In this document: positions 1 through 64,000 of the stretch, piece after piece
How the letters are laid out: each line of letters starts with the position of its first letter
Position numbering within the stretch: position 1 is the first letter of the stretch
NCBI GenBank assembly: GCA_019116805.1
Contig: DXAV01000041.1
Location: 1 to 64,000, forward strand
From: Candidatus Bacteroides merdavium
GTDB lineage: Bacteria > Bacteroidota > Bacteroidia > Bacteroidales > Bacteroidaceae
DNA length: 64,000 nucleotides
Direction of reading: 5' to 3'
Position numbers and translations under genes: made by a program
The notes under the pieces: generated by a model
Databases searched by the model: none
The model's input: only the letters and a program-made list of their open reading frames with translations
What the model was told of the DNA's origin: nothing

Positions 1-489
1 GATTATGAATCAATTTATGCTTATTTTTGAAAACAGAATCCAGATATAAGAACAAACTTACAGCTGAATCCCGTTTCTATTTACACAAAATTTTGGACAG
101 TGTCCTTTTTTGAGAAGAAACCCGCCATTGACGTGAATTTTGTCAATGACGGACAACTGTCTATTTTCTAATTTTATTTCGAACTCACGTTAAATCTACT
201 TAACGTGAAATCGATATAAATCAAAACAAAGCAAGTTTACAGTTTTTAGCTCTTTCACCGAAGATGAAACATGTTTTCCCGCTGAGGTTTCACAGGAACG
301 TACTGATTATAAGCATATTCTTGTGAAAGTAACCCACAAGGGCAGTACGATCATCCATATAATCTGGGTGAGTGTATCTTTCATATTTTCACCCGATCTT
401 TCATCGGATATCATTTATTGGCAGACAATTAGCCCGCATGTGAAAGGGTGAAGGCAAGAAACGGAACAATTACATTATCTGGCTTTGTC

Positions 490-553
490 AACTACCATGT
501 TTAGCCGGCTAAACACCCTCTTTGCTTCACTAACTACCCTTTTTAGCGGAGTC
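490..553. repeat. Degenerate ~21-nt tandem repeat with 16-bp palindrome
   Basis: Three units begin AACTACC, AACACCC and AACTACC at 490, 512 and 532, so the spacing is 22 and 20 nt. The first unit boundary carries the perfect palindrome GTTTAGCCGGCTAAAC (499-514). The period resembles the cleaner 22-nt arrays elsewhere in this window. Confidence 0.5.
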
Positions 554-1013
554 ATATTGGTCGTTTGGGAGGCCGCATATCGGATACACTTCCGGCGCAT
601 AGGGTCTGTCGCGAAGCATTGGCAACGGATAGGAAGCGGCTTCCTATGCCTGTGCTTCCTCAGGTGCTATCGAATCACGTTACTTAAGGATGTTTATATG
701 AGTTGTCCTTCTGCTTATGACTCCATATCACATGTAGGAATGATATGCATAGAATTAGCGGGATATTCGCACTATTCATGGCACCCATGGTGTCCTATGT
801 CGTCGGTTTGAAATAAGTAACATAAACCTTTGCTCCAACGTCTCAGTCTGTTTATAAATCCGATTGCTTTCTTTCATCATAACATTTTTGGAAAACGAAA
901 ATTGCTGTTCTATTCTTTGCTGGTCTTGTTTAAATTATATATTTGCGGGTGAAGGTTCGAGGTAGCTATCTGTAGTAAAATTTTAGGGGATGACAATTCG
1001 TGTTATTATTCTA

Positions 1014-1091
1014 TATTCAAGCAGAATAAAGAATTCTTGGTCCAATAGTTCTTATTGAATATTCCGTAGAATTCTTTATCTGCCTTGAATA
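1014..1091. repeat. 23-bp imperfect inverted repeat downstream of PUL 1
   Basis: The arms 1014-1036 and 1069-1091 are complementary apart from two single-base indels. The 32-nt loop contains a small internal palindrome (TTGGTCCAA). It starts about 36 nt past the stop of the glycosidase gene on the minus strand. As RNA it would fold into a long hairpin at the 3' end of the PUL 1 transcript, so a transcript-end or stabilising role is plausible. There is no T-run, so it is not a classical intrinsic terminator. Confidence 0.55.
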
Positions 1092-1126
1092 ACGAGATAC
1101 ACCAAATTATCTTATATGCTCATTCC

Positions 1127-2107
1127 TTAATTTTTAAGCACAGGTTTGTCATTTGGCCACACTACTTCTTGTTGAGTAATAAGCCAGCTTTTGCCATGAT
1201 CATTATTCCCTTGATAAAAAAGATAAGTTCGTCCGTCGGTATCTGTAAAAATATGTGGATGGCCAGATTCACTGGAATTCCATTCCCCTGGTTTCCCATT
1301 ACGTAAAAATGGCTCTTTTGAAAGACGTTTCCAAGTAATGCCATCTTCACTGACTGCAACTCCAATTTGTTGCGGAGCATTATTGTATGCGCCTGCATAA
1401 AACATAAATAGCTTTTCGCCTTTTTTGGCTATTGAAGCACCCTCAATACATTTTCCTTCCCAAGGATAGAACGGACGAAGAATTGCAGAATCAACGGCCA
1501 AAGTCCAGTCTTCACGACTAAAATCTGTATTACTTGGAGCTACAGCCACGCCTTGCATCTGAATTTCAAAATCCTTATCTCGAGTTGCAAAATACAAGAA
1601 ATAACGTCCTTTAAATTCGCAAACTTCTGCGTCAATTGCTCTCCCACAATTCCAATCTCCTGTAGGATGAAATATCGGGTTTGTTGCATCTCTTTGAAAA
1701 TGAATACCGTCTGACGATATGGCATGACAAATGGCATCTTTGGGGCCATTGCCATAAGTTTGATAGAACAAATGTACTTTACCGTCTTTTACCAAAGCTC
1801 CGGGAGCACAAAGTCCATTCGCTTCGTACTTTGCATTTGGGTCAGGTGAGATCTCGCCTACTTTTTTCCAGTTAACGAGGTCATGACTTTCTGCAATGCC
1901 AATGGTCCAAATGGATTTAGGGGCGTCTAATTTGCCCGGAAGGCTATAATATAATAAATATCGCCCATTAAACTTCACAACATGTGGATCCTTGGAAAAC
2001 GGTACTCCTCTTGTAGATGTATCGCCAAACATCATTCGTTTGTTTTGTGCTTGCCCCAGTATGGGCAAGCACAAAGCGAAAAGCAATAATAAAATGCGTA
2101 TATTCAT
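1127..2107 (-). CDS. Secreted five-bladed beta-propeller glycosidase (GH43/GH117-like)
   Basis: A 326-residue protein with a signal peptide (about 1-21, ending GQAQ). The body has the blade repeats of the GH43/GH117/GH130 beta-propeller superfamily (KFNGRYLLYYS, GKVHLFYQ, GRYFLYFA, EKLFMFYAG). Three acidic residues sit where such enzymes place their catalytic triad: D40 (SKDPHV), D159 (AIDAEV) and E222 (CIEGAS). Exo-glycosidase activity is therefore likely, but the linkage cannot be read from sequence. It is the last gene of a minus-strand operon, 15 nt after susD, and is the only enzyme in PUL 1, so it probably makes the defining cut on that PUL's substrate in the periplasm. I am sure of the fold class and unsure of the CAZy family number. 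Confidence 0.75.
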   Translation of the reverse strand: MNIRILLLLFALCLPILGQAQNKRMMFGDTSTRGVPFSKDPHVVKFNGRYLLYYSLPGKLDAPKSIWTIGIAESHDLVNWKKVGEISPDPNAKYEANGLCAPGALVKDGKVHLFYQTYGNGPKDAICHAISSDGIHFQRDATNPIFHPTGDWNCGRAIDAEVCEFKGRYFLYFATRDKDFEIQMQGVAVAPSNTDFSREDWTLAVDSAILRPFYPWEGKCIEGASIAKKGEKLFMFYAGAYNNAPQQIGVAVSEDGITWKRLSKEPFLRNGKPGEWNSSESGHPHIFTDTDGRTYLFYQGNNDHGKSWLITQQEVVWPNDKPVLKN

Positions 2108-2122
2108 ATCTTTAATTAATAG

Positions 2123-3856
2123 TTAGTTACCATATCCTGGGTTTTGAACAAATTCCTCAGGGTTAGAAACGTTGTTCAATTGGTCGCGTGGGATGGGTCT
2201 CAAAACATGAAATTCTTGAAATTTACCAGCTGTATGTTCGCTCATTTCCGGATTATTCATGCGTTCATATAATTTGCCGGTTCGTTTCAGGTCATACCAA
2301 CGATGCATTTCTCCCATCAATTCACGTGCGCGTTCATCCAAGATGAAGTCTATAGAGATATCAGCAGGTGTTATTTCCATCTCTGTTTCATGACCGGGAA
2401 CTGCTGCGCGGCGACGGATCTCATTGATATATTGAGCAGACTTTTCCCCATCACCCAATAAGAATGCTGCCTCTGCCGCTAATAGGTAGGTTTCTCCTAA
2501 ACGGAACACAAAAACATCGCGTGAACCTGCTGTCCAGTTGACCTCCGGGCGTAATGGATCCATGTGTTTAGTCAGATAAGCATACATCTTATAGCTGGTG
2601 AAACGGGTATTAGACGGCCATTCCGCATCCGGATTTGTTTCTGACTGTACATCAGTAGCCGGGTCAATCTCATCACGCATGTATTCGGGTAAGAAGACCA
2701 ATACCGGCCATACTTCTTTTATTTGTTCCGGAGTCCAAGGCTCACGGGGATCAATCATGGCTAATTCACCTTTCTTCCATACCTTTTCTTCCATTTGTTT
2801 GGTGTAAGGACTGAATATCCTTTCTGTTACAGATTCCTCAGTACAATTCCATCTGGAAATAAAACAATCCTCAAAGCGTTGGTCAATATCTCGCTCAAAC
2901 AAGTTGATCAAGAAATTGGTAGGACGTTCACGGCTCCACGGACGGCCATATTCAATGGTACGCAATACAGCCGGATGTTCTTCTGAATAAGCTGAGCAGA
3001 AATACATGTGAGCTGTATTTCCGTTGCCATTAAACTCTGCATTCTGAGTATATAAAACGGGGAAAATAACTTCCGAATTATGTTTGTTGTTAATGTCCCA
3101 AAGTTCGGCATGCGAGTTGACAAGTTTGTATTGGCCGGAATTGATTACTTCCTCTGCATACGTTAAAGCATCTTTTAAATCCTGCTCACTACGTTTTACG
3201 GTCAGCAAGACTCTTGACAGATGATGCATTGCTGCATATCGGGTAACGCGACCATACTCTGTAGAGGAATAAGATTCCGGCAAAACTTCCGTTGCGAATT
3301 TCAAATCAGAAATAATCTGATTCCAAACTTCATCTGATTTGGTCTTATGTACTGCTGTTTCTACTTGCGTCGTTGGTTTTACCGGCATAGGAATATCTCC
3401 AAACTGCTGCACCAAATGATAATAATAATGAGCTCTTATGAATAAAGATTCTCCTAAATATTGGTTTCTCAGGTCATCATCCAAACCTTCTATGGTGGAG
3501 TTTTCCAACTTATCAATAATTGTGTTACATTGATTGATGGCTTTGTAGCAATTGTACCACATGCTTCTTACATCTCCATTAGCGGCATCTATAGTCCAAT
3601 AGTACCAATTGCTGCCTTGATGTCCAATCCATATATCAGAAGGTCCCTCACACATGTAAATCAAGTACTCATTGATATACAAATTGCGCAGAGTGGAATA
3701 TAGACCATTTACACCACTGGTAATTCCGGCTTCTGTGGAATAAAAACTGTCACCTACAACTTTGTTATAGGGAGTTTCTTCCAAAAAATCACATGCGGAC
3801 AAGCCCATTAACATGAATGAGGCTACCATCAATTTTAGTTTATTTCGAATATTCAT
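2123..3856 (-). CDS. SusD/RagB-family surface glycan-binding lipoprotein (PUL 1)
   Basis: A 577-residue protein with a lipoprotein signal (LMGLSAC, C22), so it is anchored at the outer membrane. It carries the helical TPR-like SusD fold, including the N-terminal CDFLEETPYN segment and the C-terminal FILDERARELMGE and RWYDLKRTGKL motifs typical of RagB/SusD. SusD proteins form the lid over the SusC transporter and capture oligosaccharide. It lies 18 nt after susC and 15 nt before the glycosidase gene, clearly one operon. The bound glycan is not predictable from sequence. Confidence 0.93.
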   Translation of the reverse strand: MNIRNKLKLMVASFMLMGLSACDFLEETPYNKVVGDSFYSTEAGITSGVNGLYSTLRNLYINEYLIYMCEGPSDIWIGHQGSNWYYWTIDAANGDVRSMWYNCYKAINQCNTIIDKLENSTIEGLDDDLRNQYLGESLFIRAHYYYHLVQQFGDIPMPVKPTTQVETAVHKTKSDEVWNQIISDLKFATEVLPESYSSTEYGRVTRYAAMHHLSRVLLTVKRSEQDLKDALTYAEEVINSGQYKLVNSHAELWDINNKHNSEVIFPVLYTQNAEFNGNGNTAHMYFCSAYSEEHPAVLRTIEYGRPWSRERPTNFLINLFERDIDQRFEDCFISRWNCTEESVTERIFSPYTKQMEEKVWKKGELAMIDPREPWTPEQIKEVWPVLVFLPEYMRDEIDPATDVQSETNPDAEWPSNTRFTSYKMYAYLTKHMDPLRPEVNWTAGSRDVFVFRLGETYLLAAEAAFLLGDGEKSAQYINEIRRRAAVPGHETEMEITPADISIDFILDERARELMGEMHRWYDLKRTGKLYERMNNPEMSEHTAGKFQEFHVLRPIPRDQLNNVSNPEEFVQNPGYGN

Positions 3857-3874
3857 AACGTTGCTGTTTAATAA

Positions 3875-6800
3875 TTAGAAACTTGCATTGATACCAAAGA
3901 TAAAGGACGTCAAAGGACGATGGTCTGTATAGGCATTACAATTTTCGGGATCCAGACCTACATAATCTCCCTTTGTCCATGTACATGGATTGTCCACCAT
4001 GAAATATACTCTGAATTTTTCACTATGGAATTTTTGAGATATTTCTTTGGGTAAGGTATATCCTAAATTGATATTTTTCAAGCGTACAAAGGACAAGTCG
4101 CGATAAGCATAATCACTTCCCGTCAATAAACTTTGGGAATTGGTTATTTCCGGTTTCGGACATGCGTTTGTGGGGTTTTCCGGTGTCCAGAAGTCTACAT
4201 TCAAATGGTTATAACGGGTTGAACCGGCTTCGTCGGTCAAAACTCCAAGTACCGCTCCATAATTTTGACGTGTATACAGATAGATATTCAAGTCGAAATT
4301 TTTCCAATAAAGTCCGGTAGACAAACCGGCCGTCCATTTAGGAATCTTGTTAAATGTGTACAAGTCACCATCGTCATAAGTTCCATTCTGGTTTACGTCT
4401 TCCACTTTAGGCTGGCCGGGTACACGTCCATATTTGGCCGCTTCCTCTTCTTCGCCATATTGCCATACTCCCATATATTTATACAGGCGTTCTACATACA
4501 AAGGTTCTCCGATAAACCATTTATTACCCGGGCTGTCTTGCTTGCCATTAAACAGTTCTACAATTTCATTCTTATTATAACCAAAAGTCAAGTCAATCGT
4601 CCATCTGAAATCTTTTGTGACAACAGGGACGGTATTCAATGTGAGTTCAACACCCGTGTTACGGGTTTTTCCCACATTCTGCCAAGTATATTCAAAACCT
4701 GTTGTTACCGGTAAATTGCGTCGCATCAGCAAGTCTCTCGTATTACGGACATATGCATCGATAGAACCGCCAATCCGATTGTCGAGGAAACCAAAATCGA
4801 TACCGACATTGTATTCTTCTGTACGCTCCCAGCCTAATTGGGCATTAGCCAGCTCCGTCGGTAGATACCCGATTGCCGGTTGTTCGGAAGTTCCAAAGTA
4901 ATAGGAATATTTTCCTAATGCACCTAATGTGGCATATTCATCGATAGCCGTATTACCTGAGTTACCCCAGCTTAAGCGTAACTTCAAATTGCTTAACCAG
5001 TCTACATCTTTCAGGAAACTCTCCTCATTCATTCGCCATGCCAAAGCTACAGAGGGGAAGAAATCCCATTTATTTCCTTTAGCCAAACGAGAGGAACCGT
5101 CATAACGTCCGGTTAATGTCAACAGATATCTATCTTTGAATGTGTAATTAATTCTGCCCATGAAAGATAGCAGTGACCACTTTTTATAAGAGGACAATCT
5201 CGAAAATACATCCGGAGCCTCGTTGACGTTATACCAAGAACCAAAATACTGCATATCTTGTCCGGTCAGGCCGACCAAATCGTTTTGCAGAGTTTGCATA
5301 TCGTGTACCAACGAAACATCCAACGCATGATCCTTAAAGGTCTTTTTATAGTTTAGGATGTTCGTAAATGTGATTTGTTGCTCACTCGTCTTCTGGAATT
5401 TTGCATCCGGAGAGGCCAACTGGCGTGGCTGGCTCGTCGCACTACGGTAATAGCTGTCTTGTATGTTAGACAAACCATAAGTCAAACTTGTGCGGAATTT
5501 AAGTCCTTTTATAATCTCCCAATCTGCAAATAAGTTCAGTAAGACACGTGTTCTTTTTACTCTGTTGTCAATGTTGTCCTCATCTACGTCGAACATCGGG
5601 TTTGAATGTAATACCGTCTGATACCAACCGCTATTGTAGAACAGAGGGCTTCCGTCTTCATCGTAAACTTGTGTCAATGGATCCAATACTGTACCGTATT
5701 TCCAAACGGTCTCTTCTCCTTTTCGGCGGGTTGTCAGAGCCAAAAGTGAAGAATAACCCACCTTAAGGTTCTTAGTCAATTCCATATCTCCGTTAATACG
5801 GGCAGAGAAGCGTTCATAACCCATGTTGTCGATGATACTTTGATCCTTATTGTATCCCAATACCACCATGTTGCGGTTGCGACCATTCGATTGATTGATG
5901 GTTACATTGTGATCCGTTTTGTATCCTGTTCCGCTGAACATCAAGTCCTGCCAGTCTACAAATTTACCGGATTCCAATACTCCCATCTGTATGTCATCGA
6001 ATATCTCTCCGTCAGTTTTACCATAATTGGCCATTCGTTTCCAATCGGCGTATTTTTCTCCACTCATCATATCATAATTCTTGAATGATTTGGAGATGCC
6101 GAAATACCCGTCATAATTCACAGACAAGTGGCTGTCTTTACGGGCGCGTTTGGTTGTGATAATGATAACACCGTTAGCTCCTCTTGAACCATAAATTGCC
6201 GTAGAAGAAGCGTCTTTTAATACGTCTATTGTTTCAATTTCAGCCGGATTTATCTCATCGATGTTTCCTCCAAACGGAGCATCGTCCACAACTATCAGTG
6301 GCTCATTTCCTGCATTGAGTGAATTATAACCACGAATAACAATCGTGGATGAAGAACCGGGAGCATTTCCCATCGTAATATCAGCGCCTGCTATTTTTCC
6401 TTGTAATGCTTGAATTGGATCTTTCATTACGGCTTGATTCTGAATCGAGGAAGAGTTTACTTGCGATACGGATCCTGTTAAATCTCTTTTCTTTACTGAA
6501 CCGTATCCCACTACTACTACTTCATCCAACACCTCCATATCTTCTGTCAACGTAATGGCTAAGTTTCTTCCGGTAACAGCCTTTAATGTTTGTGATTGAT
6601 ATCCGATAAAAGAAACTTCCAAAGTCGCATTAGCCTGAGTGTTGATGGTAAAATTGCCGTCTACATCAGTAACGGTACCGTTGTCAGTGCCAACCTCCTT
6701 GATGGTGGCTCCGATAACTGGCTCTCCACGTGCATCCACCACTTTTCCTTTTACTACATTACCTTGCTGTTGTACACTTTGGGTAGAAGTTTCCAGTTCG

Positions 6801-7174
6801 GTGGATAAAATAATTTTTTTGTCCAGTACGGTGTAATGTACTCCTGTACCTTCGAATACTTCATCAAGAATAGTAAAGATGTCGCTGTTTTGTGCAGAGA
6901 CGGATACGCGACGATTTAAATCGACATGTGTGTTGTTGTAGAAGAAGTCAAAGTCCGAAGCGTCTTCAATTTGGCGGAGGACATTGGCTACGGTCTCTTC
7001 TTCCACATTCAGGGACAGGCGGGCATTTTGCGCATAACTTTCAGCGGCTTGCAATATGCCGATGGAACAGAAGAGGTAAAAGATAAATAGTTTCATAACT
7101 AAAGGAATTTTTTTTGTGAAGGTAAATAACGACCTTCCGATTTCCACGTTTTGGAAATTTCGCTTGTTTTTCAT
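3875..7174 (-). CDS. SusC/RagA-family TonB-dependent transporter with STN domain (PUL 1)
   Basis: A 1099-residue outer-membrane transporter. After the signal peptide (ending AESYAQ) comes a secretin/TonB short N-terminal (STN) domain at roughly 50-105, a carboxypeptidase-like beta-sandwich (GKVVDARGEPVIGATI) around 140-205, a Ton box (EVVVVGYG), the plug with the SusC signature (DASSTAIYGSRGANGV), then the barrel ending in aromatic ASF. STN domains contact FecR-type anti-sigma factors, which matches the fecR gene just upstream. The ATG at 7174 is chosen because it precedes the signal peptide. A candidate antisense RNA promoter overlaps this start codon on the opposite strand. Confidence 0.95.
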   Translation of the reverse strand: MKNKRNFQNVEIGRSLFTFTKKIPLVMKLFIFYLFCSIGILQAAESYAQNARLSLNVEEETVANVLRQIEDASDFDFFYNNTHVDLNRRVSVSAQNSDIFTILDEVFEGTGVHYTVLDKKIILSTELETSTQSVQQQGNVVKGKVVDARGEPVIGATIKEVGTDNGTVTDVDGNFTINTQANATLEVSFIGYQSQTLKAVTGRNLAITLTEDMEVLDEVVVVGYGSVKKRDLTGSVSQVNSSSIQNQAVMKDPIQALQGKIAGADITMGNAPGSSSTIVIRGYNSLNAGNEPLIVVDDAPFGGNIDEINPAEIETIDVLKDASSTAIYGSRGANGVIIITTKRARKDSHLSVNYDGYFGISKSFKNYDMMSGEKYADWKRMANYGKTDGEIFDDIQMGVLESGKFVDWQDLMFSGTGYKTDHNVTINQSNGRNRNMVVLGYNKDQSIIDNMGYERFSARINGDMELTKNLKVGYSSLLALTTRRKGEETVWKYGTVLDPLTQVYDEDGSPLFYNSGWYQTVLHSNPMFDVDEDNIDNRVKRTRVLLNLFADWEIIKGLKFRTSLTYGLSNIQDSYYRSATSQPRQLASPDAKFQKTSEQQITFTNILNYKKTFKDHALDVSLVHDMQTLQNDLVGLTGQDMQYFGSWYNVNEAPDVFSRLSSYKKWSLLSFMGRINYTFKDRYLLTLTGRYDGSSRLAKGNKWDFFPSVALAWRMNEESFLKDVDWLSNLKLRLSWGNSGNTAIDEYATLGALGKYSYYFGTSEQPAIGYLPTELANAQLGWERTEEYNVGIDFGFLDNRIGGSIDAYVRNTRDLLMRRNLPVTTGFEYTWQNVGKTRNTGVELTLNTVPVVTKDFRWTIDLTFGYNKNEIVELFNGKQDSPGNKWFIGEPLYVERLYKYMGVWQYGEEEEAAKYGRVPGQPKVEDVNQNGTYDDGDLYTFNKIPKWTAGLSTGLYWKNFDLNIYLYTRQNYGAVLGVLTDEAGSTRYNHLNVDFWTPENPTNACPKPEITNSQSLLTGSDYAYRDLSFVRLKNINLGYTLPKEISQKFHSEKFRVYFMVDNPCTWTKGDYVGLDPENCNAYTDHRPLTSFIFGINASF

Positions 7175-7181
7175 AACTTTG
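7150..7181 (+). promoter_or_regulatory. Bacteroides-type promoter, antisense to susC start
   Basis: TTTG at 7150-7153, a 20-nt spacer and TAACTTTG at 7174-7181 match the TTTG-N19-21-TAnnTTTG consensus exactly. It points away from the susC coding sequence on the opposite strand; no plus-strand gene follows for 1.5 kb, only a short terminator-ended stretch. Confidence 0.75.
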
Positions 7182-7186
7182 TAGGC

Positions 7187-7266
7187 ATTTTAGTGAAAAA
7201 TAAAGTTCGTGTCTCATGGACTTGTTCATACGGAAAGATGTTGGCGCATTTTTCCGTATGTTTTTT
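7187..7266 (+). ncRNA. Candidate cis-antisense sRNA over the susC leader (DonS-like)
   Basis: A perfect promoter (7150-7181) is followed about 46 nt after its -7 box by a strong intrinsic terminator: a 10-bp stem (CATACGGAAA 7227-7236 with TTTCCGTATG 7251-7260) and six T. The product would be about 80 nt, fully antisense to the fecR-susC intergenic region and the susC 5' leader. DonS in B. fragilis and its relatives are cis-antisense sRNAs that repress ECF-sigma/anti-sigma PULs, and the placement here fits that class. The transcription start (about 7187) is estimated from the promoter. Confidence 0.72.
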
Positions 7267-7349
7267 ACGGTTACTACGGAGATCTGTCTTTCATGGGCTT
7301 TGAGGTTAATTGTGTTAGTATTAGTTTTTTTGAAGTCACAAGTGCTATG

Positions 7350-8369
7350 TCAATAGATTTCTATTCGTATTTTTTCCTGATGAATATCGGGGTCGTTCAG
7401 GTATCGCCAACGAATTCGAGAGGAGAGCTCGAAGTATTTTAGGATTTTTTCAAGCCTTTGAGTGGTGAAAGTGCCGGTGAAACAATTTTTGTTCAAGCGT
7501 GCGTCTTTTACTATGAAGTCTACATTGAAACGTTTGCCCAACATTCGCAGTGCTTCGGGAAGCGGGGTGTTCTCGAAAATAATCTTTCCTTCGGTCCAAG
7601 AAAGCTCGGAGATGCCGGAAGTTCGATGTCGTGATAAGCTTTGGTCGGAAGCGTTGTAGATCAGTTTTTGCCCAGGGTTCAATAACGCTCGTTTGGTGGT
7701 GGCACCTTCTTTATAAAGGAAGCCGACTTTACCTTCGGTCAGGGTAGTCGTGATGTTCGGATTGTCCGGATAGGCTTCGATATTAAAATGAGTACCATAT
7801 ACCTCGACGGCTGATTGGTCGGGGGTATGAACGATGAAGCGGTGTTCCGTGTCTTTGGATACCTCGAAGTATGCTTCGCCAGAGAGGCTGACGGAACGGG
7901 TGCCTCCTATAAAGCGGGAGGGATAACTCAGCGTGGAGCCGGAGTTGAGGTAGACGGTGGTGCCGTCGGGCAGGCTCAATCGGGTGGTCATGCCGGGATT
8001 GGTACGTACCTCCAGCATTTCTGCTATAGGTTCGGCCTGTTGTAGCCGGCTTTGCTGCCAGAGCAAAAGTCCAATCAGCGGGAGGAAAAGGATGGCTGCG
8101 GCACGCTGCCCCCATTCCCACCAGCTGATGGCTCTCTTTTGCGCAATCTTTTTACCCTTAACCTTTTTCAATGCTTTTTCGGTATCAATCTCTTTGCGGA
8201 CCTGGTGTACGTCCACGGCCAGCAGGAGAGAATAGATGCGACGAGCCGTCCGGCGGTTGTCTTCGGAAGAAGCAATCCACGCCTTCACTTCATCGTAGGC
8301 CTCTCCCTCGAGTTTGCCTTCGTAATACTCGATCAATCGTTGCTCAATGTTCGTCTGTTGTTCGTTCAT
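7350..8369 (-). CDS. FecR-family anti-sigma factor (PUL 1)
   Basis: A 339-residue inner-membrane regulator. The N-terminal cytoplasmic part (1-85) would bind the sigma factor. One membrane span (about 88-106, AAAILFLPLIGLLLW) follows. The periplasmic FecR domain (about 118-220, with RLSLPDGTTVYLNSGS and GEAYFEV) and a C-terminal DUF4974-like segment (about 260-330, FENTPLPEALRMLGKRF) would touch the STN domain of SusC. It lies 175 nt upstream of susC on the same strand, and a candidate antisense RNA is encoded between them. Unusually, its sigma factor gene is divergent rather than co-directional. Confidence 0.93.
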   Translation of the reverse strand: MNEQQTNIEQRLIEYYEGKLEGEAYDEVKAWIASSEDNRRTARRIYSLLLAVDVHQVRKEIDTEKALKKVKGKKIAQKRAISWWEWGQRAAAILFLPLIGLLLWQQSRLQQAEPIAEMLEVRTNPGMTTRLSLPDGTTVYLNSGSTLSYPSRFIGGTRSVSLSGEAYFEVSKDTEHRFIVHTPDQSAVEVYGTHFNIEAYPDNPNITTTLTEGKVGFLYKEGATTKRALLNPGQKLIYNASDQSLSRHRTSGISELSWTEGKIIFENTPLPEALRMLGKRFNVDFIVKDARLNKNCFTGTFTTQRLEKILKYFELSSRIRWRYLNDPDIHQEKIRIEIY

Positions 8370-8477
8370 AAATGGCTCGTTTGATAAAGAGACAGGCGGG
8401 AAAAGGGAGTTCCTAAACGTTTCTTGTGGAATTATGATACGTTAACATCTATCCGGGCGACGGAATTCTGAAAAATG

Positions 8478-8499
8478 AATATCCGCAAGAAGCCAATGC
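8478..8499. repeat. 22-nt dispersed repeat, copy 1
   Basis: Contains ATATCCGCAAGAAGCC. It matches 24973-24994 at 21 of 22 positions in the same orientation. Both copies lie about 100-130 nt upstream of a minus-strand gene start. Confidence 0.6.
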
Positions 8500-8715
8500 G
8501 TTTCAGTGGAAAGAAAATGACTAAGTTCTGACAACACTTAGAATCAGTGCCACCTTTTCCTATAGTCTTTCGTACCTTGGCAGGGCAGAGTCACAGGACA
8601 GATGATGTGAAGTCGAAAAAAAGACTTGGCTTCATGCGGACATTCTTAATGGAAAAGCCGTGAGGCAATGGGAAAAATAAAGAAACGGCGATAACAGGTT
8701 TTCTCATAAAACAAC

Positions 8716-8723
8716 TATTTTTG
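8716..8723 (+). promoter_or_regulatory. -7 box of the ECF sigma gene
   Basis: TATTTTTG matches TAnnTTTG and lies 32 nt before the ATG at 8756. No good -33 TTTG is seen at the expected distance. Confidence 0.45.
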
Positions 8724-8755
8724 CAGATAGAATGAACGAACGCTAAGTTTATGAC

Positions 8756-9334
8756 ATGGAAACAGTGCATACAGATATTCTTTTGTTGAACAAGCTACAG
8801 AAAGGGGATGCGAAGGCCTTTGATGCGCTTTTTCGGAAATATTATCCGTTGCTGTGTGCGTACGGGCGTCGTTTTGTCTGTGTGGAGAGTGCGGAAGAAA
8901 TCGCACAGGATGCCATGCTCTGGCTTTGGGAGCACCGTGAGGAGGAGATTATCCGGACGTCTTTGGTCAAGTATCTCCTGAAAGTGGTTTACCGCAAGGC
9001 TTTGAACCGGCTTGAGCAGGAGCAGGTAAAGCTGAATGCGGATACCCGTTTTTATCAGGATGTCGTTGAGAATGTGTTGGAGGAGACGGATTTGTGCGAG
9101 GTCAATAACCTGAGCCGGAAGCTGAATGAAGCCATTGCCTGTCTGCCGGATACCTATCGGGAGGCGTTTGTCATGCACCGTTTCAAGGATATGACTTATA
9201 AGGAAATCGCTGCACGCTTGGATGTTTCGGTCAAAACGGTGGATTACCGGATACAACAGGCTTTGAAGCTGCTTGCCTTGGAGCTGAAAGATTATCTTCC
9301 TTTATTGCTCTTTCTGTTTGCCAACAAGGCATAG
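8756..9334 (+). CDS. ECF (sigma-70 family) RNA polymerase sigma factor
   Basis: A 192-residue sigma factor. Region 2 spans about 20-90 (FRKYYPLLCAYGRRF, EEIAQDAMLWLWEHR). Region 4 spans about 125-180 (LPDTYREAFVMHRFKDMTY, then KEIAARLDVSVKTVDYRI as the helix-turn-helix). The short C-terminal tail is strongly hydrophobic (YLPLLLFLFANKA). It is the likely partner of the divergent FecR at 7350-8369 and would drive the PUL 1 susC operon once released. An HTCS gene follows 75 nt downstream, so two different kinds of PUL regulator sit back to back. Pairing with FecR is inferred from position and family. Confidence 0.93.
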   Translation: METVHTDILLLNKLQKGDAKAFDALFRKYYPLLCAYGRRFVCVESAEEIAQDAMLWLWEHREEEIIRTSLVKYLLKVVYRKALNRLEQEQVKLNADTRFYQDVVENVLEETDLCEVNNLSRKLNEAIACLPDTYREAFVMHRFKDMTYKEIAARLDVSVKTVDYRIQQALKLLALELKDYLPLLLFLFANKA

Positions 9335-9364
9335 ATTATAGATGCGCGTTTGGGTAAAAAATGC

Positions 9365-9372
9365 TATCTTTG
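9365..9372 (+). promoter_or_regulatory. -7 box of the HTCS gene
   Basis: TATCTTTG matches TAnnTTTG. It lies inside the longest ORF version (start 9350) and 37 nt before the ATG at 9410, which argues for the downstream start. Confidence 0.5.
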
Positions 9373-9409
9373 GGGCATAAATGAACTTTTTACTCGATTG
9401 TGCGGCACT

Positions 9410-12400
9410 ATGAAACTACGATTGATTATCTTTTTTCTCTTTTCTGTTGCTGTTCTTCGGCCGGTCCTCTCACAGGCTGATGAACGTTTTTTCAGTAATT
9501 ACAATTATTACTATATCACCGAAAGCAGAGGAGTGCCTCATAGTTTCGTGGACGATATCATTTGCGACTCCGACGGTTTTATCTGGATGGCTACGCACAA
9601 TGGCATCGGAAGATATGACGGATATCAGGTGTTGAGTTTCAATACGCAAACGGAGCCGTTGAAGTTGAAGAATGGCTTTGTGCATAAGCTTTGCGAGGAT
9701 AATTTCCGGCGTTTGTGGATCGGTTCCGAAGGCGGGCTGGAGGTGCTTGACTTGGACACGTATTCCATCATTGATCCTCTCTCTTCCTTGAATGACACGT
9801 TGCGCCGGTTATCGGGTACTTACATCCATTCTTTGTATAAAGACAAGAAGGGTGATTTGTGGATATCTTGCGGCAATAATTTGTGGTGCCTGGAGCTGGA
9901 TGCGGATGGTGAGGTCAGAGATTACTATTGCTTGGCCCGGCCTTGCTCTTCGCCGGTCAAGGCGGTAATAGATGTGGGACATGCTATCTGTGCGGGATTG
10001 GACAATCAGGTGTATGTCTTGAGGAAGAAAGACGGGCACTTACTGGAGGCTGTACCTTTGTCGGACAGTCTGAAGCCTTTCAGTGAGGACTGGCGGATAT
10101 CTTGTATGCTCGAAGACGGGGACTTCCTTTGGATAGGGACGAACCGGGGACTCTTCAGATACAACGTGGCGACCCGCCTGATGCAGCGCTATCGTTACTC
10201 AACCCATCGCCCGGGGATGTTGAGTCAGGCGTATATTACGGACATTAAGATGACGGGACAGGGACATATTATTGTATCTACGCTGAATGGGATTAATGTC
10301 TATCACCGTGAAACGGATGAATTTTCGTTCATTCGCCAGAACAGTGCTTTGCGGGAAGGTACAATCAATTGCAATGCGATTGATTGTATTTATACGGATA
10401 GAGAAACAATCTGGCTCGGTACAGAGACGGGAGGAGTCAACCTGCTTTCTTTGAAACGACTTCAAACAAATCTGTGGTATCCGCCCCAAGTGTCTTTTAT
10501 GGCTGGAGAGAACTTCCCAGTCAATGCAATTTGTGAAGACGAGGCAGGAAATCTTTGGATCAGTATGTTGGAGAGAGGATTGGCTTGTTGGAATCCTGAA
10601 ACAAATGATTATAAAAGGTATCTGTTCTCGCCGAATGATCCTAATTCATTGACTAATAATACGATTAACGGACTTTTTGTTGATTCTGATCACCATCTGT
10701 GGGCCTATACCTGGGGTGTAGGTATTAACGAACTGGACTTGAACCGGATGGGAAACCGGAGTTTTCGGCGTTATACCCGTGAAGAATTTGCGACATTGAA
10801 GGGTGATTTTATTAGCAGTGCCTGTGAAGATGTAATCAACGGAGGGATTTGGTTTGGTTCCACGCGTGGGGTCTTGTTCTATGACAAGGCGACTAAAACC
10901 TTTGAACGCGTGTTGTTTGACGGCATTGAGAATGAGTTTGAGATGATTCCCGCTCTTTATGTGGATCGGAAGAGACGCCTATGGATAGGGACTACTCGGG
11001 GGTTGCTGATGCTTGATTTGTTTTCGTATGCCAGATCTCATAAGAATTTCAGATATACCTACTTTAAATATGAATTGGACGAACCGAAATCAATGAGATT
11101 GGAAAAAATCAACAGTATCTTGGAGGACGGAGAGGGGACTCTGTGGCTGGGAGGAAATGGAAGTGGTCTGTATAAAGTGTCTGAAAATGAACGGGGACAT
11201 TTTGATTTCATCAATTATACGGTACGGAACGGTTTGCCTGACAATACGGTTATTGGTATGACACGAGACGGACAGGGGAATTTATGGATTGTGACTCATG
11301 ACGGTATCTGTAAACTGAATGTGATGGCGATGTCTTTTACCAACTATACTGCGGGTGATGGTTTGCCGTTTACGCAGTATTCTTGGAATGGCATTCATTA
11401 TTCTTCCAGGTATGATCGGATTTATGTGGCTACCAATATGGGAATGTTGGTCATTCGTCCGGAAGAATTGGATTCTCCTTCTGTGGATCGGGTGGTTAAA
11501 CTGACTTCTTTGACGATTGCGGGCAATCCGATTTATCCGTCGAGTGGGGACTATCTGAAGCAGAACATTACAAAAGCGTCATCCATTACGTTGCATGAAA
11601 AAGAAAGCCGTTTTTCGATAGGGTTGGCAACGTGTGACTATGGAAGTAGAAATCGGATCCGATTTTCTTATCGGATGAAAGGTTATGAAAGGGAATGGAA
11701 TGAGACGAGGCCGGGGGATTGTGTCATCAGATATACAGCCGTACCACCGGGACATTATGTACTTCAGGTTTGCGCTACGAATGAGACTGGACAATGGTCT
11801 GGACAAGTGGCGGAGATAGATGTACGTATTATTCCTTATATATATAAGACTGGTTGGTTTTATGTAGGGGTAGTGGTTGTATCGTGTGTGTTGGCTTGGT
11901 GGTTCTATCGTTGGAAAACGAAACGTTATCGTGCGCAAAGGGCCGAATTGAAACAGAAAGTGGAAGAGCGTACGCAGGAACTGGCAGTACAGAACAGACA
12001 GTTGGAGGTGATGGCCGAGCAGGTAAAAGAGGCGACGGAGGAGAAAATAGCTTTCTTTACTAATATAACTCATGAGTTCAGGACTCCTGTGACGTTGATT
12101 CACGGCCCTATTGAGCATGCCTTGAAGGTGGTGAAGGATGAAGAGGTAAAGAAGCAGTTGGAGATTGCAGAGCGGAACTCTGGTTACTTGCTGTCTTTGG
12201 TGAATGAATTGATGGATTTCCGGAAACTGGATATGAACAAAGTGGTGTTGGATCGTAAAGCTTGTAATTTTGTAGAGTTCATTTCGGAACTGTTGTTGCC
12301 GTTTAAGGTTTTTGCAAGGGAACGTGGTATTGAAGTCTGTTTATATACTCATATTGATCATCCATGTGTACTGATAGATGTGGCCTACATGCGTAAGGCG

Positions 12401-13582
12401 TTGATAAATTTGGTGGCAAATGCCGTGAAGTTTACGCCGGACAACGGGCGTATTGATGTGTTTGTGGCAGCTATTCCCAAACGCGGTCAGGTGGGGCCAC
12501 AGCTTTATGTCAATGTCTGTGATACAGGATCTGGGATTGTTGAATCGGATATGGACAAGATTTTCGATCGTTTTTTCCAGTCTAAATCCAGCGAGAAGCA
12601 TCCGGTCTTTGGACAAAGTGGTACGGGAATAGGGCTCTTTTTGTGTAAACGGATTATTGAATTACATGGTGGTGTAATTTTTGCCCGTAACAATCAGGGG
12701 CGTGGTGCTTCTTTCCGGGTGCTTTTGCCTTTATTGCAGGCCGATTGTGAGTTGCTGCCTCAAAGTCCTGGCCATGTGGTGGAACACGAGCAAATGCAGA
12801 TGGAAGGCGAAGAAGGTGTTCATAAGGAAACGGTTCTTGTTGTGGAGGACAACAAGGATATGCGTGCCTATGTATGCACATTGTTGTCCAAGGATTATCG
12901 TGTATTGGAGGCAGAGCATGGAGAAGAGGCGCTTCGGATCGTTCAGAAACATACTGTGGATTTGATTGTGAGCGACTTGATGATGCCTGTCATGGATGGG
13001 ATGGAGCTATCTCGGCGTATTAAAGATAATCTGCTTACCTCACATATTCCCTTCCTGATGCTTACGGCTATTTCTTCGGATGTACAGGAAAAGAAAAGTT
13101 TCGAAATAGGCGTCGATGAATATATCTGTAAACCTTTTGATGAAGAGGTGTTTTTGTTACGCATTCGGAATATATTGAACTTGAGAAACCGTTATAAGAA
13201 GAGATTTTCTACAAGTGGTGATGTCGGTGAGCTGCATATCAAGGAAGAATCCAGAGATCAGGTGTTTGTTAACAAGGCTGTGGAGCTGATGAAAAAGAAT
13301 TATGCAAATTCGGAATACAACTTGGAATCTTTTGTCCGTGATATGGGGTATAGTAAAACATTGGTGAATTCCAAGATGCATGCATTGGTGGGACAACCAA
13401 TCGGACAGTTTATGAAAAATTATCGATTGAATGTGGCTCGACAGATGATGCAGGAAAGAAAAGGAGATATCAATGTTTCGGAGGTGGCCTATGCTGTCGG
13501 ATTTAATGATCCCAAGTATTTTACAAAATGCTTCAAGGAGTTTTTTGGTTATTTGCCTAGTCAGGAACTTAAAAAAGATTAA
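9410..13582 (+). CDS. Hybrid two-component system sensor/regulator (HTCS)
   Basis: A 1390-residue one-protein phosphorelay. A signal peptide is followed by a large periplasmic sensor of two-bladed propeller repeats (repeated LWIGT, GNLWI), a Y_Y_Y domain (about 745-810), one membrane span (about 815-835), a HisKA domain (phospho-accepting His in NITHEFRTP, near 885), HATPase_c (DTGSGI, GTGIGLFLCKRI), a receiver (Asp in SDLMMPVMDG, near 1188) and a C-terminal AraC-type DNA-binding domain. The start at 9410 gives a clean signal peptide and lies after a -7 box. HTCS proteins sense a specific oligosaccharide and switch on the adjacent PUL. The GH89-to-susC cluster (13.7-30.0 kb) is the likely regulon, since PUL 1 has its own sigma/FecR pair. 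Confidence 0.95.
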   Translation: MKLRLIIFFLFSVAVLRPVLSQADERFFSNYNYYYITESRGVPHSFVDDIICDSDGFIWMATHNGIGRYDGYQVLSFNTQTEPLKLKNGFVHKLCEDNFRRLWIGSEGGLEVLDLDTYSIIDPLSSLNDTLRRLSGTYIHSLYKDKKGDLWISCGNNLWCLELDADGEVRDYYCLARPCSSPVKAVIDVGHAICAGLDNQVYVLRKKDGHLLEAVPLSDSLKPFSEDWRISCMLEDGDFLWIGTNRGLFRYNVATRLMQRYRYSTHRPGMLSQAYITDIKMTGQGHIIVSTLNGINVYHRETDEFSFIRQNSALREGTINCNAIDCIYTDRETIWLGTETGGVNLLSLKRLQTNLWYPPQVSFMAGENFPVNAICEDEAGNLWISMLERGLACWNPETNDYKRYLFSPNDPNSLTNNTINGLFVDSDHHLWAYTWGVGINELDLNRMGNRSFRRYTREEFATLKGDFISSACEDVINGGIWFGSTRGVLFYDKATKTFERVLFDGIENEFEMIPALYVDRKRRLWIGTTRGLLMLDLFSYARSHKNFRYTYFKYELDEPKSMRLEKINSILEDGEGTLWLGGNGSGLYKVSENERGHFDFINYTVRNGLPDNTVIGMTRDGQGNLWIVTHDGICKLNVMAMSFTNYTAGDGLPFTQYSWNGIHYSSRYDRIYVATNMGMLVIRPEELDSPSVDRVVKLTSLTIAGNPIYPSSGDYLKQNITKASSITLHEKESRFSIGLATCDYGSRNRIRFSYRMKGYEREWNETRPGDCVIRYTAVPPGHYVLQVCATNETGQWSGQVAEIDVRIIPYIYKTGWFYVGVVVVSCVLAWWFYRWKTKRYRAQRAELKQKVEERTQELAVQNRQLEVMAEQVKEATEEKIAFFTNITHEFRTPVTLIHGPIEHALKVVKDEEVKKQLEIAERNSGYLLSLVNELMDFRKLDMNKVVLDRKACNFVEFISELLLPFKVFARERGIEVCLYTHIDHPCVLIDVAYMRKALINLVANAVKFTPDNGRIDVFVAAIPKRGQVGPQLYVNVCDTGSGIVESDMDKIFDRFFQSKSSEKHPVFGQSGTGIGLFLCKRIIELHGGVIFARNNQGRGASFRVLLPLLQADCELLPQSPGHVVEHEQMQMEGEEGVHKETVLVVEDNKDMRAYVCTLLSKDYRVLEAEHGEEALRIVQKHTVDLIVSDLMMPVMDGMELSRRIKDNLLTSHIPFLMLTAISSDVQEKKSFEIGVDEYICKPFDEEVFLLRIRNILNLRNRYKKRFSTSGDVGELHIKEESRDQVFVNKAVELMKKNYANSEYNLESFVRDMGYSKTLVNSKMHALVGQPIGQFMKNYRLNVARQMMQERKGDINVSEVAYAVGFNDPKYFTKCFKEFFGYLPSQELKKD

Positions 13583-13671
13583 AGTGACATTTGGAAGCTT
13601 TTAGATTAATTGATTGGACTATATTCTTCTCAAAGTTTTCTATTTTCCACTTACAGACAGATGAAAGTCTC

Positions 13672-13679
13672 TATATTTG
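13672..13679 (+). promoter_or_regulatory. -7 box of the GH89-acyltransferase-GH92 operon
   Basis: TATATTTG fits TAnnTTTG and lies 23 nt before the GH89 ATG, implying a short leader. No consensus -33 box is seen, as expected for an activator-dependent (HTCS) promoter. Confidence 0.5.
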
Positions 13680-13702
13680 TTGCATAATAGACAGAATGCA
13701 TC

Positions 13703-15862
13703 ATGAAGAACAAATTCGGCTTACTTTTTTTATTGGTGTCCGTATGGACTGTCCAATTGTTTGCCAGTCCAATTGACGGACTGCTTGAGAGAATAGATAA
13801 GGGCGCCTCGCGCAAGTTTGTCATTGAACTGAAAAAAAGCGAGAAGGATTTCTTTGAGCTTGATCAGAAAGGGGCGAAAGTGGTGGTTCGAGGTAATACC
13901 TATGTTAATATCGCTACGGGACTCAATTGGTATCTGAAATATTATGCAGGCATTCATCTCACTTGGAATGGTATGCAGGCCAAATTGCCTGAGGTGTTGC
14001 CGCCCGTTAAACAAAAATTACGCAAGGAAACAGATCTCAGCTTGCGTTATGACTTCAATTATTGCACCTATTCTTATACCATGGCTTTCTGGGATTGGGA
14101 ACGCTGGGAGAAGGAAATCGACTGGATGGCCTTACATGGCATTAATTTGCCATTGGCGGCTGTAGGTATGGAATGCGTATGGCGTAATATGCTTTTGAAG
14201 TTGGGCTATAGTAACGATGAGGTGAACCGTTTTATTGCCGGTCCGGCTTTTTTGGCCTGGTGGGCTATGAATAATCTGGAAGGCTGGGGAGGACCAAATC
14301 CTGACAGTTGGTATGCTCAGCAGGAAGCTTTGCAGAAAAAGATATTGAAACGGATGAAAGAATATGGCATTAAACCTGTTTTTCCTGGTTACAGCGGCAT
14401 GGTACCCCACGATGCCGATGAAAAGATGGGGCTTGACATTGAGAAACCTGAATTATGGAACGGTTTTGTACGTCCGGCCTTCTTACAGCCGACCGATGCT
14501 CGTTATTCCGAGATAGCTTCCCTCTATTATGCTGAACAGCAAAAACTTTTCGGTAAGGCAGACTACTATTCTATGGACCCCTTCCATGAATTGGAGAATG
14601 CCGATGAGGTGGATTTCGATGCAGCTGGAAAGGCTGTAATGACAGAAATGAAGAAGGTAAATCCGAAGGCTGTTTGGGTGGTACAAGGATGGACGGAAAA
14701 TCCGCGTCCAGAGATGATCAAGAACCTGAACAATGGCGATCTGCTTATCCTTGACCTTTTCAGTGAATGTCGTCCGATGTGGGGTATTCCTTCTATCTGG
14801 AAACGCGATAAGGGTTACGAACAGCACGACTGGTTGTTCTGTATGCTCGAGAATTTTGGCGGTAACGTTGGATTGCATGGACGTATGGATCAGTTGCTGA
14901 ACAATTTCTATTTGACTAAAAATAATCCGCTGGCGGCTCATTTAAAAGGTATTGGACTGACGATGGAAGGTTCGGAGAACAATCCGGTGATGTTTGAACT
15001 GATGTGCGAACTGCCTTGGCGGCCCGAGAAGTTCACCAAGGAAGAGTGGTTGAAGGACTATGTTTTTGCCCGCTATGGTGTACGTGATGAAAAGATTGAG
15101 CAGGCTTGGATGATCTTGGCCAACTCTATCTATAATTGTCCTTTCGGAAACAATCAACAGGGGCCTCACGAGTCCATTTTCTGCGGACGTCCTACTCTGA
15201 ACAATTTCCAGGCCAGCAGCTGGTCGAAGATGCAGAACTATTATGACCCCACCGTGACGGCTGAAGCAGCTGCTCTGATGGTGGAAGTGGCTGACAAATA
15301 TCGTGGTAACAACAATTTTGAATATGATTTGGTCGATATGGTACGTCAGGCCATTTCGGATGAGGCTCGTATTGTTTATAACCGAACTGTGGCAGACTTC
15401 AAGAGTTTTGATAAACGGAGTTTTGCCCGTGATTCCAAGCGTTTTCTTGATTTGCTGTTGATGCAGGATAGCCTGTTGGGTACACGTAGTGAATTCCGTG
15501 TGGGGCGCTGGATTCAGCAGGCCCGTAAATTGGGAAATACTTCTGAGGAGAAAGACCTTTACGAATGGAATGCCCGTGTACAGATTACAACATGGGGCAA
15601 CCGTACGTGCGCCGATGACGGTGGCTTGCGCGACTATGCTCACAAAGAGTGGAATGGCATTCTGCGTGATTTCTACTACATGCGCTGGTCGGCCTATTGG
15701 AAGACCTTGCAGGATCAGTTGGACGGTAAGCCGGAAGTGAAACTGGACTATTACGCTATGGAAGAGCCTTGGACGCGGGCCAAGAATCTCTATACGGCTG
15801 AACCTGAAGGTGATTGTATCGAAATGGCTAAAAAAGCTATCAAGTTGGTTCAGAATGATTAA
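13703..15862 (+). CDS. Alpha-N-acetylglucosaminidase, GH89 (NAGLU family)
   Basis: A 719-residue secreted enzyme (signal peptide 1-21) homologous across its length to human lysosomal NAGLU. Family landmarks are a non-catalytic N-terminal domain, the barrel motif DWMALHGINLPL, and two conserved Glu segments: E296 (DPFHELENADE) and E422 (GLTMEGSENNPV), the second matching the human catalytic E446 region. It removes terminal alpha-linked GlcNAc, which in gut substrates includes alpha-1,4-GlcNAc-capped mucin and heparan-type ends. It is the first gene of a tight plus-strand operon with an HGSNAT-like acyltransferase and GH92. It lacks the CBM32 tails found on clostridial GH89. Confidence 0.93.
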   Translation: MKNKFGLLFLLVSVWTVQLFASPIDGLLERIDKGASRKFVIELKKSEKDFFELDQKGAKVVVRGNTYVNIATGLNWYLKYYAGIHLTWNGMQAKLPEVLPPVKQKLRKETDLSLRYDFNYCTYSYTMAFWDWERWEKEIDWMALHGINLPLAAVGMECVWRNMLLKLGYSNDEVNRFIAGPAFLAWWAMNNLEGWGGPNPDSWYAQQEALQKKILKRMKEYGIKPVFPGYSGMVPHDADEKMGLDIEKPELWNGFVRPAFLQPTDARYSEIASLYYAEQQKLFGKADYYSMDPFHELENADEVDFDAAGKAVMTEMKKVNPKAVWVVQGWTENPRPEMIKNLNNGDLLILDLFSECRPMWGIPSIWKRDKGYEQHDWLFCMLENFGGNVGLHGRMDQLLNNFYLTKNNPLAAHLKGIGLTMEGSENNPVMFELMCELPWRPEKFTKEEWLKDYVFARYGVRDEKIEQAWMILANSIYNCPFGNNQQGPHESIFCGRPTLNNFQASSWSKMQNYYDPTVTAEAAALMVEVADKYRGNNNFEYDLVDMVRQAISDEARIVYNRTVADFKSFDKRSFARDSKRFLDLLLMQDSLLGTRSEFRVGRWIQQARKLGNTSEEKDLYEWNARVQITTWGNRTCADDGGLRDYAHKEWNGILRDFYYMRWSAYWKTLQDQLDGKPEVKLDYYAMEEPWTRAKNLYTAEPEGDCIEMAKKAIKLVQND

Positions 15863-15882
15863 CAGTTAAGGGTGAAAAGTTC

Positions 15883-16968
15883 ATGACTGAGGTTTTGGCA
15901 AAAAAAAGGTTGTTATCGCTTGACGTGTTGCGAGGTATCACTGTGGCAGGAATGATTGTGGTGAACAATGCAGGGGGAAAATTGTCGTATGATTCATTGC
16001 GCCACTCGGCATGGAATGGTATGACGCCTTGTGATCTGGTATTCCCTTTCTTCTTGTTCATCATGGGGATTTCGACTTATATAGCTCTTCGTAAATTCCA
16101 TTTTGAACCCTCAAGGGCCGTCGTGAAGAAGATTTTGAAACGTACCTTGCTCATCCTGCTGATAGGTGTTGCCATCCATTGGTTTGACTATATCTGTGAG
16201 GGCGATTTCCTACCCTTTGCTCATTTGAGACTGACAGGTGTATTGCAACGCATTGCACTATGCTATTGTGCAGTATCTTTTCTGGCTCTTTATCTGCCTC
16301 ATAGATGGATGGGCTGGATAGCAGGAATTGTATTGGCCGCTTATGGAATTGTGTTGCTTACGTTGAATGGCTATTTGCCCGATGAAACCAATTTGCTTTC
16401 CGTTATTGATCGTGCAGTGTTGGGTGCCGACCATTTATATCAGAAAAGCCCGATTGATCCCGAAGGTCTGTTCAGTACTTTGCCTTCTATAGCCCATACA
16501 TTGATAGGATTTTGTTGTGGTCGGTTGGTTATGGAATCTGATACGCTGGAAAAGAAGATCGTTGGACTTTTTGTGGTGGGCTTTCTGTTGATGTCTGTGG
16601 GTTTTCTGTTAACAGAAGCCTTGCCGTTGAACAAGCGTATATGGTCGCCTACTTTTGCTTTGACTACTTGCGGTTTGGCAGTCATGCTTCAGGCTACCTT
16701 GATGTACTATATTGACTATAAGGACAAACGACGCTGGTGTCGTTTCTTTGAGGTGTTTGGCGTTAACCCGTTGTTCTTGTATGTTCTGAGTGAAGCTTTA
16801 GCCATCGTAATTGGAGCTATAGGCATCAAGCTGCCCGTTTATAACGCAATCCATTTTTTTGTGTCAGATCCTTATCTGGCTTCTGCTGTTTATTCATTGT
16901 TGTTTATGCTGCTGATGGCTGTAGCTGGTTATCCATTGTATAGGAAGAAAATATATATCAAATTATGA
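15883..16968 (+). CDS. DUF5009/HGSNAT-like membrane acyltransferase
   Basis: A 361-residue polytopic membrane protein with about ten hydrophobic spans. The N-terminus (LLSLDVLRGITVAGMIVVNN) and the following NGMTPCDLVFPFFLFIMG are characteristic of the family that includes human heparan-alpha-glucosaminide N-acetyltransferase. The human enzyme acetylates terminal glucosamine so that NAGLU can then remove it. Here the gene follows a NAGLU homologue by 20 nt and overlaps the GH92 start by 4 nt (ATGA), so the pairing seen in human heparan sulfate breakdown is repeated in one operon. Acetyl transfer to a sugar amine at the inner membrane is inferred; other O- or N-acyl substrates are possible. 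Confidence 0.82.
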   Translation: MTEVLAKKRLLSLDVLRGITVAGMIVVNNAGGKLSYDSLRHSAWNGMTPCDLVFPFFLFIMGISTYIALRKFHFEPSRAVVKKILKRTLLILLIGVAIHWFDYICEGDFLPFAHLRLTGVLQRIALCYCAVSFLALYLPHRWMGWIAGIVLAAYGIVLLTLNGYLPDETNLLSVIDRAVLGADHLYQKSPIDPEGLFSTLPSIAHTLIGFCCGRLVMESDTLEKKIVGLFVVGFLLMSVGFLLTEALPLNKRIWSPTFALTTCGLAVMLQATLMYYIDYKDKRRWCRFFEVFGVNPLFLYVLSEALAIVIGAIGIKLPVYNAIHFFVSDPYLASAVYSLLFMLLMAVAGYPLYRKKIYIKL

Positions 16969-19292
16969 GACGGCCCGAATTAGTTGTATTGTTTCTTTTA
17001 ACACTCTGTTTATGCTTCCCGAGCGGTTGTACGGATGTACCTGGCGGAGTATCGCGTTTGTCCTATGTAGATACACGAGTAGGAACGGATGCCAGTATGA
17101 CACGGACTGCTGGCTTGTTCGGTAAAAATTCTGAAGAGTATGGACAGACTTTGCCTGCTGTCCTTGAACCCAACGGCATGAATTTTTGGACACCTCAGAC
17201 TCGCGATTCTGAAAAGAAGTGTATAGCTCCTTATTATTATCGGGATAGCCTTTTTCAAGGCTTTCGCAATTCTCATTGGATTGTAGGTGGCTGTACGCAA
17301 GACTATGGTTCTATGACGTTAATGCCGTTATATGAAACTTTGCGTTGCCAGGCCGATACCCGTGCCACACGTTTTTCCCATGCAGATGAAGTGGCCACAC
17401 CTGCCTATTATGCCGTGACCTTACCCGATGAAGGTATTCGTGCGGAGTTGACGGCCCGTTCGCGTACGGCTATTTTCCGTTTCACCTATCAGAAGGCTGG
17501 CAAGGCTTATCTGATAGTTACTCCTAATAGTGATGAAGGGCTGGGCTTTGTGCGCATTGATACAGTAAACGGCCGTATTTATGGTTATAATCCTGTTCAC
17601 CGCATCTATCAGGGCTGGGGAGAACCAGCAGGCTTTAGTGGACACTTTGTGGTGGAGCTTCAGAAGAAAATTAGCGGTTGTGGTACTTTTGCGGCAGATT
17701 CGTTGTTCGATGCCTCTTTGGAATTGGGAGATCGTCCGTTAATGGGGGCCTATGTGGCTTTTGAGGTGGAAGCTGGTGAGGAGGTATTGGTAAAAGCTGC
17801 TTCATCGTTTGTGGATGAGGCTGGAGCAGAACAGAATTTGCAGGCGGAGATACCTCATTGGAACTTTGAACAGGTACGTCGTGAATTGACAAATATTTGG
17901 GAACAGCGTTTCAATCTCATCCGGGTGGAGACCGATGACGAAGATGCGTTGGCTAAATTCTACGGTGCTTTCTATCGGGCCAGCTTCTTGCCACGTACGT
18001 TCAATGATGTGGATGGGCGTTATCCGGCTTTTGCAACAGGGGAACAAGTGATGCAGGTGACCGGGGAGCAGACGTATTACGATGATTATAGTCTGTGGGA
18101 TACGTATCGGGCTTTACATCCGCTGGTCAATTTGATTACTCCGCAGAGGGGTGGGGAGATGATGCAGTCGTTGGTTCGCAAATACGAACAAGGCGGTTGG
18201 ATGCCCATTTTCCCTTGCTGGAATAGCTATACGTCAGCTATGATTGGCGACCATGTGGCATCGGTGATAGCTGATGCATGGAACAAAGGAATCCGGAATT
18301 TTGATGCCAGCAAAGCGTATGAAGGTATGCGGAAGAATGCATTCGAACGTCCAGCCTCTTTGGCAGAATACCGTGACGGTATGGGACGTCGTGCGCTCGA
18401 TTCTTATTTGAAGTATGACTATATTCCCTTGGAGGATAGTGTGCTTGATGCATTCCATACACGTGAGCAAGTATCGCGTACTTTGGAATATGCTTACGAC
18501 GATTTTGCATTGGCACAGGTGGCGGCTGCTTTAGGGAAAACGGATGATTATAAAGCTTTGATGGATCGTGCTCGTAATTATCGTCATGTTATCGATCCTC
18601 GAACGGGTTATGCACAGGGACGCCATGCTGACGGAACTTTCTTGAACGACGATAACGCATTTCGTTTCACACGGTTTATTACCGAAGGGGCACCTTGTCA
18701 TTATACATGGTATGTTCCGCAAGATCCATATGGTCTGATGGAGCAGATGGGAGGCAAGGATAATTATGTTGTCAAGCTTGACTCCATGTTCAGTGAAGGT
18801 CGTTATTGGCATGGTAACGAACCTTGTCATCAAGTGGCTTTTATGTTCAATTATGCCGGGCAGCCGTGGAAGACGCAACGGGCCGTTCGCCATATTATGG
18901 ATACGGAATATCATAATGCGCCGGGCGGATTAGCCGGAAATGATGATGCAGGTCAAATGTCGGCATGGTATATGTTTGCGGCTATGGGATTTTATCCCGT
19001 TTGTCCAGGGACACCCTACTATATGCTGGCTAGTCCTTCTTTTAGTTTCGTTACACTCTGTCCGCAAGGAGGCCGTCCATTCACTATCAAAGCCGAGGGC
19101 GCTTCTGGGAAAAATATCTATATTCAGCGTGCTATGCTGAACGGACAACCTTATACCAAAAACTACTTGGACCATGCCGACATTGTGGAAGGTGGTACGT
19201 TGGAGCTGGAGATGGGTCCTGAACCCAATCGGGAGTGGGGTAGCTTGTTGAAGGATTGCCCGCCAGATGTGATGGAAGAAATTGAAAATTAA
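16965..19292 (+). CDS. GH92 alpha-mannosidase, lipoprotein form
   Basis: A 775-residue enzyme with a lipobox-like signal (CLCFPSGC, C23). The family landmarks are the N-terminal YVDTRVGT, the acid region with E574 (ITEGAPCHYTW), and the calcium/base region with D660-D661 (GNDDAGQMSAW). GH92 enzymes are calcium-dependent exo-alpha-mannosidases. The usual EG-x-x-WQY acid motif reads EGAPCHYTW here and differs from the second GH92 in this window (EGSSWEYS), so the two probably cut different linkages. It overlaps the acyltransferase stop by 4 nt and is translationally coupled to it. Confidence 0.9.
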   Translation: MRRPELVVLFLLTLCLCFPSGCTDVPGGVSRLSYVDTRVGTDASMTRTAGLFGKNSEEYGQTLPAVLEPNGMNFWTPQTRDSEKKCIAPYYYRDSLFQGFRNSHWIVGGCTQDYGSMTLMPLYETLRCQADTRATRFSHADEVATPAYYAVTLPDEGIRAELTARSRTAIFRFTYQKAGKAYLIVTPNSDEGLGFVRIDTVNGRIYGYNPVHRIYQGWGEPAGFSGHFVVELQKKISGCGTFAADSLFDASLELGDRPLMGAYVAFEVEAGEEVLVKAASSFVDEAGAEQNLQAEIPHWNFEQVRRELTNIWEQRFNLIRVETDDEDALAKFYGAFYRASFLPRTFNDVDGRYPAFATGEQVMQVTGEQTYYDDYSLWDTYRALHPLVNLITPQRGGEMMQSLVRKYEQGGWMPIFPCWNSYTSAMIGDHVASVIADAWNKGIRNFDASKAYEGMRKNAFERPASLAEYRDGMGRRALDSYLKYDYIPLEDSVLDAFHTREQVSRTLEYAYDDFALAQVAAALGKTDDYKALMDRARNYRHVIDPRTGYAQGRHADGTFLNDDNAFRFTRFITEGAPCHYTWYVPQDPYGLMEQMGGKDNYVVKLDSMFSEGRYWHGNEPCHQVAFMFNYAGQPWKTQRAVRHIMDTEYHNAPGGLAGNDDAGQMSAWYMFAAMGFYPVCPGTPYYMLASPSFSFVTLCPQGGRPFTIKAEGASGKNIYIQRAMLNGQPYTKNYLDHADIVEGGTLELEMGPEPNREWGSLLKDCPPDVMEEIEN

Positions 19293-19320
19293 TTATTAAT
19301 CATTATCATAGACCATAGAT

Positions 19321-20730
19321 ATGAGAATCAAGAACATTTTTTTTGCATTTTGTTGTTTGTGCCTGGCTGCTTGTTGTGGCCCGAAGCAAGCGAATCATGT
19401 GTACAACGTCATGGACTATGGTGCCGTGGGCGACGGGCTAACCGATGATGCGACCGCTATCCAGAAAGCTATTGACGCCTGTACACAGGCTGGTGGAGGG
19501 CAGGTATTGATACCTGCCGGGCATACTTTCCTGTGTAGTCCCTTCAAATTGGCATCGTTTGTGGAGTTGCATTTGGAAGCCAACTCTCGTTTGTTGGCGA
19601 ATCCTGATGAGTCCGTTTATACCGAAAGTGCTTTTCGTGAGAATCGTGGAGAAGGCATGATGTGGATCAGTGGAAAGGATTTGAAACAGGTTTCCATCAC
19701 CGGAACAGGAACTATTGACGGGAATGGCGTGGCATTCATGGGACAGGAGCTGGAAGACTCGTACGAACTGAAACCTGTGACTGATTTCGACCCACGTCCG
19801 CATGTTCTGACGTTGGAAGCTATTGATCGTTTGGTCATTCGCGACGTGACTATCTGTAATAGCCCTTACTGGACTGTACATCTCATCGGTTGCAAGGATG
19901 CGGTGATAGACGGCATTAGTATTCGTAATAACTTAAAGATACGTAACGGTGATGGTATTGATGTGGACCATTCGCGTCACGTGCGCATTGCCAATTGCTA
20001 TATAGAGTCGGGTGACGACTGTATCTGTCTGAAAAATCGTCGTGAATTTGAGGAATATGGTTCTTGTGAGGATGTGGTGGTAACTAACTGTACCATGGTA
20101 TCTCGTTCGTGTGCTATTAAAATCGGTTCCGAGAATATGGATGCCATTAATAATGTGTTGTTCAATAATTGTGTCATTCGCGACAGTAACCGTGGTATTG
20201 GCATCCAAAACCGAGATGAAGGTACGGTGACCAATGTCGTGTTTGACAATATGATTGTTGATTGCCGTCTGTGGTCAGACGTGTGGTGGGGTAAGGCAGA
20301 ACCGATTTATGTGACTTCTTATCCGCGTGCTGTGGGTAATCATAAGGATGCCGGATGGCGTTTCCCTAAAGGAGCAACTGAAGGGCGTTGCGGTGAGGTG
20401 AGTCGCATCTGGTTTTCCAATGTGAAGTGTATAAGCGAGAATGGCGTGTTTGTTGGTGGTGATGTCCCTGGGAAGGTTAACCATATCTATTTTGATGATA
20501 TTGATATCCAGTTGTTGAAACGGACGGATTATCTTGGCGGTGTCTATGACAAACGCCCCTGCCAAGGTGAGGGCTTTGTGAATGATAAGGTCTATGGCTT
20601 CTACATTGATACAGCTAGTGACATCTTTATCAATAATCCCCGTTTGACATGGGGGGACACTCGTCCTGTGACGGCTTCTGGCGAGTTGTTGAAGCAGAAG
20701 GCTTCGACAAATGTTGTGGTGACCCGATAA
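19321..20730 (+). CDS. GH28 (polygalacturonase-like) lipoprotein
   Basis: A 469-residue right-handed beta-helix protein with a lipobox (LAACCGP). It starts with the pectate-lyase/GH28 cap (YGAVGDGLTDDATAIQKAID). GH28 motifs are visible: NGDGIDVD (N-x-D) near 210 and SGDDCICLK (DD) near 232. The usual GHG segment is replaced by SRSCAIKIGSE, so the conserved His is absent and the substrate subsite must differ from plain polygalacturonate. Many such gut homologues act on modified uronic-acid or rhamnogalacturonan-type linkages. It lies 28 nt after GH92 and 24 nt before the phosphatase, in the same operon. The reaction is uncertain. Confidence 0.82.
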   Translation: MRIKNIFFAFCCLCLAACCGPKQANHVYNVMDYGAVGDGLTDDATAIQKAIDACTQAGGGQVLIPAGHTFLCSPFKLASFVELHLEANSRLLANPDESVYTESAFRENRGEGMMWISGKDLKQVSITGTGTIDGNGVAFMGQELEDSYELKPVTDFDPRPHVLTLEAIDRLVIRDVTICNSPYWTVHLIGCKDAVIDGISIRNNLKIRNGDGIDVDHSRHVRIANCYIESGDDCICLKNRREFEEYGSCEDVVVTNCTMVSRSCAIKIGSENMDAINNVLFNNCVIRDSNRGIGIQNRDEGTVTNVVFDNMIVDCRLWSDVWWGKAEPIYVTSYPRAVGNHKDAGWRFPKGATEGRCGEVSRIWFSNVKCISENGVFVGGDVPGKVNHIYFDDIDIQLLKRTDYLGGVYDKRPCQGEGFVNDKVYGFYIDTASDIFINNPRLTWGDTRPVTASGELLKQKASTNVVVTR

Positions 20731-20754
20731 GCAAACTTTAAATCTTGATGTGTT

Positions 20755-22017
20755 ATGAACAGACTAGTTCTCTTTCTATATGTATGTGTGTGTGCGGTGG
20801 GGATAGCCACCGCACAGTTGAGGCCCACCAACGAAGAACTGGGTAGTATCTATTTTGCGTATCCGGCACCGAACACTGTTCAGACTCCGCCTCCTGTTGG
20901 TTTTGAGGCATTCTATATCTCGCATTATGGGCGTCATGGCTCCCGTTGGCGTACTGATGATATGCACTACAAAGAGGTGGTTGATGTATTCGACTCACTA
21001 GCTACAATTCGTGCCCTTACGCCGTTGGGTGAAGAGGTTCGCGGACGCCTTCATCGGGTGTGGGAGGATGCTCGTGGACGTAGTGGAAACATTACTCCGC
21101 TGGGTGAACGTCAGCATCGCGACATTGCCTACCGTATGTTTACTTCATTCCCGTCGGTCTTTGCCGATAGTGCTGTAGTCGATGCTCGCTCGTCCACGTC
21201 GCTGCGTTGTGCCATGAGCATGAGTTATTTCACAGAAGCCTTGAAGGAGCAAAATCCGCAGTTGCGCGTTAGTCGCCGGGCTTATCAATGCTATATGGAT
21301 TACATTGCTCATACGTCGCCCGAGGCTGAGGCTTTCTGTTCCGATACGGCAGCGTGGCGTACTGACTTCCGCCGTTTTGAGCAGGAACAGATACGGCCGG
21401 AGCGTTTTGTGAAAGCTTTGGTCGCTCCGTCTGTCTGCATGTCGTACGTGCAGGAACGTAAGATTATGGAAGGTCTCTATTGGATTGCTATCGATATGCA
21501 GAATTGTGACCACCTAAAGGGAGTTGACTTCTTTGACCTCTTTACGTACGATGAATTGATGGCTTTGTGGAAGGTGGTGAATGCCCGTATGTATGTATGT
21601 AACGCGGCTGCTCCACTTAATGGGGGGCTGATGCCTCGCCAGGCCTCCGCTTTATTGCGCAATATTGTCGAAAGTGCCGACTTGGCCATAGCTGCTGGAC
21701 AGCCCTGTTCCGATTTGCGTTTCGGACACGATACCCATCTTATCCGCCTGCTTGCGTTGCTGCGCGTGGAGGGATGTGATGGTAGTGAGGTAGATATTGA
21801 GAAGTTCCACTTGGCTTGGCAGGACTACCGCGTCTCGCCGATGGCAGCCAACCTGCAACTCATATTCTTCCGCAATGCCGGGGGGCAAATATTGGTGAAG
21901 TTGCTCCACAACGAACACGAAGTGCGTCTCACCGGTCTTGCCCCTGCCTCTGGTCCTTACTATTACTGGGCGGATTTGCGACGGCATCTTTGGGGGTTGC
22001 TCGATGAAGCTGATTGA
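20755..22017 (+). CDS. Secreted histidine acid phosphatase (MINPP/phytase-like)
   Basis: A 420-residue protein with a signal peptide (1-20). The catalytic RHG motif is present near residue 62 (YGRHGSRW), and a HD-type proton-donor motif appears near 324 (FGHDTHLIRLLALL). Branch-2 histidine phosphatases in Bacteroides include MINPP-like enzymes acting on inositol phosphates. In this glycan operon the substrate could instead be a sugar phosphate. It is the last plus-strand gene and ends 5 nt before the convergent stop of the next gene, with no terminator between. Confidence 0.85.
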   Translation: MNRLVLFLYVCVCAVGIATAQLRPTNEELGSIYFAYPAPNTVQTPPPVGFEAFYISHYGRHGSRWRTDDMHYKEVVDVFDSLATIRALTPLGEEVRGRLHRVWEDARGRSGNITPLGERQHRDIAYRMFTSFPSVFADSAVVDARSSTSLRCAMSMSYFTEALKEQNPQLRVSRRAYQCYMDYIAHTSPEAEAFCSDTAAWRTDFRRFEQEQIRPERFVKALVAPSVCMSYVQERKIMEGLYWIAIDMQNCDHLKGVDFFDLFTYDELMALWKVVNARMYVCNAAAPLNGGLMPRQASALLRNIVESADLAIAAGQPCSDLRFGHDTHLIRLLALLRVEGCDGSEVDIEKFHLAWQDYRVSPMAANLQLIFFRNAGGQILVKLLHNEHEVRLTGLAPASGPYYYWADLRRHLWGLLDEAD

Positions 22018-22022
22018 GAGGC

Positions 22023-22565
22023 TTATTTCCTAATCTCCTCTGCTGTCCAGTTTATTTCCAGTGGATTGTCTTTCATCCGCCATACTAGCGGTAGAGTCGG
22101 ATGGTCCAGTATCCACATTTCTTCATTCTCGACCGTGTCCTTGACATGCAGTAGCGGCAGGCTCAAGGCGCGGTCGTCTGTATCCAGTAGACGGTACGTC
22201 GTTCGGTTATAGTCCATTTCTCCCGTCGTTTTCAGCGTGCGGTATGCTTTGCGTCCTATCATGTATACCGTTTCGCCGGCAGGCAGTGTCACATGGTTCT
22301 TGTCCTCCGGCTGCAGAAAACTAAGTGACGAGCCGTTTTCTACGTTCTCCGGCATCATGGTGTAAGTCCCCGACAGCCATTTCAACTTGCGTTCGATGCC
22401 CCAGATGAGGCTTACGGTGTCATTCTTTTCTTCGAAGCTCATCTCAAAGCGCCGCGTCTGCCCGTGCAGCTTAAAGACGAACAGCAATGTGTCCGGTATC
22501 ACCTGTGCCCCTGCGGCGAGGGACATCCACAGTAAAGTCAGTAGAGTAAGAAGTTTGGTTTTCAT
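22023..22565 (-). CDS. Secreted hypothetical protein in PUL 2
   Basis: A 180-residue protein with a clean signal peptide (about 1-20, ending AAGAQ). I do not recognise the family. The mature part is short and beta-rich by inspection, with no lipobox, membrane span or catalytic motif that I can name. It starts 4 nt after the GH92 stop on the minus strand, so it is co-transcribed with GH92. A small periplasmic accessory or binding protein is possible. The signal peptide, dense packing and plausible composition support it being a real gene. Confidence 0.7.
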   Translation of the reverse strand: MKTKLLTLLTLLWMSLAAGAQVIPDTLLFVFKLHGQTRRFEMSFEEKNDTVSLIWGIERKLKWLSGTYTMMPENVENGSSLSFLQPEDKNHVTLPAGETVYMIGRKAYRTLKTTGEMDYNRTTYRLLDTDDRALSLPLLHVKDTVENEEMWILDHPTLPLVWRMKDNPLEINWTAEEIRK

Positions 22566-22569
22566 AATG

Positions 22570-24876
22570 TTATTTCTCTTCCTTGAACATACGTTTTCCC
22601 CACTCGCCCGGTTTGTCGCCCATCTTCAGTATCAGTGTACCACCCTCCATGAGTGTGGCGTGGCGCAGGGCTGAGTAGGGGTAATTCTTGCCGTTTAGTG
22701 TGGCCGATATGATGTGACGATTCCGCTCTGACAGCCCTTCGGTTATGATGCGGAATTGGCGACCGTTCGCCAGATGGAACGTTACCTCCCGCAGCATCGG
22801 TGCGTGGATGAGGTAATAGTCCTGTCCTCCGTTAGGATAGAGCGGCATCATGTGGAACGCCAGCCACGATGACATTGCTCCCGCATCGTCCCTGCCTGGC
22901 AGACCGTCTGCTTTTGCACTGAAGTGCTGCCCTACGATTTCACGCACCCGATCCGCACTGCGGTCGGGTTTCCCTATCCAGTGATACAGATACGGCGTGA
23001 GAAAGGCCGGTTCGTTGTTCACATTGTAATAGCCGTGATCGAAAAATGTGTCCAGCCTTCGTTCGAAAGCCTCGGCTCCTCCACACATCGCTATCAGCCC
23101 CGGTACGTCGTGGGGCACGCTTAGCGAGTATTCCCACGACGAACCCTCGTAGAAAAATGTATTCCACCACGGCGTGTACCATGGCCCTTCTGACGTCACG
23201 GGCGTGTAGACATACTTCGGCTTGCGCAGTCGGCTGTGTCCATAGGTCAGGCTGTCCAGCCAGTTGCCCTGTGCGTCGCGCGGCATAATGAAGCCCCGTG
23301 CACCGTCGTGCTCATAGTCAGAGCGCCAAAGATTTTTCCAGCTTTCGCTTTGCTTCAAGTACTGCTTTGCCAGATCCTTCTTACCCATGCCTTTCGCTAC
23401 CAGATAGATGGCATAGTCACAGTAGCTGTATTCTACCGTGCGGTTACCCGCACGTGGAATGCCCCAAGGCACATAGCCCAAGTGTAGATATTCGTCCAGT
23501 CCGCCCCGGCCTTCCGCCTCGTGGTGTCCGCCTGGATCCACGGTGGCGTCTTTCAGCATCGCCTCCAGTGCCAGGTCCCAGTCGATACCCTGTAAGCCCT
23601 TCACGTAGGCGTCTGCTATCATCACTTCTGCGTTCGAGCCTCCTTGCGTGCGTCCGTTACAGTTACCGCTACGTGCGTCAGGAAGGTATCCGTCCCGTTT
23701 GTAGATATATAGTAATGACTGCACTAAGTCTGCCTCGCGCTTCGGATCCATCAGTGTAAGTAGTGGTGTGCTTGTGCGGTATGTGTCCCAGATGGCATAA
23801 TAATCATCGTAGTAAGGTTGCGGGTCATTCCACAACGGATTTTCTCCCGTTCGGTCCGCCGGCATCATCAGGGCATGGTAGATGGCCGTGTAGAACATAC
23901 GTTTTTGTTCCTCCGGCGTGTCGTTTGCTATCGAGATGCGTCCCAGCAGCTCCTCCCAGGTATTCAGCAGCCGTCGGTACACCTTCTCCATGGACCATTC
24001 CGGCAAGTCATGGTGTGCGTTGTGGCGTGCCCGTCCCGTGCTCAGGAATGAGATACCCACCCTTAGATGCACTTGATTTTCTTCCCCGCCGAACCGTAGC
24101 AGCGCACCCGTCTTCTGATAAGAATCATATTGTCGTTTCTGGTCCGGGTAGATGCTGTCGCCCTTCCAGGTTGCCGTTTCGATGAAGGGGCGGTCAGTCT
24201 GTGCGTAGAAATACACGGTGTACGCTCTTCCGTTGTTCCATCCACCCCGTATGCGAGTATATCCCTCCACTTCCGTGTCACTGACGATGTTCACTTCCGA
24301 TCCCACAAACTGTTGCGCCTCGCGAGCGTCCGGTACCGGGTTTTCGCCGAGGAAAAATCCTGCGTCGATGGCCAGTCCTTTCAGGGAGTCTGTAGGATAG
24401 GTGAAGCGATACAATGCGGCTCGTTCAGCCGTGGTAATCTCCGTTCGGATGCCGTTTTCGCGGTATGTCGTGCGGTAATATCCCAGTGAGAAGTCTTCTT
24501 CCGCGCGGTGGAAGTAATGGTTAATCTGGTTCATGCCGTTGCAGAAGGGTTGCACCAGAACGTTGCCATACTTCTGTCCGCCTCCCGTCCCGCTGATGTG
24601 GGTCTGTGCGAAGCCGTCCACCCGTGTGGGCATGGGATCCCATCCGTTGTTAGGTGCGGGCGTACAGTCCGGTGAAGGTTTCACCATGCCGAACGGGTAG
24701 GTCGGGCCGATGAATACACGTCCCAGCCCTTCGCTGCCGATGCGCAGGTCTACATATTGCGTTAACAGGAACTCGTCGGCAATCCGGCCGGGCAGTCCCT
24801 CAGCATGGGCGGCGTGTGACGTTCCTGCCAGGATGACTGTCCATGCTGTATAAAGGAATGATTTGATTTTTCGCAT
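22570..24876 (-). CDS. GH92 alpha-mannosidase (second copy)
   Basis: About 768 residues from the ATG at 24876; the longer ORF start at 24909 lies at or upstream of the predicted transcription start and does not improve the signal peptide. The N-terminus is secretory (LYTAWTVILAGTSHAAHAEG). GH92 landmarks are YVDLRIGSEGLGRVFIGPTYPFG, the acid motif EGSSWEYSLSVPHD and the base/calcium motif GRDDAGAMSSW. It is closer to the textbook GH92 pattern than the copy at 16965-19292. It has its own promoter (24917-24947) and is separated from susD by a terminator, so it need not follow SusCD expression. Confidence 0.92.
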   Translation of the reverse strand: MRKIKSFLYTAWTVILAGTSHAAHAEGLPGRIADEFLLTQYVDLRIGSEGLGRVFIGPTYPFGMVKPSPDCTPAPNNGWDPMPTRVDGFAQTHISGTGGGQKYGNVLVQPFCNGMNQINHYFHRAEEDFSLGYYRTTYRENGIRTEITTAERAALYRFTYPTDSLKGLAIDAGFFLGENPVPDAREAQQFVGSEVNIVSDTEVEGYTRIRGGWNNGRAYTVYFYAQTDRPFIETATWKGDSIYPDQKRQYDSYQKTGALLRFGGEENQVHLRVGISFLSTGRARHNAHHDLPEWSMEKVYRRLLNTWEELLGRISIANDTPEEQKRMFYTAIYHALMMPADRTGENPLWNDPQPYYDDYYAIWDTYRTSTPLLTLMDPKREADLVQSLLYIYKRDGYLPDARSGNCNGRTQGGSNAEVMIADAYVKGLQGIDWDLALEAMLKDATVDPGGHHEAEGRGGLDEYLHLGYVPWGIPRAGNRTVEYSYCDYAIYLVAKGMGKKDLAKQYLKQSESWKNLWRSDYEHDGARGFIMPRDAQGNWLDSLTYGHSRLRKPKYVYTPVTSEGPWYTPWWNTFFYEGSSWEYSLSVPHDVPGLIAMCGGAEAFERRLDTFFDHGYYNVNNEPAFLTPYLYHWIGKPDRSADRVREIVGQHFSAKADGLPGRDDAGAMSSWLAFHMMPLYPNGGQDYYLIHAPMLREVTFHLANGRQFRIITEGLSERNRHIISATLNGKNYPYSALRHATLMEGGTLILKMGDKPGEWGKRMFKEEK

Positions 24877-24916
24877 GCTTGTTATTTTATAGGGTAGTGA
24901 AGGTTTCATCTGATTG

Positions 24917-24947
24917 CAAAATTAATAAAAGGCTGCGGAAACGCAAG
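24917..24947 (-). promoter_or_regulatory. Promoter of the GH92-hypothetical operon
   Basis: On the minus strand CTTG (24947-24944), a 19-nt spacer and TAATTTTG (24924-24917) fit the Bacteroides consensus with one mismatch. Initiation near 24911 gives a leader of about 35 nt before the ATG at 24876. Confidence 0.6.
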
Positions 24948-24972
24948 TGACGGCGACATGTCTTTTTGAATA

Positions 24973-24994
24973 AATATCCGCAAGAAGCCGATGC
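24973..24994. repeat. 22-nt dispersed repeat, copy 2
   Basis: Matches 8478-8499 at 21 of 22 positions in the same orientation. It lies just upstream of the GH92 promoter -33 box. Confidence 0.6.
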
Positions 24995-25033
24995 CTGCCC
25001 TCTGTCAGCCTGTTCACACCCAGCGTTCCATAA

Positions 25034-25120
25034 GGTGTGAAGCCTTCACACCTCTTCACGCTTTTAGTGTGAAGGCGTCACATCCGTACTGTGAAGGTGT
25101 CACATTCTTACTGTGAAAGA
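25034..25120. repeat. 22-nt periodic array A (TGTGA/TCACA theme)
   Basis: Units begin TGTGAAGG at 25068 and 25090 and TGTGAAAG at 25112, an exact 22-nt period. Each full unit carries inverted arms TGTGA and TCACA. A perfect 19-nt palindrome (GGTGTGAAG-C-CTTCACACC) precedes them at 25034-25052. The array lies in the 446-nt gap between the susD terminator and the GH92 promoter; nothing else is seen in that gap except the 22-nt dispersed repeat. Confidence 0.7.
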
Positions 25121-25200
25121 AAGAAGAAGCGGACAAGGAGGGAAAAGGGTATTTCGCCACACTTGCCTCCTTCGTACATTGATGTGGTAATTCATGTAAG

Positions 25201-25255
25201 AAAAAGCCTTGCACGTATCCTGTGGAATGGCATTACCGCAGGTTTTGTGCAAGGC
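25201..25255 (-). terminator. Terminator of the PUL 2 susCD operon
   Basis: A 9-bp outer stem (GCCTTGCAC 25206-25214 with GTGCAAGGC 25247-25255) holds an inner stem, and five T follow on the minus strand. It lies 68 nt past the susD stop and should uncouple susCD from the downstream GH92. Confidence 0.75.
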
Positions 25256-25322
25256 CTACATTTTTAAAACTCTAAATAAAACAATCGCTTGCTTTTACCT
25301 TAAAAATGTTTCTGTGTGTTTA

Positions 25323-26999
25323 TTAGTATCCGGCGTTCTGGCTCCAGTTCGTGTTGGCATTCAGTGTATTTACACTCAACGGCCACAGACGATATTGCGG
25401 GTTGGTCGCATCGGGATTGAAGTCGTTCTTGAAGCCCCAGTCGCGTTCGAAGTCACCGAAACGGATCAAGTCGTTACGACGCCAGTGCTCGTCCAGGAAC
25501 TCACGGCCACGTTCGTCCAAAATCTCTTGCAGGCTTGGATTGTGGTCCAAGAGCGGAGCGTTGACGTATCCACGGATTTGGTTGAACAGGCTCTGCGGTG
25601 TATCACCGTTGGCAGACGTAGTTGCACCTTGGCGTACAAGGGCTTCGCATTTCATCAGAATAACATCCGCATAACGGAAGATAGGCACATCGTTATCCTG
25701 ATTACGGCTGAACGTGTTGTAATCATTGATGTCGGGGAAGAACTTGATGGAACGATAACCCTGTGTCCAACCTGTTAAATCAGCACCACAATTGAGATCC
25801 GCATTCGGTACTACAGGATTTTCAGGATCACTATAATCTTCTTTTAATGTGATACTCTTTGTGAAAGTTACATCGTTGTCATTATATGTATTGCGTACGG
25901 TAGTCGGTTCACCGGTATTGTTGTCATACTGGTAAACATCGAATGTTTCCATGCCGATATTCTCACCCGTATTACCGGCAATGACATCGTTACGACGGTC
26001 ACCCGGCAGACAGAACAGTTCTACAAACTCCGGAGTCAGCGTCATGTTTCCACCTACAGAGTTACTCATCTCAATGCTGTAGAAACCATTGCTGTTCTGA
26101 CCACGGCGCCAGGTACGGAAGCGGGCGAATGTCATTCCTTGTATAGTTTCTGCATCAAATGGCATGGCATAGATGAAGTCCTTGATCTGCGATCCGTTAG
26201 TGTACATGAACTTCGTCTTGTAGTCATCGCTCAAATCGAAGTAACCGGAAGCAATGACACGGTCGCAAGCGGCGATACAGTCATTCAACTTTTCGTTCTC
26301 GGCCGTAGAAGACCAACTGGCACTGGTTACATCTTGTGTGTACACGTTCCAGTTGATGTACAACTTAGCCAGCAGGGCATCTACCATCCAGCGGGTCGGT
26401 TTCCCGTAAGTAGAGGCATCTACATTTTCATAGCAGTTGTCACGAACAGCGAGCAGTTCTGATTCAATCCAACGGGCTGCTTCGGCGCGTGGTGAGCGGT
26501 CTATAGCCTCGTCTTCCGCCAACAGGTGGTCGATGATAGGCGTGTCGCCCCAATGATCCATAATCATGAAATGGTAGAAAGCACGTACAGCACGTACAGG
26601 AGCTAAATCCTCCTCAGATACGCCACCTTCGCTCAGGTCGAAGATGACACGGTTGCAGTTGGTGATACCGGTCAGCAATTCGTTGAACACGTCTAATTGA
26701 GCGGCCGAGTTTGTCGGGCTGATCATGTGCAGCGAGAAGTTCGCCATATCACGGTTGTTCAGGTAGTCACCGTCGAAACTGACTGCCGTATATTCGTCCG
26801 AGTTACAGGATACGCCTTCATCAAAACGACGCCCGATAGCGGCACGGAACGAATAGAAAGCGTTGCTCATCTGTGCCTCAATGGCAATTTCTGAGTCGGG
26901 CATTTCGGTATATTGCGACTTGATGTCCACATCTAAGTCAGTACAACCGATGGTTGTCAGTGCCAGCAGGGCACCTGTTACTATATTTCTTGTTTTCAT
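25323..26999 (-). CDS. SusD/RagB-family surface glycan-binding lipoprotein (PUL 2)
   Basis: A 558-residue lipoprotein (lipobox LTTIGC, C19) with the SusD fold. The C-terminal motif ILDERGREFLDEHWRRNDLIRFG is a clear family signature. It follows susC by 24 nt on the minus strand and closes the susCD transcript. It should capture the PUL 2 glycan at the cell surface with the SusC at 27024-30041. No SusE/F-type third surface lipoprotein is present in this locus. Confidence 0.93.
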   Translation of the reverse strand: MKTRNIVTGALLALTTIGCTDLDVDIKSQYTEMPDSEIAIEAQMSNAFYSFRAAIGRRFDEGVSCNSDEYTAVSFDGDYLNNRDMANFSLHMISPTNSAAQLDVFNELLTGITNCNRVIFDLSEGGVSEEDLAPVRAVRAFYHFMIMDHWGDTPIIDHLLAEDEAIDRSPRAEAARWIESELLAVRDNCYENVDASTYGKPTRWMVDALLAKLYINWNVYTQDVTSASWSSTAENEKLNDCIAACDRVIASGYFDLSDDYKTKFMYTNGSQIKDFIYAMPFDAETIQGMTFARFRTWRRGQNSNGFYSIEMSNSVGGNMTLTPEFVELFCLPGDRRNDVIAGNTGENIGMETFDVYQYDNNTGEPTTVRNTYNDNDVTFTKSITLKEDYSDPENPVVPNADLNCGADLTGWTQGYRSIKFFPDINDYNTFSRNQDNDVPIFRYADVILMKCEALVRQGATTSANGDTPQSLFNQIRGYVNAPLLDHNPSLQEILDERGREFLDEHWRRNDLIRFGDFERDWGFKNDFNPDATNPQYRLWPLSVNTLNANTNWSQNAGY

Positions 27000-27023
27000 A
27001 TGTTTAATCTCTTATGTTAAGGG

Positions 27024-30000
27024 TTAGAAATTCACATTAACACCTACCATGAACGTACGGGTACGCGGGTAAGTGGTATTACGCCAGTCGATACCCGGAG
27101 TCAGGCCACCCAGGCTGATTTCAGGGTCGATACCCTTGTAGCCCGTAATGGTGAATACATTGTTGCAGGTAGCATACAGGCGCAGGTTGTTGATGTAGTT
27201 ACCAATCTTGCCGAAGTTGTAACCCAAAGTCAAGGTTGCCAGGCGCAGATAAGAACCATTCTCTAAGTAGCGGTCGGATGGAGCTTGGGCGCGGGTGTCG
27301 TGTGCGTTTTGTTCTCCTGCCACTTCCGCCAACACGTTCTTTCCATTGCTAACCAAACTTACGTTGTTGTAGTAGCAGCGGGTAGCGTTGAAAATCTTGT
27401 TGCCTGCCATACCTTGGAAGAAAGCGGTCAGCGTCCAGTTCTTCCATGTCAGGTCGTTGTTCCATCCGTACACGATTTTCGGTTGGGCTGAACCGTGCAT
27501 ACGTTTGTCTTCCAGTTCGGGCGAATCGGTTGTTCCAATCAGGTTGCCTTCTTCGTCATAATCGTTGAAGATAGAACCGCCATCCTCACCGTAGCCGGCC
27601 CATTCCCACAGGCAGAACTGGCCGATGGGGTAACCTTCCTGGATGCGTTGTACTTCGGCGTTGGTCGAATAACCGCCTACATCCGGATTACCTTGCGGAA
27701 TATAGTCTACTGAATAAGTTTCGTTAGAAAGTTTTTCCACCACATTCTTGTTGTGGGACAGGTTCAATGACGTGCTCCACGTGAAGTTGCGGGTCTGTAC
27801 CGGAATGGCGTTAATGGTGATTTCAATACCCTTGTTGCTGATGTCACCTACGTTAGCAGTCATTCGGTTATACGGATAACGGCTGGTAGAAACTTCATAA
27901 TCGTAAATCAAGTCGGAAGTTTTCTTGCTGTAGTATTCGATGGTACCGGTCAAACGGTTGTCGAAGAAGCCGAAGTCCAAACCGATGTTGAACATGCCGG
28001 TACTTTCCCACTTCAAATCAGGATTCGAGTTACGGGTTGCGCCCAATACGCGGTATTGCGAAGAAGTCCCGTTACCATCCACATAAGTAAACCAGCCGGT
28101 AGAACCATACACCGGACGTGCATAGAAGGCATCAAAGCCAAGAGAGTTACCGCTGACACCGTAACCTACACGGAGTTTCAAGTCATCGAACACGTTCTGG
28201 TCTTTCATGAAGTCCTCTTCCGTAATGCGCCATGCGGCCGATACAGAGGGGAACGTACCCCAACGGTTGTTTTCACCGAAAGCGGAAGAACCGTCACGAC
28301 GTACCGTAGCCTGCAACAGGTATTTGCTGTTGAAGCTGTAGTTGACACGTCCGTAGAACGAAATCATACGCAACGTAGAAAGGTTGTTGCTGATAACATC
28401 GTTGATAGAAATGTTGTTGGCAACTCCCATGTTATGGTAACCCAAGTCATCGTTGTAGAAATTGTAAACCTTCAGACCGAAACCGTCGTTGTTATCGGCT
28501 TGTTCCCAAGAATAACCGAGCATGACGCCTACTTTGTGTGCATCGGCAAAGGTATGATCCCAATTGACGTAAGTTTCCATCTGTTTGCGGATGTTTTCCA
28601 CAGTGCTGCGGTCTGCCTGACCATTGCGGGAAGCTACACTCGGAAGCTGGCTTTGGCTGCTGTTGTAGTTACTATAGATGTACTGCTGATTTTGGTAAGA
28701 CAGGTTCAAGTGCCAGTCCAATCCTTCAATGATGTGCAGCGTAGCCTGTGCGTTACCTTGCAACAGTTTCTCCTTCGTGTCGTAGCGGTCTTCGTTGATC
28801 ATCGCAACGGGGTTGTAGTTTTGCGAGATAGAAGTATTGCGATACCACGTATCATCCGCATTTCTTACCGGAACCAACGGGCTGTAGTAATACATGGCGT
28901 CCAATACGCTTTGGCCGGTATCGCCTGTAGGACCGGTAGAACTGTTGCGCACGCTGGCATTGACGCTGAAAGCCAAATCCAAACGGTCGTTCAAGGCTTT
29001 CGTCTGTACAAATGAACGGGCGTTCAGGCGGTCCATATTTGTTCCGCGTACTACACCTTGACGATCCATGAAGTTGATAGAGGCACTGTACTGTGTCTTC
29101 TCATTACCGCCGTTGATGGATACATTGTGGTTGTGGCTGAAGCCGGTGCGGAGCACTTCGTCTTGCCAGTTGGTATTGGCGGGATTGTTTACATCATAAT
29201 AGGAAGAAAGGTCGATGCTGTTGGCATTGGCAAAGCTCAGTAATTCGTCAGCTGTCATCATATCCAGCGAATTCATCGTCTTATCCCATGCCACGTAGCC
29301 GCTATAGCTTACATTCGTGTGCCCATCCTTGTTTCCTTTCTTCGTGGTTACGATGATGACACCGTTGGCAGCCTTCGAACCATAGATGGCGGTAGCGGAA
29401 GCATCGCGCAACACATCAATGCTCTCGATGTCATCCGGAGCAACAAGGGACAGGCTGGCACCCGGCACGCCATCGATTACATAATAAGGCTCCATGGCTT
29501 CACCGGTACGCAGGGAAGATGCACCACGCAGCGAGATGGAAGCCGAACCGTTCGGGTCGCTGGTGTTGGCCACGGTCAGCCCCGGAACTTTACCTTGCAG
29601 CATCTGGGCGGGGCTGGTGATGACACCCACGTTCATGTCTTCCGCTTTCACACTAGTAATAGAACTGGTCACATCCTTGCGTTGCATACTGCCGTAACCT
29701 ACTACTACCACTTCTTCCAACGCTTGCGCGTCTTCGCTCATCACCACATCAATGACGTTACGGTCCACTTTGATATCTTGAGTTGTGAAACCAATGTAGG
29801 AGAATTGCAGGGTTTTGCCCTTCTCTACATTGATGGAGTACTTACCGTCCACGTCGGTAATGTTGCCGTTGGTGGTACCTACTTCCAGCACGTTGACGCC
29901 CGGAAGCGGCATACCGGTCTTGTCTGTTACTGTACCGGTCACTTGGTTTTGTGCAAATGCTAAGGTACTACTTAGCAGGAACATAACAAAGACTACGCTT

Positions 30001-30041
30001 TGTAATAATGTCCACCTCTTTTTTAATTGTACATTCAGCAT
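27024..30041 (-). CDS. SusC/RagA-family TonB-dependent transporter without STN domain (PUL 2)
   Basis: A 1005-residue outer-membrane transporter. The signal peptide (ending TLAFAQ) is followed directly by the carboxypeptidase-like domain (VTGTVTDKTGMPLPGVNV), the Ton box (EEVVVVGYG), the plug (DASATAIYGSKAANGVIIVTTK) and the barrel ending VNVNF. There is no STN domain, unlike the other two SusC proteins in the window. That agrees with control by the HTCS at 9410-13582 and not by a sigma/FecR relay. Its promoter region shows a -7 box and palindromic sequences. Confidence 0.95.
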   Translation of the reverse strand: MLNVQLKKRWTLLQSVVFVMFLLSSTLAFAQNQVTGTVTDKTGMPLPGVNVLEVGTTNGNITDVDGKYSINVEKGKTLQFSYIGFTTQDIKVDRNVIDVVMSEDAQALEEVVVVGYGSMQRKDVTSSITSVKAEDMNVGVITSPAQMLQGKVPGLTVANTSDPNGSASISLRGASSLRTGEAMEPYYVIDGVPGASLSLVAPDDIESIDVLRDASATAIYGSKAANGVIIVTTKKGNKDGHTNVSYSGYVAWDKTMNSLDMMTADELLSFANANSIDLSSYYDVNNPANTNWQDEVLRTGFSHNHNVSINGGNEKTQYSASINFMDRQGVVRGTNMDRLNARSFVQTKALNDRLDLAFSVNASVRNSSTGPTGDTGQSVLDAMYYYSPLVPVRNADDTWYRNTSISQNYNPVAMINEDRYDTKEKLLQGNAQATLHIIEGLDWHLNLSYQNQQYIYSNYNSSQSQLPSVASRNGQADRSTVENIRKQMETYVNWDHTFADAHKVGVMLGYSWEQADNNDGFGLKVYNFYNDDLGYHNMGVANNISINDVISNNLSTLRMISFYGRVNYSFNSKYLLQATVRRDGSSAFGENNRWGTFPSVSAAWRITEEDFMKDQNVFDDLKLRVGYGVSGNSLGFDAFYARPVYGSTGWFTYVDGNGTSSQYRVLGATRNSNPDLKWESTGMFNIGLDFGFFDNRLTGTIEYYSKKTSDLIYDYEVSTSRYPYNRMTANVGDISNKGIEITINAIPVQTRNFTWSTSLNLSHNKNVVEKLSNETYSVDYIPQGNPDVGGYSTNAEVQRIQEGYPIGQFCLWEWAGYGEDGGSIFNDYDEEGNLIGTTDSPELEDKRMHGSAQPKIVYGWNNDLTWKNWTLTAFFQGMAGNKIFNATRCYYNNVSLVSNGKNVLAEVAGEQNAHDTRAQAPSDRYLENGSYLRLATLTLGYNFGKIGNYINNLRLYATCNNVFTITGYKGIDPEISLGGLTPGIDWRNTTYPRTRTFMVGVNVNF

Positions 30042-30705
30042 AAAATTAGATTTTAGTTTGGTGAATTATTTATTTGTCTGTACACTATAGTTTATAATGT
30101 TTTATGTTAATTTGCGGTGCAAAGGTACTTGTGATGTATTACATTAATGTGACAGATTTGTTACGAGAAATTGTAATTTGTTGATAGCCAGATTGTTAAG
30201 GCGAATTGTTTTCCCTTCTTGCAAGTGCTTTTAGATGAAATTACTTGCAAAAAGATTGGCAAGTGGAAATATTCGTCTATATGAGCGAATATTCTTTTGC
30301 GTGTGTAAGTGTTCATACTTGTTTTCATAGACTTTTCAGGTTTTGGGCAAAGCTACAATCTTTGGGAATATTGTGGGGGGAATTTTGTACAAAACAGGTG
30401 GAATATAGTAAATGGTTTTTCCTCTTTGTCGGTGCCTCAAATATTAATTGTCTGAAATACACTTATTTGTTGCGAAACCAATTTTGCATGGTGAGAATTT
30501 AGTTTTGCACTTATGGAGTATCGTCTTTTCTTTTATTCCTCTATTCGAAATCATTTCCGTGTAGGGGAAGGCATGAAAACGCTTGGGAGATATTCTATTT
30601 TGTCAATTTAGGTTGGCTTGGATGAGTCGTAAGAAGCATAGATTTAACGGTCGTAAACAAGTACATGCTGATCAAGTGTAAAATGTTACTTTGGATTGCT
30701 CCATG
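30042..30705. other. Long intergenic region upstream of PUL 2 susC
   Basis: 664 nt with no gene I can support; the 30245-30502 ORF is a TTG-start reading frame with no recognisable features. It contains the susC -7 box, overlapping palindromes at 30134-30150 and an 8-bp stem at 30268-30293 (AATATTCG/CGAATATT). The rest looks non-coding and AT-rich. Confidence 0.6.
30120..30150 (-). promoter_or_regulatory. PUL 2 susC -7 box and candidate operator
   Basis: TACCTTTG on the minus strand (30127-30120) fits the -7 consensus, about 79 nt before the susC ATG, but no TTTG lies at -33. Immediately upstream are overlapping palindromes ATGTATTACAT (30134-30144) and ACATTAATGT (30141-30150). A weak -33 with a nearby palindrome suits an activator-dependent promoter, and the HTCS is the obvious candidate. 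Confidence 0.5.
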
Positions 30706-31392
30706 TCATAAATTGCCTTCATCGTTGAAGCTGTAGTAGCGTCCGTCAGTTACAATGAGATGGTCAACGAGCCGGATATTCATGGTTTGCGCGGCCTGCT
30801 GTACGACTTGGGTCAGGCGGATGTCGTCGTTGCTGGGGCGTGTGTTGCCCGAGGGGTGGTTATGTATCAGGGCGATTTGTGTGGCTCGTTGGAGTAATGC
30901 TTCGCGCAGGATGGCTCTTACATCGGCAGTGGTTTGGTCAATACCTCCACGGCTGATGCGTACTTTGTCTATGACTTTCCCGGCCTGATTGAGCAGCAAT
31001 ACCCAAAATTCTTCGGTAGGCAGGTCGCAAAGCAGGGGGTGGAACAGATTGTAGATGTCGGTTGATGCCTTGATGATGAGGCGTTCTCCTTGGGCTTGCA
31101 GGCTACGCCTTTTGCCTAGCTCAAGAGCAGCCATGACAGTGATGCTTTTGGCAGGACCCATACCTTTGAAGCGGGCAAAGTCACGAACTTCCCATTTGGC
31201 CAGTTGATTCAGGTTGTTGTCGCATGCCGACAGAATGCGTTGCATAAGGGTTACGGCACTTTCGTCTGTATTGCCGGAGCCGATCAGAATGCCTAGTAGT
31301 TCGGCATCGGTCAGCGTTTCAGCTCCTTTTTGCATCATTTTCTCACGAGGACGATCGGATTCGGCCAGTTGTTTGATGGTGAGTTTGTTCAT
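30706..31392 (-). CDS. radC: RadC-family JAB-domain protein
   Basis: About 228 residues from the ATG at 31392, which begins MNKLTIKQLAESDRPREK; the longer ORF adds an unconserved 16-residue lead. The N-terminal half holds a helix-hairpin-helix-like part (FARFKGMGPAKSITVMAALELG). The C-terminal MPN/JAB metalloprotease-like domain has the metal motif HNHPSGNTRPSNDD. RadC was named for DNA repair, but its biochemical role remains unsettled. It follows the GT2 gene on the same strand with a 65-nt gap. Confidence 0.93.
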   Translation of the reverse strand: MNKLTIKQLAESDRPREKMMQKGAETLTDAELLGILIGSGNTDESAVTLMQRILSACDNNLNQLAKWEVRDFARFKGMGPAKSITVMAALELGKRRSLQAQGERLIIKASTDIYNLFHPLLCDLPTEEFWVLLLNQAGKVIDKVRISRGGIDQTTADVRAILREALLQRATQIALIHNHPSGNTRPSNDDIRLTQVVQQAAQTMNIRLVDHLIVTDGRYYSFNDEGNL

Positions 31393-31457
31393 GATAATAG
31401 TGGTTAGCGGTGAGTGGCTGGTGTACTGATTGTTCACCATTCACTTATCATTGCTTT

Positions 31458-32447
31458 TTATTTATAAAAATTCTTTTTGAAAGCTTCAAATTCTCCTTTC
31501 CGCCAAACGCAACGGTTCCACCATGCGCGCCAGAATCCTGTCCCGTAGCCGATAAGCTGGATGTAGGAGGCTGCAATGGAATAGAGTCCGATGCGAAAGC
31601 TCCCGTTTTTTGCGGTGGAATCGATGAAGATGAGCAATGCGTAGGCCAAAAGGGGCAGCAGTGCATAGGGGCAGAAAATCCCACCGATGAGCAACAGAAC
31701 GGTTCCCAATGTGAACAGGGCCGGGAGCAGATGAACCAGCTTCAGCGATTCAGGATATTTTTTATAGAGATTGATGCGTGCAATACCAGAATTATGTACC
31801 TGTTTGAAGAACTTTTTCAGGTCGGTGCGGCGTTTGTGATACACCCATGCGCCTGGAAAGAGACGGCAGCGATAGCCTGCTTTGAAGATACGGATACTGA
31901 AATCAATGTCTTCGCCAAAACGCATCTTTGAGAAACCTCCCAAAGCCTGATAGACACTGCATCGCACACCCATGTTGAAGCTGCGGGGATAGAACTTGTC
32001 CATCTTCTTTTTGCCTCCACGAATGCCACCGGTGGTGAAGAATGAGGTCATGGAGTAGTTGATGGCCTTTTGGATGTCGCTGAATGACTCGTGGGCACGG
32101 TCGGGGCCTCCAAAAGCGTCGGCAGGGCGGGTTTGCAGCTCCTTTTCCACGGCTTCAAAGTAATCTGGGGGCAGGATACAGTCAGAATCTAATATAATAA
32201 GGTACTCCCCTTGGCTGCGTTCGGCGCCGTAGTTGCGTGTCTGTCCGGGGCCAGAGTTGGGTTTGTTGTAGTAGTGGATGTCCAGCTGGTCGCTGTACTT
32301 CTCCACGACTTCCCGACAGGGGATGGACGAACCGTCTTCTACTACCACTACCTCAAAATCTTTGAGAGTTTGCAGGGTGAGGCTCTGTAGCAGTTCGTCC
32401 ACTTCGTCGGGGCGATTAAAAACGGGGATGATAACCGAATACTTCAT
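31458..32447 (-). CDS. Family 2 glycosyltransferase, membrane-associated
   Basis: About 329 residues from the ATG at 32447 (MKYSVIIPVFNRPDEVDELL), preferred over the longer start because it matches the GT2 N-terminus and lies just downstream of a -7 box. The Rossmann-like GT-A domain has VVVEDGS and the nucleotide-sugar/metal motif ILDSDC near 90. The C-terminus has two or three hydrophobic spans (about 235-285). It likely transfers a sugar at the cytoplasmic face of the inner membrane for envelope glycan synthesis. The acceptor is unknown. Confidence 0.88.
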   Translation of the reverse strand: MKYSVIIPVFNRPDEVDELLQSLTLQTLKDFEVVVVEDGSSIPCREVVEKYSDQLDIHYYNKPNSGPGQTRNYGAERSQGEYLIILDSDCILPPDYFEAVEKELQTRPADAFGGPDRAHESFSDIQKAINYSMTSFFTTGGIRGGKKKMDKFYPRSFNMGVRCSVYQALGGFSKMRFGEDIDFSIRIFKAGYRCRLFPGAWVYHKRRTDLKKFFKQVHNSGIARINLYKKYPESLKLVHLLPALFTLGTVLLLIGGIFCPYALLPLLAYALLIFIDSTAKNGSFRIGLYSIAASYIQLIGYGTGFWRAWWNRCVWRKGEFEAFKKNFYK

Positions 32448-32470
32448 GATGAATAATGATGTTTCTTGGA

Positions 32471-32478
32471 CAAAGATA
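32471..32478 (-). promoter_or_regulatory. -7 box of the GT2 gene
   Basis: TATCTTTG on the minus strand, 23 nt before the ATG at 32447. No matching -33 box. Confidence 0.45.
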
Positions 32479-32521
32479 ATTTTTTCCTTTGGATAAGTAT
32501 GGAAGGTTGCAGATAAATCTT

Positions 32522-32529
32522 TATTTTTG
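32522..32529 (+). promoter_or_regulatory. -7 box of the GH2 gene
   Basis: TATTTTTG on the plus strand, 46 nt before the ATG at 32576. No matching -33 box. Confidence 0.4.
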
Positions 32530-32575
32530 TTCAAATTGTTTTAATGTACAGAATGAGTTAACACTTTATTATTAT

Positions 32576-34609
32576 ATGAAGCGCTTATTTCTATTATTCG
32601 GTTTGTTGTTGTTTACTGGTGTTTTGTCGGCTGAGCGAAAAGATTTATTGATTAATGATCATTGGATGTTCCGTTTCAGTCATCAGGTACAGAGGGGCAG
32701 TGCACAGCTGGTGCATTTACCTCATACATGGAATGCGTTGGATACTGATGCCTGTTCAGATTATTATCGGGGGATGGGAGTTTATACAAAAGAATTGTGG
32801 ATAGATCCTAACTGGCGGGGCAAGCGTTTGTTTTTGCGTTTTGAGGGCGCCAATACTGTCACCAATGTCTTTGTGAATGATTTCCATGTGGGTGAACATC
32901 GGGGCGGATACGGGGCGTTCGTGTTCGAGATAACTGATAAAGTCCGCTATGGTGAAAAGAATAAGCTGCTTGTCAGTGTGAACAATGCGCTTCAATTGGA
33001 TGTAATGCCCTTGCTGGGCGATTTTAATTTCTATGGAGGTATTTATCGGGATGTTCATCTGGTAGTGACTGATCAAGTGAACATATCTTTGACTGATTAT
33101 GCTTCTCCGGGTGTATATCTCATTCAGGAAAAGGTGAGCGATAAACAGGCGGATGTGCGAGCTAAAGTATGCCTGTCCAACTCAACAACGTCTGTTGAGA
33201 GCCGCCAGCTTTCCTTGAAAATCTATGGAGAAAACAACCGTGTCGTTTGGGAGCAGAAACGTGATTTGACCGTGGCGCCCGGTGAGAGTGTTGTATCGGT
33301 AGATGTTCTGCTGGACAATCCTCGTTTATGGAACGGGCGTAAGGATCCGTTTCTGTATCGGGTGGAGGTCGCGCTGCTTAAGGAAGGGCAGGTGACCGAC
33401 CGTGTTTGTCAGCCTTTGGGACTGCGCTACTATCACGTGGATGCTGAGAAAGGTTTTTTCCTGAATGGAGAGCATTTGAAGTTGCAGGGAGTGTGCCGCC
33501 ATCAGGAGCGTAATGAGGTGGGCAACGCTTTGCGTAAAGTACATCATGAAGAAGACGCGGCTATCATGGCTGAGATGGGAGTCAATGCCGTACGCCTGGC
33601 CCACTATCCACAAGCGGCTTATATGTATGATCTCATGGACCGTTATGGTATAGTGACGTGGGCCGAGATTCCTTTTGTGGGGCCCGGTGGATATCTGGAT
33701 AGGGGATTTGTCAATCAGGAGAGTTTTCGGGCAAACGGTCGTGAACAGCTGAAAGAACTTATCCGGCAGCATTTCAACCATCCTTCCATTTGTTTTTGGG
33801 GATTGTTTAACGAACTGAAAACTTATGGAGATAATCCAACGGAGTATATTCGCGAACTCAACGAACTGGCTCAGCAGGAGGATCCTACCCGACTGACTAC
33901 AGCGGCAAGCAACATATCGGCCAAAGACCCCATTGGCATGATTACCGATGTGATAGCCTGGAATCAGTATTTTGGCTGGTATGGTGGCGAGCCGTCGGAT
34001 ATGGGCAAGTTTCTGGACGATACCCATAGAGCTTTCCCGCAGCTGAAAATAGCTATCAGTGAATATGGGGCCGGTGCCAGCATCTGGCATCAGCAGGACA
34101 GCATCGTCAAAGGTTTGCCTTCCGGTTATTGGCATCCTGAGAATTATCAGACCTATTACCACATGGAAAACTGGAAAGCCTTGGCCGAACGTCCTTTCGT
34201 ATGGGGCTCGTTTGTGTGGAATATGTTTGATTTTGGGGCAGCCCACCGTACGGAAGGTGACCGTCCGGGCGTGAATGACAAAGGGTTGGTGACCCGCGAC
34301 CGTAAAGTGCGTAAGGATGCTTTCTATTTCTATAAGGCTAACTGGAACCATGAAGATGCTATGGTCTATATAGCCAACCGTCGCCACACCGAACGTACCA
34401 AGCTTCAAACATCGGTTATGGTCTTTACCAATATGCCTGAAGCAGAATTGTTTGTCAATGGTGTCAGTATGGGTACATGCAAGGCCGATGCGTATGCTAC
34501 TTGTCAGTGGTCGGATGTTCGTCTGGCTCCGGGCAAGAATGTCGTGGAAGTATATGCCGGTAAGGGTAAGAAGATGCAGACCGACCGGGTGGTTTGGAAT
34601 GTACGTTGA
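32576..34609 (+). CDS. GH2 family glycosidase (beta-galactosidase-like)
   Basis: About 677 residues from the ATG at 32576, which opens the signal peptide MKRLFLLFGLLLFTGVLSA; the upstream start at 32489 would put the promoter inside the gene. The order is sugar-binding jelly roll (about 20-180), immunoglobulin-like domain (about 185-295) and TIM barrel. Catalytic Glu residues are recognisable: E413 as acid/base (GLFNELKTYG) and E496 as nucleophile (AISEYGAGAS). It should retain-hydrolyse a beta-galactoside in the periplasm; beta-mannosidase or beta-glucuronidase variants of GH2 cannot be excluded. It stands alone, divergent from the GT2 gene. Confidence 0.87.
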   Translation: MKRLFLLFGLLLFTGVLSAERKDLLINDHWMFRFSHQVQRGSAQLVHLPHTWNALDTDACSDYYRGMGVYTKELWIDPNWRGKRLFLRFEGANTVTNVFVNDFHVGEHRGGYGAFVFEITDKVRYGEKNKLLVSVNNALQLDVMPLLGDFNFYGGIYRDVHLVVTDQVNISLTDYASPGVYLIQEKVSDKQADVRAKVCLSNSTTSVESRQLSLKIYGENNRVVWEQKRDLTVAPGESVVSVDVLLDNPRLWNGRKDPFLYRVEVALLKEGQVTDRVCQPLGLRYYHVDAEKGFFLNGEHLKLQGVCRHQERNEVGNALRKVHHEEDAAIMAEMGVNAVRLAHYPQAAYMYDLMDRYGIVTWAEIPFVGPGGYLDRGFVNQESFRANGREQLKELIRQHFNHPSICFWGLFNELKTYGDNPTEYIRELNELAQQEDPTRLTTAASNISAKDPIGMITDVIAWNQYFGWYGGEPSDMGKFLDDTHRAFPQLKIAISEYGAGASIWHQQDSIVKGLPSGYWHPENYQTYYHMENWKALAERPFVWGSFVWNMFDFGAAHRTEGDRPGVNDKGLVTRDRKVRKDAFYFYKANWNHEDAMVYIANRRHTERTKLQTSVMVFTNMPEAELFVNGVSMGTCKADAYATCQWSDVRLAPGKNVVEVYAGKGKKMQTDRVVWNVR

Positions 34610-34682
34610 ATGCCTTGATATTGGGGTATGCTATATGAAAAGGATACTAATCGCTTGTTGCAGATGTTGCGAATGGAGGAAT

Positions 34683-34719
34683 AAAAAAATCCCGCATTCT
34701 TTATAGGAAGGAATGCGGG
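34683..34719 (-). terminator. Intrinsic terminator of efp
   Basis: A 9-bp stem (CCCGCATTC/GAATGCGGG, 34691-34699 and 34711-34719) is followed on the minus strand by a seven-T run. It lies 29 nt past the efp stop. There is no T-run on the plus side. Confidence 0.85.
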
Positions 34720-34747
34720 AAGCATATATATGAAGGTTTGTTTGTCC

Positions 34748-35314
34748 TTAAGCCTTTACACGTCCTACGTATGATCCGTCGCGTGTGTCGATTTCAATCG
34801 TTTCGCCTTCGTTGATGAAGAGGGGAACACGAACGGTAGCACCTGACTCAACGGTAGCGGGCTTCAGTGTGTTGGTGGCAGTGTCGCCCTTCAGACCCGG
34901 TTCCGTATAGGTAACCTTCATCTGAACCTTGATAGGCATGTCAGCGTAGAGTACGGTTTCGGTAGAAGCGTCGGACACTACATCCACTACCTGGCCTTCG
35001 AGCAGGAAGTCAACGCCGTTGATCAGGTCGTGGGCGATGGGAATTTGGTCGAATGTTTCCTGGTTCATGAACATGTAGTCTTCGCCTTCCTGATAGAGGT
35101 ACTGGTAGGGGCGGCGTTCCACACGTACGTCTTCCAGCTTCTCACCGATGTTGAAGCGGCGCTCCAGTACGTAGCCGTTCACTACGTCTTTCAGTTTGGT
35201 ACGCATGAAGGTGTTACCTTTTCCCGGCTTTACATGCAGGAAGTCGATGCAGAAATACAGCTTGCCGTCCATGCGGATGCAAGTTCCGATTTTAATGTCT
35301 TGGGCATTAATCAT
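34748..35314 (-). CDS. efp: Translation elongation factor P
   Basis: 188 residues, the standard EF-P length. The N-terminal KOW-like domain carries the tRNA-contact loop [14 protein letters not shown] near 28-41, with the central Lys at the usual modified position. The two OB domains follow, ending in the family motif [16 protein letters not shown] rescues ribosomes stalled at polyproline. It is monocistronic, with its own consensus promoter and terminator, and is divergent from rpmH. Confidence 0.97.
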
Positions 35315-35373
35315 AACTATCTTCTTTTATTTTATGTGTTATTAATGAGTCTTTTCTCGTACGAAATGCGGTG

Positions 35374-35405
35374 CAAAAGTAATGGAAATCGGTAAAAAAC
35401 ACAAA
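35374..35405 (-). promoter_or_regulatory. Consensus promoter of efp
   Basis: On the minus strand TTTG (35405-35402), a 20-nt spacer and TACTTTTG (35381-35374) match the Bacteroides promoter consensus exactly. Confidence 0.8.
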
Positions 35406-35430
35406 ACTTTTGAGAGAAAATGAGTTATCT

Positions 35431-35462
35431 CTTGGTTTATTTGAAAAAACTCCCTATTTTTG
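35431..35462 (+). promoter_or_regulatory. Promoter of rpmH
   Basis: CTTG, a 20-nt spacer and TATTTTTG (35455-35462) fit the consensus with one mismatch. The ATG at 35507 lies 45 nt after the -7 box. Confidence 0.7.
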
Positions 35463-35506
35463 CAGCCCGAATTCGTGAGAATAATAATGTAAAACAAGAT
35501 ACAGCG

Positions 35507-35668
35507 ATGAAAAGAACATTTCAACCCTCTAACAGAAAGAGAAAAAACAAACACGGTTTCCGTGAGAGAATGGCTACAGCCAATGGCCGCAGAGTATTGG
35601 CAGCACGTCGTGCCAAAGGCCGCAAGAAACTGACAGTTTCTGACGAATACAACGGAGTGAAGGCATAA
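35507..35668 (+). CDS. rpmH: 50S ribosomal protein bL34
   Basis: 53 residues from the ATG at 35507; the tracked start at 35420 includes the promoter and is rejected. The sequence [20 protein letters not shown] and the following [22 protein letters not shown] are the hallmark of bL34, with the extended C-terminus seen in Bacteroidota. It has its own promoter and terminator. It is not next to rnpA or dnaA here. Confidence 0.98.
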
Positions 35669-35693
35669 GGCTATATCCTTGTAAAAGAAATAA

Positions 35694-35730
35694 AGCTCCG
35701 CAGATATCCCGGTATCTGCGGAGCTTTTCT
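35694..35730 (+). terminator. Intrinsic terminator of rpmH
   Basis: A 13-bp stem (AGCTCCGCAGATA 35694-35706 with TATCTGCGGAGCT 35713-35725) and a short loop are followed by a T-rich tail. Confidence 0.85.
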
Positions 35731-35827
35731 GTTTCTATATCCGTCTTTCGGGTGGGCTCATTCGGTTGCCAAAGGTGTCGTTCTTTTTGGGGGCTTCTCG
35801 CCTGTCCGATGAGGCTTTCCTCACGGC

Positions 35828-35937
35828 TTTCCCTCAGCCGGTGAAAACCTTTCCCCTTTAAAGGGAAAGTCTTTCCCTTTGAAAGGGAAGATCTTTCTCT
35901 CGGTGAGGGAAAACTTTTCCCACTTTGCGAGAAAGGG
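35828..35937. repeat. 22-nt periodic array B (TTTCCC/GGGAAA theme)
   Basis: Five consecutive units, all exactly 22 nt, start with TTTC at 35828, 35850, 35872, 35894 and 35916. Most carry inverted arms such as TTTCCC and GGGAAA or variants. A related half-unit (TGAGG-CTTT-CCTCA) precedes them. The array ends 23 nt from the 3' end of the DUF6078 gene. The rest of 35731-35960 shows nothing else. Confidence 0.85.
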
Positions 35938-35960
35938 GTAGAAACTCTTTCTGCTGATAA

Positions 35961-36410
35961 TCAAGACTCTGTGTCGTAGCGGTAAATGTACTCGTCGTAC
36001 ACCGGCTCTGCGTCGATGCCGCGTTCGAGGAAGAATTGTCGTATCTGTTCCTGCTGCCGGGGTGTTATCAGTCGCTCGCCGTGCTTGATGCGGTAGTAAG
36101 GATTCTTGCCGAAGTAATCGTAGATTTTCCGCTTGAGCCATACGGCGTCTTTGTAGCTGAAGGTCTGTAGCTGTGCCAGCAGTGACTCGATGCCGCGTGC
36201 GAAACGTTTCTTGTCGGCGGGGCTGAAGTGCGGGCAGTCTCGTCCGGCCAGGCCGCGCGACACGGCGGGCGAGAGGATGCGGATATAGGTGAGGCTGGAG
36301 GGCAGGCCTTCCATCAGGGCGTGGCGCAAGCATTGTGCGGCCAGGGGACAGTCGGCCTGCGTGCAGAATGCGTAATACTTGGACAGTTGGGTGTAATCAA
36401 AATCGAGCAT
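35961..36410 (-). CDS. DUF6078 family protein
   Basis: A 149-residue cytoplasmic protein. The layout matches the Bacteroides DUF6078 family as I recall it: an N-terminal Cys-rich part (CTQADCPLAAQCLRH), then GRDCPHF, a middle RFARGI segment and the C-terminal ERLITPRQQEQIRQFFLERG followed by DEYIYRYD. The spaced cysteines could bind a metal or Fe-S cluster, which is inference. The function is unknown. It is monocistronic, with array B directly after its stop. Confidence 0.8.
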   Translation of the reverse strand: MLDFDYTQLSKYYAFCTQADCPLAAQCLRHALMEGLPSSLTYIRILSPAVSRGLAGRDCPHFSPADKKRFARGIESLLAQLQTFSYKDAVWLKRKIYDYFGKNPYYRIKHGERLITPRQQEQIRQFFLERGIDAEPVYDEYIYRYDTES

Positions 36411-36522
36411 AAGGTTGTCGTTTTTTAATTATAGGTTCACACAGGCAAAGGTAAGATTTTTTGCAAGATAGGAGGCGTTTCGGTAAAAAAAAAACAAGCA
36501 AGCTTGTTTTTCTGCTTTCAAC

Positions 36523-36618
36523 TTTCACTATCTTTTGATAAAATAGGATGCGGTTCGGCAGAAATAATTGAAAATTATATTTTCATTTGTTTCTGCGCTC
36601 ACCTTTCGCTATCTTTGC
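36523..36618 (+). repeat. Dispersed promoter-bearing repeat, copy 1
   Basis: A 96-bp element running from TTTCACTATCTTTT through AGGATGCGGTTCGG to CTCACCTTTCGCTATC and the -7 box. The reverse complement of 45142-45240 has the same blocks in the same order. It supplies the promoter of the PASTA-rluD-ddl operon. Confidence 0.8.
36586..36617 (+). promoter_or_regulatory. Consensus promoter of the PASTA-rluD-ddl operon
   Basis: TTTG (36586-36589), a 20-nt spacer and TATCTTTG (36610-36617) match the consensus exactly. The ATG at 36636 is 19 nt further on. Confidence 0.82.
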
Positions 36619-36635
36619 CCGAAAAAGCGAAGGTT

Positions 36636-37295
36636 ATGACTATAAAAGAATTCTTTTCTTTCCGGAAAAACAGACTTTTCTGGTGGAACATCATAGCTAT
36701 GGTGGTTGTGGCGGCCGGAATAATATTCGGTGTGCTGAAGGCCTTGGATGTATATACCCGTCATGGAGAAGCCGTCGTTGTGCCCGATGTAAAAGGCTTG
36801 AGCCTGTCCGAAGCACAAAAAATGTTTGCTGACCGAGGATTGGCGTGTGTGGTGGCTGACTCGAATTATGTGAAAACACTTCCTGCCGGTTGCATACTTG
36901 ATTATACCCCCGGAGTGGGGCAGCGTGTGAAAGAAGGACGCTTGATTTACTTGACAATCAATACCTTGAATGTGCCGTTGCAAGAGGTTCCTGACGTGGC
37001 CGACAACAGTTCCGTGCGTCAGGCCGAAGCCCGTCTGCTGGCAGCAGGTTTTCGTCTGACGAGTAATGACTCCATTCCTGGTGAAAAGGACTGGGTGTAT
37101 GCTGTGAAATATCGTGGCGACTCTTTGGGTATAGGAGCCAAAGTGCCGGTAGGAGCCGTGTTGACACTGGTTATTGGAAATGGAAAGGAAGTTCCATTAC
37201 CTGCCGACTCATTGGGAATAGAGGTAACCGAGGGATTGTCAACCGACTCTCAACCGGAAGCCGGGCAAACGTTGGATGAAGAAGATTGGTTTTGA
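36636..37295 (+). CDS. PASTA-domain membrane protein
   Basis: About 220 residues from the ATG at 36636; the longer ORF would run through the promoter. A cytoplasmic stub and one membrane span (about 18-40, WWNIIAMVVVAAGIIFGVL) precede two or three PASTA repeats (PDVKGLSLSEAQKMFADRGL; VPDVADNSSVRQAEARLLAAGF), ending in an acidic tail. PASTA domains bind peptidoglycan fragments in Ser/Thr kinases and PBPs. Here there is no kinase domain, so a periplasmic wall-sensing or scaffold role is inferred. It leads an operon with rluD (6-nt gap) and ddl, a wall-synthesis gene. Confidence 0.88.
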   Translation: MTIKEFFSFRKNRLFWWNIIAMVVVAAGIIFGVLKALDVYTRHGEAVVVPDVKGLSLSEAQKMFADRGLACVVADSNYVKTLPAGCILDYTPGVGQRVKEGRLIYLTINTLNVPLQEVPDVADNSSVRQAEARLLAAGFRLTSNDSIPGEKDWVYAVKYRGDSLGIGAKVPVGAVLTLVIGNGKEVPLPADSLGIEVTEGLSTDSQPEAGQTLDEEDWF

Positions 37296-37301
37296 CGGAT
37301 T

Positions 37302-38384
37302 ATGATGGAAGAAGATCTGGATATTGACATTGATGATATAGAAAACGATTGTCCCGACGACGTGGAGCCGGTGGGCGACGAGGCCCAGCTCTACGAACAC
37401 TTCCGCGTGGTGGTGGACAAGGGGCAGGAGATGGTGCGCGTGGACAAGTATCTTTTTGACCGCATCACCAACTCCTCGCGCAACCGCATCCAGAAGGCGG
37501 CCGACGCGGGCTTTGTCATGGCCAATGGCAAGCCCGTGAAAAGCAGCTATAAGGTAAAGCCGTTCGATGTGATAACGGTGATGATGGACCGCCCCCGCTA
37601 CGACAACGAAGTGGTGCCCGAAGACATCCCGCTGAACGTGGTCTATGAGGACGACTACGTGATGGTGGTCAACAAACCCGCCGGACTGGTGGTGCATCCG
37701 GGCCATGGCAACTGGCACGGCACGCTGGTGAACGCCATCGCGTGGCACCTGAAGGACACCAAGGGCTACGATGCCAACGACCCGCACCTGGGGCTGGTGC
37801 ACCGCATCGACAAGGATACCTCCGGCCTGCTGGTCATTGCCAAGACGGCCGACGCCAAGACCAACCTGGGCTGGCAGTTCTTCCACAAGACCACCAAGCG
37901 CCGTTATCGGGCCCTGGTGTGGGGTAACGTGGAGCAGGACGAGGGGACGATTGTGGGCAACATCGGCCGCAATCCCAAGGACCGCCTCCAGATGGCTGTC
38001 CTGCCCGAGGGCGAAGGCAAGCATGCCGTGACCCACTACCGCGTGTTGGAACGCTTCGGCTACGTCACGCTCGTCGAGTGCATCCTTGAGACGGGGCGCA
38101 CGCACCAGATACGTGTGCACATGAAACACATCGGCCACGTGCTCTTCAACGACGAACGCTACGGCGGCCACGAAATTCTGAAAGGTACACATTTTGCCAA
38201 ATACAAACAATTTGTAAACAACTGCTTTGACATCTGCCCGCGTCAGGCGCTCCACGCCATGACGCTGGGCTTTGTCCATCCCGTCACCGGCGAGGAAATG
38301 TACTTCACTTCCGAACTGCCCGACGACATGACGAACCTCATCGGCAAATGGAGAAGCTACATCAGTAACAGAGAATTGGAATGA
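37302..38384 (+). CDS. rluD: Large-subunit rRNA pseudouridine synthase, RluD family
   Basis: 360 residues. An acidic lead (1-40) is followed by an S4 RNA-binding domain (about 45-105, VDKYLFDRITNSSRNRIQKA) and the RluA-type catalytic domain. The catalytic Asp is D170 in HRIDKDTSGLLV. RluD modifies U1911/1915/1917 of 23S rRNA in E. coli. The stop overlaps the ddl start by 4 nt (ATGA). Base composition jumps here: one sampled line (37381-37440) is 39/60 G+C, clearly above the preceding gene. Confidence 0.93.
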   Translation: MMEEDLDIDIDDIENDCPDDVEPVGDEAQLYEHFRVVVDKGQEMVRVDKYLFDRITNSSRNRIQKAADAGFVMANGKPVKSSYKVKPFDVITVMMDRPRYDNEVVPEDIPLNVVYEDDYVMVVNKPAGLVVHPGHGNWHGTLVNAIAWHLKDTKGYDANDPHLGLVHRIDKDTSGLLVIAKTADAKTNLGWQFFHKTTKRRYRALVWGNVEQDEGTIVGNIGRNPKDRLQMAVLPEGEGKHAVTHYRVLERFGYVTLVECILETGRTHQIRVHMKHIGHVLFNDERYGGHEILKGTHFAKYKQFVNNCFDICPRQALHAMTLGFVHPVTGEEMYFTSELPDDMTNLIGKWRSYISNRELE

Positions 38385-39355
38385 AACGCACGATTGCCAT
38401 TGTTGCCGGAGGCGATACCTCCGAGTATGAAGTTTCCCTGCGCAGCGCACAAGGGATTTACTCCTTCATCGACAAGGAGAAATATACATTATATATAGTA
38501 GGCATGCACGGTCTTGACTGGCATGTGCGGCTCGACGACGGACGCACGCTGCCCGTGGACCGCAATGACTTCAGCTTCCAGCTGGACGGGCAGAAGGTGA
38601 AGTTCGACTTCGCCTACATCACCATCCATGGTACGCCGGGTGAGGACGGACGCCTGCAGGGCTACTTCGACATGCTCCGTATCCCGTACTCCTGCTGTGG
38701 CGTGCTGGCGGCAGCGCTTACGTATGACAAGTTTGCCTGCAATCAGTACCTGCATGCCTATGGCGTGCGCATTGCCGAGTCGCTCCTCCTGCGCCAGGGA
38801 CAGAGCATCACCGACGACGAAGTGGTGGAGAAGATCGGCCTGCCCTGCTTCATCAAGCCCAGCCTGGGAGGCTCCAGCTTCGGCGTGACCAAGGTGAAGA
38901 CACGCGAACAGATACAGCCCGCCATTGCCAAGGCTTTCGACGAAGCGCAGGAAGTGGTGGTGGAAGCCTTTATGGACGGCATCGAGCTGACCTGCGGTTG
39001 CTACAAGACGCGCGACAAGTCGGTGGTCTTCCCCATCACCGAAGTGGTGAGTCACAACGAATACTTCGACTACAAGGCCAAGTACAACGGCGAGTCCGAC
39101 GAAATTACGCCTGCCCGCATCTCCGACGAACTGACTGATCGGGTGAAGAAGCTCACCTCTGCCATCTACGACATCTTGGGCGCGCAGGGCATCATCCGTG
39201 TGGATTATATCGTGACCGAGGGCGACAAGATCAATCTGCTCGAGGTGAACACCACGCCGGGCATGACGGCCACCAGCTTCATCCCCCAGCAGGTGCGTGC
39301 CGCCGGCTTGGACATCAAGGACGTGATGACAGACATTATAGAACACAAGTTTTAA
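38381..39355 (+). CDS. ddl: D-alanine--D-alanine ligase
   Basis: 324 residues, normal for Ddl. The N-terminal domain has GGDTSEYEVSLRSAQGIY. The ATP-grasp part has the IKPSLGGSSFGVTKV loop near 160 and the metal-binding LLEVNTTPGMT near the C-terminus, with EVN as ligands. It joins two D-Ala for peptidoglycan precursors in the cytoplasm. It is translationally coupled to rluD and shares its high G+C. The next gene starts 12 nt downstream. Confidence 0.96.
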   Translation: MKRTIAIVAGGDTSEYEVSLRSAQGIYSFIDKEKYTLYIVGMHGLDWHVRLDDGRTLPVDRNDFSFQLDGQKVKFDFAYITIHGTPGEDGRLQGYFDMLRIPYSCCGVLAAALTYDKFACNQYLHAYGVRIAESLLLRQGQSITDDEVVEKIGLPCFIKPSLGGSSFGVTKVKTREQIQPAIAKAFDEAQEVVVEAFMDGIELTCGCYKTRDKSVVFPITEVVSHNEYFDYKAKYNGESDEITPARISDELTDRVKKLTSAIYDILGAQGIIRVDYIVTEGDKINLLEVNTTPGMTATSFIPQQVRAAGLDIKDVMTDIIEHKF

Positions 39356-39367
39356 CCTTTCATTGCC

Positions 39368-40513
39368 ATGTACGACGAATTTGACGAAATCCGCCCTTAC
39401 CACGACGAGGAACTTCCCGAAGTGTACGAGGAATTGATAGCCGATCCGGCTTTCAGGCAGGTGGCCTCCGCGGCCTTTCCCAGTGTACCTTTTGAGATGC
39501 TGGCCGCCAAAATGCGTAGCTGCAAGACGAAACTCGAGTTTCAGAAAGCCTTCGGATACACCATGCTGAAGCGTATCATGCAGGAGGCTTCGGACGGTGT
39601 GACGCTGGACAATGAACTGGCCGATAAGTCTGGTGCCTATACCTATATATCCAATCACCGCGACATTATTCTCGACTCCGGCTTCCTTTCCGTGTTGTTG
39701 GTTGACGGCGGGGGTGATACGGTGGAGATAGCGATCGGCGACAATCTCCTTATCTACCCTTGGATTAAGAAACTGGTGCGCATCAATAAGTCGTTCATCG
39801 TACAGCGCGGACTACCCATGCGGCAGATGCTCGAGTCGTCGGCCCGTATGTCGCGCTATATGCACTACGCTATCTCGCAGAAAAAGCAGTCCATCTGGAT
39901 AGCCCAGCGTGAGGGACGTGCCAAGGACTCGGACGACCGTACGCAGGACAGTGTGCTCAAGATGCTGAGCATCGGTGGCGAGGGCGATGTACTGGACCGC
40001 CTGATGGAGATGAACATTGCGCCGCTCTCCATTTCCTACGAGTTCGACCCCTGCGACTTCCTCAAGGCATGGGAGTTCCAGCTGAAGCGCGACTATCCCG
40101 ATTACAAGAAGTCAACTGCAGATGACCTGAAGAACATGCAGACGGGTTTGCTCGGCTACAAGGGGCGGGTACACTTCCATATAGCTCCCTGCATCAACGC
40201 TAGCTTGGCGACTTTGGATCGCAAGATGCCCCGTCAGGAACTTTTTCCGAAAATATCCGCTCTTATTGACCGGGAAATTCATCGTGGATACCGTTTGTAT
40301 CCTTGTAATTATGTGGCTGCCGACTTGTTGGCGGATACCGATGTATATGCCAGTCGTTATACAGCAAATGATAAGAGTAAGTTTGTTGCCTATTTGGAGG
40401 GCCAGTTGGACCGTATTACTCTGGAAAATAAGGATGACGTTTTCTTGCGTAGGAAAATGCTGGAAATGTATGCCAATCCGCTGAAGAATTATCTGAAAGC
40501 TGTTGAAGTATGA
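39368..40513 (+). CDS. PlsC-like 1-acyl-glycerol-3-phosphate acyltransferase family protein
   Basis: 381 residues. The acyltransferase core begins near 95 with SNHRDIILDSGFL, which resembles the catalytic H-(X)4-D box, although the spacing to the outer Asp is one residue longer than usual and an inner Asp is present at +2. A second block (SFIVQRGLP, near 143) matches the substrate-binding region, and QREGRAKDSDDRTQ (near 180) resembles the EGTRS-type box. It probably transfers acyl chains to a lipid or lipid-linked acceptor at the inner membrane. The stop overlaps the next start by 4 nt. G+C falls gradually along this gene. Confidence 0.8.
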   Translation: MYDEFDEIRPYHDEELPEVYEELIADPAFRQVASAAFPSVPFEMLAAKMRSCKTKLEFQKAFGYTMLKRIMQEASDGVTLDNELADKSGAYTYISNHRDIILDSGFLSVLLVDGGGDTVEIAIGDNLLIYPWIKKLVRINKSFIVQRGLPMRQMLESSARMSRYMHYAISQKKQSIWIAQREGRAKDSDDRTQDSVLKMLSIGGEGDVLDRLMEMNIAPLSISYEFDPCDFLKAWEFQLKRDYPDYKKSTADDLKNMQTGLLGYKGRVHFHIAPCINASLATLDRKMPRQELFPKISALIDREIHRGYRLYPCNYVAADLLADTDVYASRYTANDKSKFVAYLEGQLDRITLENKDDVFLRRKMLEMYANPLKNYLKAVEV

Positions 40514-41190
40514 GGAAGTATCCGATAGGAAATTTCTACAGTTGGTTCCTTCTGGGAGTCTGTGTGTTGCTGTGTGCATGTTCGGATGACGATTATCATT
40601 ATCCTTCTGTGAAGTTGGAGTTTCTTACAGCCTATTCGGATGCAGAAGGGGGCTTGCAGTATGTGGTGACTGATGAGGGGGGTAAATATCCTATTTGGGC
40701 CGGTGTGGACGACTGGCGCATTACTCCCGACTCGTTGATACGCATTGTCAGCAATTATGAGATTATGCAGACGGACGGCGTTGAAGGGGTACGCCTTTAT
40801 TCGGCATTGGCTGCCGTTTCGTCGTTGCCTTTGCCGGCCGACCATTTTGAAGGAGGGATCATGATGGATCCGGTCGATATTCTCAGCATTTGGATGGGGC
40901 GTGACTATCTTAACATGATGCTTGAGGTTAAGGCACAAAATCGTCCGCATGAATTCTTTTTTGTGGAGGAGAGCCGGGTAATAGATGCCGAAAACCATCA
41001 TGCTTCTGTTTCATTGCTTCTCTATCATGATGACGGGGACGATATCCAGGCCTATACCAAGCGGGCCTATTGTTCTGTTCCTTTGCGCCATTATGTGGAA
41101 GAGGGTGTGGAAACGGTGACGGTTCACTTCAGAGTGTACACCTACTCCGGTGAGGTGAAGAAATATGAATTTGAATATAAGCCTTTATAA
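40510..41190 (+). CDS. NigD-like lipoprotein
   Basis: 226 residues with a lipobox (LLCACSDDD, C24). The mature part starts with the YHYPSVKLEFLTAYSDAEG segment typical of NigD-like and NigD-related proteins, which form an N-terminal OB-like and a C-terminal beta-sandwich domain. The name comes from a bacteriocin-linked operon, but most homologues have no known function. It is coupled to the acyltransferase by a 4-nt overlap and followed by a second small lipoprotein. Confidence 0.8.
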   Translation: MRKYPIGNFYSWFLLGVCVLLCACSDDDYHYPSVKLEFLTAYSDAEGGLQYVVTDEGGKYPIWAGVDDWRITPDSLIRIVSNYEIMQTDGVEGVRLYSALAAVSSLPLPADHFEGGIMMDPVDILSIWMGRDYLNMMLEVKAQNRPHEFFFVEESRVIDAENHHASVSLLLYHDDGDDIQAYTKRAYCSVPLRHYVEEGVETVTVHFRVYTYSGEVKKYEFEYKPL

Positions 41191-41204
41191 ATTGTTTGTT
41201 TCTT

Positions 41205-41591
41205 ATGAAAACCTTATTCGCATCTATTTGTCTGTTATTCTCTTCACTCTTTTCCTGCCAGCAGAAAGGTGGAGATTTTAAGACTTTGTCTGTCAGTGAA
41301 TTCGCCGATGTGATAAACAATCCTGATGTGCAGCGTTTGGATGTCCGGACGGTTGCAGAATATTCTGAAGGTCATATTCCGGGCAGTATGAATATTAATG
41401 TGTTGGATGGCACATTTGCAACTGTAGTTGATTCTGTCTTGCAATCTTCCCGTCCTGTTGCTCTTTATTGTCGTAGTGGTAAACGAAGCAAGAAAGCTGC
41501 ACGTATATTGTCAGAGAAAGGTTTTAAAGTCTATGAATTGGGTACAGGCTTTAACGGTTGGGTGGAAGCCGGAAAGGTCGTAGAAAGATAA
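41205..41591 (+). CDS. Rhodanese-domain lipoprotein
   Basis: About 128 residues from the ATG at 41205 (MKTLFASICLLFSS), with a lipobox (SSLFSC). A single rhodanese domain follows (about 30-125): DVRTVAEYSEGHIPGSMNI, then the active-site loop CRSGKRSKKAA with the catalytic Cys near residue 90, and GTGFNGWVEAG at the end. It would carry sulfane sulfur as a persulfide in the periplasm. The physiological partner is unknown. It ends the PASTA-rluD-ddl run of co-directional genes. Confidence 0.88.
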   Translation: MKTLFASICLLFSSLFSCQQKGGDFKTLSVSEFADVINNPDVQRLDVRTVAEYSEGHIPGSMNINVLDGTFATVVDSVLQSSRPVALYCRSGKRSKKAARILSEKGFKVYELGTGFNGWVEAGKVVER

Positions 41592-41657
41592 GTTGGGGGT
41601 TCGTGAAACCATATAGATTGTGAAGAGGCTGCTTTTCACGGGATTTGTTTGGATTTG

Positions 41658-41689
41658 CTTGTTCGTTTCGTCTTTTTTTTGTATCTTGA
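41658..41689 (+). promoter_or_regulatory. Candidate promoter of the GH20 gene
   Basis: CTTG, a 20-nt spacer and TATCTTGA (41682-41689) resemble the consensus with mismatches in both boxes. The ATG is 51 nt further on. Confidence 0.4.
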
Positions 41690-41740
41690 CGCAGCGTTTT
41701 TTTAAACGTCTGGATGTTATTAATTTTTAATCTATTGAAC

Positions 41741-44074
41741 ATGCGAATTTTATCTGTTTTCAGTTGGGGAAGCATGGCTTTGGCCGGATTGTTTTTGGCT
41801 TCCTGCGTGGGTAAGGCACCAGTGGTTGCCGATTATGAGGTAGTTCCCATTCCTGTGGAAATTGCGACTGCCCAAGATGCTCCTTTCGTTATGAAGGACG
41901 GTACGACAATCTATTATACGGCTGGCAACGAGAAGATGCGCCGGAATGCCGAGTTCCTGGCATCGTATGTCGGAAGCCAGACGGGTGTCAAGTTGAACGT
42001 GAAGGAAGGTGGTGAAGAACAGGAAGGCATTCTTTTGCAATTGGGACTGGAGAAGGAGAATCCGGAAGCCTATTCATTGGAAGTGAAACAAGGCCGGGTG
42101 GTGATTTCCGCACCGACTGAAGCTGGGGTTTTCTATGGTATCCAGACATTGCGCAAGTCGATTGGCGTAGCCGAGGGCGGTAACATCGAACTGCCGGCTG
42201 TGCGTATTGCCGACGAACCGCGTTTCGGCTATCGTGGCATGATGCTGGACGTAAGCCGTCACTTCTTCTCTGTGGACGATGTGAAATGCTATATCGACAT
42301 GCTGGCACTTCACAACATCAACCGCCTGCACTGGCATCTGACTGACGACCAGGGCTGGCGAATTGAAATCAAAAAATATCCGAAACTGGCCGAAATCGCT
42401 TCGCAGCGCAAGGAAACGGTTATCGGACGCAATAGCGGCAAATACGACGGAAAGCCTTACGGCGGTTTCTATACGCAGGAACAGGCAAAGGAAATAATTG
42501 CCTATGCTGCCGAACGTTATATTACGGTGATTCCTGAAATTGACCTCCCCGGACATATGCAGGCTGCTCTGACGGCTTATCCTGAACTGGGATGTACGGG
42601 TGGCCCGTATGAAGTATGGACGCAGTGGGGCGTTTCGGATAATGTGCTCTGCGCGGGCAACGACCAGACCATCCAGTTTGTGAAGGACGTGCTGGCCGAA
42701 ATCGTAGAAATATTCCCTTCCGAATACATTCATGTGGGAGGTGACGAATGTCCCAAGACGGTATGGGCAAAGTGTCCCAAGTGTCAGGCACGTATCAAGG
42801 CGTTGGGGCTGAAGAGCGACAGCAAGCATACCAAGGAAGAACGTTTGCAGAGTTTTGTCATCCACGAAGCCGAAGCTTTCCTTGGCTCGAAAGGCCGGAA
42901 GATGATTGGCTGGGACGAGACGTTGGAAGGTGGTCTGGCTCCGGGGGCCACAGTGATGTCCTGGCGTGGTGAAGGCGGAGGTATTGAAGCGGTCAAGCAG
43001 GGTCACGACGTGGTAATGACTCCCAATACGTACCTCTATTTCGATTACTATCAGTCGAAGGATACCGATACCGAGCCGCTGGCTATCGGAGGATATCTGC
43101 CTATGGAGCGTGTGTACAGTTATGAACCTATGCCCAAAACTTTGTCGCCGGAAGAGCAGAAGTATATCATCGGAGTACAGGCTAACTTGTGGACAGAGTA
43201 CATTCCTGACCTGAAGCAGGCGCAGTATATGGTACTGCCTCGTATGGCAGCCCTGTGCGAAGTGCAGTGGAGCTTGTCGGACAAGAAAGATTATGAATCG
43301 TTCCTGAAGCGTGTGAGCCGTCTGGTTGACATTTATCAGAAGAACGGTTGGAACTATGCGAAACATATCTTTGATGTACGTCTCAGTCTGACCCCCAATG
43401 CCGAAACCGGTACGCTCGATGTCACAGCCCGTACGATAGACAATGCCCCTGTTTACTATACACTGGATGGCAGTGAACCAACCGGTGCTTCGCAGCAATA
43501 TACGGAAGTGTTGAAGATTGACAAACCCTGTACGCTCCGTACGGTAGCCATCCGTCCTTCCGGAAAATCAAAGGTGACAACCGATGAAATCAGCTTCAGC
43601 AAATCGTCGATGAAGCCGATTACCATGTTGCAGCCCATCAACAAGCAGTACGAATTTACCGGCGCTACGGTATTGGTGGACGGCATGACGGGCAACATGA
43701 ACTATAAGACCGGTCGTTGGATTGCTTTTTACCGGAATGACATGGAAGCCGTTATCGACTTGAAGAAACCGACGGATATCTCTTCGATGACGTTGCATAC
43801 TTGCGTGGAGAAGGGTGACTGGATATTCGATGCCCGTGGCATTACGGTGTCGGTTTCGGATGATAACCAGACGTTCAAGGAAGTGGCTTCCGAGTCCTAT
43901 CCGGCGATGAAGGCCGACGATCCCAATCAGATTTACACCCACAAGCTGGAGTTCAATCCTGTAAAGACGCGCTACGTCAAGGTGAAAGCTCTTTCCGAGC
44001 GTGAAATCCCGTCCTGGCATGGTGGCAAGGGAAATCCGGGCTTCCTGTTTGTCGATGAAATTATTCTGGAATAA
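41741..44074 (+). CDS. GH20 beta-N-acetylhexosaminidase lipoprotein
   Basis: About 777 residues from the ATG at 41741, with a lipobox (LFLASCVG). The order is GH20b non-catalytic domain (about 35-150), the GH20 barrel with LHWHLTDDQGWRIEIKKYP and the catalytic pair D335-E336 (HVGGDECPK), a chitobiase-type beta-sandwich (YYTLDGSEPTG, about 570-630), and a C-terminal F5/8-type domain (about 645-775). It uses substrate-assisted catalysis to remove terminal beta-GlcNAc or beta-GalNAc, useful on mucin and N-glycans. It is monocistronic, ending in a shared bidirectional terminator with argF'. Confidence 0.94.
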   Translation: MRILSVFSWGSMALAGLFLASCVGKAPVVADYEVVPIPVEIATAQDAPFVMKDGTTIYYTAGNEKMRRNAEFLASYVGSQTGVKLNVKEGGEEQEGILLQLGLEKENPEAYSLEVKQGRVVISAPTEAGVFYGIQTLRKSIGVAEGGNIELPAVRIADEPRFGYRGMMLDVSRHFFSVDDVKCYIDMLALHNINRLHWHLTDDQGWRIEIKKYPKLAEIASQRKETVIGRNSGKYDGKPYGGFYTQEQAKEIIAYAAERYITVIPEIDLPGHMQAALTAYPELGCTGGPYEVWTQWGVSDNVLCAGNDQTIQFVKDVLAEIVEIFPSEYIHVGGDECPKTVWAKCPKCQARIKALGLKSDSKHTKEERLQSFVIHEAEAFLGSKGRKMIGWDETLEGGLAPGATVMSWRGEGGGIEAVKQGHDVVMTPNTYLYFDYYQSKDTDTEPLAIGGYLPMERVYSYEPMPKTLSPEEQKYIIGVQANLWTEYIPDLKQAQYMVLPRMAALCEVQWSLSDKKDYESFLKRVSRLVDIYQKNGWNYAKHIFDVRLSLTPNAETGTLDVTARTIDNAPVYYTLDGSEPTGASQQYTEVLKIDKPCTLRTVAIRPSGKSKVTTDEISFSKSSMKPITMLQPINKQYEFTGATVLVDGMTGNMNYKTGRWIAFYRNDMEAVIDLKKPTDISSMTLHTCVEKGDWIFDARGITVSVSDDNQTFKEVASESYPAMKADDPNQIYTHKLEFNPVKTRYVKVKALSEREIPSWHGGKGNPGFLFVDEIILE

Positions 44075-44091
44075 GATTTTGGAATAGTGCA

Positions 44092-44140
44092 AAAAAGTAA
44101 AAGAGGCAGAATTTTCGGGTTTCTGCCTCTTTTACTTTTT
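44092..44140. terminator. Bidirectional terminator between GH20 and argF'
   Basis: A perfect 20-bp stem (44092-44111 with 44121-44140) and 9-nt loop; A- and T-rich outer ends give a T-tract in both directions. It sits between two convergent genes. Confidence 0.9.
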
Positions 44141-44156
44141 ATTTGAAGAAGCCGAT

Positions 44157-45110
44157 TTACAGACTCTCCAACAGACGCTTCAATACAACCGTTGCCGAAA
44201 TTTCGCGATTGGCAGCTTCGGGGATAACGATGCTTTGCGGACTTTCGATGACGTCATCGGTCACAATCATGTTACGGCGGACGGGCAGGCAGTGCATGAA
44301 GTAGGCATTGTTGGTAACAGCCATCTGACGATCGCTCACTGTCCATGCGCGGTCCTTGCTCAAAATCTGTCCGTAATTGTCACCGGTATAGGCTGCCCAG
44401 TTCTTGGCATAAACGAAGTCGGCACCTTCAAAAGCTTTCATTTGGTCGTATTCCACGCGGGCATTACCTACGAATTTCGGATCGAGTTCGTAGCCTTCGG
44501 GGTGTGTGATGACAAATTCATAATCCGTAGCATTCATCCATTCGGCAAACGAATTGGGGACAGCCTGCGGTAGCGGGCGCGGATGGGGAGCCCAGGTCAT
44601 GACAACTTTCGGGCGATCCTTCTTTTTATATTCTTCGATGGTGATGAGGTCGGCAAAGCTTTGTAGCGGGTGACGGGTGGCAGCTTCCATGGAGAATACG
44701 GGGCGGCCTGAGTATTGGATGAATTGGTTCAATATCACTTCGTTGTAGTCGTAGTCTCTGCTTTCGAAACGGGCAAAGGAACGTACACCGATAATGTCAC
44801 AATAACAGCCCATTACGGGAATTGCCTCCAGCAGATGTTCAGGCTTGTCGCCATCCATAATGACACCGCGTTCCGTTTCCAGTTTCCAGGCACCTTGGTT
44901 GATGTCCAGTACAATGACATTCATGCCTAGGTTGAGGGCTGCTTTTTGGGTACTCAAGCGGGTGCGCAGGCTGGAATTGAAGAAAATCATCATCAATGTC
45001 TTGTTACGTCCCAGTTCTACGTATTTAAACCGGTCTTTTTTGATTTCAAACGCTTCGTCAAGTGCAGTTTTCAGGTTGCCGATATCCTGCACACAGGTAA
45101 AATTCTTCAT
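44157..45110 (-). CDS. argF': N-succinylornithine carbamoyltransferase
   Basis: 317 residues. Transcarbamylase motifs are present: the carbamoyl-phosphate loop SSLRTR, HPLQSFAD and HCLPVRR. The residue at position 90 is Pro (GDKPEH), the hallmark of Bacteroides succinylornithine enzymes; acetylornithine transcarbamylases have Glu there. It therefore carries arginine synthesis through N-succinyl intermediates. Its promoter is embedded in a dispersed repeat. proA and proB lie on the same strand about 17 kb away, with PUL 3 in between. Confidence 0.94.
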   Translation of the reverse strand: MKNFTCVQDIGNLKTALDEAFEIKKDRFKYVELGRNKTLMMIFFNSSLRTRLSTQKAALNLGMNVIVLDINQGAWKLETERGVIMDGDKPEHLLEAIPVMGCYCDIIGVRSFARFESRDYDYNEVILNQFIQYSGRPVFSMEAATRHPLQSFADLITIEEYKKKDRPKVVMTWAPHPRPLPQAVPNSFAEWMNATDYEFVITHPEGYELDPKFVGNARVEYDQMKAFEGADFVYAKNWAAYTGDNYGQILSKDRAWTVSDRQMAVTNNAYFMHCLPVRRNMIVTDDVIESPQSIVIPEAANREISATVVLKRLLESL

Positions 45111-45141
45111 AACGACTTACTTTTTTAATATATAATTGTTA

Positions 45142-45240
45142 GCAAAGATAGCGAAAGGTGAGAGGAGAACAAAATATTGAAACTCGTTTCAGATATTTTT
45201 TCTCCCGAACCGCATCCTTTCTTATGAAAAGATAGTGAAA
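45142..45240 (-). repeat. Dispersed promoter-bearing repeat, copy 2
   Basis: The reverse complement aligns with 36523-36618 over its whole length: 14-nt identical blocks TTTCACTATCTTTT and AGGATGCGGTTCGG, a variable middle, then the shared CTCACCTTTCGCTATC block and the -7 box. It drives argF'. Confidence 0.8.
45143..45173 (-). promoter_or_regulatory. Consensus promoter of argF'
   Basis: On the minus strand TTTG (45173-45170), a 19-nt spacer and TATCTTTG (45150-45143) match the consensus exactly, 32 nt before the ATG. Confidence 0.82.
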
Positions 45241-45276
45241 TGTATCGGGTTTTGAATGAAGATGTCTGTTTTTTAG

Positions 45277-45284
45277 TATCTTTG
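45277..45284 (+). promoter_or_regulatory. -7 box of the PUL 3 ECF sigma gene
   Basis: TATCTTTG. A TTTG lies 22 nt upstream, one base beyond the usual spacing. The ATG at 45336 follows after about 50 nt. Confidence 0.55.
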
Positions 45285-45335
45285 TCGGATGTTACCGAGT
45301 AGTTACGGGTAGTTAAAAAGAAGGAAGCCTTGTTT

Positions 45336-45857
45336 ATGCATAGTCATAGTAGCCATATGGATGAACGTTTGCTTAAACGTCTTTTTGAAGCATATTCCAA
45401 TGATTTGCTTTACTATGCACAGTATCTTGTTCACTCCAAAGAAGAAGCGGAAGAGATTGTGAGTGATGTTTTCTTTGAAGTATGGCAACATCGTGACAAG
45501 TTCTCAGAAGTGAAAAACGAGAAGGCGTGGTTGCTGAAGGTGACTCACAACAAGGTGGTGTCTTGGTTGCGTAAGAATGCTAACGGGCAGGCTCTTGTGC
45601 CGTGGGAGGAGGTAGGCAGCCATGGCACGTTTGTTGATTTGCAGACACCCGATTCGCAAATTATCAGTCGGGAGGAAATATTCCGTATCCATCACGTCAT
45701 AAACCAGCTTCCTCCCCGTTGCAGGCAGGTCTTTTTGCTGGCCAAAATCGAAAAGCTTCCTTATAAAGAGATTGCCGATGTGCTGGGCATCTCTGTGAAA
45801 ACAATCAATATTCATGTGGCCAAAGCACTGGAAACGATTTCCTCGGTCTTGAAGTAG
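45336..45857 (+). CDS. ECF (sigma-70 family) RNA polymerase sigma factor (PUL 3)
   Basis: About 173 residues from the ATG at 45336; an ATG at 45357 (MDERLLKRLFEAY) is an equally reasonable start, while the tracked start is TTG. Region 2 is DLLYYAQYLVHSKEEAEEI plus VSDVFFEVWQHRDKF. Region 4 is LPPRCRQVFLLAKIEKLPY followed by KEIADVLGISVKTINIHVAK. It is the partner of the FecR 427 nt downstream on the same strand and would transcribe the PUL 3 susC operon. The gap to fecR holds array C and two terminator-like hairpins, so the sigma gene is probably a separate transcript. Confidence 0.93.
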   Translation: MHSHSSHMDERLLKRLFEAYSNDLLYYAQYLVHSKEEAEEIVSDVFFEVWQHRDKFSEVKNEKAWLLKVTHNKVVSWLRKNANGQALVPWEEVGSHGTFVDLQTPDSQIISREEIFRIHHVINQLPPRCRQVFLLAKIEKLPYKEIADVLGISVKTINIHVAKALETISSVLK

Positions 45858-45864
45858 GGCCGGC

Positions 45865-46051
45865 TCCAATGTGGGTAGTTACGGCTCCCAAGTAGGTGTT
45901 TGGCGGGCGAATGTAGGTGTTTAGGCTGGGAAAAGCGGTCGTTTGTCCAGCTTAAATCATTGTTTTGTCCAGCTTAAAACGATGCTTTACCCAGCTTGGA
46001 CAAATGCTTTAAGCAGGTCAAATATTTCTTTTGGTGAAGCGAAAGTTTCAC
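45865..46051. repeat. 22-nt periodic array C (TTTGTCCAGCTTAA theme)
   Basis: Six units of exactly 22 nt start with TTT at 45920, 45942, 45964, 45986, 46008 and 46030. Two of them share TTTGTCCAGCTTAAA and a third has TTTACCCAGCTT. Upstream, two or three looser 21-22 nt units (GGCTCC.., GTAGGTGTTT..) extend the array towards the sigma gene stop. Confidence 0.82.
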
Positions 46052-46186
46052 AATCATTATATTATGGGATTTTCATTTCTGGTTTCATCCTTTCACAATG
46101 ATTTATCTTGCTGATATTGAGCCTGTAATGGTGAAAGATGATCCTTCACGGCGAAAGATAGTCAGGTGTTTTCACTTTTTGTAGAA

Positions 46187-46219
46187 CCGGCCTTGCATGG
46201 AGCCGGAAAACTTTTTTTT
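46187..46219 (+). terminator. Terminator-like hairpin after the ECF gene
   Basis: A 5-bp GC stem (CCGGC/GCCGG) with a 10-nt loop, then AAAAC and eight T. The stem is short and the T-run slightly displaced. Confidence 0.5.
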
Positions 46220-46229
46220 GAAAAAAATG

Positions 46230-46271
46230 CAAGACGTATAGGAGATTTTTCTGGAAACTGCGTCTTGTTTT
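46230..46271 (+). terminator. Hairpin with T-run before fecR
   Basis: A 7-bp stem (CAAGACG/CGTCTTG) with a 24-nt loop, followed by TTTTAT. It ends only about 14 nt before the fecR ATG, so it could act as an attenuator. Confidence 0.4.
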
Positions 46272-46284
46272 ATATACTTCAAAG

Positions 46285-47478
46285 ATGAAAGACGAAAAAA
46301 AAGAATATAATAATAGGTATGAAAAGTTAGCGTCCTTGCTGGAAGACCCACAGGACCTGACCAAAATGAATGGAGCTTTTTCGGATGATGAGGCTCGCAA
46401 ACTTTTGTTTATTTGGAATGAATGTCTGCCTGCCGAGGCTGACGCATCAAAAGTTTGGGAGAAAACGCTTCAGCGGATTAGGCAGGCTCAGGAACAGGAA
46501 GCGGCAAACCGTAGAAGGCGTTTTGTCCTTGCTTGGAGATGGGTGGCGGCGGCTTCGGTAGTTCTTTGTATCGGTTTGGCTTCGCTTTGGTTCCTGGATA
46601 CGGAAGTCACGGTGGACGAACGAAGCCGGATGGAGCAAATGCTGTTGGCGCAGGTTGATACGGGCGAAGTGAAGGAAGTGACCCTTGTGGTTTCCGACCA
46701 TAAGAAAGTGGAGCTGGCCAACAATGCCAAGGTCGCTTATAACGCATCCGGTCAGGTCAGTGTCAACTCGGTGAAGTTGAAAGAACCGTCCGTGCGGGAA
46801 GAAGATAACTCAACACAAGCCTCTTCCGAAGAGGCTGTGGAATATAACCAGCTGATTGTGCCCAAGGGCCGTCGTTCTATGATTGTATTGGCTGATAACA
46901 GCAAGATGTGGATTAACTCCGGCAGTAAGGTGATTTATCCGCGCTCTTTTAAGGGCGACAAGCGTGAAATCTATGTGGAAGGAGAAGTCTATTTGAAGGT
47001 GAGCCGCGATGAAGCGAAACCATTTGTGGTGAATACGTCAGCTTTTGATGTAGAAGTGTTGGGGACATCTTTCAATGTATCTGCCTATAAGGGGGATGCC
47101 CATGCTTCGGTTGTATTGGTAGAAGGAGCTGTTGATGTGAAGGATGCGGCAGACAGACATCTTCGGATGCAGCCCAATGAGCGGGTATGCTTGGATGAGA
47201 AGGAAGGGTTGAGGAAAGAGACGGTGAACGCGCTCGATTATATTCATTGGGTGGACGGCATTTGGGTCTTGAACGGAAAACCTTTGAAAGAAGTACTTGA
47301 TTACTTGAGTACATATTATGGAGAAGTTGTAGTTTGTGATCCTTCCATAGCAAATGAATTGTTTTATGGAAAATTATTTTTGAATGATGAACTGGAGAAG
47401 GTGATAGAGTCAATTTTGCAGACGTTTCCTGCGGACTTGAAAATACCAGAGGAGGCTATTTATGTTTCTGCAGATTGA
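46285..47478 (+). CDS. FecR-family anti-sigma factor (PUL 3)
   Basis: 397 residues. The cytoplasmic N-terminal part (1-82) would hold the sigma factor. A membrane span (about 84-108, WVAAASVVLCIGLASLWFL) follows. The periplasmic FecR domain (about 195-300) has MIVLADNSKMWINSGSKV and GEVYLKVSRDEAKPFVV, and the C-terminal DUF4974-like region (about 325-390) has WVLNGKPLKEVLDYLSTYYG. The insert between span and FecR domain is longer than in the PUL 1 FecR (397 versus 339 residues). It is followed by STN-type susC, completing a standard transenvelope relay. Confidence 0.93.
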   Translation: MKDEKKEYNNRYEKLASLLEDPQDLTKMNGAFSDDEARKLLFIWNECLPAEADASKVWEKTLQRIRQAQEQEAANRRRRFVLAWRWVAAASVVLCIGLASLWFLDTEVTVDERSRMEQMLLAQVDTGEVKEVTLVVSDHKKVELANNAKVAYNASGQVSVNSVKLKEPSVREEDNSTQASSEEAVEYNQLIVPKGRRSMIVLADNSKMWINSGSKVIYPRSFKGDKREIYVEGEVYLKVSRDEAKPFVVNTSAFDVEVLGTSFNVSAYKGDAHASVVLVEGAVDVKDAADRHLRMQPNERVCLDEKEGLRKETVNALDYIHWVDGIWVLNGKPLKEVLDYLSTYYGEVVVCDPSIANELFYGKLFLNDELEKVIESILQTFPADLKIPEEAIYVSAD

Positions 47479-47548
47479 TAGTAAGTGTATAAATGATATT
47501 GTTAATCTTAAAGGATATGGCTATGAAGTAAAAAAAGTGTCTTGTATG

Positions 47549-47627
47549 AAAAAAAAGGTCGGTCAATACTCGCAATATTGCCCGACCAAAGATGATTTTA
47601 ATTATTCCATTTTTTAGTAACCAAAAT
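47549..47627 (-). ncRNA. Candidate cis-antisense sRNA over the PUL 3 susC leader (DonS-like)
   Basis: On the minus strand a 12-bp stem with one mismatch (47576-47587 with 47557-47568) is followed by eight T (47556-47549), a good terminator that serves no annotated minus-strand gene. A -7-like box TACTTTCG (47640-47633) overlaps the susC start codon in the antisense direction, as in PUL 1. The product would be about 79 nt, nearly the size of the PUL 1 candidate. The promoter is weaker than in PUL 1 (one mismatch, no -33 TTTG). Confidence 0.6.
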
Positions 47628-47639
47628 CAGTACGAAAGT

Positions 47640-50600
47640 ATGAAAAAGAAAACGACTTCTGGTCGGATGAAGGGATTTTTTACATCTCTTTATCTATTAA
47701 TTAGTGTTTTTTTATTGACAGGGGGTGCTTGGGCTCCTCTGCATGCTGCAGATACTCGTGGGAGTAGCAAGCAGGCTGTGACGACTACTCAAACGCTGAA
47801 GGAATTGTTCAGCTATATTGAGAAGAACAGCAATCTGGTCATTCTTTATTCGAAGGGCCTTTTGTCCGAGCTGGATAAAAAGGTTTCCATCAATATGAAT
47901 GGTAAGAAGGCTGAAGAAATCTTGAAGGAGTTGGCTGATGCTGCCAATCTGGAGATCAAGATCAGTGACCGGCAAGTGACGGTAATGAAAAAAGCTCCGA
48001 TTGTACAGCAAAGTAACAACATCAAGGTGACCGGACAGGTGTTCGATGATCTGGGCGAAACGGTTCCCGGTGCCAATGTGACGGTGAAAGGAAACACTTC
48101 CATCGGTACGGTGACCGACTTGGACGGTAACTTTACATTGGAAGTCCCCAAAGGAACTACTTTGGTGGTGTCTTTTATCGGATATGCCAATTATGAGTAT
48201 GTAGCACAAGGCACCGACAAGGTGACCATTAAACTGTCGCCCGATTCAGAAGCATTGGATGAAGTGGTTGTGGTAGGTTATGGTATGCAGCGCAAGAGCT
48301 CTATTACCGGTTCCATTTCTTCCATCAAGGCAGAAAAACTGAAAGATGTCACTACGCCGAGTGTAGCCAATATGTTGCAGGGTAAGGTGGCCGGTGCAGT
48401 GGTTGCCCCCACTTCCGGTCGTCCGGGCGAGGGTGTGAGCATCCGTGTGCGTGGTATCGGTTCAATTCGCGGTAATGTGGAGCCCTTGTGGGTAATCGAC
48501 GGTGTGGTAGGTGCTTCTTCTGCCGACCTGAACCCGAATGATATCGAAACCATTTCTATTTTGAAAGACGGTTCCGCTACGGCATTGTATGGTTCTCGTG
48601 GTGCGAACGGCGTTATTCAGGTAACTACCAAGCGTGCTACTACGGGTACGTCTCAGATTGATTTATCTGCCAAGTTTGGTGTGTCGCAGTTGCAGAAAGG
48701 TAACTTGGAGATGATGTCGGGTGCTGAATATTATGACTATGTACGTACGGCTTATGAGAACGCCGGAACGTTGGATTCTCAAGGCTGGCTGCAACCCTAT
48801 TTGCGCGACCGTAACTTCGACTGGTGGGACTTGGCTACTCAGAATGCCTTGACTCAGAACTATAACATCGGTTACCGTTATGGCAATGAAAAAATCAAGT
48901 CGTATGTATCCGGTGACTACTATACGGAAGAAGGTACCATCAAGGGATTTGATTACGACCGTTTCACGTTCCGTTCGAATACGGATTATATTGTGAATGA
49001 CCGCTTGACCTTGAAGGCAAAAGTGGCTGCAAGTTATAAAGAGACATTCAACCAGGAATATTCATTGGCGCATACCAGCTACACTCCGTGGGATACTCCT
49101 TGGGATTCTCAAGGCAATCTGAAGGACGGAAGTCAGGGCGTACCGACTGCAGATGCTGCTCCCACAGCCAACCCGGATGATTATTGGTATTCCGACGGTG
49201 GTTCAAACTTCTTGTATGACCGTGATTTGAGCTGGTCTAAGAGTCGTAATAACGGTATAGATTTGGGCGTCGGCTTTGATTTCAAGATTATCGAAGGATT
49301 GACTTTTGAGTCGAACAACCGTATTGGTTTCAATAATAGTTATTCCAGCTCTTATGTAGATCCCAACAGCCGTTCCGGTGCAGGTACCGACGGTTCTTAT
49401 TATGACGGTGAATCCAATACACGTTCTATCTATACCAGCCAGTTGCTGCGCTTCCTGAAAACGTTCGGTGAGAAGCACGAAATCAATGCCTATTTGGGTT
49501 ATGACTACGATGAATACCGTTATTGGGATTTGAGCGCTACGGCTTATAAGATTTTCTCGGGAGCCGAGATTATCAATGCGGGTGCCGAGGATCCTACAGC
49601 CAGTGGTACTAAATCGGAATCGAAGAATGCGGCAATTTACTTGAATGTCAACTATTCGTTCGATAGCAAGTATCTCATTCAAGGTATGATTCGTCGCGAC
49701 GGTTCTTCGAAGTTCGGTAGCGACAAGCGTTGGGCTACTTTCTGGTCGGTCGGTGCCGGCTGGAACATGCACAAGGAAGAGTTTATCAGCCAGTTCGAGT
49801 GGATCAATGAATTGAAGCCCCGTGTTTCTTACGGTATCAGCGGTAACCAGCCGGGCGGTGCTTACGAATGGGCTACCATCTTCGGTTACACTTCTCAGTA
49901 TGCCAACGAAATCGCATTCTTGTCCAACTATCAGGGAAATCCCGATTTGTCTTGGGAAGAGACGGCCAACTTTGACGCCGGTATTGATATCCGCCTGTTC
50001 GATCGTGTAAACATTACATTCGACTATTACCTGAAGAAGGTGAAGAACCTGATTTATCTCCGTCACCTGCCCGCCGTTACCGGTTTCAACCGCCAGACGG
50101 CCAACAACGGTAAGATGGAGAACTCGGGTGTGGAACTGACCATTACGCCTGAAATCATCCGTACCAAGGATTGGTACTGGGACATCAGCTTCAACATGGG
50201 TTATAACCGTAACGAAGTGACTTACCTGCCGGATGGTGATGACCTGACGATGCAGGCAGTGGCTGTGGGCTATCCCTATATGAACTGGTATATGAAGGAA
50301 TGGGCCGGTGTGGACACCATGACCGGAACTCCGTTGTGGTTCAAGGTTGACTCGGAAACGGGCGAAAAGACGGTGACGGGCAATTATAATGAGGCTACCA
50401 ACGTATTGCTGGATGCTTCTCCGACACCGAAAGTGAACGGTGGTTTGAGCACCAATCTCAGTTGGAAAGGCTTGTCGCTGAATGCTAACTTTACGTTTAG
50501 TGCCGGTGCCAAGATTTACAACGGTATGCGTGCCGGTGCACTTGACCGTGATGCAGAACGTCCTTCACAACCGGCTATGAAGTTGGCTGACGGCTGGAGC

Positions 50601-50936
50601 CGTTGGGAGAAACCGGGCGACATTGCCACGCATCCCCAGTTGAGAGCCGGTGGTAATAACGGAGCGTCCAACACTTCTACCCGCTATCTGGAGAATGGTG
50701 ACTATTTCAAACTGAAGTCGTTGACGCTTTCCTACAGCTTCCCCAAGAAGTGGCTGGAACCGTTGAAGATTAAAGGTGCTAACCTGAGTGTAGGTGGAGA
50801 AAACCTGTTTACCATTACCAAGTTCTCCGGTCAGGATCCAGAAATTCTGCTTTCTTCTTCCTACAACGGAAGTGCCAGTGGTTTTGGCTATCCTACCGTT
50901 AGACGTTTCACCGTAGGATTGAATGTTAACTTCTAA
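47640..50936 (+). CDS. SusC/RagA-family TonB-dependent transporter with STN domain (PUL 3)
   Basis: About 1098 residues from the ATG at 47640, which opens a long basic signal peptide (FFTSLYLLISVFLLTGGAWA). An STN domain (about 55-110, TLKELFSYIEKNSNLVILYS), the carboxypeptidase-like domain (VTGQVFDDLGETVPGANVTV), the Ton box (DEVVVVGYG), the plug (DGSATALYGSRGANGVIQVTTK) and the barrel ending VGLNVNF follow. With the STN domain it should signal substrate to FecR. It imports oligosaccharides released from the PUL 3 glycan. Confidence 0.95.
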   Translation: MKKKTTSGRMKGFFTSLYLLISVFLLTGGAWAPLHAADTRGSSKQAVTTTQTLKELFSYIEKNSNLVILYSKGLLSELDKKVSINMNGKKAEEILKELADAANLEIKISDRQVTVMKKAPIVQQSNNIKVTGQVFDDLGETVPGANVTVKGNTSIGTVTDLDGNFTLEVPKGTTLVVSFIGYANYEYVAQGTDKVTIKLSPDSEALDEVVVVGYGMQRKSSITGSISSIKAEKLKDVTTPSVANMLQGKVAGAVVAPTSGRPGEGVSIRVRGIGSIRGNVEPLWVIDGVVGASSADLNPNDIETISILKDGSATALYGSRGANGVIQVTTKRATTGTSQIDLSAKFGVSQLQKGNLEMMSGAEYYDYVRTAYENAGTLDSQGWLQPYLRDRNFDWWDLATQNALTQNYNIGYRYGNEKIKSYVSGDYYTEEGTIKGFDYDRFTFRSNTDYIVNDRLTLKAKVAASYKETFNQEYSLAHTSYTPWDTPWDSQGNLKDGSQGVPTADAAPTANPDDYWYSDGGSNFLYDRDLSWSKSRNNGIDLGVGFDFKIIEGLTFESNNRIGFNNSYSSSYVDPNSRSGAGTDGSYYDGESNTRSIYTSQLLRFLKTFGEKHEINAYLGYDYDEYRYWDLSATAYKIFSGAEIINAGAEDPTASGTKSESKNAAIYLNVNYSFDSKYLIQGMIRRDGSSKFGSDKRWATFWSVGAGWNMHKEEFISQFEWINELKPRVSYGISGNQPGGAYEWATIFGYTSQYANEIAFLSNYQGNPDLSWEETANFDAGIDIRLFDRVNITFDYYLKKVKNLIYLRHLPAVTGFNRQTANNGKMENSGVELTITPEIIRTKDWYWDISFNMGYNRNEVTYLPDGDDLTMQAVAVGYPYMNWYMKEWAGVDTMTGTPLWFKVDSETGEKTVTGNYNEATNVLLDASPTPKVNGGLSTNLSWKGLSLNANFTFSAGAKIYNGMRAGALDRDAERPSQPAMKLADGWSRWEKPGDIATHPQLRAGGNNGASNTSTRYLENGDYFKLKSLTLSYSFPKKWLEPLKIKGANLSVGGENLFTITKFSGQDPEILLSSSYNGSASGFGYPTVRRFTVGLNVNF

Positions 50937-50963
50937 GTAATGATAACCAATAAGATAGAAACT

Positions 50964-52760
50964 ATGAAACTGAAATATACATTAGGTGCCTTGGCTGCTG
51001 TATTCTCATTGGCAAGTTGCAGCTTGGACGTAAATATGTACGATGGTGTAACGGGTGAGGACGTTACGGTTCGTAACATTGTGGAATTGTCGCAAGGCAG
51101 TTACAGCATGTTGAAATATGATGGTGGTTTGATTGATTACGGCTATTATTTTTGGACTTACGGAGGCGATGACCTCTCTTGGGGCGGTACGTCCACTGAC
51201 ACCAAGTTTGATATCTATGATTATAGCCGCAATATCACTAGTTCTGTTACAGAGTATGCTTGGGAATTGGGTTACCGTACCATCGGTAACTGTAATAAGG
51301 TGATTGAAATGGGAGCCGAGTTGGGTGAAAATCTGACTGCTGAGGAAAAGGTGATTGTCGGTGAGAACTATTATCTTCGTGCCTTGTGCTATTTCCTGTT
51401 GGTCAACGAGTTTGCGCAACCTTATTCCAACAATCCGACCCAGAACCCGGGTTTACCCCTGAAGCTGAACAGCGATCCTGATGATCTGCCCCAAAGCCGT
51501 TCTACAGTCGCCGAAATCTATGATCAGGTGGTGAAGGATTTGCAGGATGCCATTACTTACATGACATTGCCGGCTGGTCTGTCTCCTAAAAACAGTTGTT
51601 ATGCCACGAAGGAGGCTGCTGAAGCTTTGCTGGCCAGGGTATATCTCTATATGGAAAATTGGGAAGGTGCATGGGAAATGGCAAACAATGTCATTACTTC
51701 CGGCCGTTTTGAATTATTGCGTGGTGAAGAATATGCCATTTATTCCCAGCATGTTCCTGAAGAGAATTCTGAAACCATTTTTGCTGTACGCCGTACCAAA
51801 TTGAAAGATGATGGAGGCTATGGTAAGATGGGAGGTTTGTATATTCGTGTTGACAATAGTGGTTGGGAAGAAATGTACGCATCGGCTCCTTATTTGGAAT
51901 TGCTGGAACTCTATTTGGATGACAAGGGTTATCCTCAAGATTTGCGTAGTAATTTCATTACCAAGCGATATGTAGAAGATGGTACTAATACCGATATTTA
52001 TCCGATTACCGGTAACCCTGAACGTAATTATCAGGATTGGACATTTGCTTATACAGCGAAACAAAACAATACAGCAAATTACGAATATCGTCAGATTTCT
52101 GTTGAAAAACAGGCTGATGGAACATATGCTATGAGTGCAGAAGATGCTGCATCGTTCCGAAGTGCTACCATTCAGTCTGAACCTTATAACTTGGGTACCC
52201 GCTATTATGTGGTGGCATCGGACGGAACGAAGTATGTAGGACGTATTGAACCGCGAGTATATGATGCAAGAACACTTCGTCAGAAAGAGTCTATTTTCTT
52301 GGTATATGCCATTAACAAGTGTTCTTATCAGGAGCAATATTACCATCTGTGGTCTCCGATCATTTCCCGTTTGGCAGAAATGTACCTGATTCGTGCCGAG
52401 GCCAATCTGGAAAAGGGAGGTGATACGCAGGCTACGTTGGACGACGTGAATGTACTTCGTGAAAGAGCCGGTATCCCCGAGTGGACACTGGATAATATCA
52501 AGACTGCCGAATATGGCCAGCCGAAGGATATCCACAAGATTATTGAAGAAGAGCGTATGCTGGAGTTTGCTTGGGAAGGTCAACGTCGTTTCGACGTGTT
52601 CCGCTGGCGCCAGACGCTGGATCGCAAGTATCCGGGTGGTCATACATTGAGACAGGGTGACCGCTATCTGGAGATCCCTTACAATTCTCCTTCGGTATGC
52701 GAGTATATCCCGCAAGCGCAGTATGATGCTTATCCTTATGATTTGGGACAGAACCCCTGA
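50964..52760 (+). CDS. SusD/RagB-family surface glycan-binding lipoprotein (PUL 3)
   Basis: About 598 residues from the ATG at 50964; the start at 50940 adds 8 residues before the signal. Lipobox LASC (C19). The family C-terminal motif is clear: KIIEEERMLEFAWEGQRRFDVFRWR. It begins 27 nt after susC. A stem-loop (52782-52822) separates it from the next lipoprotein gene. Its partner is the SusC at 47640-50936. Confidence 0.94.
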   Translation: MKLKYTLGALAAVFSLASCSLDVNMYDGVTGEDVTVRNIVELSQGSYSMLKYDGGLIDYGYYFWTYGGDDLSWGGTSTDTKFDIYDYSRNITSSVTEYAWELGYRTIGNCNKVIEMGAELGENLTAEEKVIVGENYYLRALCYFLLVNEFAQPYSNNPTQNPGLPLKLNSDPDDLPQSRSTVAEIYDQVVKDLQDAITYMTLPAGLSPKNSCYATKEAAEALLARVYLYMENWEGAWEMANNVITSGRFELLRGEEYAIYSQHVPEENSETIFAVRRTKLKDDGGYGKMGGLYIRVDNSGWEEMYASAPYLELLELYLDDKGYPQDLRSNFITKRYVEDGTNTDIYPITGNPERNYQDWTFAYTAKQNNTANYEYRQISVEKQADGTYAMSAEDAASFRSATIQSEPYNLGTRYYVVASDGTKYVGRIEPRVYDARTLRQKESIFLVYAINKCSYQEQYYHLWSPIISRLAEMYLIRAEANLEKGGDTQATLDDVNVLRERAGIPEWTLDNIKTAEYGQPKDIHKIIEEERMLEFAWEGQRRFDVFRWRQTLDRKYPGGHTLRQGDRYLEIPYNSPSVCEYIPQAQYDAYPYDLGQNP

Positions 52761-52781
52761 TTTTTGAAGGATTGTCATGGA

Positions 52782-52822
52782 TATCTACCCGCTTCTCTCA
52801 TGGGGGAAGGAGCGGGTAGATA
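52782..52822 (+). promoter_or_regulatory. Stem-loop between susD and the third lipoprotein gene
   Basis: A perfect 12-bp stem (TATCTACCCGCT/AGCGGGTAGATA) with a 17-nt loop and no T-run. Such hairpins can protect the 3' end of susCD mRNA or lower expression of downstream genes. Confidence 0.6.
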
Positions 52823-52866
52823 CAAAGAAGTCATTGTAACATCATTAAAATAACAGAATTTATAAA

Positions 52867-53724
52867 ATGAAAAAAATATCATATTTATTATTACTCCTTT
52901 TGGCGTTTGTGTATGCCGGATGTGCTGATACGGAGCAGCCTTATGTAGGCTATGTGATTATAGAACGTGCAGTGGTGGAGGCAGAAGCTAATTCGGTAGC
53001 TACCATTACAGCGGATACGGATATTGACTCGCCCATTGAAATCAAATCGATTGATTTTGGAGAAGGAGAAGCTGAATGGTGTACTATTACAACCAAAGGC
53101 AAGGAAATTACTGTGACCACTACGCAGGCTAATTCGGGTTCGAATTATCGTACGGCCACGGTCAATGTGAAATGCGGTTATTGGCTGAAGTCATTCCAGG
53201 TACTGCAGAAATATGCCGGACAGGAATACCTGCAATACGACTGGACACGTTGGACGGCTACCGGCAACAGTGTAGAAAGCAGTGATGGAGGTGGTTATCC
53301 GAGCTTGTTCAGCGATGATCGTTCCACATTCTGGCACAGCCAGTATAGCGGTGATGTTCCTTCTTTGCCTTATTGGATTGTAGTGGATATGCAAGAAGAA
53401 TTGGAGATTGCCAAGTTTGATATCGGCAGGAGATATTACGCAGGCAATGGTAATAATTACGGTTCAGTAAAGACTTTGAAGCTGTATGCCAGTACGGATA
53501 ATGAAAACTTCACGGAAGTCGGTGGCTTTACGTTTGAAATTCCCTGGACGGCTCCGGATGGAACAGTTGTAGAGAGCTTTACCAGTCCGCTGATTCCGGC
53601 TTATGAAGAAATCATTCTGGCAGAACCTGTGAAGGCACGTTACATGAAGATGGAAATCTTGGAAACTAATACAAGCAACAATGCGTGTCAGATCTCTTAT
53701 TTCAAAGCTTACGAAAAAATCTAA
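52867..53724 (+). CDS. BACON- and F5/8-type-domain surface lipoprotein (SGBP)
   Basis: 285 residues with a lipobox (VYAGC, C19). A BACON-like beta-sandwich spans about 30-115, with the WCTITTKGKEITVTTTQANS segment and the RTATVNVKCG strand. A discoidin/F5-8 type C domain spans about 135-285 (WTATGNS, LFSDDRSTFWHSQYSG, KARYMKMEILE). Position third after susC and susD and this layout fit a surface glycan-binding protein of SusE/F type. F5/8 (CBM32-like) domains often bind galactose or GalNAc, which agrees with the enzymes downstream. Confidence 0.86.
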   Translation: MKKISYLLLLLLAFVYAGCADTEQPYVGYVIIERAVVEAEANSVATITADTDIDSPIEIKSIDFGEGEAEWCTITTKGKEITVTTTQANSGSNYRTATVNVKCGYWLKSFQVLQKYAGQEYLQYDWTRWTATGNSVESSDGGGYPSLFSDDRSTFWHSQYSGDVPSLPYWIVVDMQEELEIAKFDIGRRYYAGNGNNYGSVKTLKLYASTDNENFTEVGGFTFEIPWTAPDGTVVESFTSPLIPAYEEIILAEPVKARYMKMEILETNTSNNACQISYFKAYEKI

Positions 53725-53757
53725 AGCCATAAATTCTTCTACCTATTAAAATCTAAG

Positions 53758-53806
53758 TATCTTTGCAGAGGATGTCCGATACATTTTTTCAGACATCCTC
53801 TTTTTA
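53758..53806 (+). terminator. Terminator hairpin with embedded -7 box upstream of GH110
   Basis: A 10-bp stem (AGAGGATGTC 53767-53776 with GACATCCTCT 53792-53801) followed by five T ends the upstream transcript. TATCTTTG (53758-53765) directly precedes the left arm and could start transcription of the GH110-GH31 genes inside the hairpin. Confidence 0.7.
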
Positions 53807-53830
53807 TAAAACTGGAATGCCTGGAAGACC

Positions 53831-55627
53831 ATGAAAAAAACGATAGGAGCAGGAATGCTTTCATTATTTTTTAGCTGTTTGATGTCATTTCCCGTTTATG
53901 CTCAGGGCATGAAAGTTTATGATGTGGCCGACTATGGTTTGGAGGCGAACCGTTCGAAGGATGCCTCCGCCGTTTTACAGAAAATGTTGGAGAGGATTAG
54001 GACCGAGTGTGGAAACGGTGAGAATGTTGTGATACGTTTCCATGAAGGCGTTTATAATTTCTATGAAAAGGGAGCGGCAGTACGGGAATATTATATATCC
54101 AATCATGATCAGGACAATCCGAAACGGGTAGGGATTGCTTTGGAGGGTATGAAGGGGCTGACATTAGACGGAGGTGGTGCAGCTTTTGTCTTCCATGGCA
54201 GAATGTTGCCGATATCCCTGCTGCATTCCGAAAATTGTGTCTTGAAGGATTTCAGTATTGATTTTGTCAATCCGCATATTGCCCAGGTGGAGATTGTGAA
54301 GAACGACCCGCAAGGAGGAATAACCTTCCGCCCGGCTTCCTGGGTGAAATATCGTATTACCAAAGACAGTGTATTCGAAGCATACGGTGACGGTTGGACG
54401 GTGCGTCATAGCTGGGGCATTCCTTTTGAAAAGGATACCAAACGGATTGTCTATAATGCAGGTGATCGTGGATGCAATACTAGAGGAGCTTTTCTGGTGG
54501 AGAAAGGACTGATACAGGCTCCGCATTGGAAAGACGAGAAACTGACGCCGGGTACCATATTTGTCATGCGTGGTTGGGGACGTCCCACTCCAGGTATTTT
54601 CCTCTCACAGAATACCGATACGCGTCTGGAAAATATTCAGGTGCACTATGCTGAGGGTATGGGACTTTTGGCACAGCTCTGTGAAAATATTACCCTTGAA
54701 AAGTTTAATGTATGTCTGAAAGGAGATAATGATCCCCGTTACTTTACCACACAGGCAGATGCTACCCATTTTTCGGGCTGCAAAGGAAAAATTATTTCAC
54801 GTAATGGCTTGTATGAGGGGATGATGGACGATGCCATCAATGTACATGGTACTTACCTGAAAGTGATCGGTCGCCTGGATGACCGTACATTGGTAGGGCG
54901 TTATATGCATGACCAGTCCTGGGGCTTTGAATGGGGACGTGTAGGTGACGAAGTGCAGTTCATACGTTCGAGCACGATGGAACTGACAGGTTCGGTGAAT
55001 CATATTGCTTCCATCCGTGCGTATGATAAAGAAGATGTCGAGGGAGCTCGCGAGTTTCTCATCACTTTTGTGGAGCCTGTTCATGCGGACATTGACGAAA
55101 AAGGTGGCTTCGGCATTGAAAACCTGACCTGGTCTCCTGAAGTTGTATTCTCCGATAATCTGGTTCGTAATAACCGAGCCCGTGGTGCCTTGTTCAGTAC
55201 GCCGCGTCCGACGGTTGTAGAGAATAATACGTTTGACCATACATCCGGAACGGCCATTTTGCTTTGTGGTGATTGCAACGGATGGTTCGAAACGGGAGCT
55301 TGTCGTGACGTACAGATACGGAACAACCGTTTTATTAATGCTTTGACCAGTATGTACCAGTTTACCAATGCGGTGATTTCCATCTATCCGGAAATTCCTG
55401 AGCTGGAGAAACAGCAGTCCTACTTTCACGGAGGGAAAGAGGGTGGTATTGTGATAGAAAACAATGTGTTCGATACGTTTGACGCTCCCGTTTTGTATGC
55501 CAAGTCGGTGGATGGTCTTGTTTTTCGGAACAATACGATACGAACGAATACAGAATATCCACCTTTCCATTTCAACAGAAACCGTTTCTGGCTGGAAAGG
55601 GTTACTCGTATTGCTATCACGGAATGA
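53831..55627 (+). CDS. glaB: GH110 exo-alpha-1,3-galactosidase, GlaB-like
   Basis: 598 residues with a signal peptide (1-24, ending PVYAQ) and a parallel beta-helix fold. It closely resembles the B. fragilis alpha-1,3-galactosidase B as I recall it, including YYISNHDQDNP, RGWGRPTPGIF, HYAEGMGLLAQLCE, DPRYFTTQADATHFSG and GLYEGMMDDAINVHGTYLKV. The GlaB subgroup removes alpha-1,3-Gal from both branched blood-group B and linear Gal-alpha-3-Gal. The product site is the periplasm or cell surface. It begins the enzyme block of PUL 3, 45 nt before the GH31 gene. Family assignment is firm; subgroup from resemblance. Confidence 0.9.
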   Translation: MKKTIGAGMLSLFFSCLMSFPVYAQGMKVYDVADYGLEANRSKDASAVLQKMLERIRTECGNGENVVIRFHEGVYNFYEKGAAVREYYISNHDQDNPKRVGIALEGMKGLTLDGGGAAFVFHGRMLPISLLHSENCVLKDFSIDFVNPHIAQVEIVKNDPQGGITFRPASWVKYRITKDSVFEAYGDGWTVRHSWGIPFEKDTKRIVYNAGDRGCNTRGAFLVEKGLIQAPHWKDEKLTPGTIFVMRGWGRPTPGIFLSQNTDTRLENIQVHYAEGMGLLAQLCENITLEKFNVCLKGDNDPRYFTTQADATHFSGCKGKIISRNGLYEGMMDDAINVHGTYLKVIGRLDDRTLVGRYMHDQSWGFEWGRVGDEVQFIRSSTMELTGSVNHIASIRAYDKEDVEGAREFLITFVEPVHADIDEKGGFGIENLTWSPEVVFSDNLVRNNRARGALFSTPRPTVVENNTFDHTSGTAILLCGDCNGWFETGACRDVQIRNNRFINALTSMYQFTNAVISIYPEIPELEKQQSYFHGGKEGGIVIENNVFDTFDAPVLYAKSVDGLVFRNNTIRTNTEYPPFHFNRNRFWLERVTRIAITE

Positions 55628-55672
55628 GATGCGAATTACTTCTAACTAACTTAAATTATAAACTCGTAAAGC

Positions 55673-58600
55673 ATGAAGAACTTTTTTTTCAATCTTGAGC
55701 ACTGGAAGGCGATGCCTTTGGTTGTGGCCTTACTTATGGTATCTCCCCAGCAGAGGGCTCAAGCAGCATGTAATGAAAAAGACGGTCTTGAGGTTATGCA
55801 GCAGACCACAGGGATTGTGGAGGTAACCCAAATCAATCCGACTACTGTGGAGGTCCTTTTCACGGACAATCAACGCATGACACTCGATTTTTATGGAGAA
55901 AACATTTTCCGAATGTTTCAAGACAATGCCGGAGGTATCCTTCGTGATCCTCAGGCTGAACCGGAAGCCAAAATTCTGGTGAACCAACCGCGTAAGGCAG
56001 TAACAAAATTGACCTTGCAGGATGAAGCCGGGTTATTGTCTGTGGCTACGGGGAAAATCAAAGTCGTGTTTGACAAGAATACGGCATTGATGAAAGTATT
56101 CAATCAGGAGAACGGAAAGGCCGTAATGGAGGAAGTGTCTCCGATTTCGTTCGACAAGGAAACGGTTACACTGAAGCTGAAAGAGCAGGCAGATGAGTAT
56201 TTCTATGGCGGAGGTGTGCAGAACGGACGCTTTTCTCACAAGGGGCGTGCTATCGCCATTGAAAATCAGAACAGCTGGACGGACGGAGGCGTGGCATCGC
56301 CCAATCCTTTCTATTGGTCCACAAACGGTTATGCTATCATGTGGCATACGTTCAAGAAAGGTGTCTATGATTTTGGGCGTGAAGAGGCAGGCGTTGTCAA
56401 GCTGTCCCACCAAACGGATTATCTGGACCTCTTCGTGATGGTCAATGAAGGGGCTGTTCCTTTGCTGAACGATTTCTATCAACTGACAGGAAATCCCGTC
56501 CTGATACCGAAGTTCGGTTTCTATCAGGGACATCTGAACGCTTATAACCGCGACTATTGGAAGGAAGATGAGAACGGTATCCTGTTTGAAGACGGGAAGC
56601 GCTATAAAGAAAGCCAGAAAGACAATGGAGGAATCAAAGAGTCGTTGAACGGTGAAAAGAATAATTATCAGTTCTCGGCTCGGGCGGTAATCGACCGATA
56701 TAAGAGCCATGATATGCCGCTGGGCTGGTTGCTCCCGAATGACGGTTACGGTGCTGGTTACGGACAGACCGGGACGCTGGACGGCAATATCCAGAACTTG
56801 AAGAGTCTGACGGACTATGCCCATGAGAATGGGGTGGAAATCGGCCTTTGGACTCAATCCGATCTGCATCCGAAGGAAGGTGTGGAGGCCTTGCTCCAAC
56901 GTGATATTGTAAAGGAAGTGCGAGACGCAGGCGTGCGTGTGCTGAAGACGGATGTCGCTTGGGTGGGTGCCGGTTATTCATTCGGATTGAACGGTATTGC
57001 GGATGTGGCACAAATCATGCCGTACTATGGTAATAACGCCCGTCCTTTTATCATCAGTCTGGACGGTTGGGCCGGTACTCAACGTTATGCAGGTATCTGG
57101 TCGGGTGATCAGACGGGTGGTAACTGGGAGTACATCCGTTTCCACATTCCGACTTATATCGGTTCAGGTCTTTCGGGTAATCCCAATATCTCTTCGGACA
57201 TGGACGGAATTTTCGGTGGCAAGAATTTAGCCGTAAATACCCGTGATTTCCAGTGGAAGACTTTTACGCCCATGCAACTGAACATGGACGGATGGGGTGC
57301 CAATGAAAAATATCCGCATGCTTTGGGTGAACCTGCTACTTCTATCAACCGCTGGTATCTGAAACTGAAGTCGGAAATTATGCCGTATGCATATAGCATT
57401 GCTCATGAATCAGTGGACGGTTTGCCTATGATCCGTGCCATGTTTCTTGAATATCCCAATGCCTATACGTTGGGTAAGGCTACCCAGTATCAATATTTGT
57501 ATGGCCCTTACTTCCTTGTAGCACCGATTTATCAGGCTACAAAAGCTGATGAACAGGGAAACGACGTCCGCAATGGCATTTATTTGCCCGAGGGGGAATG
57601 GGTGGATTACTTTTCTGGTGATGTTTATCAGGGTGGTTGCATTATCAACAACTTTGCTTCGCCGCTTTGGAAGCTGCCCGTGTTTGTGAAGAGAGGAGCC
57701 ATTATACCGATGGTGAATCCGAACAACAATGTACATGAAATAGATCAGCATCTGCGTATCTATGAGTTGTATCCTTATGGTTATTCTTCGTTTACGGAAT
57801 ATGACGACGACGGTGTGTCGGAAGAATATCGTTTGGGCAAATTCGCAACTACGTTGATAGAGTCTGAAGTGAACGAGAAAGGTGATCTCTTGGTAACGGT
57901 TCATCCTGCACAGGGCGATTTCGACGGTTTTGTCAAAGAGAAGGTGACTGAGTTCAGAATTAATGTGACTGAGAAACCAAAGAAAGTTGTGGCCAGTGCT
58001 GGCAAAGATAAAATCAAACTGACGGAAGTTACTTCGTTGGAAGCATTCCAGGCTGGGGAGAATGTCTATTTCTATCACCAGGCTCCCAACTTGAACCGGT
58101 TTGCGACGCCGGGTAGTGAATTCGCCAAGGAAGTAATCACAAAGAACCCGCAACTGTTGGTAAAACTGGCCGCTTCGGATATTACCGTTGCTCCTACAAC
58201 CTTGAAGGTGAAGGGCTTTGTTTTTGCTCCTGCTGACAAATATCGTATTTCGACAGGTGCTTTGTCTGTTCCTCAGCCGAACATTTCCGAGGAGAATACA
58301 GAAGCCTATACGCTGAAACCTACATGGGATAAAGTGCCCAATGCTGATTTCTATGAGATTGAGTTTGACGGTATGCTTTATACAACTATCCAAGAAACGG
58401 AATTGTTGTTCGAGGGGTTGAAGGCAGAAACTGCTTATTCCTTTAAGGTGCGTGCTGTGAATAAAGATGGTGTGTCTGATTGGGCTGAATGTAGTGCCGT
58501 GACGAAGCAGAATCCTTTGGAATTTGCGATTACTGGTATTATGGGTGAAACCTCTGTACCCAACCAGGGTGGCTCTATCAGGAAGCTGTTTGATTTTGAA

Positions 58601-59533
58601 GAAGGTGAGTTGTGGCATACGCAATATGGAGCGAAAGCTGTACCGTTTGATTTGGTTATCGATTTGAAATCCATCAATCAGATTGAAAAACTTCACTATT
58701 TGCCTCGTGACAATGCGGGTAACGGAACCCTGCTGAAGGGAACAATCTACTACAGTATGGATAAGGAGAAGTGGACGGAAGCAGGAACCTTCGACTGGAA
58801 ACGCGATAACGAGACGAAGATCTTTGCCTTCGATCAGAAGCCGACCGTACGTTATATCAAGATGAGTGTAACCGAAGCAGTAGGTGACTATGGTTCAGGG
58901 CGCGAGATTTATGTGTTCAAGGTGCCGGGTACGGAAAGCTACCTGCCGGGCGACATCAACAACGACAAGAAGATTGATGAAAATGACCTGACCTCGTACA
59001 CCAACTATACAGGTTTGCGAAGAGGTGACTCCGACTTTGAGGGTTACATTAGCCGTGGTGACTTGAACGGTAATGATTTGATTGACGCTTACGATATTTC
59101 TGCGGTAGCTACCTGCCTGGAGGGTGGTGCTCACAGCAGGAATGTGGAGAAGGTAGAAGGCAATATCAGTTTGACAACTGCCAAACGTTCTTACGCCAAG
59201 GATGAGATTGTCGAGGTGCAGGTGAAAGGTGTCGGCCTGAAAGCTGTCAATGCTTTGAGCTTTGCCTTGCCTTACAATCCTGCCGATTATGAATTTGTGG
59301 GTGTAGAAGTTGGAGCTGTCAAAGAAATGTATAACATGACTAACGACCGTCTGCATACCAGTGGTGAGAAAGCCCTTTATCCGACCTTCGTCAACTTGGG
59401 TGACCGAGGCACGTTGGAAGGAGATTGCGACCTGTTTGTCATCAAGCTGAAAGCGAATCGTAATGTCAGGTTTGATTTGCAGGCAAAAGACGGCTTTTTG
59501 GTTAACAAGCGAATGGAAGTCAGAAAGTTCTGA
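55673..59533 (+). CDS. Modular GH31 glycosidase, probable alpha-N-acetylgalactosaminidase
   Basis: 1286 residues. A signal region (1-33) precedes the N-terminal beta-sandwich and the GH31 barrel. Nucleophile D427 (RVLKTDVAWVG) and acid/base D479 (WSGDQTGGNWE) are in place. The sequence around AYNRDYWKEDENG and NDGYGAGYGQ resembles Nag31-type enzymes (GH31_18), which cut alpha-GalNAc from Tn-type O-glycans; an alpha-galactosidase is the alternative. The tail has Fn3 (about 865-955), F5/8 type C (about 960-1085), a dockerin-like repeat (about 1092-1150, two DxNxD-type loops) and a cohesin-like domain (about 1158-1286). Such modular tails are more typical of clostridial mucinases. Confidence 0.88.
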   Translation: MKNFFFNLEHWKAMPLVVALLMVSPQQRAQAACNEKDGLEVMQQTTGIVEVTQINPTTVEVLFTDNQRMTLDFYGENIFRMFQDNAGGILRDPQAEPEAKILVNQPRKAVTKLTLQDEAGLLSVATGKIKVVFDKNTALMKVFNQENGKAVMEEVSPISFDKETVTLKLKEQADEYFYGGGVQNGRFSHKGRAIAIENQNSWTDGGVASPNPFYWSTNGYAIMWHTFKKGVYDFGREEAGVVKLSHQTDYLDLFVMVNEGAVPLLNDFYQLTGNPVLIPKFGFYQGHLNAYNRDYWKEDENGILFEDGKRYKESQKDNGGIKESLNGEKNNYQFSARAVIDRYKSHDMPLGWLLPNDGYGAGYGQTGTLDGNIQNLKSLTDYAHENGVEIGLWTQSDLHPKEGVEALLQRDIVKEVRDAGVRVLKTDVAWVGAGYSFGLNGIADVAQIMPYYGNNARPFIISLDGWAGTQRYAGIWSGDQTGGNWEYIRFHIPTYIGSGLSGNPNISSDMDGIFGGKNLAVNTRDFQWKTFTPMQLNMDGWGANEKYPHALGEPATSINRWYLKLKSEIMPYAYSIAHESVDGLPMIRAMFLEYPNAYTLGKATQYQYLYGPYFLVAPIYQATKADEQGNDVRNGIYLPEGEWVDYFSGDVYQGGCIINNFASPLWKLPVFVKRGAIIPMVNPNNNVHEIDQHLRIYELYPYGYSSFTEYDDDGVSEEYRLGKFATTLIESEVNEKGDLLVTVHPAQGDFDGFVKEKVTEFRINVTEKPKKVVASAGKDKIKLTEVTSLEAFQAGENVYFYHQAPNLNRFATPGSEFAKEVITKNPQLLVKLAASDITVAPTTLKVKGFVFAPADKYRISTGALSVPQPNISEENTEAYTLKPTWDKVPNADFYEIEFDGMLYTTIQETELLFEGLKAETAYSFKVRAVNKDGVSDWAECSAVTKQNPLEFAITGIMGETSVPNQGGSIRKLFDFEEGELWHTQYGAKAVPFDLVIDLKSINQIEKLHYLPRDNAGNGTLLKGTIYYSMDKEKWTEAGTFDWKRDNETKIFAFDQKPTVRYIKMSVTEAVGDYGSGREIYVFKVPGTESYLPGDINNDKKIDENDLTSYTNYTGLRRGDSDFEGYISRGDLNGNDLIDAYDISAVATCLEGGAHSRNVEKVEGNISLTTAKRSYAKDEIVEVQVKGVGLKAVNALSFALPYNPADYEFVGVEVGAVKEMYNMTNDRLHTSGEKALYPTFVNLGDRGTLEGDCDLFVIKLKANRNVRFDLQAKDGFLVNKRMEVRKF

Positions 59534-59549
59534 AAAAGAGAGGCCTCTT

Positions 59550-59581
59550 CTTGTTTCATCGGCAAGGAATGCCTACCTTTG
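59550..59581 (+). promoter_or_regulatory. Promoter of GH109
   Basis: CTTG (59550-59553), a 20-nt spacer and TACCTTTG (59574-59581) fit the consensus with one mismatch. The leader would be about 95 nt. Confidence 0.6.
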
Positions 59582-59683
59582 CAAAAATATAAAAAGGAAG
59601 AAGGTGGCGTCTGAAAAACGACTCCCCTTCCCTTCAATAAATTAAATCAACTTTATTCTTTAACTTTTAAATTAAAACCATTT

Positions 59684-61234
59684 ATGAAAAAAATTGGAAC
59701 ATTTGTGTTGGCCATGTGCCTGGTAGTGTTGGGTGCATGCTCTACACAGACATCCTCTACCGTTCAGACGAACGATAAGGGAACCCAGTGGGAATGGAAG
59801 AACGGTACCATTGTAGTAAAGACTCCCGAACGTCCTGCCGGACAGCAGAGTGTCTTGGGGTTGACTACTCCGAAGATGGAAGTGGTACGTGTAGGATTTG
59901 TAGGTTTGGGTATGCGCGGTCCGGGTGCCGTAGCCCGTTTCACTTATATCCCCGGTACTCAGATTGTAGCCCTTTGCGACTATGAACAAAAACGTGCCGA
60001 GGCTTGTCAGCAGATACTGAAGAAAGCTTCTCTGCCGAAGGCTGCCATCTATTCAGGTGCCAATGGTTACGAGGAACTCTGCAAACGCGATGATATTGAC
60101 TTGGTTTATATTGCTGCCGACTGGCTGCATCACTTCCCCATCGCCAAGTGTGCATTGGAAAATGGTAAGAACGTGGCTATCGAAGTGCCTTCGGCCATGA
60201 ACTTGAAAGAATGCTGGGAGCTGATCAACCTGAGTGAAAAAACTCGTAAGCACTGTATGATTTTGGAGAACTGCTGCTACGACTGGTTCGAAATGAATAC
60301 CTTGAACATGGCTCAGAACGGTGTGTTCGGTGAAGTAATCCGTGCACAGGGTGCTTATATCCATAACTTGAGCGAGTTCTGGGATTACTATTGGAAGAAC
60401 GGCGAAGGCGACAAGCTGGGCTGGCGTCTGGACTACAACATGCGTCATCGTGGTGACGTATATGCCACTCACGGTCTTGGCCCTGTTGCACAGGCGCTTG
60501 ACATCCACCGTGGTGACCGTATGACTACGCTCGTGGCTATGGATACCAAGTCGGTTATCGGTAAGGCATTGGTTGAGGAAAGAACTGACTCTACTTGCAA
60601 TAATTTCCGTAACGGTGACCATACTACGACATTGATTCGCACTGCCAACGGTAAGGTGATTGAAATCCAGCATAATGTAATGACTCCGCAACCTTACAAC
60701 CGTCTGTATCAGTTGACGGGTACCAAAGGTTTTGCCAATAAGTATCCGGTAGAAGGTTATGCTCTTGATGCTGCTCAGTTGAGCGCTTCGGGTGTACAAC
60801 CTAAAGTTGACGACCTGAGCTCACACGGTTTCATGTCCGATGCCGATATGAAGGCTTTGGTAGAGAAATATCAGCACCCCATCCTGAAGAAGTATGGCGA
60901 AATGGCCAAGGAAGTAGGTGGTCACGGTGGTATGGACTTCATCATGGATAGCCGTCTGGTTTATTGCTTGCAGAATGGTCTGCCTCTGGATATGGACGTA
61001 TATGACCTGGCCGAGTGGTGCTGTCTGGCCGAGTTGGGTGAACTGTCTATGGACAATGGTTGCGCAGCTGTTGAATTCCCCGACTTCACTCGCGGCGAAT
61101 GGAATGTAGTGAAAGGTTACAAGCACGCTTATGCAAGCCCTGAAGAAGAGAAGGTTAGCATGGAGAAGGCTAAAGCTTTCACTGCCAAGTTGAAAGAACA
61201 AGGTGCAAAAGAATGGGCGGCAGAAGGTAAATAA
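59684..61234 (+). CDS. GH109 alpha-N-acetylgalactosaminidase (Gfo/Idh/MocA fold)
   Basis: 516 residues. The Rossmann NAD+ motif is VGFVGLGMRGPG near 70-82. The GH109 signature HRGDVYATHGLGPVAQ is near 254-270, followed by LDIHRGDRM. GH109 enzymes use NAD+ in a redox-elimination mechanism and remove the alpha-1,3-GalNAc of blood-group A, or GalNAc-Ser/Thr. The N-terminus is a Sec lipoprotein signal (VVLGACST, C19) with no twin-arginine pair, although a bound dinucleotide usually goes with Tat export. It has its own promoter and ends PUL 3 before two terminators. Confidence 0.9.
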   Translation: MKKIGTFVLAMCLVVLGACSTQTSSTVQTNDKGTQWEWKNGTIVVKTPERPAGQQSVLGLTTPKMEVVRVGFVGLGMRGPGAVARFTYIPGTQIVALCDYEQKRAEACQQILKKASLPKAAIYSGANGYEELCKRDDIDLVYIAADWLHHFPIAKCALENGKNVAIEVPSAMNLKECWELINLSEKTRKHCMILENCCYDWFEMNTLNMAQNGVFGEVIRAQGAYIHNLSEFWDYYWKNGEGDKLGWRLDYNMRHRGDVYATHGLGPVAQALDIHRGDRMTTLVAMDTKSVIGKALVEERTDSTCNNFRNGDHTTTLIRTANGKVIEIQHNVMTPQPYNRLYQLTGTKGFANKYPVEGYALDAAQLSASGVQPKVDDLSSHGFMSDADMKALVEKYQHPILKKYGEMAKEVGGHGGMDFIMDSRLVYCLQNGLPLDMDVYDLAEWCCLAELGELSMDNGCAAVEFPDFTRGEWNVVKGYKHAYASPEEEKVSMEKAKAFTAKLKEQGAKEWAAEGK

Positions 61235-61260
61235 AACACTGTTTTCCGAAGAGGAAAGCA

Positions 61261-61289
61261 ATGGAATCTTTATCCCATTCCATCTTTTT
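61261..61289 (+). terminator. PUL 3 terminator, first hairpin
   Basis: ATGGAAT/ATTCCAT 7-bp stem followed by CTTTTT. Confidence 0.65.
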
Positions 61290-61297
61290 ATAGTATA

Positions 61298-61320
61298 AAG
61301 CCGGCTTAGTCCGGCTTTTT
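61298..61320 (+). terminator. PUL 3 terminator, second hairpin
   Basis: AAGCCGG/CCGGCTT stem with a short loop and a run of T. It abuts the -7 box of the porin gene. Confidence 0.75.
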
Positions 61321-61323
61321 TAC

Positions 61324-61331
61324 TATCTTTG
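61324..61331 (+). promoter_or_regulatory. -7 box of the porin gene
   Basis: TATCTTTG, 28 nt before the ATG at 61359. The -33 region is occupied by the terminator stem. Confidence 0.55.
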
Positions 61332-61358
61332 CCTGTGCTGACCAAATTGAAATCTGAG

Positions 61359-62540
61359 ATGAAGAAAACACTTTTATGGTTCTGTCTTTTGGCGTGGTGT
61401 ACTGCTGTGCAGGCGCAACAGGACCCTTTGATTGATCCGGAAGAAGGGCGGACACTGCTCGAACGTTTTACCAAAGGTGGGAAATCCATTTCGTCCAGCA
61501 GTATGAACCTGCAATTCTATACCTCGGCAGCTGCCAATTTTATAGATGGCGAGCTGGATGAGGCGGCTTTTAAAATTAATGGAGTACGTCTGGAGTTGCT
61601 GGGAGATTTTGGCAAGAACTTCTCTTACCACTTCCGGCAATCGTTCAATAAGTATAGTAATCCCCGTGCGGTGGATAACCTGTCCTCGTCTGTAGAGTGT
61701 GCTTACGTTGACTGGCGAATGAAACCACATTTTACGTTGACGGTAGGCAAGCAAGCCATTCAGCTTAGTGGCTATGAATATTGGGTGAATGCCATCCGGG
61801 TGCGCGAATTCAGCGACTTTAATAATTATATTGATTGTTATCAGGCAGGGGTGAACGGTGCCATTATCTTTTCGCCGACGCAAAGGCTGAACGTGCAAGT
61901 CCTGAATAATTCGGCGGCCAAGGGATCGGACTCCTTCATTTATGGTCTTCCTGAGGGGGTAACCAAAGTAAAGGTCCCTGTACTTTCTACGCTCAACTGG
62001 GATGGATATTTCTTTGATAAAGGCTTGAACCTGCGTTATTCCGCTTCATGGGGACAGTTGGCGGGAAAGCGTGACCTCCTTTACTTGACGGCAGGTAATG
62101 TATGGGAGAAAGGTCCTATCGTGGCATATGCGGACTTTATGTATTCACGCGAGGGGATTGATACGAAGGGATTGATCAGTGAATTGTCGGCAGCTTTGCC
62201 CGATGGCGGGGTAACAGCGCAGCATGTGAACTACTTTACGACAATCCTCAATTTCGATTATCGTGTACACGAGCATTGGAATCTATATGCGAAGGGAGCT
62301 TATGAGCTGGGCGGCGTATATAAGAAAAATGGCCCTTACGAGAAGGGCCTTTACCGTCGCACGTGGAATGCACAATTGTGTGCGGAGTATTTCCCGATGG
62401 ACAATAGCGAACTGCGTATCTATCTGCATCTGCTTTATAAAGCTCATGGGCTGACATCCCGTGCTCGTGCACTGGAGGCTGATGATTATACATCGCAGCG
62501 CATTTCGTTGGGCTTGGTCTATACCATTCCTGTATTTTAA
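61359..62540 (+). CDS. Outer-membrane porin-like protein (phosphate-selective porin O/P type)
   Basis: About 393 residues from the ATG at 61359, with a signal peptide (about 1-19, ending AVQAQ). The rest is alternating amphipathic strands ending in aromatic-rich YTIPVF, as in beta-barrels. Segments such as [42 protein letters not shown] and [14 protein letters not shown] resemble the Bacteroidota porin O/P group. The transported solute is unknown. Its stop codon overlaps the proA stop codon on the other strand by two bases. Confidence 0.75.
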
Positions 62541-63787
62541 GGCTTTCTGATTTGTCCGTCGCCTTCGATGATCCATTTATAGGTGGTGATTTCTTCCAGA
62601 GCCATCGGACCGCGGGCGTGTAATTTCTGTGTACTGATACCTATTTCAGCGCCTAATCCGAATTGTGCTCCGTCGGTGAATGAAGTTGGCGCATTGACAT
62701 AGACGCAGGCGGCATCCACCTTACGACAGAACAAGGCCGCATTCGTTGGGTTTTCGGTCACAATACACTCGCTGTGCTTCGAACTATAGTATTGGATGTG
62801 CTTCAGGGCTTCTCCTATCGAACTGACGGTCTTGACGGACATCTTGTAATCCAAGAACTCGGTACCGAAGTCTTCGCTGGTGGCTTCCTTGAGCAGTTCT
62901 TGTGGATATTTCCCTTGCAGGGCGGCGTATGCAGGGATGTCGGCACAGATAATGACATGACTCTCGGCCAGCGGTGCGCAGAGTTGGGGCAGATTGGTGA
63001 GGCGTTCGGTATGGACAATCAGGCAATCCAAGGCATTGCATACGCTGACACGGCGTGTCTTGGCGTTGTTAACGATGGCTGTTCCTTTTTGCAAGTCGCC
63101 GTCCAGATCGAAATAGGTGTGGCAGATACCGGCACCTGTTTCGATGACAGGGATGGTAGCGTTTTGGCGGACGAACTGGATGAGGTTGCTACTGCCACGG
63201 GGTATTAGCAAATCCACATATTGGTTGGCATGGAGTAGTTCGGCGGTCGCTTCATGGGTGGCGGGCAGGAGTTCGGCCACATGTGGGTTGAGCTGGAAAC
63301 GCTCCAATACTTGGTGAATGACTTGGAGGATGGCGCGGTTCGAACAGTCGGCATCGCTTCCACCCTTCAGAATGCAGGCGTTTCCGCTCTTCAGGCAGAG
63401 CGAGAAGACATCGAAGCTGACGTTGGGGCGAGCTTCATAGATGATGCCGATGACACCAAAAGGCACGCTGACTCTCCGTATGCGCAAACCGTTGGGAAGG
63501 GTGTTCTTCTTCAGGGTACGACCCAACGGAGAGGGTAGGGTAGCTACATTGCGGATGTCAGCGGCAATGCCTTGCAGGCGTTCTTTCGTGAGCTTCAGAC
63601 GGTCGTATTTGGGATTGGTCGGATCCATACGCTCCAGGTCCTTGCGATTTTCGGACAGAATGAAGTCTGTCTGCTCGATGGCGGCATCGGCTACGGCCAG
63701 CAGGATGGTGTTGATATCTTTGTCGGTCAGTTCCAGTAGTTGGAGGCTGGCCTCTTGTACGGCTTCAAATGTATGGGACAAGTTCAT
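62537..63787 (-). CDS. proA: Gamma-glutamyl phosphate reductase
   Basis: 416 residues, the normal ProA length. The aldehyde-dehydrogenase fold shows the NADPH-binding [33 protein letters not shown], and the catalytic Cys segment [15 protein letters not shown]. It makes glutamate-5-semialdehyde for proline. It starts 17 nt after the proB stop on the same strand. The convergent porin gene reaches its very end. Confidence 0.97.
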
Positions 63788-63804
63788 GGTTGTAAGTTTT
63801 GTGG

Positions 63805-64000
63805 TTATTCGATATACAAGTAGTCATAGTGGACGACGGGCTTTTCGCCGTGCTTACCCATGGCTTCGCGGGCTTGGACCGAACTGCAATTGGCTTTTCC
63901 GACGCCTATGGTTCTACCTTCTGCATTGACAATGCGGACGATGTCGTCTTTCTCGAAGTCGCCTTTGACGGCTGTGATGCCTACTGGCAGAATGCTGGCG
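63805..64000 (-). CDS. proB: Glutamate 5-kinase, C-terminal PUA part (cut by window edge)
   Basis: Reading the minus strand from the window edge gives about 64 residues: [18 protein letters not shown], then [20 protein letters not shown] and HYDYLYIE before the TAA stop at 63805-63807. This is the PUA domain and C-terminus of ProB. It is not in the ORF track because its start lies beyond the window. It forms the proB-proA operon. Confidence 0.9.

Follow-up and report, generated by a model that had tools for sequence, protein, structure and literature searches.

What keeps a tandem array at an exact period of 22 nt when its units are far from identical in sequence? The question is raised by a short palindromic array behind a gene of the DUF6078 family in Candidatus Bacteroides merdavium. 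The array lies in the window, the stretch of 64,000 nt that we analysed as a whole (contig DXAV01000041.1, positions 1 to 64,000).

The array and its period in the window and the genome

The initial annotation had described five exact 22-nt units, all opening with TTTC, at 35828-35937. Unit listing and a lag scan bore this out, with the units starting at 35828, 35850, 35872, 35894 and 35916, and the array proved slightly longer than first stated, at about 35823-35937. Within the 35828-35937 segment, self-identity reached 0.60 at lag 22 and 0.51 at lag 44, with most other lags at about 0.1-0.3, and Tandem Repeats Finder also returned a period of 22. The features of this locus are the following.

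35823..35937, no strand assigned: 22-nt-period array of five palindromic units (family C94), from the lag-22 analysis and unit listing
35935..35963, minus strand: leader from the DUF6078 stop codon to the C94 array (TGATTATCAGCAGAAAGAGTTTCTACCCC on the minus strand), from the alignment of dispersed copies and flank comparison
35961..36410, minus strand: DUF6078 gene (PF19555, 149 aa), the proposed array partner, from Pfam, the family alignment and the family-wide array linkage
35507..35668, plus strand: rpmH (ribosomal protein L34), convergent neighbour, context only, read from the sequence and the ORF list

The 29-nt leader, which joins the array to the DUF6078 stop codon, is conserved, and several dispersed copies of the array share it. 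The neighbouring rpmH has a terminator-like hairpin of its own at about 35693-35728.

When the window was scanned at lags 12-39, three tandem segments appeared at lag 22 (25065, 35843 and 45899) and none at any other lag; 20 Markov resamples of the window yielded no tandem segment at any lag. The arrays near 25065 and 45899 have the same period as the C94 array and unrelated sequences.

45899..46016, no strand assigned: second window array, CCAGCTTAAAGCA family, with about 30 matches here and 25 in the close relative G007
25065..25117, no strand assigned: third window array, TGTGAAGGCGTCACA family, with no known partner, from the lag-22 scan and repeat finding

A genome-wide comparison of lag 22 with its neighbours had been set beforehand as the test that could refute the periodicity. 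Run on 424 kb of this genome (G000), it placed lag 22 far above the neighbouring lags, with 22 segments compared with three each at lags 21, 23 and 24 and 0-1 at the rest of 16-31. All of these lag-22 arrays were intergenic and they comprised several unrelated sequences. G007 had 18 lag-22 arrays in 400 kb, and another genome, G021, had two. At about 50 arrays per Mb in this genome, they form a large class of intergenic repeats in common gut bacteria. For 40 arrays of G000 and G007, positions were compared with those of the predicted genes, and no array lay inside a gene. Convergent, divergent and co-directional gene pairs were all represented at these sites, although the siting classes are approximate, as the simple gene caller overlooked short genes such as rpmH. 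Siting at convergent genes or terminators was rejected as an explanation because all three gene orientations occur.

DUF6078 genes and the arrays behind them

The protein encoded next to the C94 array is a clear member of PF19555 (E 9e-39, 133.5 bits, gathering cut-off 27). The alignment of 33 DUF6078 members revealed four invariant cysteines and a C-terminal pattern like that of XRE-type helix-turn-helix (HTH) domains, pointing to a probable C-terminal HTH in a protein that probably binds a metal or an Fe-S cluster. The XRE-like HTH profile PF20432 gave a weak match in two of the 33 members (best E 0.028), and the WhiB profile scored 14.2 bits, below its gathering cut-off of 23.6 (E 0.065). 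The AlphaFold model, built from two sequences, was of low confidence. No conserved HUH motif was found in the alignment, and comparison with defence or phage families gave nothing significant. In the open-access literature, which leaves most subscription papers outside the search, DUF6078 was not mentioned, and a search of the same scope for such repeats in Bacteroides found none.

We gathered DUF6078 loci by protein similarity alone and sought an array within 350 nt downstream of the stop codon. A 22- or 23-nt array was present at 63 of the 67 distinct intact loci, compared with 55 of 600 ordinary predicted genes of two genomes (9%; p about 5e-50 for the difference). With the loci that are not intact included, 65 of 72 distinct loci had a downstream array, and the upstream score reached the same threshold at three of the 72. 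No locus showed an array at lags 18-20 or 25-27. The arrays had a median length of 94 nt and began, at the median, 34 nt from the stop codon. At the four remaining intact loci there were irregular inverted repeats only, or nothing at the threshold. The same downstream rule was found in Parabacteroides distasonis, Bacteroides finegoldii, the spirochaete Treponema saccharophilum and G416, a genome of another family. On present evidence, the linkage of DUF6078 to a phased palindromic array is firm. The initial annotation had placed its array after the DUF6078 gene, and rightly so; the generality of this arrangement, which is our main point, emerged only in the follow-up.

DUF6078 was present in 97 of the 121 sampled genomes of the genus, and a phylum-wide survey of 297 genomes found it in four. 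A scan of genome contigs found it in one relative, B. reticulotermitis, where it is chromosomal, and scans of viral contigs found no DUF6078. In Treponema saccharophilum, the gene and its 22-nt array are located on plasmid pTS1 (L176); their presence in a spirochaete suggests that the two were transferred horizontally as one. In the genome G056 both DUF6078 genes are broken (L283, L285), neither is followed by an array, and 100 kb of the genome had no 22-nt array. A single-protein search had overlooked these two broken genes, and a profile search recovered them.

The four DUF6078 paralogs of the genome studied here all have arrays that differ from one another. In a set of 63 gene-array pairs, the more similar two proteins were, the more similar their arrays tended to be (Spearman 0.36; Mantel test, p 0.001), in part through shared ancestry. 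The period, 22 or 23, follows the protein tree, with 4 changes against 9.4 in shuffles, a contrast that near-identical sequences inflate. One locus is syntenic between G000 and G007, with 94% identity in the upstream flank; its DUF6078 gene has diverged strongly and the two arrays are wholly different. Gene and array changed together there. Where the genes are intact, the cis arrays of these two species are 98% identical, compared with 86% and 92% for the noncoding flanks. One cis array differs between the two genomes by exactly one 22-nt unit; whole units are gained or lost.

Dispersed arrays and families without a DUF6078 partner

The arrays are not confined to the genes. The C94 family occurs at about seven further places in the same genome, and the arrays linked to the paralogs on contigs C25, C45 and C67 have about 6, 11 and 6 further dispersed sites, respectively. 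Three of these trans arrays are 84, 94 and 85% identical between G000 and G007, compared with 77, 86 and 82% for their flanks, a weaker and mixed signal in which the arrays appear only modestly more conserved than their surroundings. The presence of an array at the same place differs between close relatives.

Dispersed C94-family copies retain the leader found after the DUF6078 stop codon, and one of them retains a decayed DUF6078 tail. To judge from these sequences, the pattern looks like copying out from the 3' end of the DUF6078 gene. No target-site duplication and no linked copying enzyme of a known kind was found at the dispersed copies. In another genome, G099 (L213-L222), ten dispersed fragments of the DUF6078 C-terminus have varying 5' ends, and most are followed by the same array family; they are possibly truncated mobile copies. 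Three arrays of G099 (L214, L216 and L217) also have a near-identical IS-like element within or at the end of the array, with a transposase that is IS3-like by eye. REPs are a known target of IS elements (PMC1525189). A separate 22-nt repeat beginning with CCACCTATTCTAGAA lies at L044:2818-2866 and L061:12446-12514, between genes 99.6-100% identical in G000 and G007. This site, unlike the rest of both genomes, is probably a recently shared mobile element.

Other 22-nt families have no DUF6078 partner. The CCAGCTTAAAGCA array of the window is absent from the syntenic place in G007, and across 30 loci of its family (L318-L347) neither DUF6078 nor any recurring gene was found within 1.5 kb. At 45860-45930, another 22-nt repeat (TAGGTG...) precedes this array; some arrays are therefore composite. 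The GTACAA family (GTACAAAAGAAT arrays, L288-L317) occurs in G003, G042, G106, G067, G091 and others. Within this clade DUF6078 is absent from G003, G042, G067 and G091, and G106 holds only a sub-threshold trace. Six species share one GTACAA array at an orthologous position between genes, while the sequence around it is not conserved. In the genome G114 (L150-L153), the commonest family is that of CTCGCGAG/ACACTTGCAC, with seven arrays in 80 kb, and it matches none of the arrays at the four DUF6078 genes of that genome. The prediction that genomes without DUF6078 would have no 22-nt arrays failed in G003, G042 and G106. No other recurrent gene was found beside dispersed or orphan arrays. The orphan families may either have lost their partners or be unlinked from them, or belong to a different protein family with the same architecture.

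Geometry of the arrays, rival readings and known systems

For the array, the initial annotation had offered phased protein binding or a run of RNA hairpins. The geometry of the arrays speaks to both halves of this proposal. In the DUF6078-linked arrays, each unit has two dyad axes, of two kinds, and successive axes are separated by 11 or 12 nt. An RNA helix would favour G.U pairs on one strand. On the gene-sense strand of these arrays, dyad mismatches of the G.T type (103) were about as frequent as those of the A.C type (101), which argues that the symmetry belongs to the DNA rather than to RNA. That the arrays are terminators or 3'-UTR structures behind DUF6078 is therefore very improbable, despite their site behind the stop codon and the fact that both strands fold better than shuffles (z -3.5 and -4.2); both strands of a palindrome must fold well, dispersed arrays also lie between divergent genes, and Rfam gave no match for the array. 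Phased binding was the better supported half, with strand-symmetric dyads, half-sites alternating every 11 bp, conserved cis arrays and gain or loss of whole units. From the dyads we infer that protomers sit at intervals of 11 bp, roughly one helical turn, with their orientation alternating. A period of 22 bp near two helical turns, together with whole-unit gain and loss, could also come from slippage during replication, or from DNA curvature of a generic kind that serves gyrase or a nucleoid protein, without any cognate protein. We give this only a slim chance: slippage predicts neither one period across unrelated sequences nor linkage to one gene family, and A-tract curvature was rejected as a shared cause since the arrays span 23-57% G+C with no common A-tract pattern.

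The dispersal of the arrays invites explanations of another kind. Elements of the REP/RAYT type, moved by a Y1 (HUH) transposase, would account for palindromic repeats that are scattered between genes, are specific to a family and have their cognate gene next to them, as REPtrons do, and Y1 transposases are associated with REP repeats elsewhere (PMC2817692, PMC8266576). However, Y1_Tnp (PF01797) was absent from G000 and from eight of the nine relatives searched, neither an array nor an array motif lies within 1.5 kb of the two Y1_Tnp genes of G114, and DUF6078 is without the conserved HUH motif, which leaves this explanation with hardly any probability. Less remote, and still unlikely, is a parasitic repeat in which the DUF6078 3' end and the array are mobile in a REP- or SINE-like manner, the dispersed arrays are without host function and DUF6078 aids or tolerates their spread. 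The leader on dispersed copies, the decayed tail, the G099 fragments and the presence or absence of arrays in close relatives are all in keeping with such a repeat; the strong conservation of the cis arrays and of the GTACAA array in six species is not, and neither a linked transposase of a known kind nor a target-site duplication was seen. It is also conceivable, but distinctly improbable, that another protein reads the arrays and that DUF6078 is a frequent passenger or a regulator of that system. The 22-nt families that occur in genomes without DUF6078 and near no recurrent gene would fit this, yet the gene family is linked to arrays at nearly all intact loci, and the DUF6078 sequence predicts both array sequence and period.

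We favour, with a probability of roughly 60%, the reading that DUF6078 and its array form a gene-array pair in which the protein binds its cognate arrays in cis and in trans. DUF6078 would be a small, probably metal- or Fe-S-containing HTH DNA-binding protein, and the array behind the gene and the dispersed copies of the same family would be its cognate binding platforms. Half-sites of about 11 bp in alternating orientation would seat protomers along one face of the DNA with two kinds of two-fold contact, and these contacts would fix the repeat at 22 (or 23) bp while the sequence changes along with each protein. Several such pairs would occur in one genome, four in the present case. They might serve as regulatory or chromosome-organising nucleoprotein sites, and their spread might in part be due to copying of the gene's 3' end. 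Binding, cooperativity and cellular role are what we infer from the linkage at 63 of 67 loci, the four distinct arrays dispersed in trans, the protein-array correlation and the joint change of gene and array, as well as from the symmetric 11-bp dyads, cis conservation, array loss in G056, the four cysteines and the weak HTH and WhiB matches. Against binding stand the orphan 22-nt families, including those in genomes without DUF6078, the four intact loci without a regular array at the threshold, the weak HTH profiles (E 0.03), the poor structure model, shared ancestry and the modest conservation in trans.

More tentatively, and at somewhat less than even odds, the pairs may represent an undescribed class: fast-diversifying Cys4-HTH proteins with their own 22-bp arrays in cis and trans, forming orthogonal pairs, with protomers polymerising on alternating 11-bp half-sites and with the 3' end and array spreading non-autonomously without a transposase of a known kind. 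The pairing lacks what defines REP/RAYT elements, the nearest known kind; the case for novelty would be weaker if DUF6078 were an ordinary regulator with many operators. If true, this reading would offer a way into a gene family without an assigned role and account for a large class of intergenic repeats. Fixed spacing with protein and site letters changing together would be a natural experiment in protein-DNA specificity, and the family could supply orthogonal DNA-binding pairs. It would also bear on the origin of dispersed palindromes without a RAYT transposase.

XRE-type repressors are transcription factors with clustered operators. DUF6078 resembles them in its probable HTH and in helically phased palindromic sites, several side by side, and differs in having its sites behind the gene rather than at the promoter, in long regular arrays and in paralogs whose sites have unrelated letters. 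The gain and loss of whole 22-nt units between close relatives is reminiscent of variable-number tandem repeats, although units of the DUF6078 type are diverged and palindromic, and unrelated sequences in much of the genus have this same period. WhiB-like Fe-S regulators offer only a lead: they too are small proteins with four invariant cysteines, and there is a weak profile match, but the match is far below the family cut-off and the Fe-S cofactor is putative here. The closest likeness is to REP/BIME elements with TnpA-REP (RAYT), which share many short, family-specific intergenic palindromes, a cognate gene alongside, and a protein and repeat that appear to have co-evolved (PMC2817692, PMC8266576). 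In REPtrons, inverted REPs stand on either side of the gene (PMC2817692); DUF6078 genes have their arrays on a single side, with a period fixed at 22 or 23 bp, and do not encode an HUH/Y1 transposase. Like REPtrons, all four paralogs of this genome have palindromes of the same family both at the gene and dispersed between other genes.
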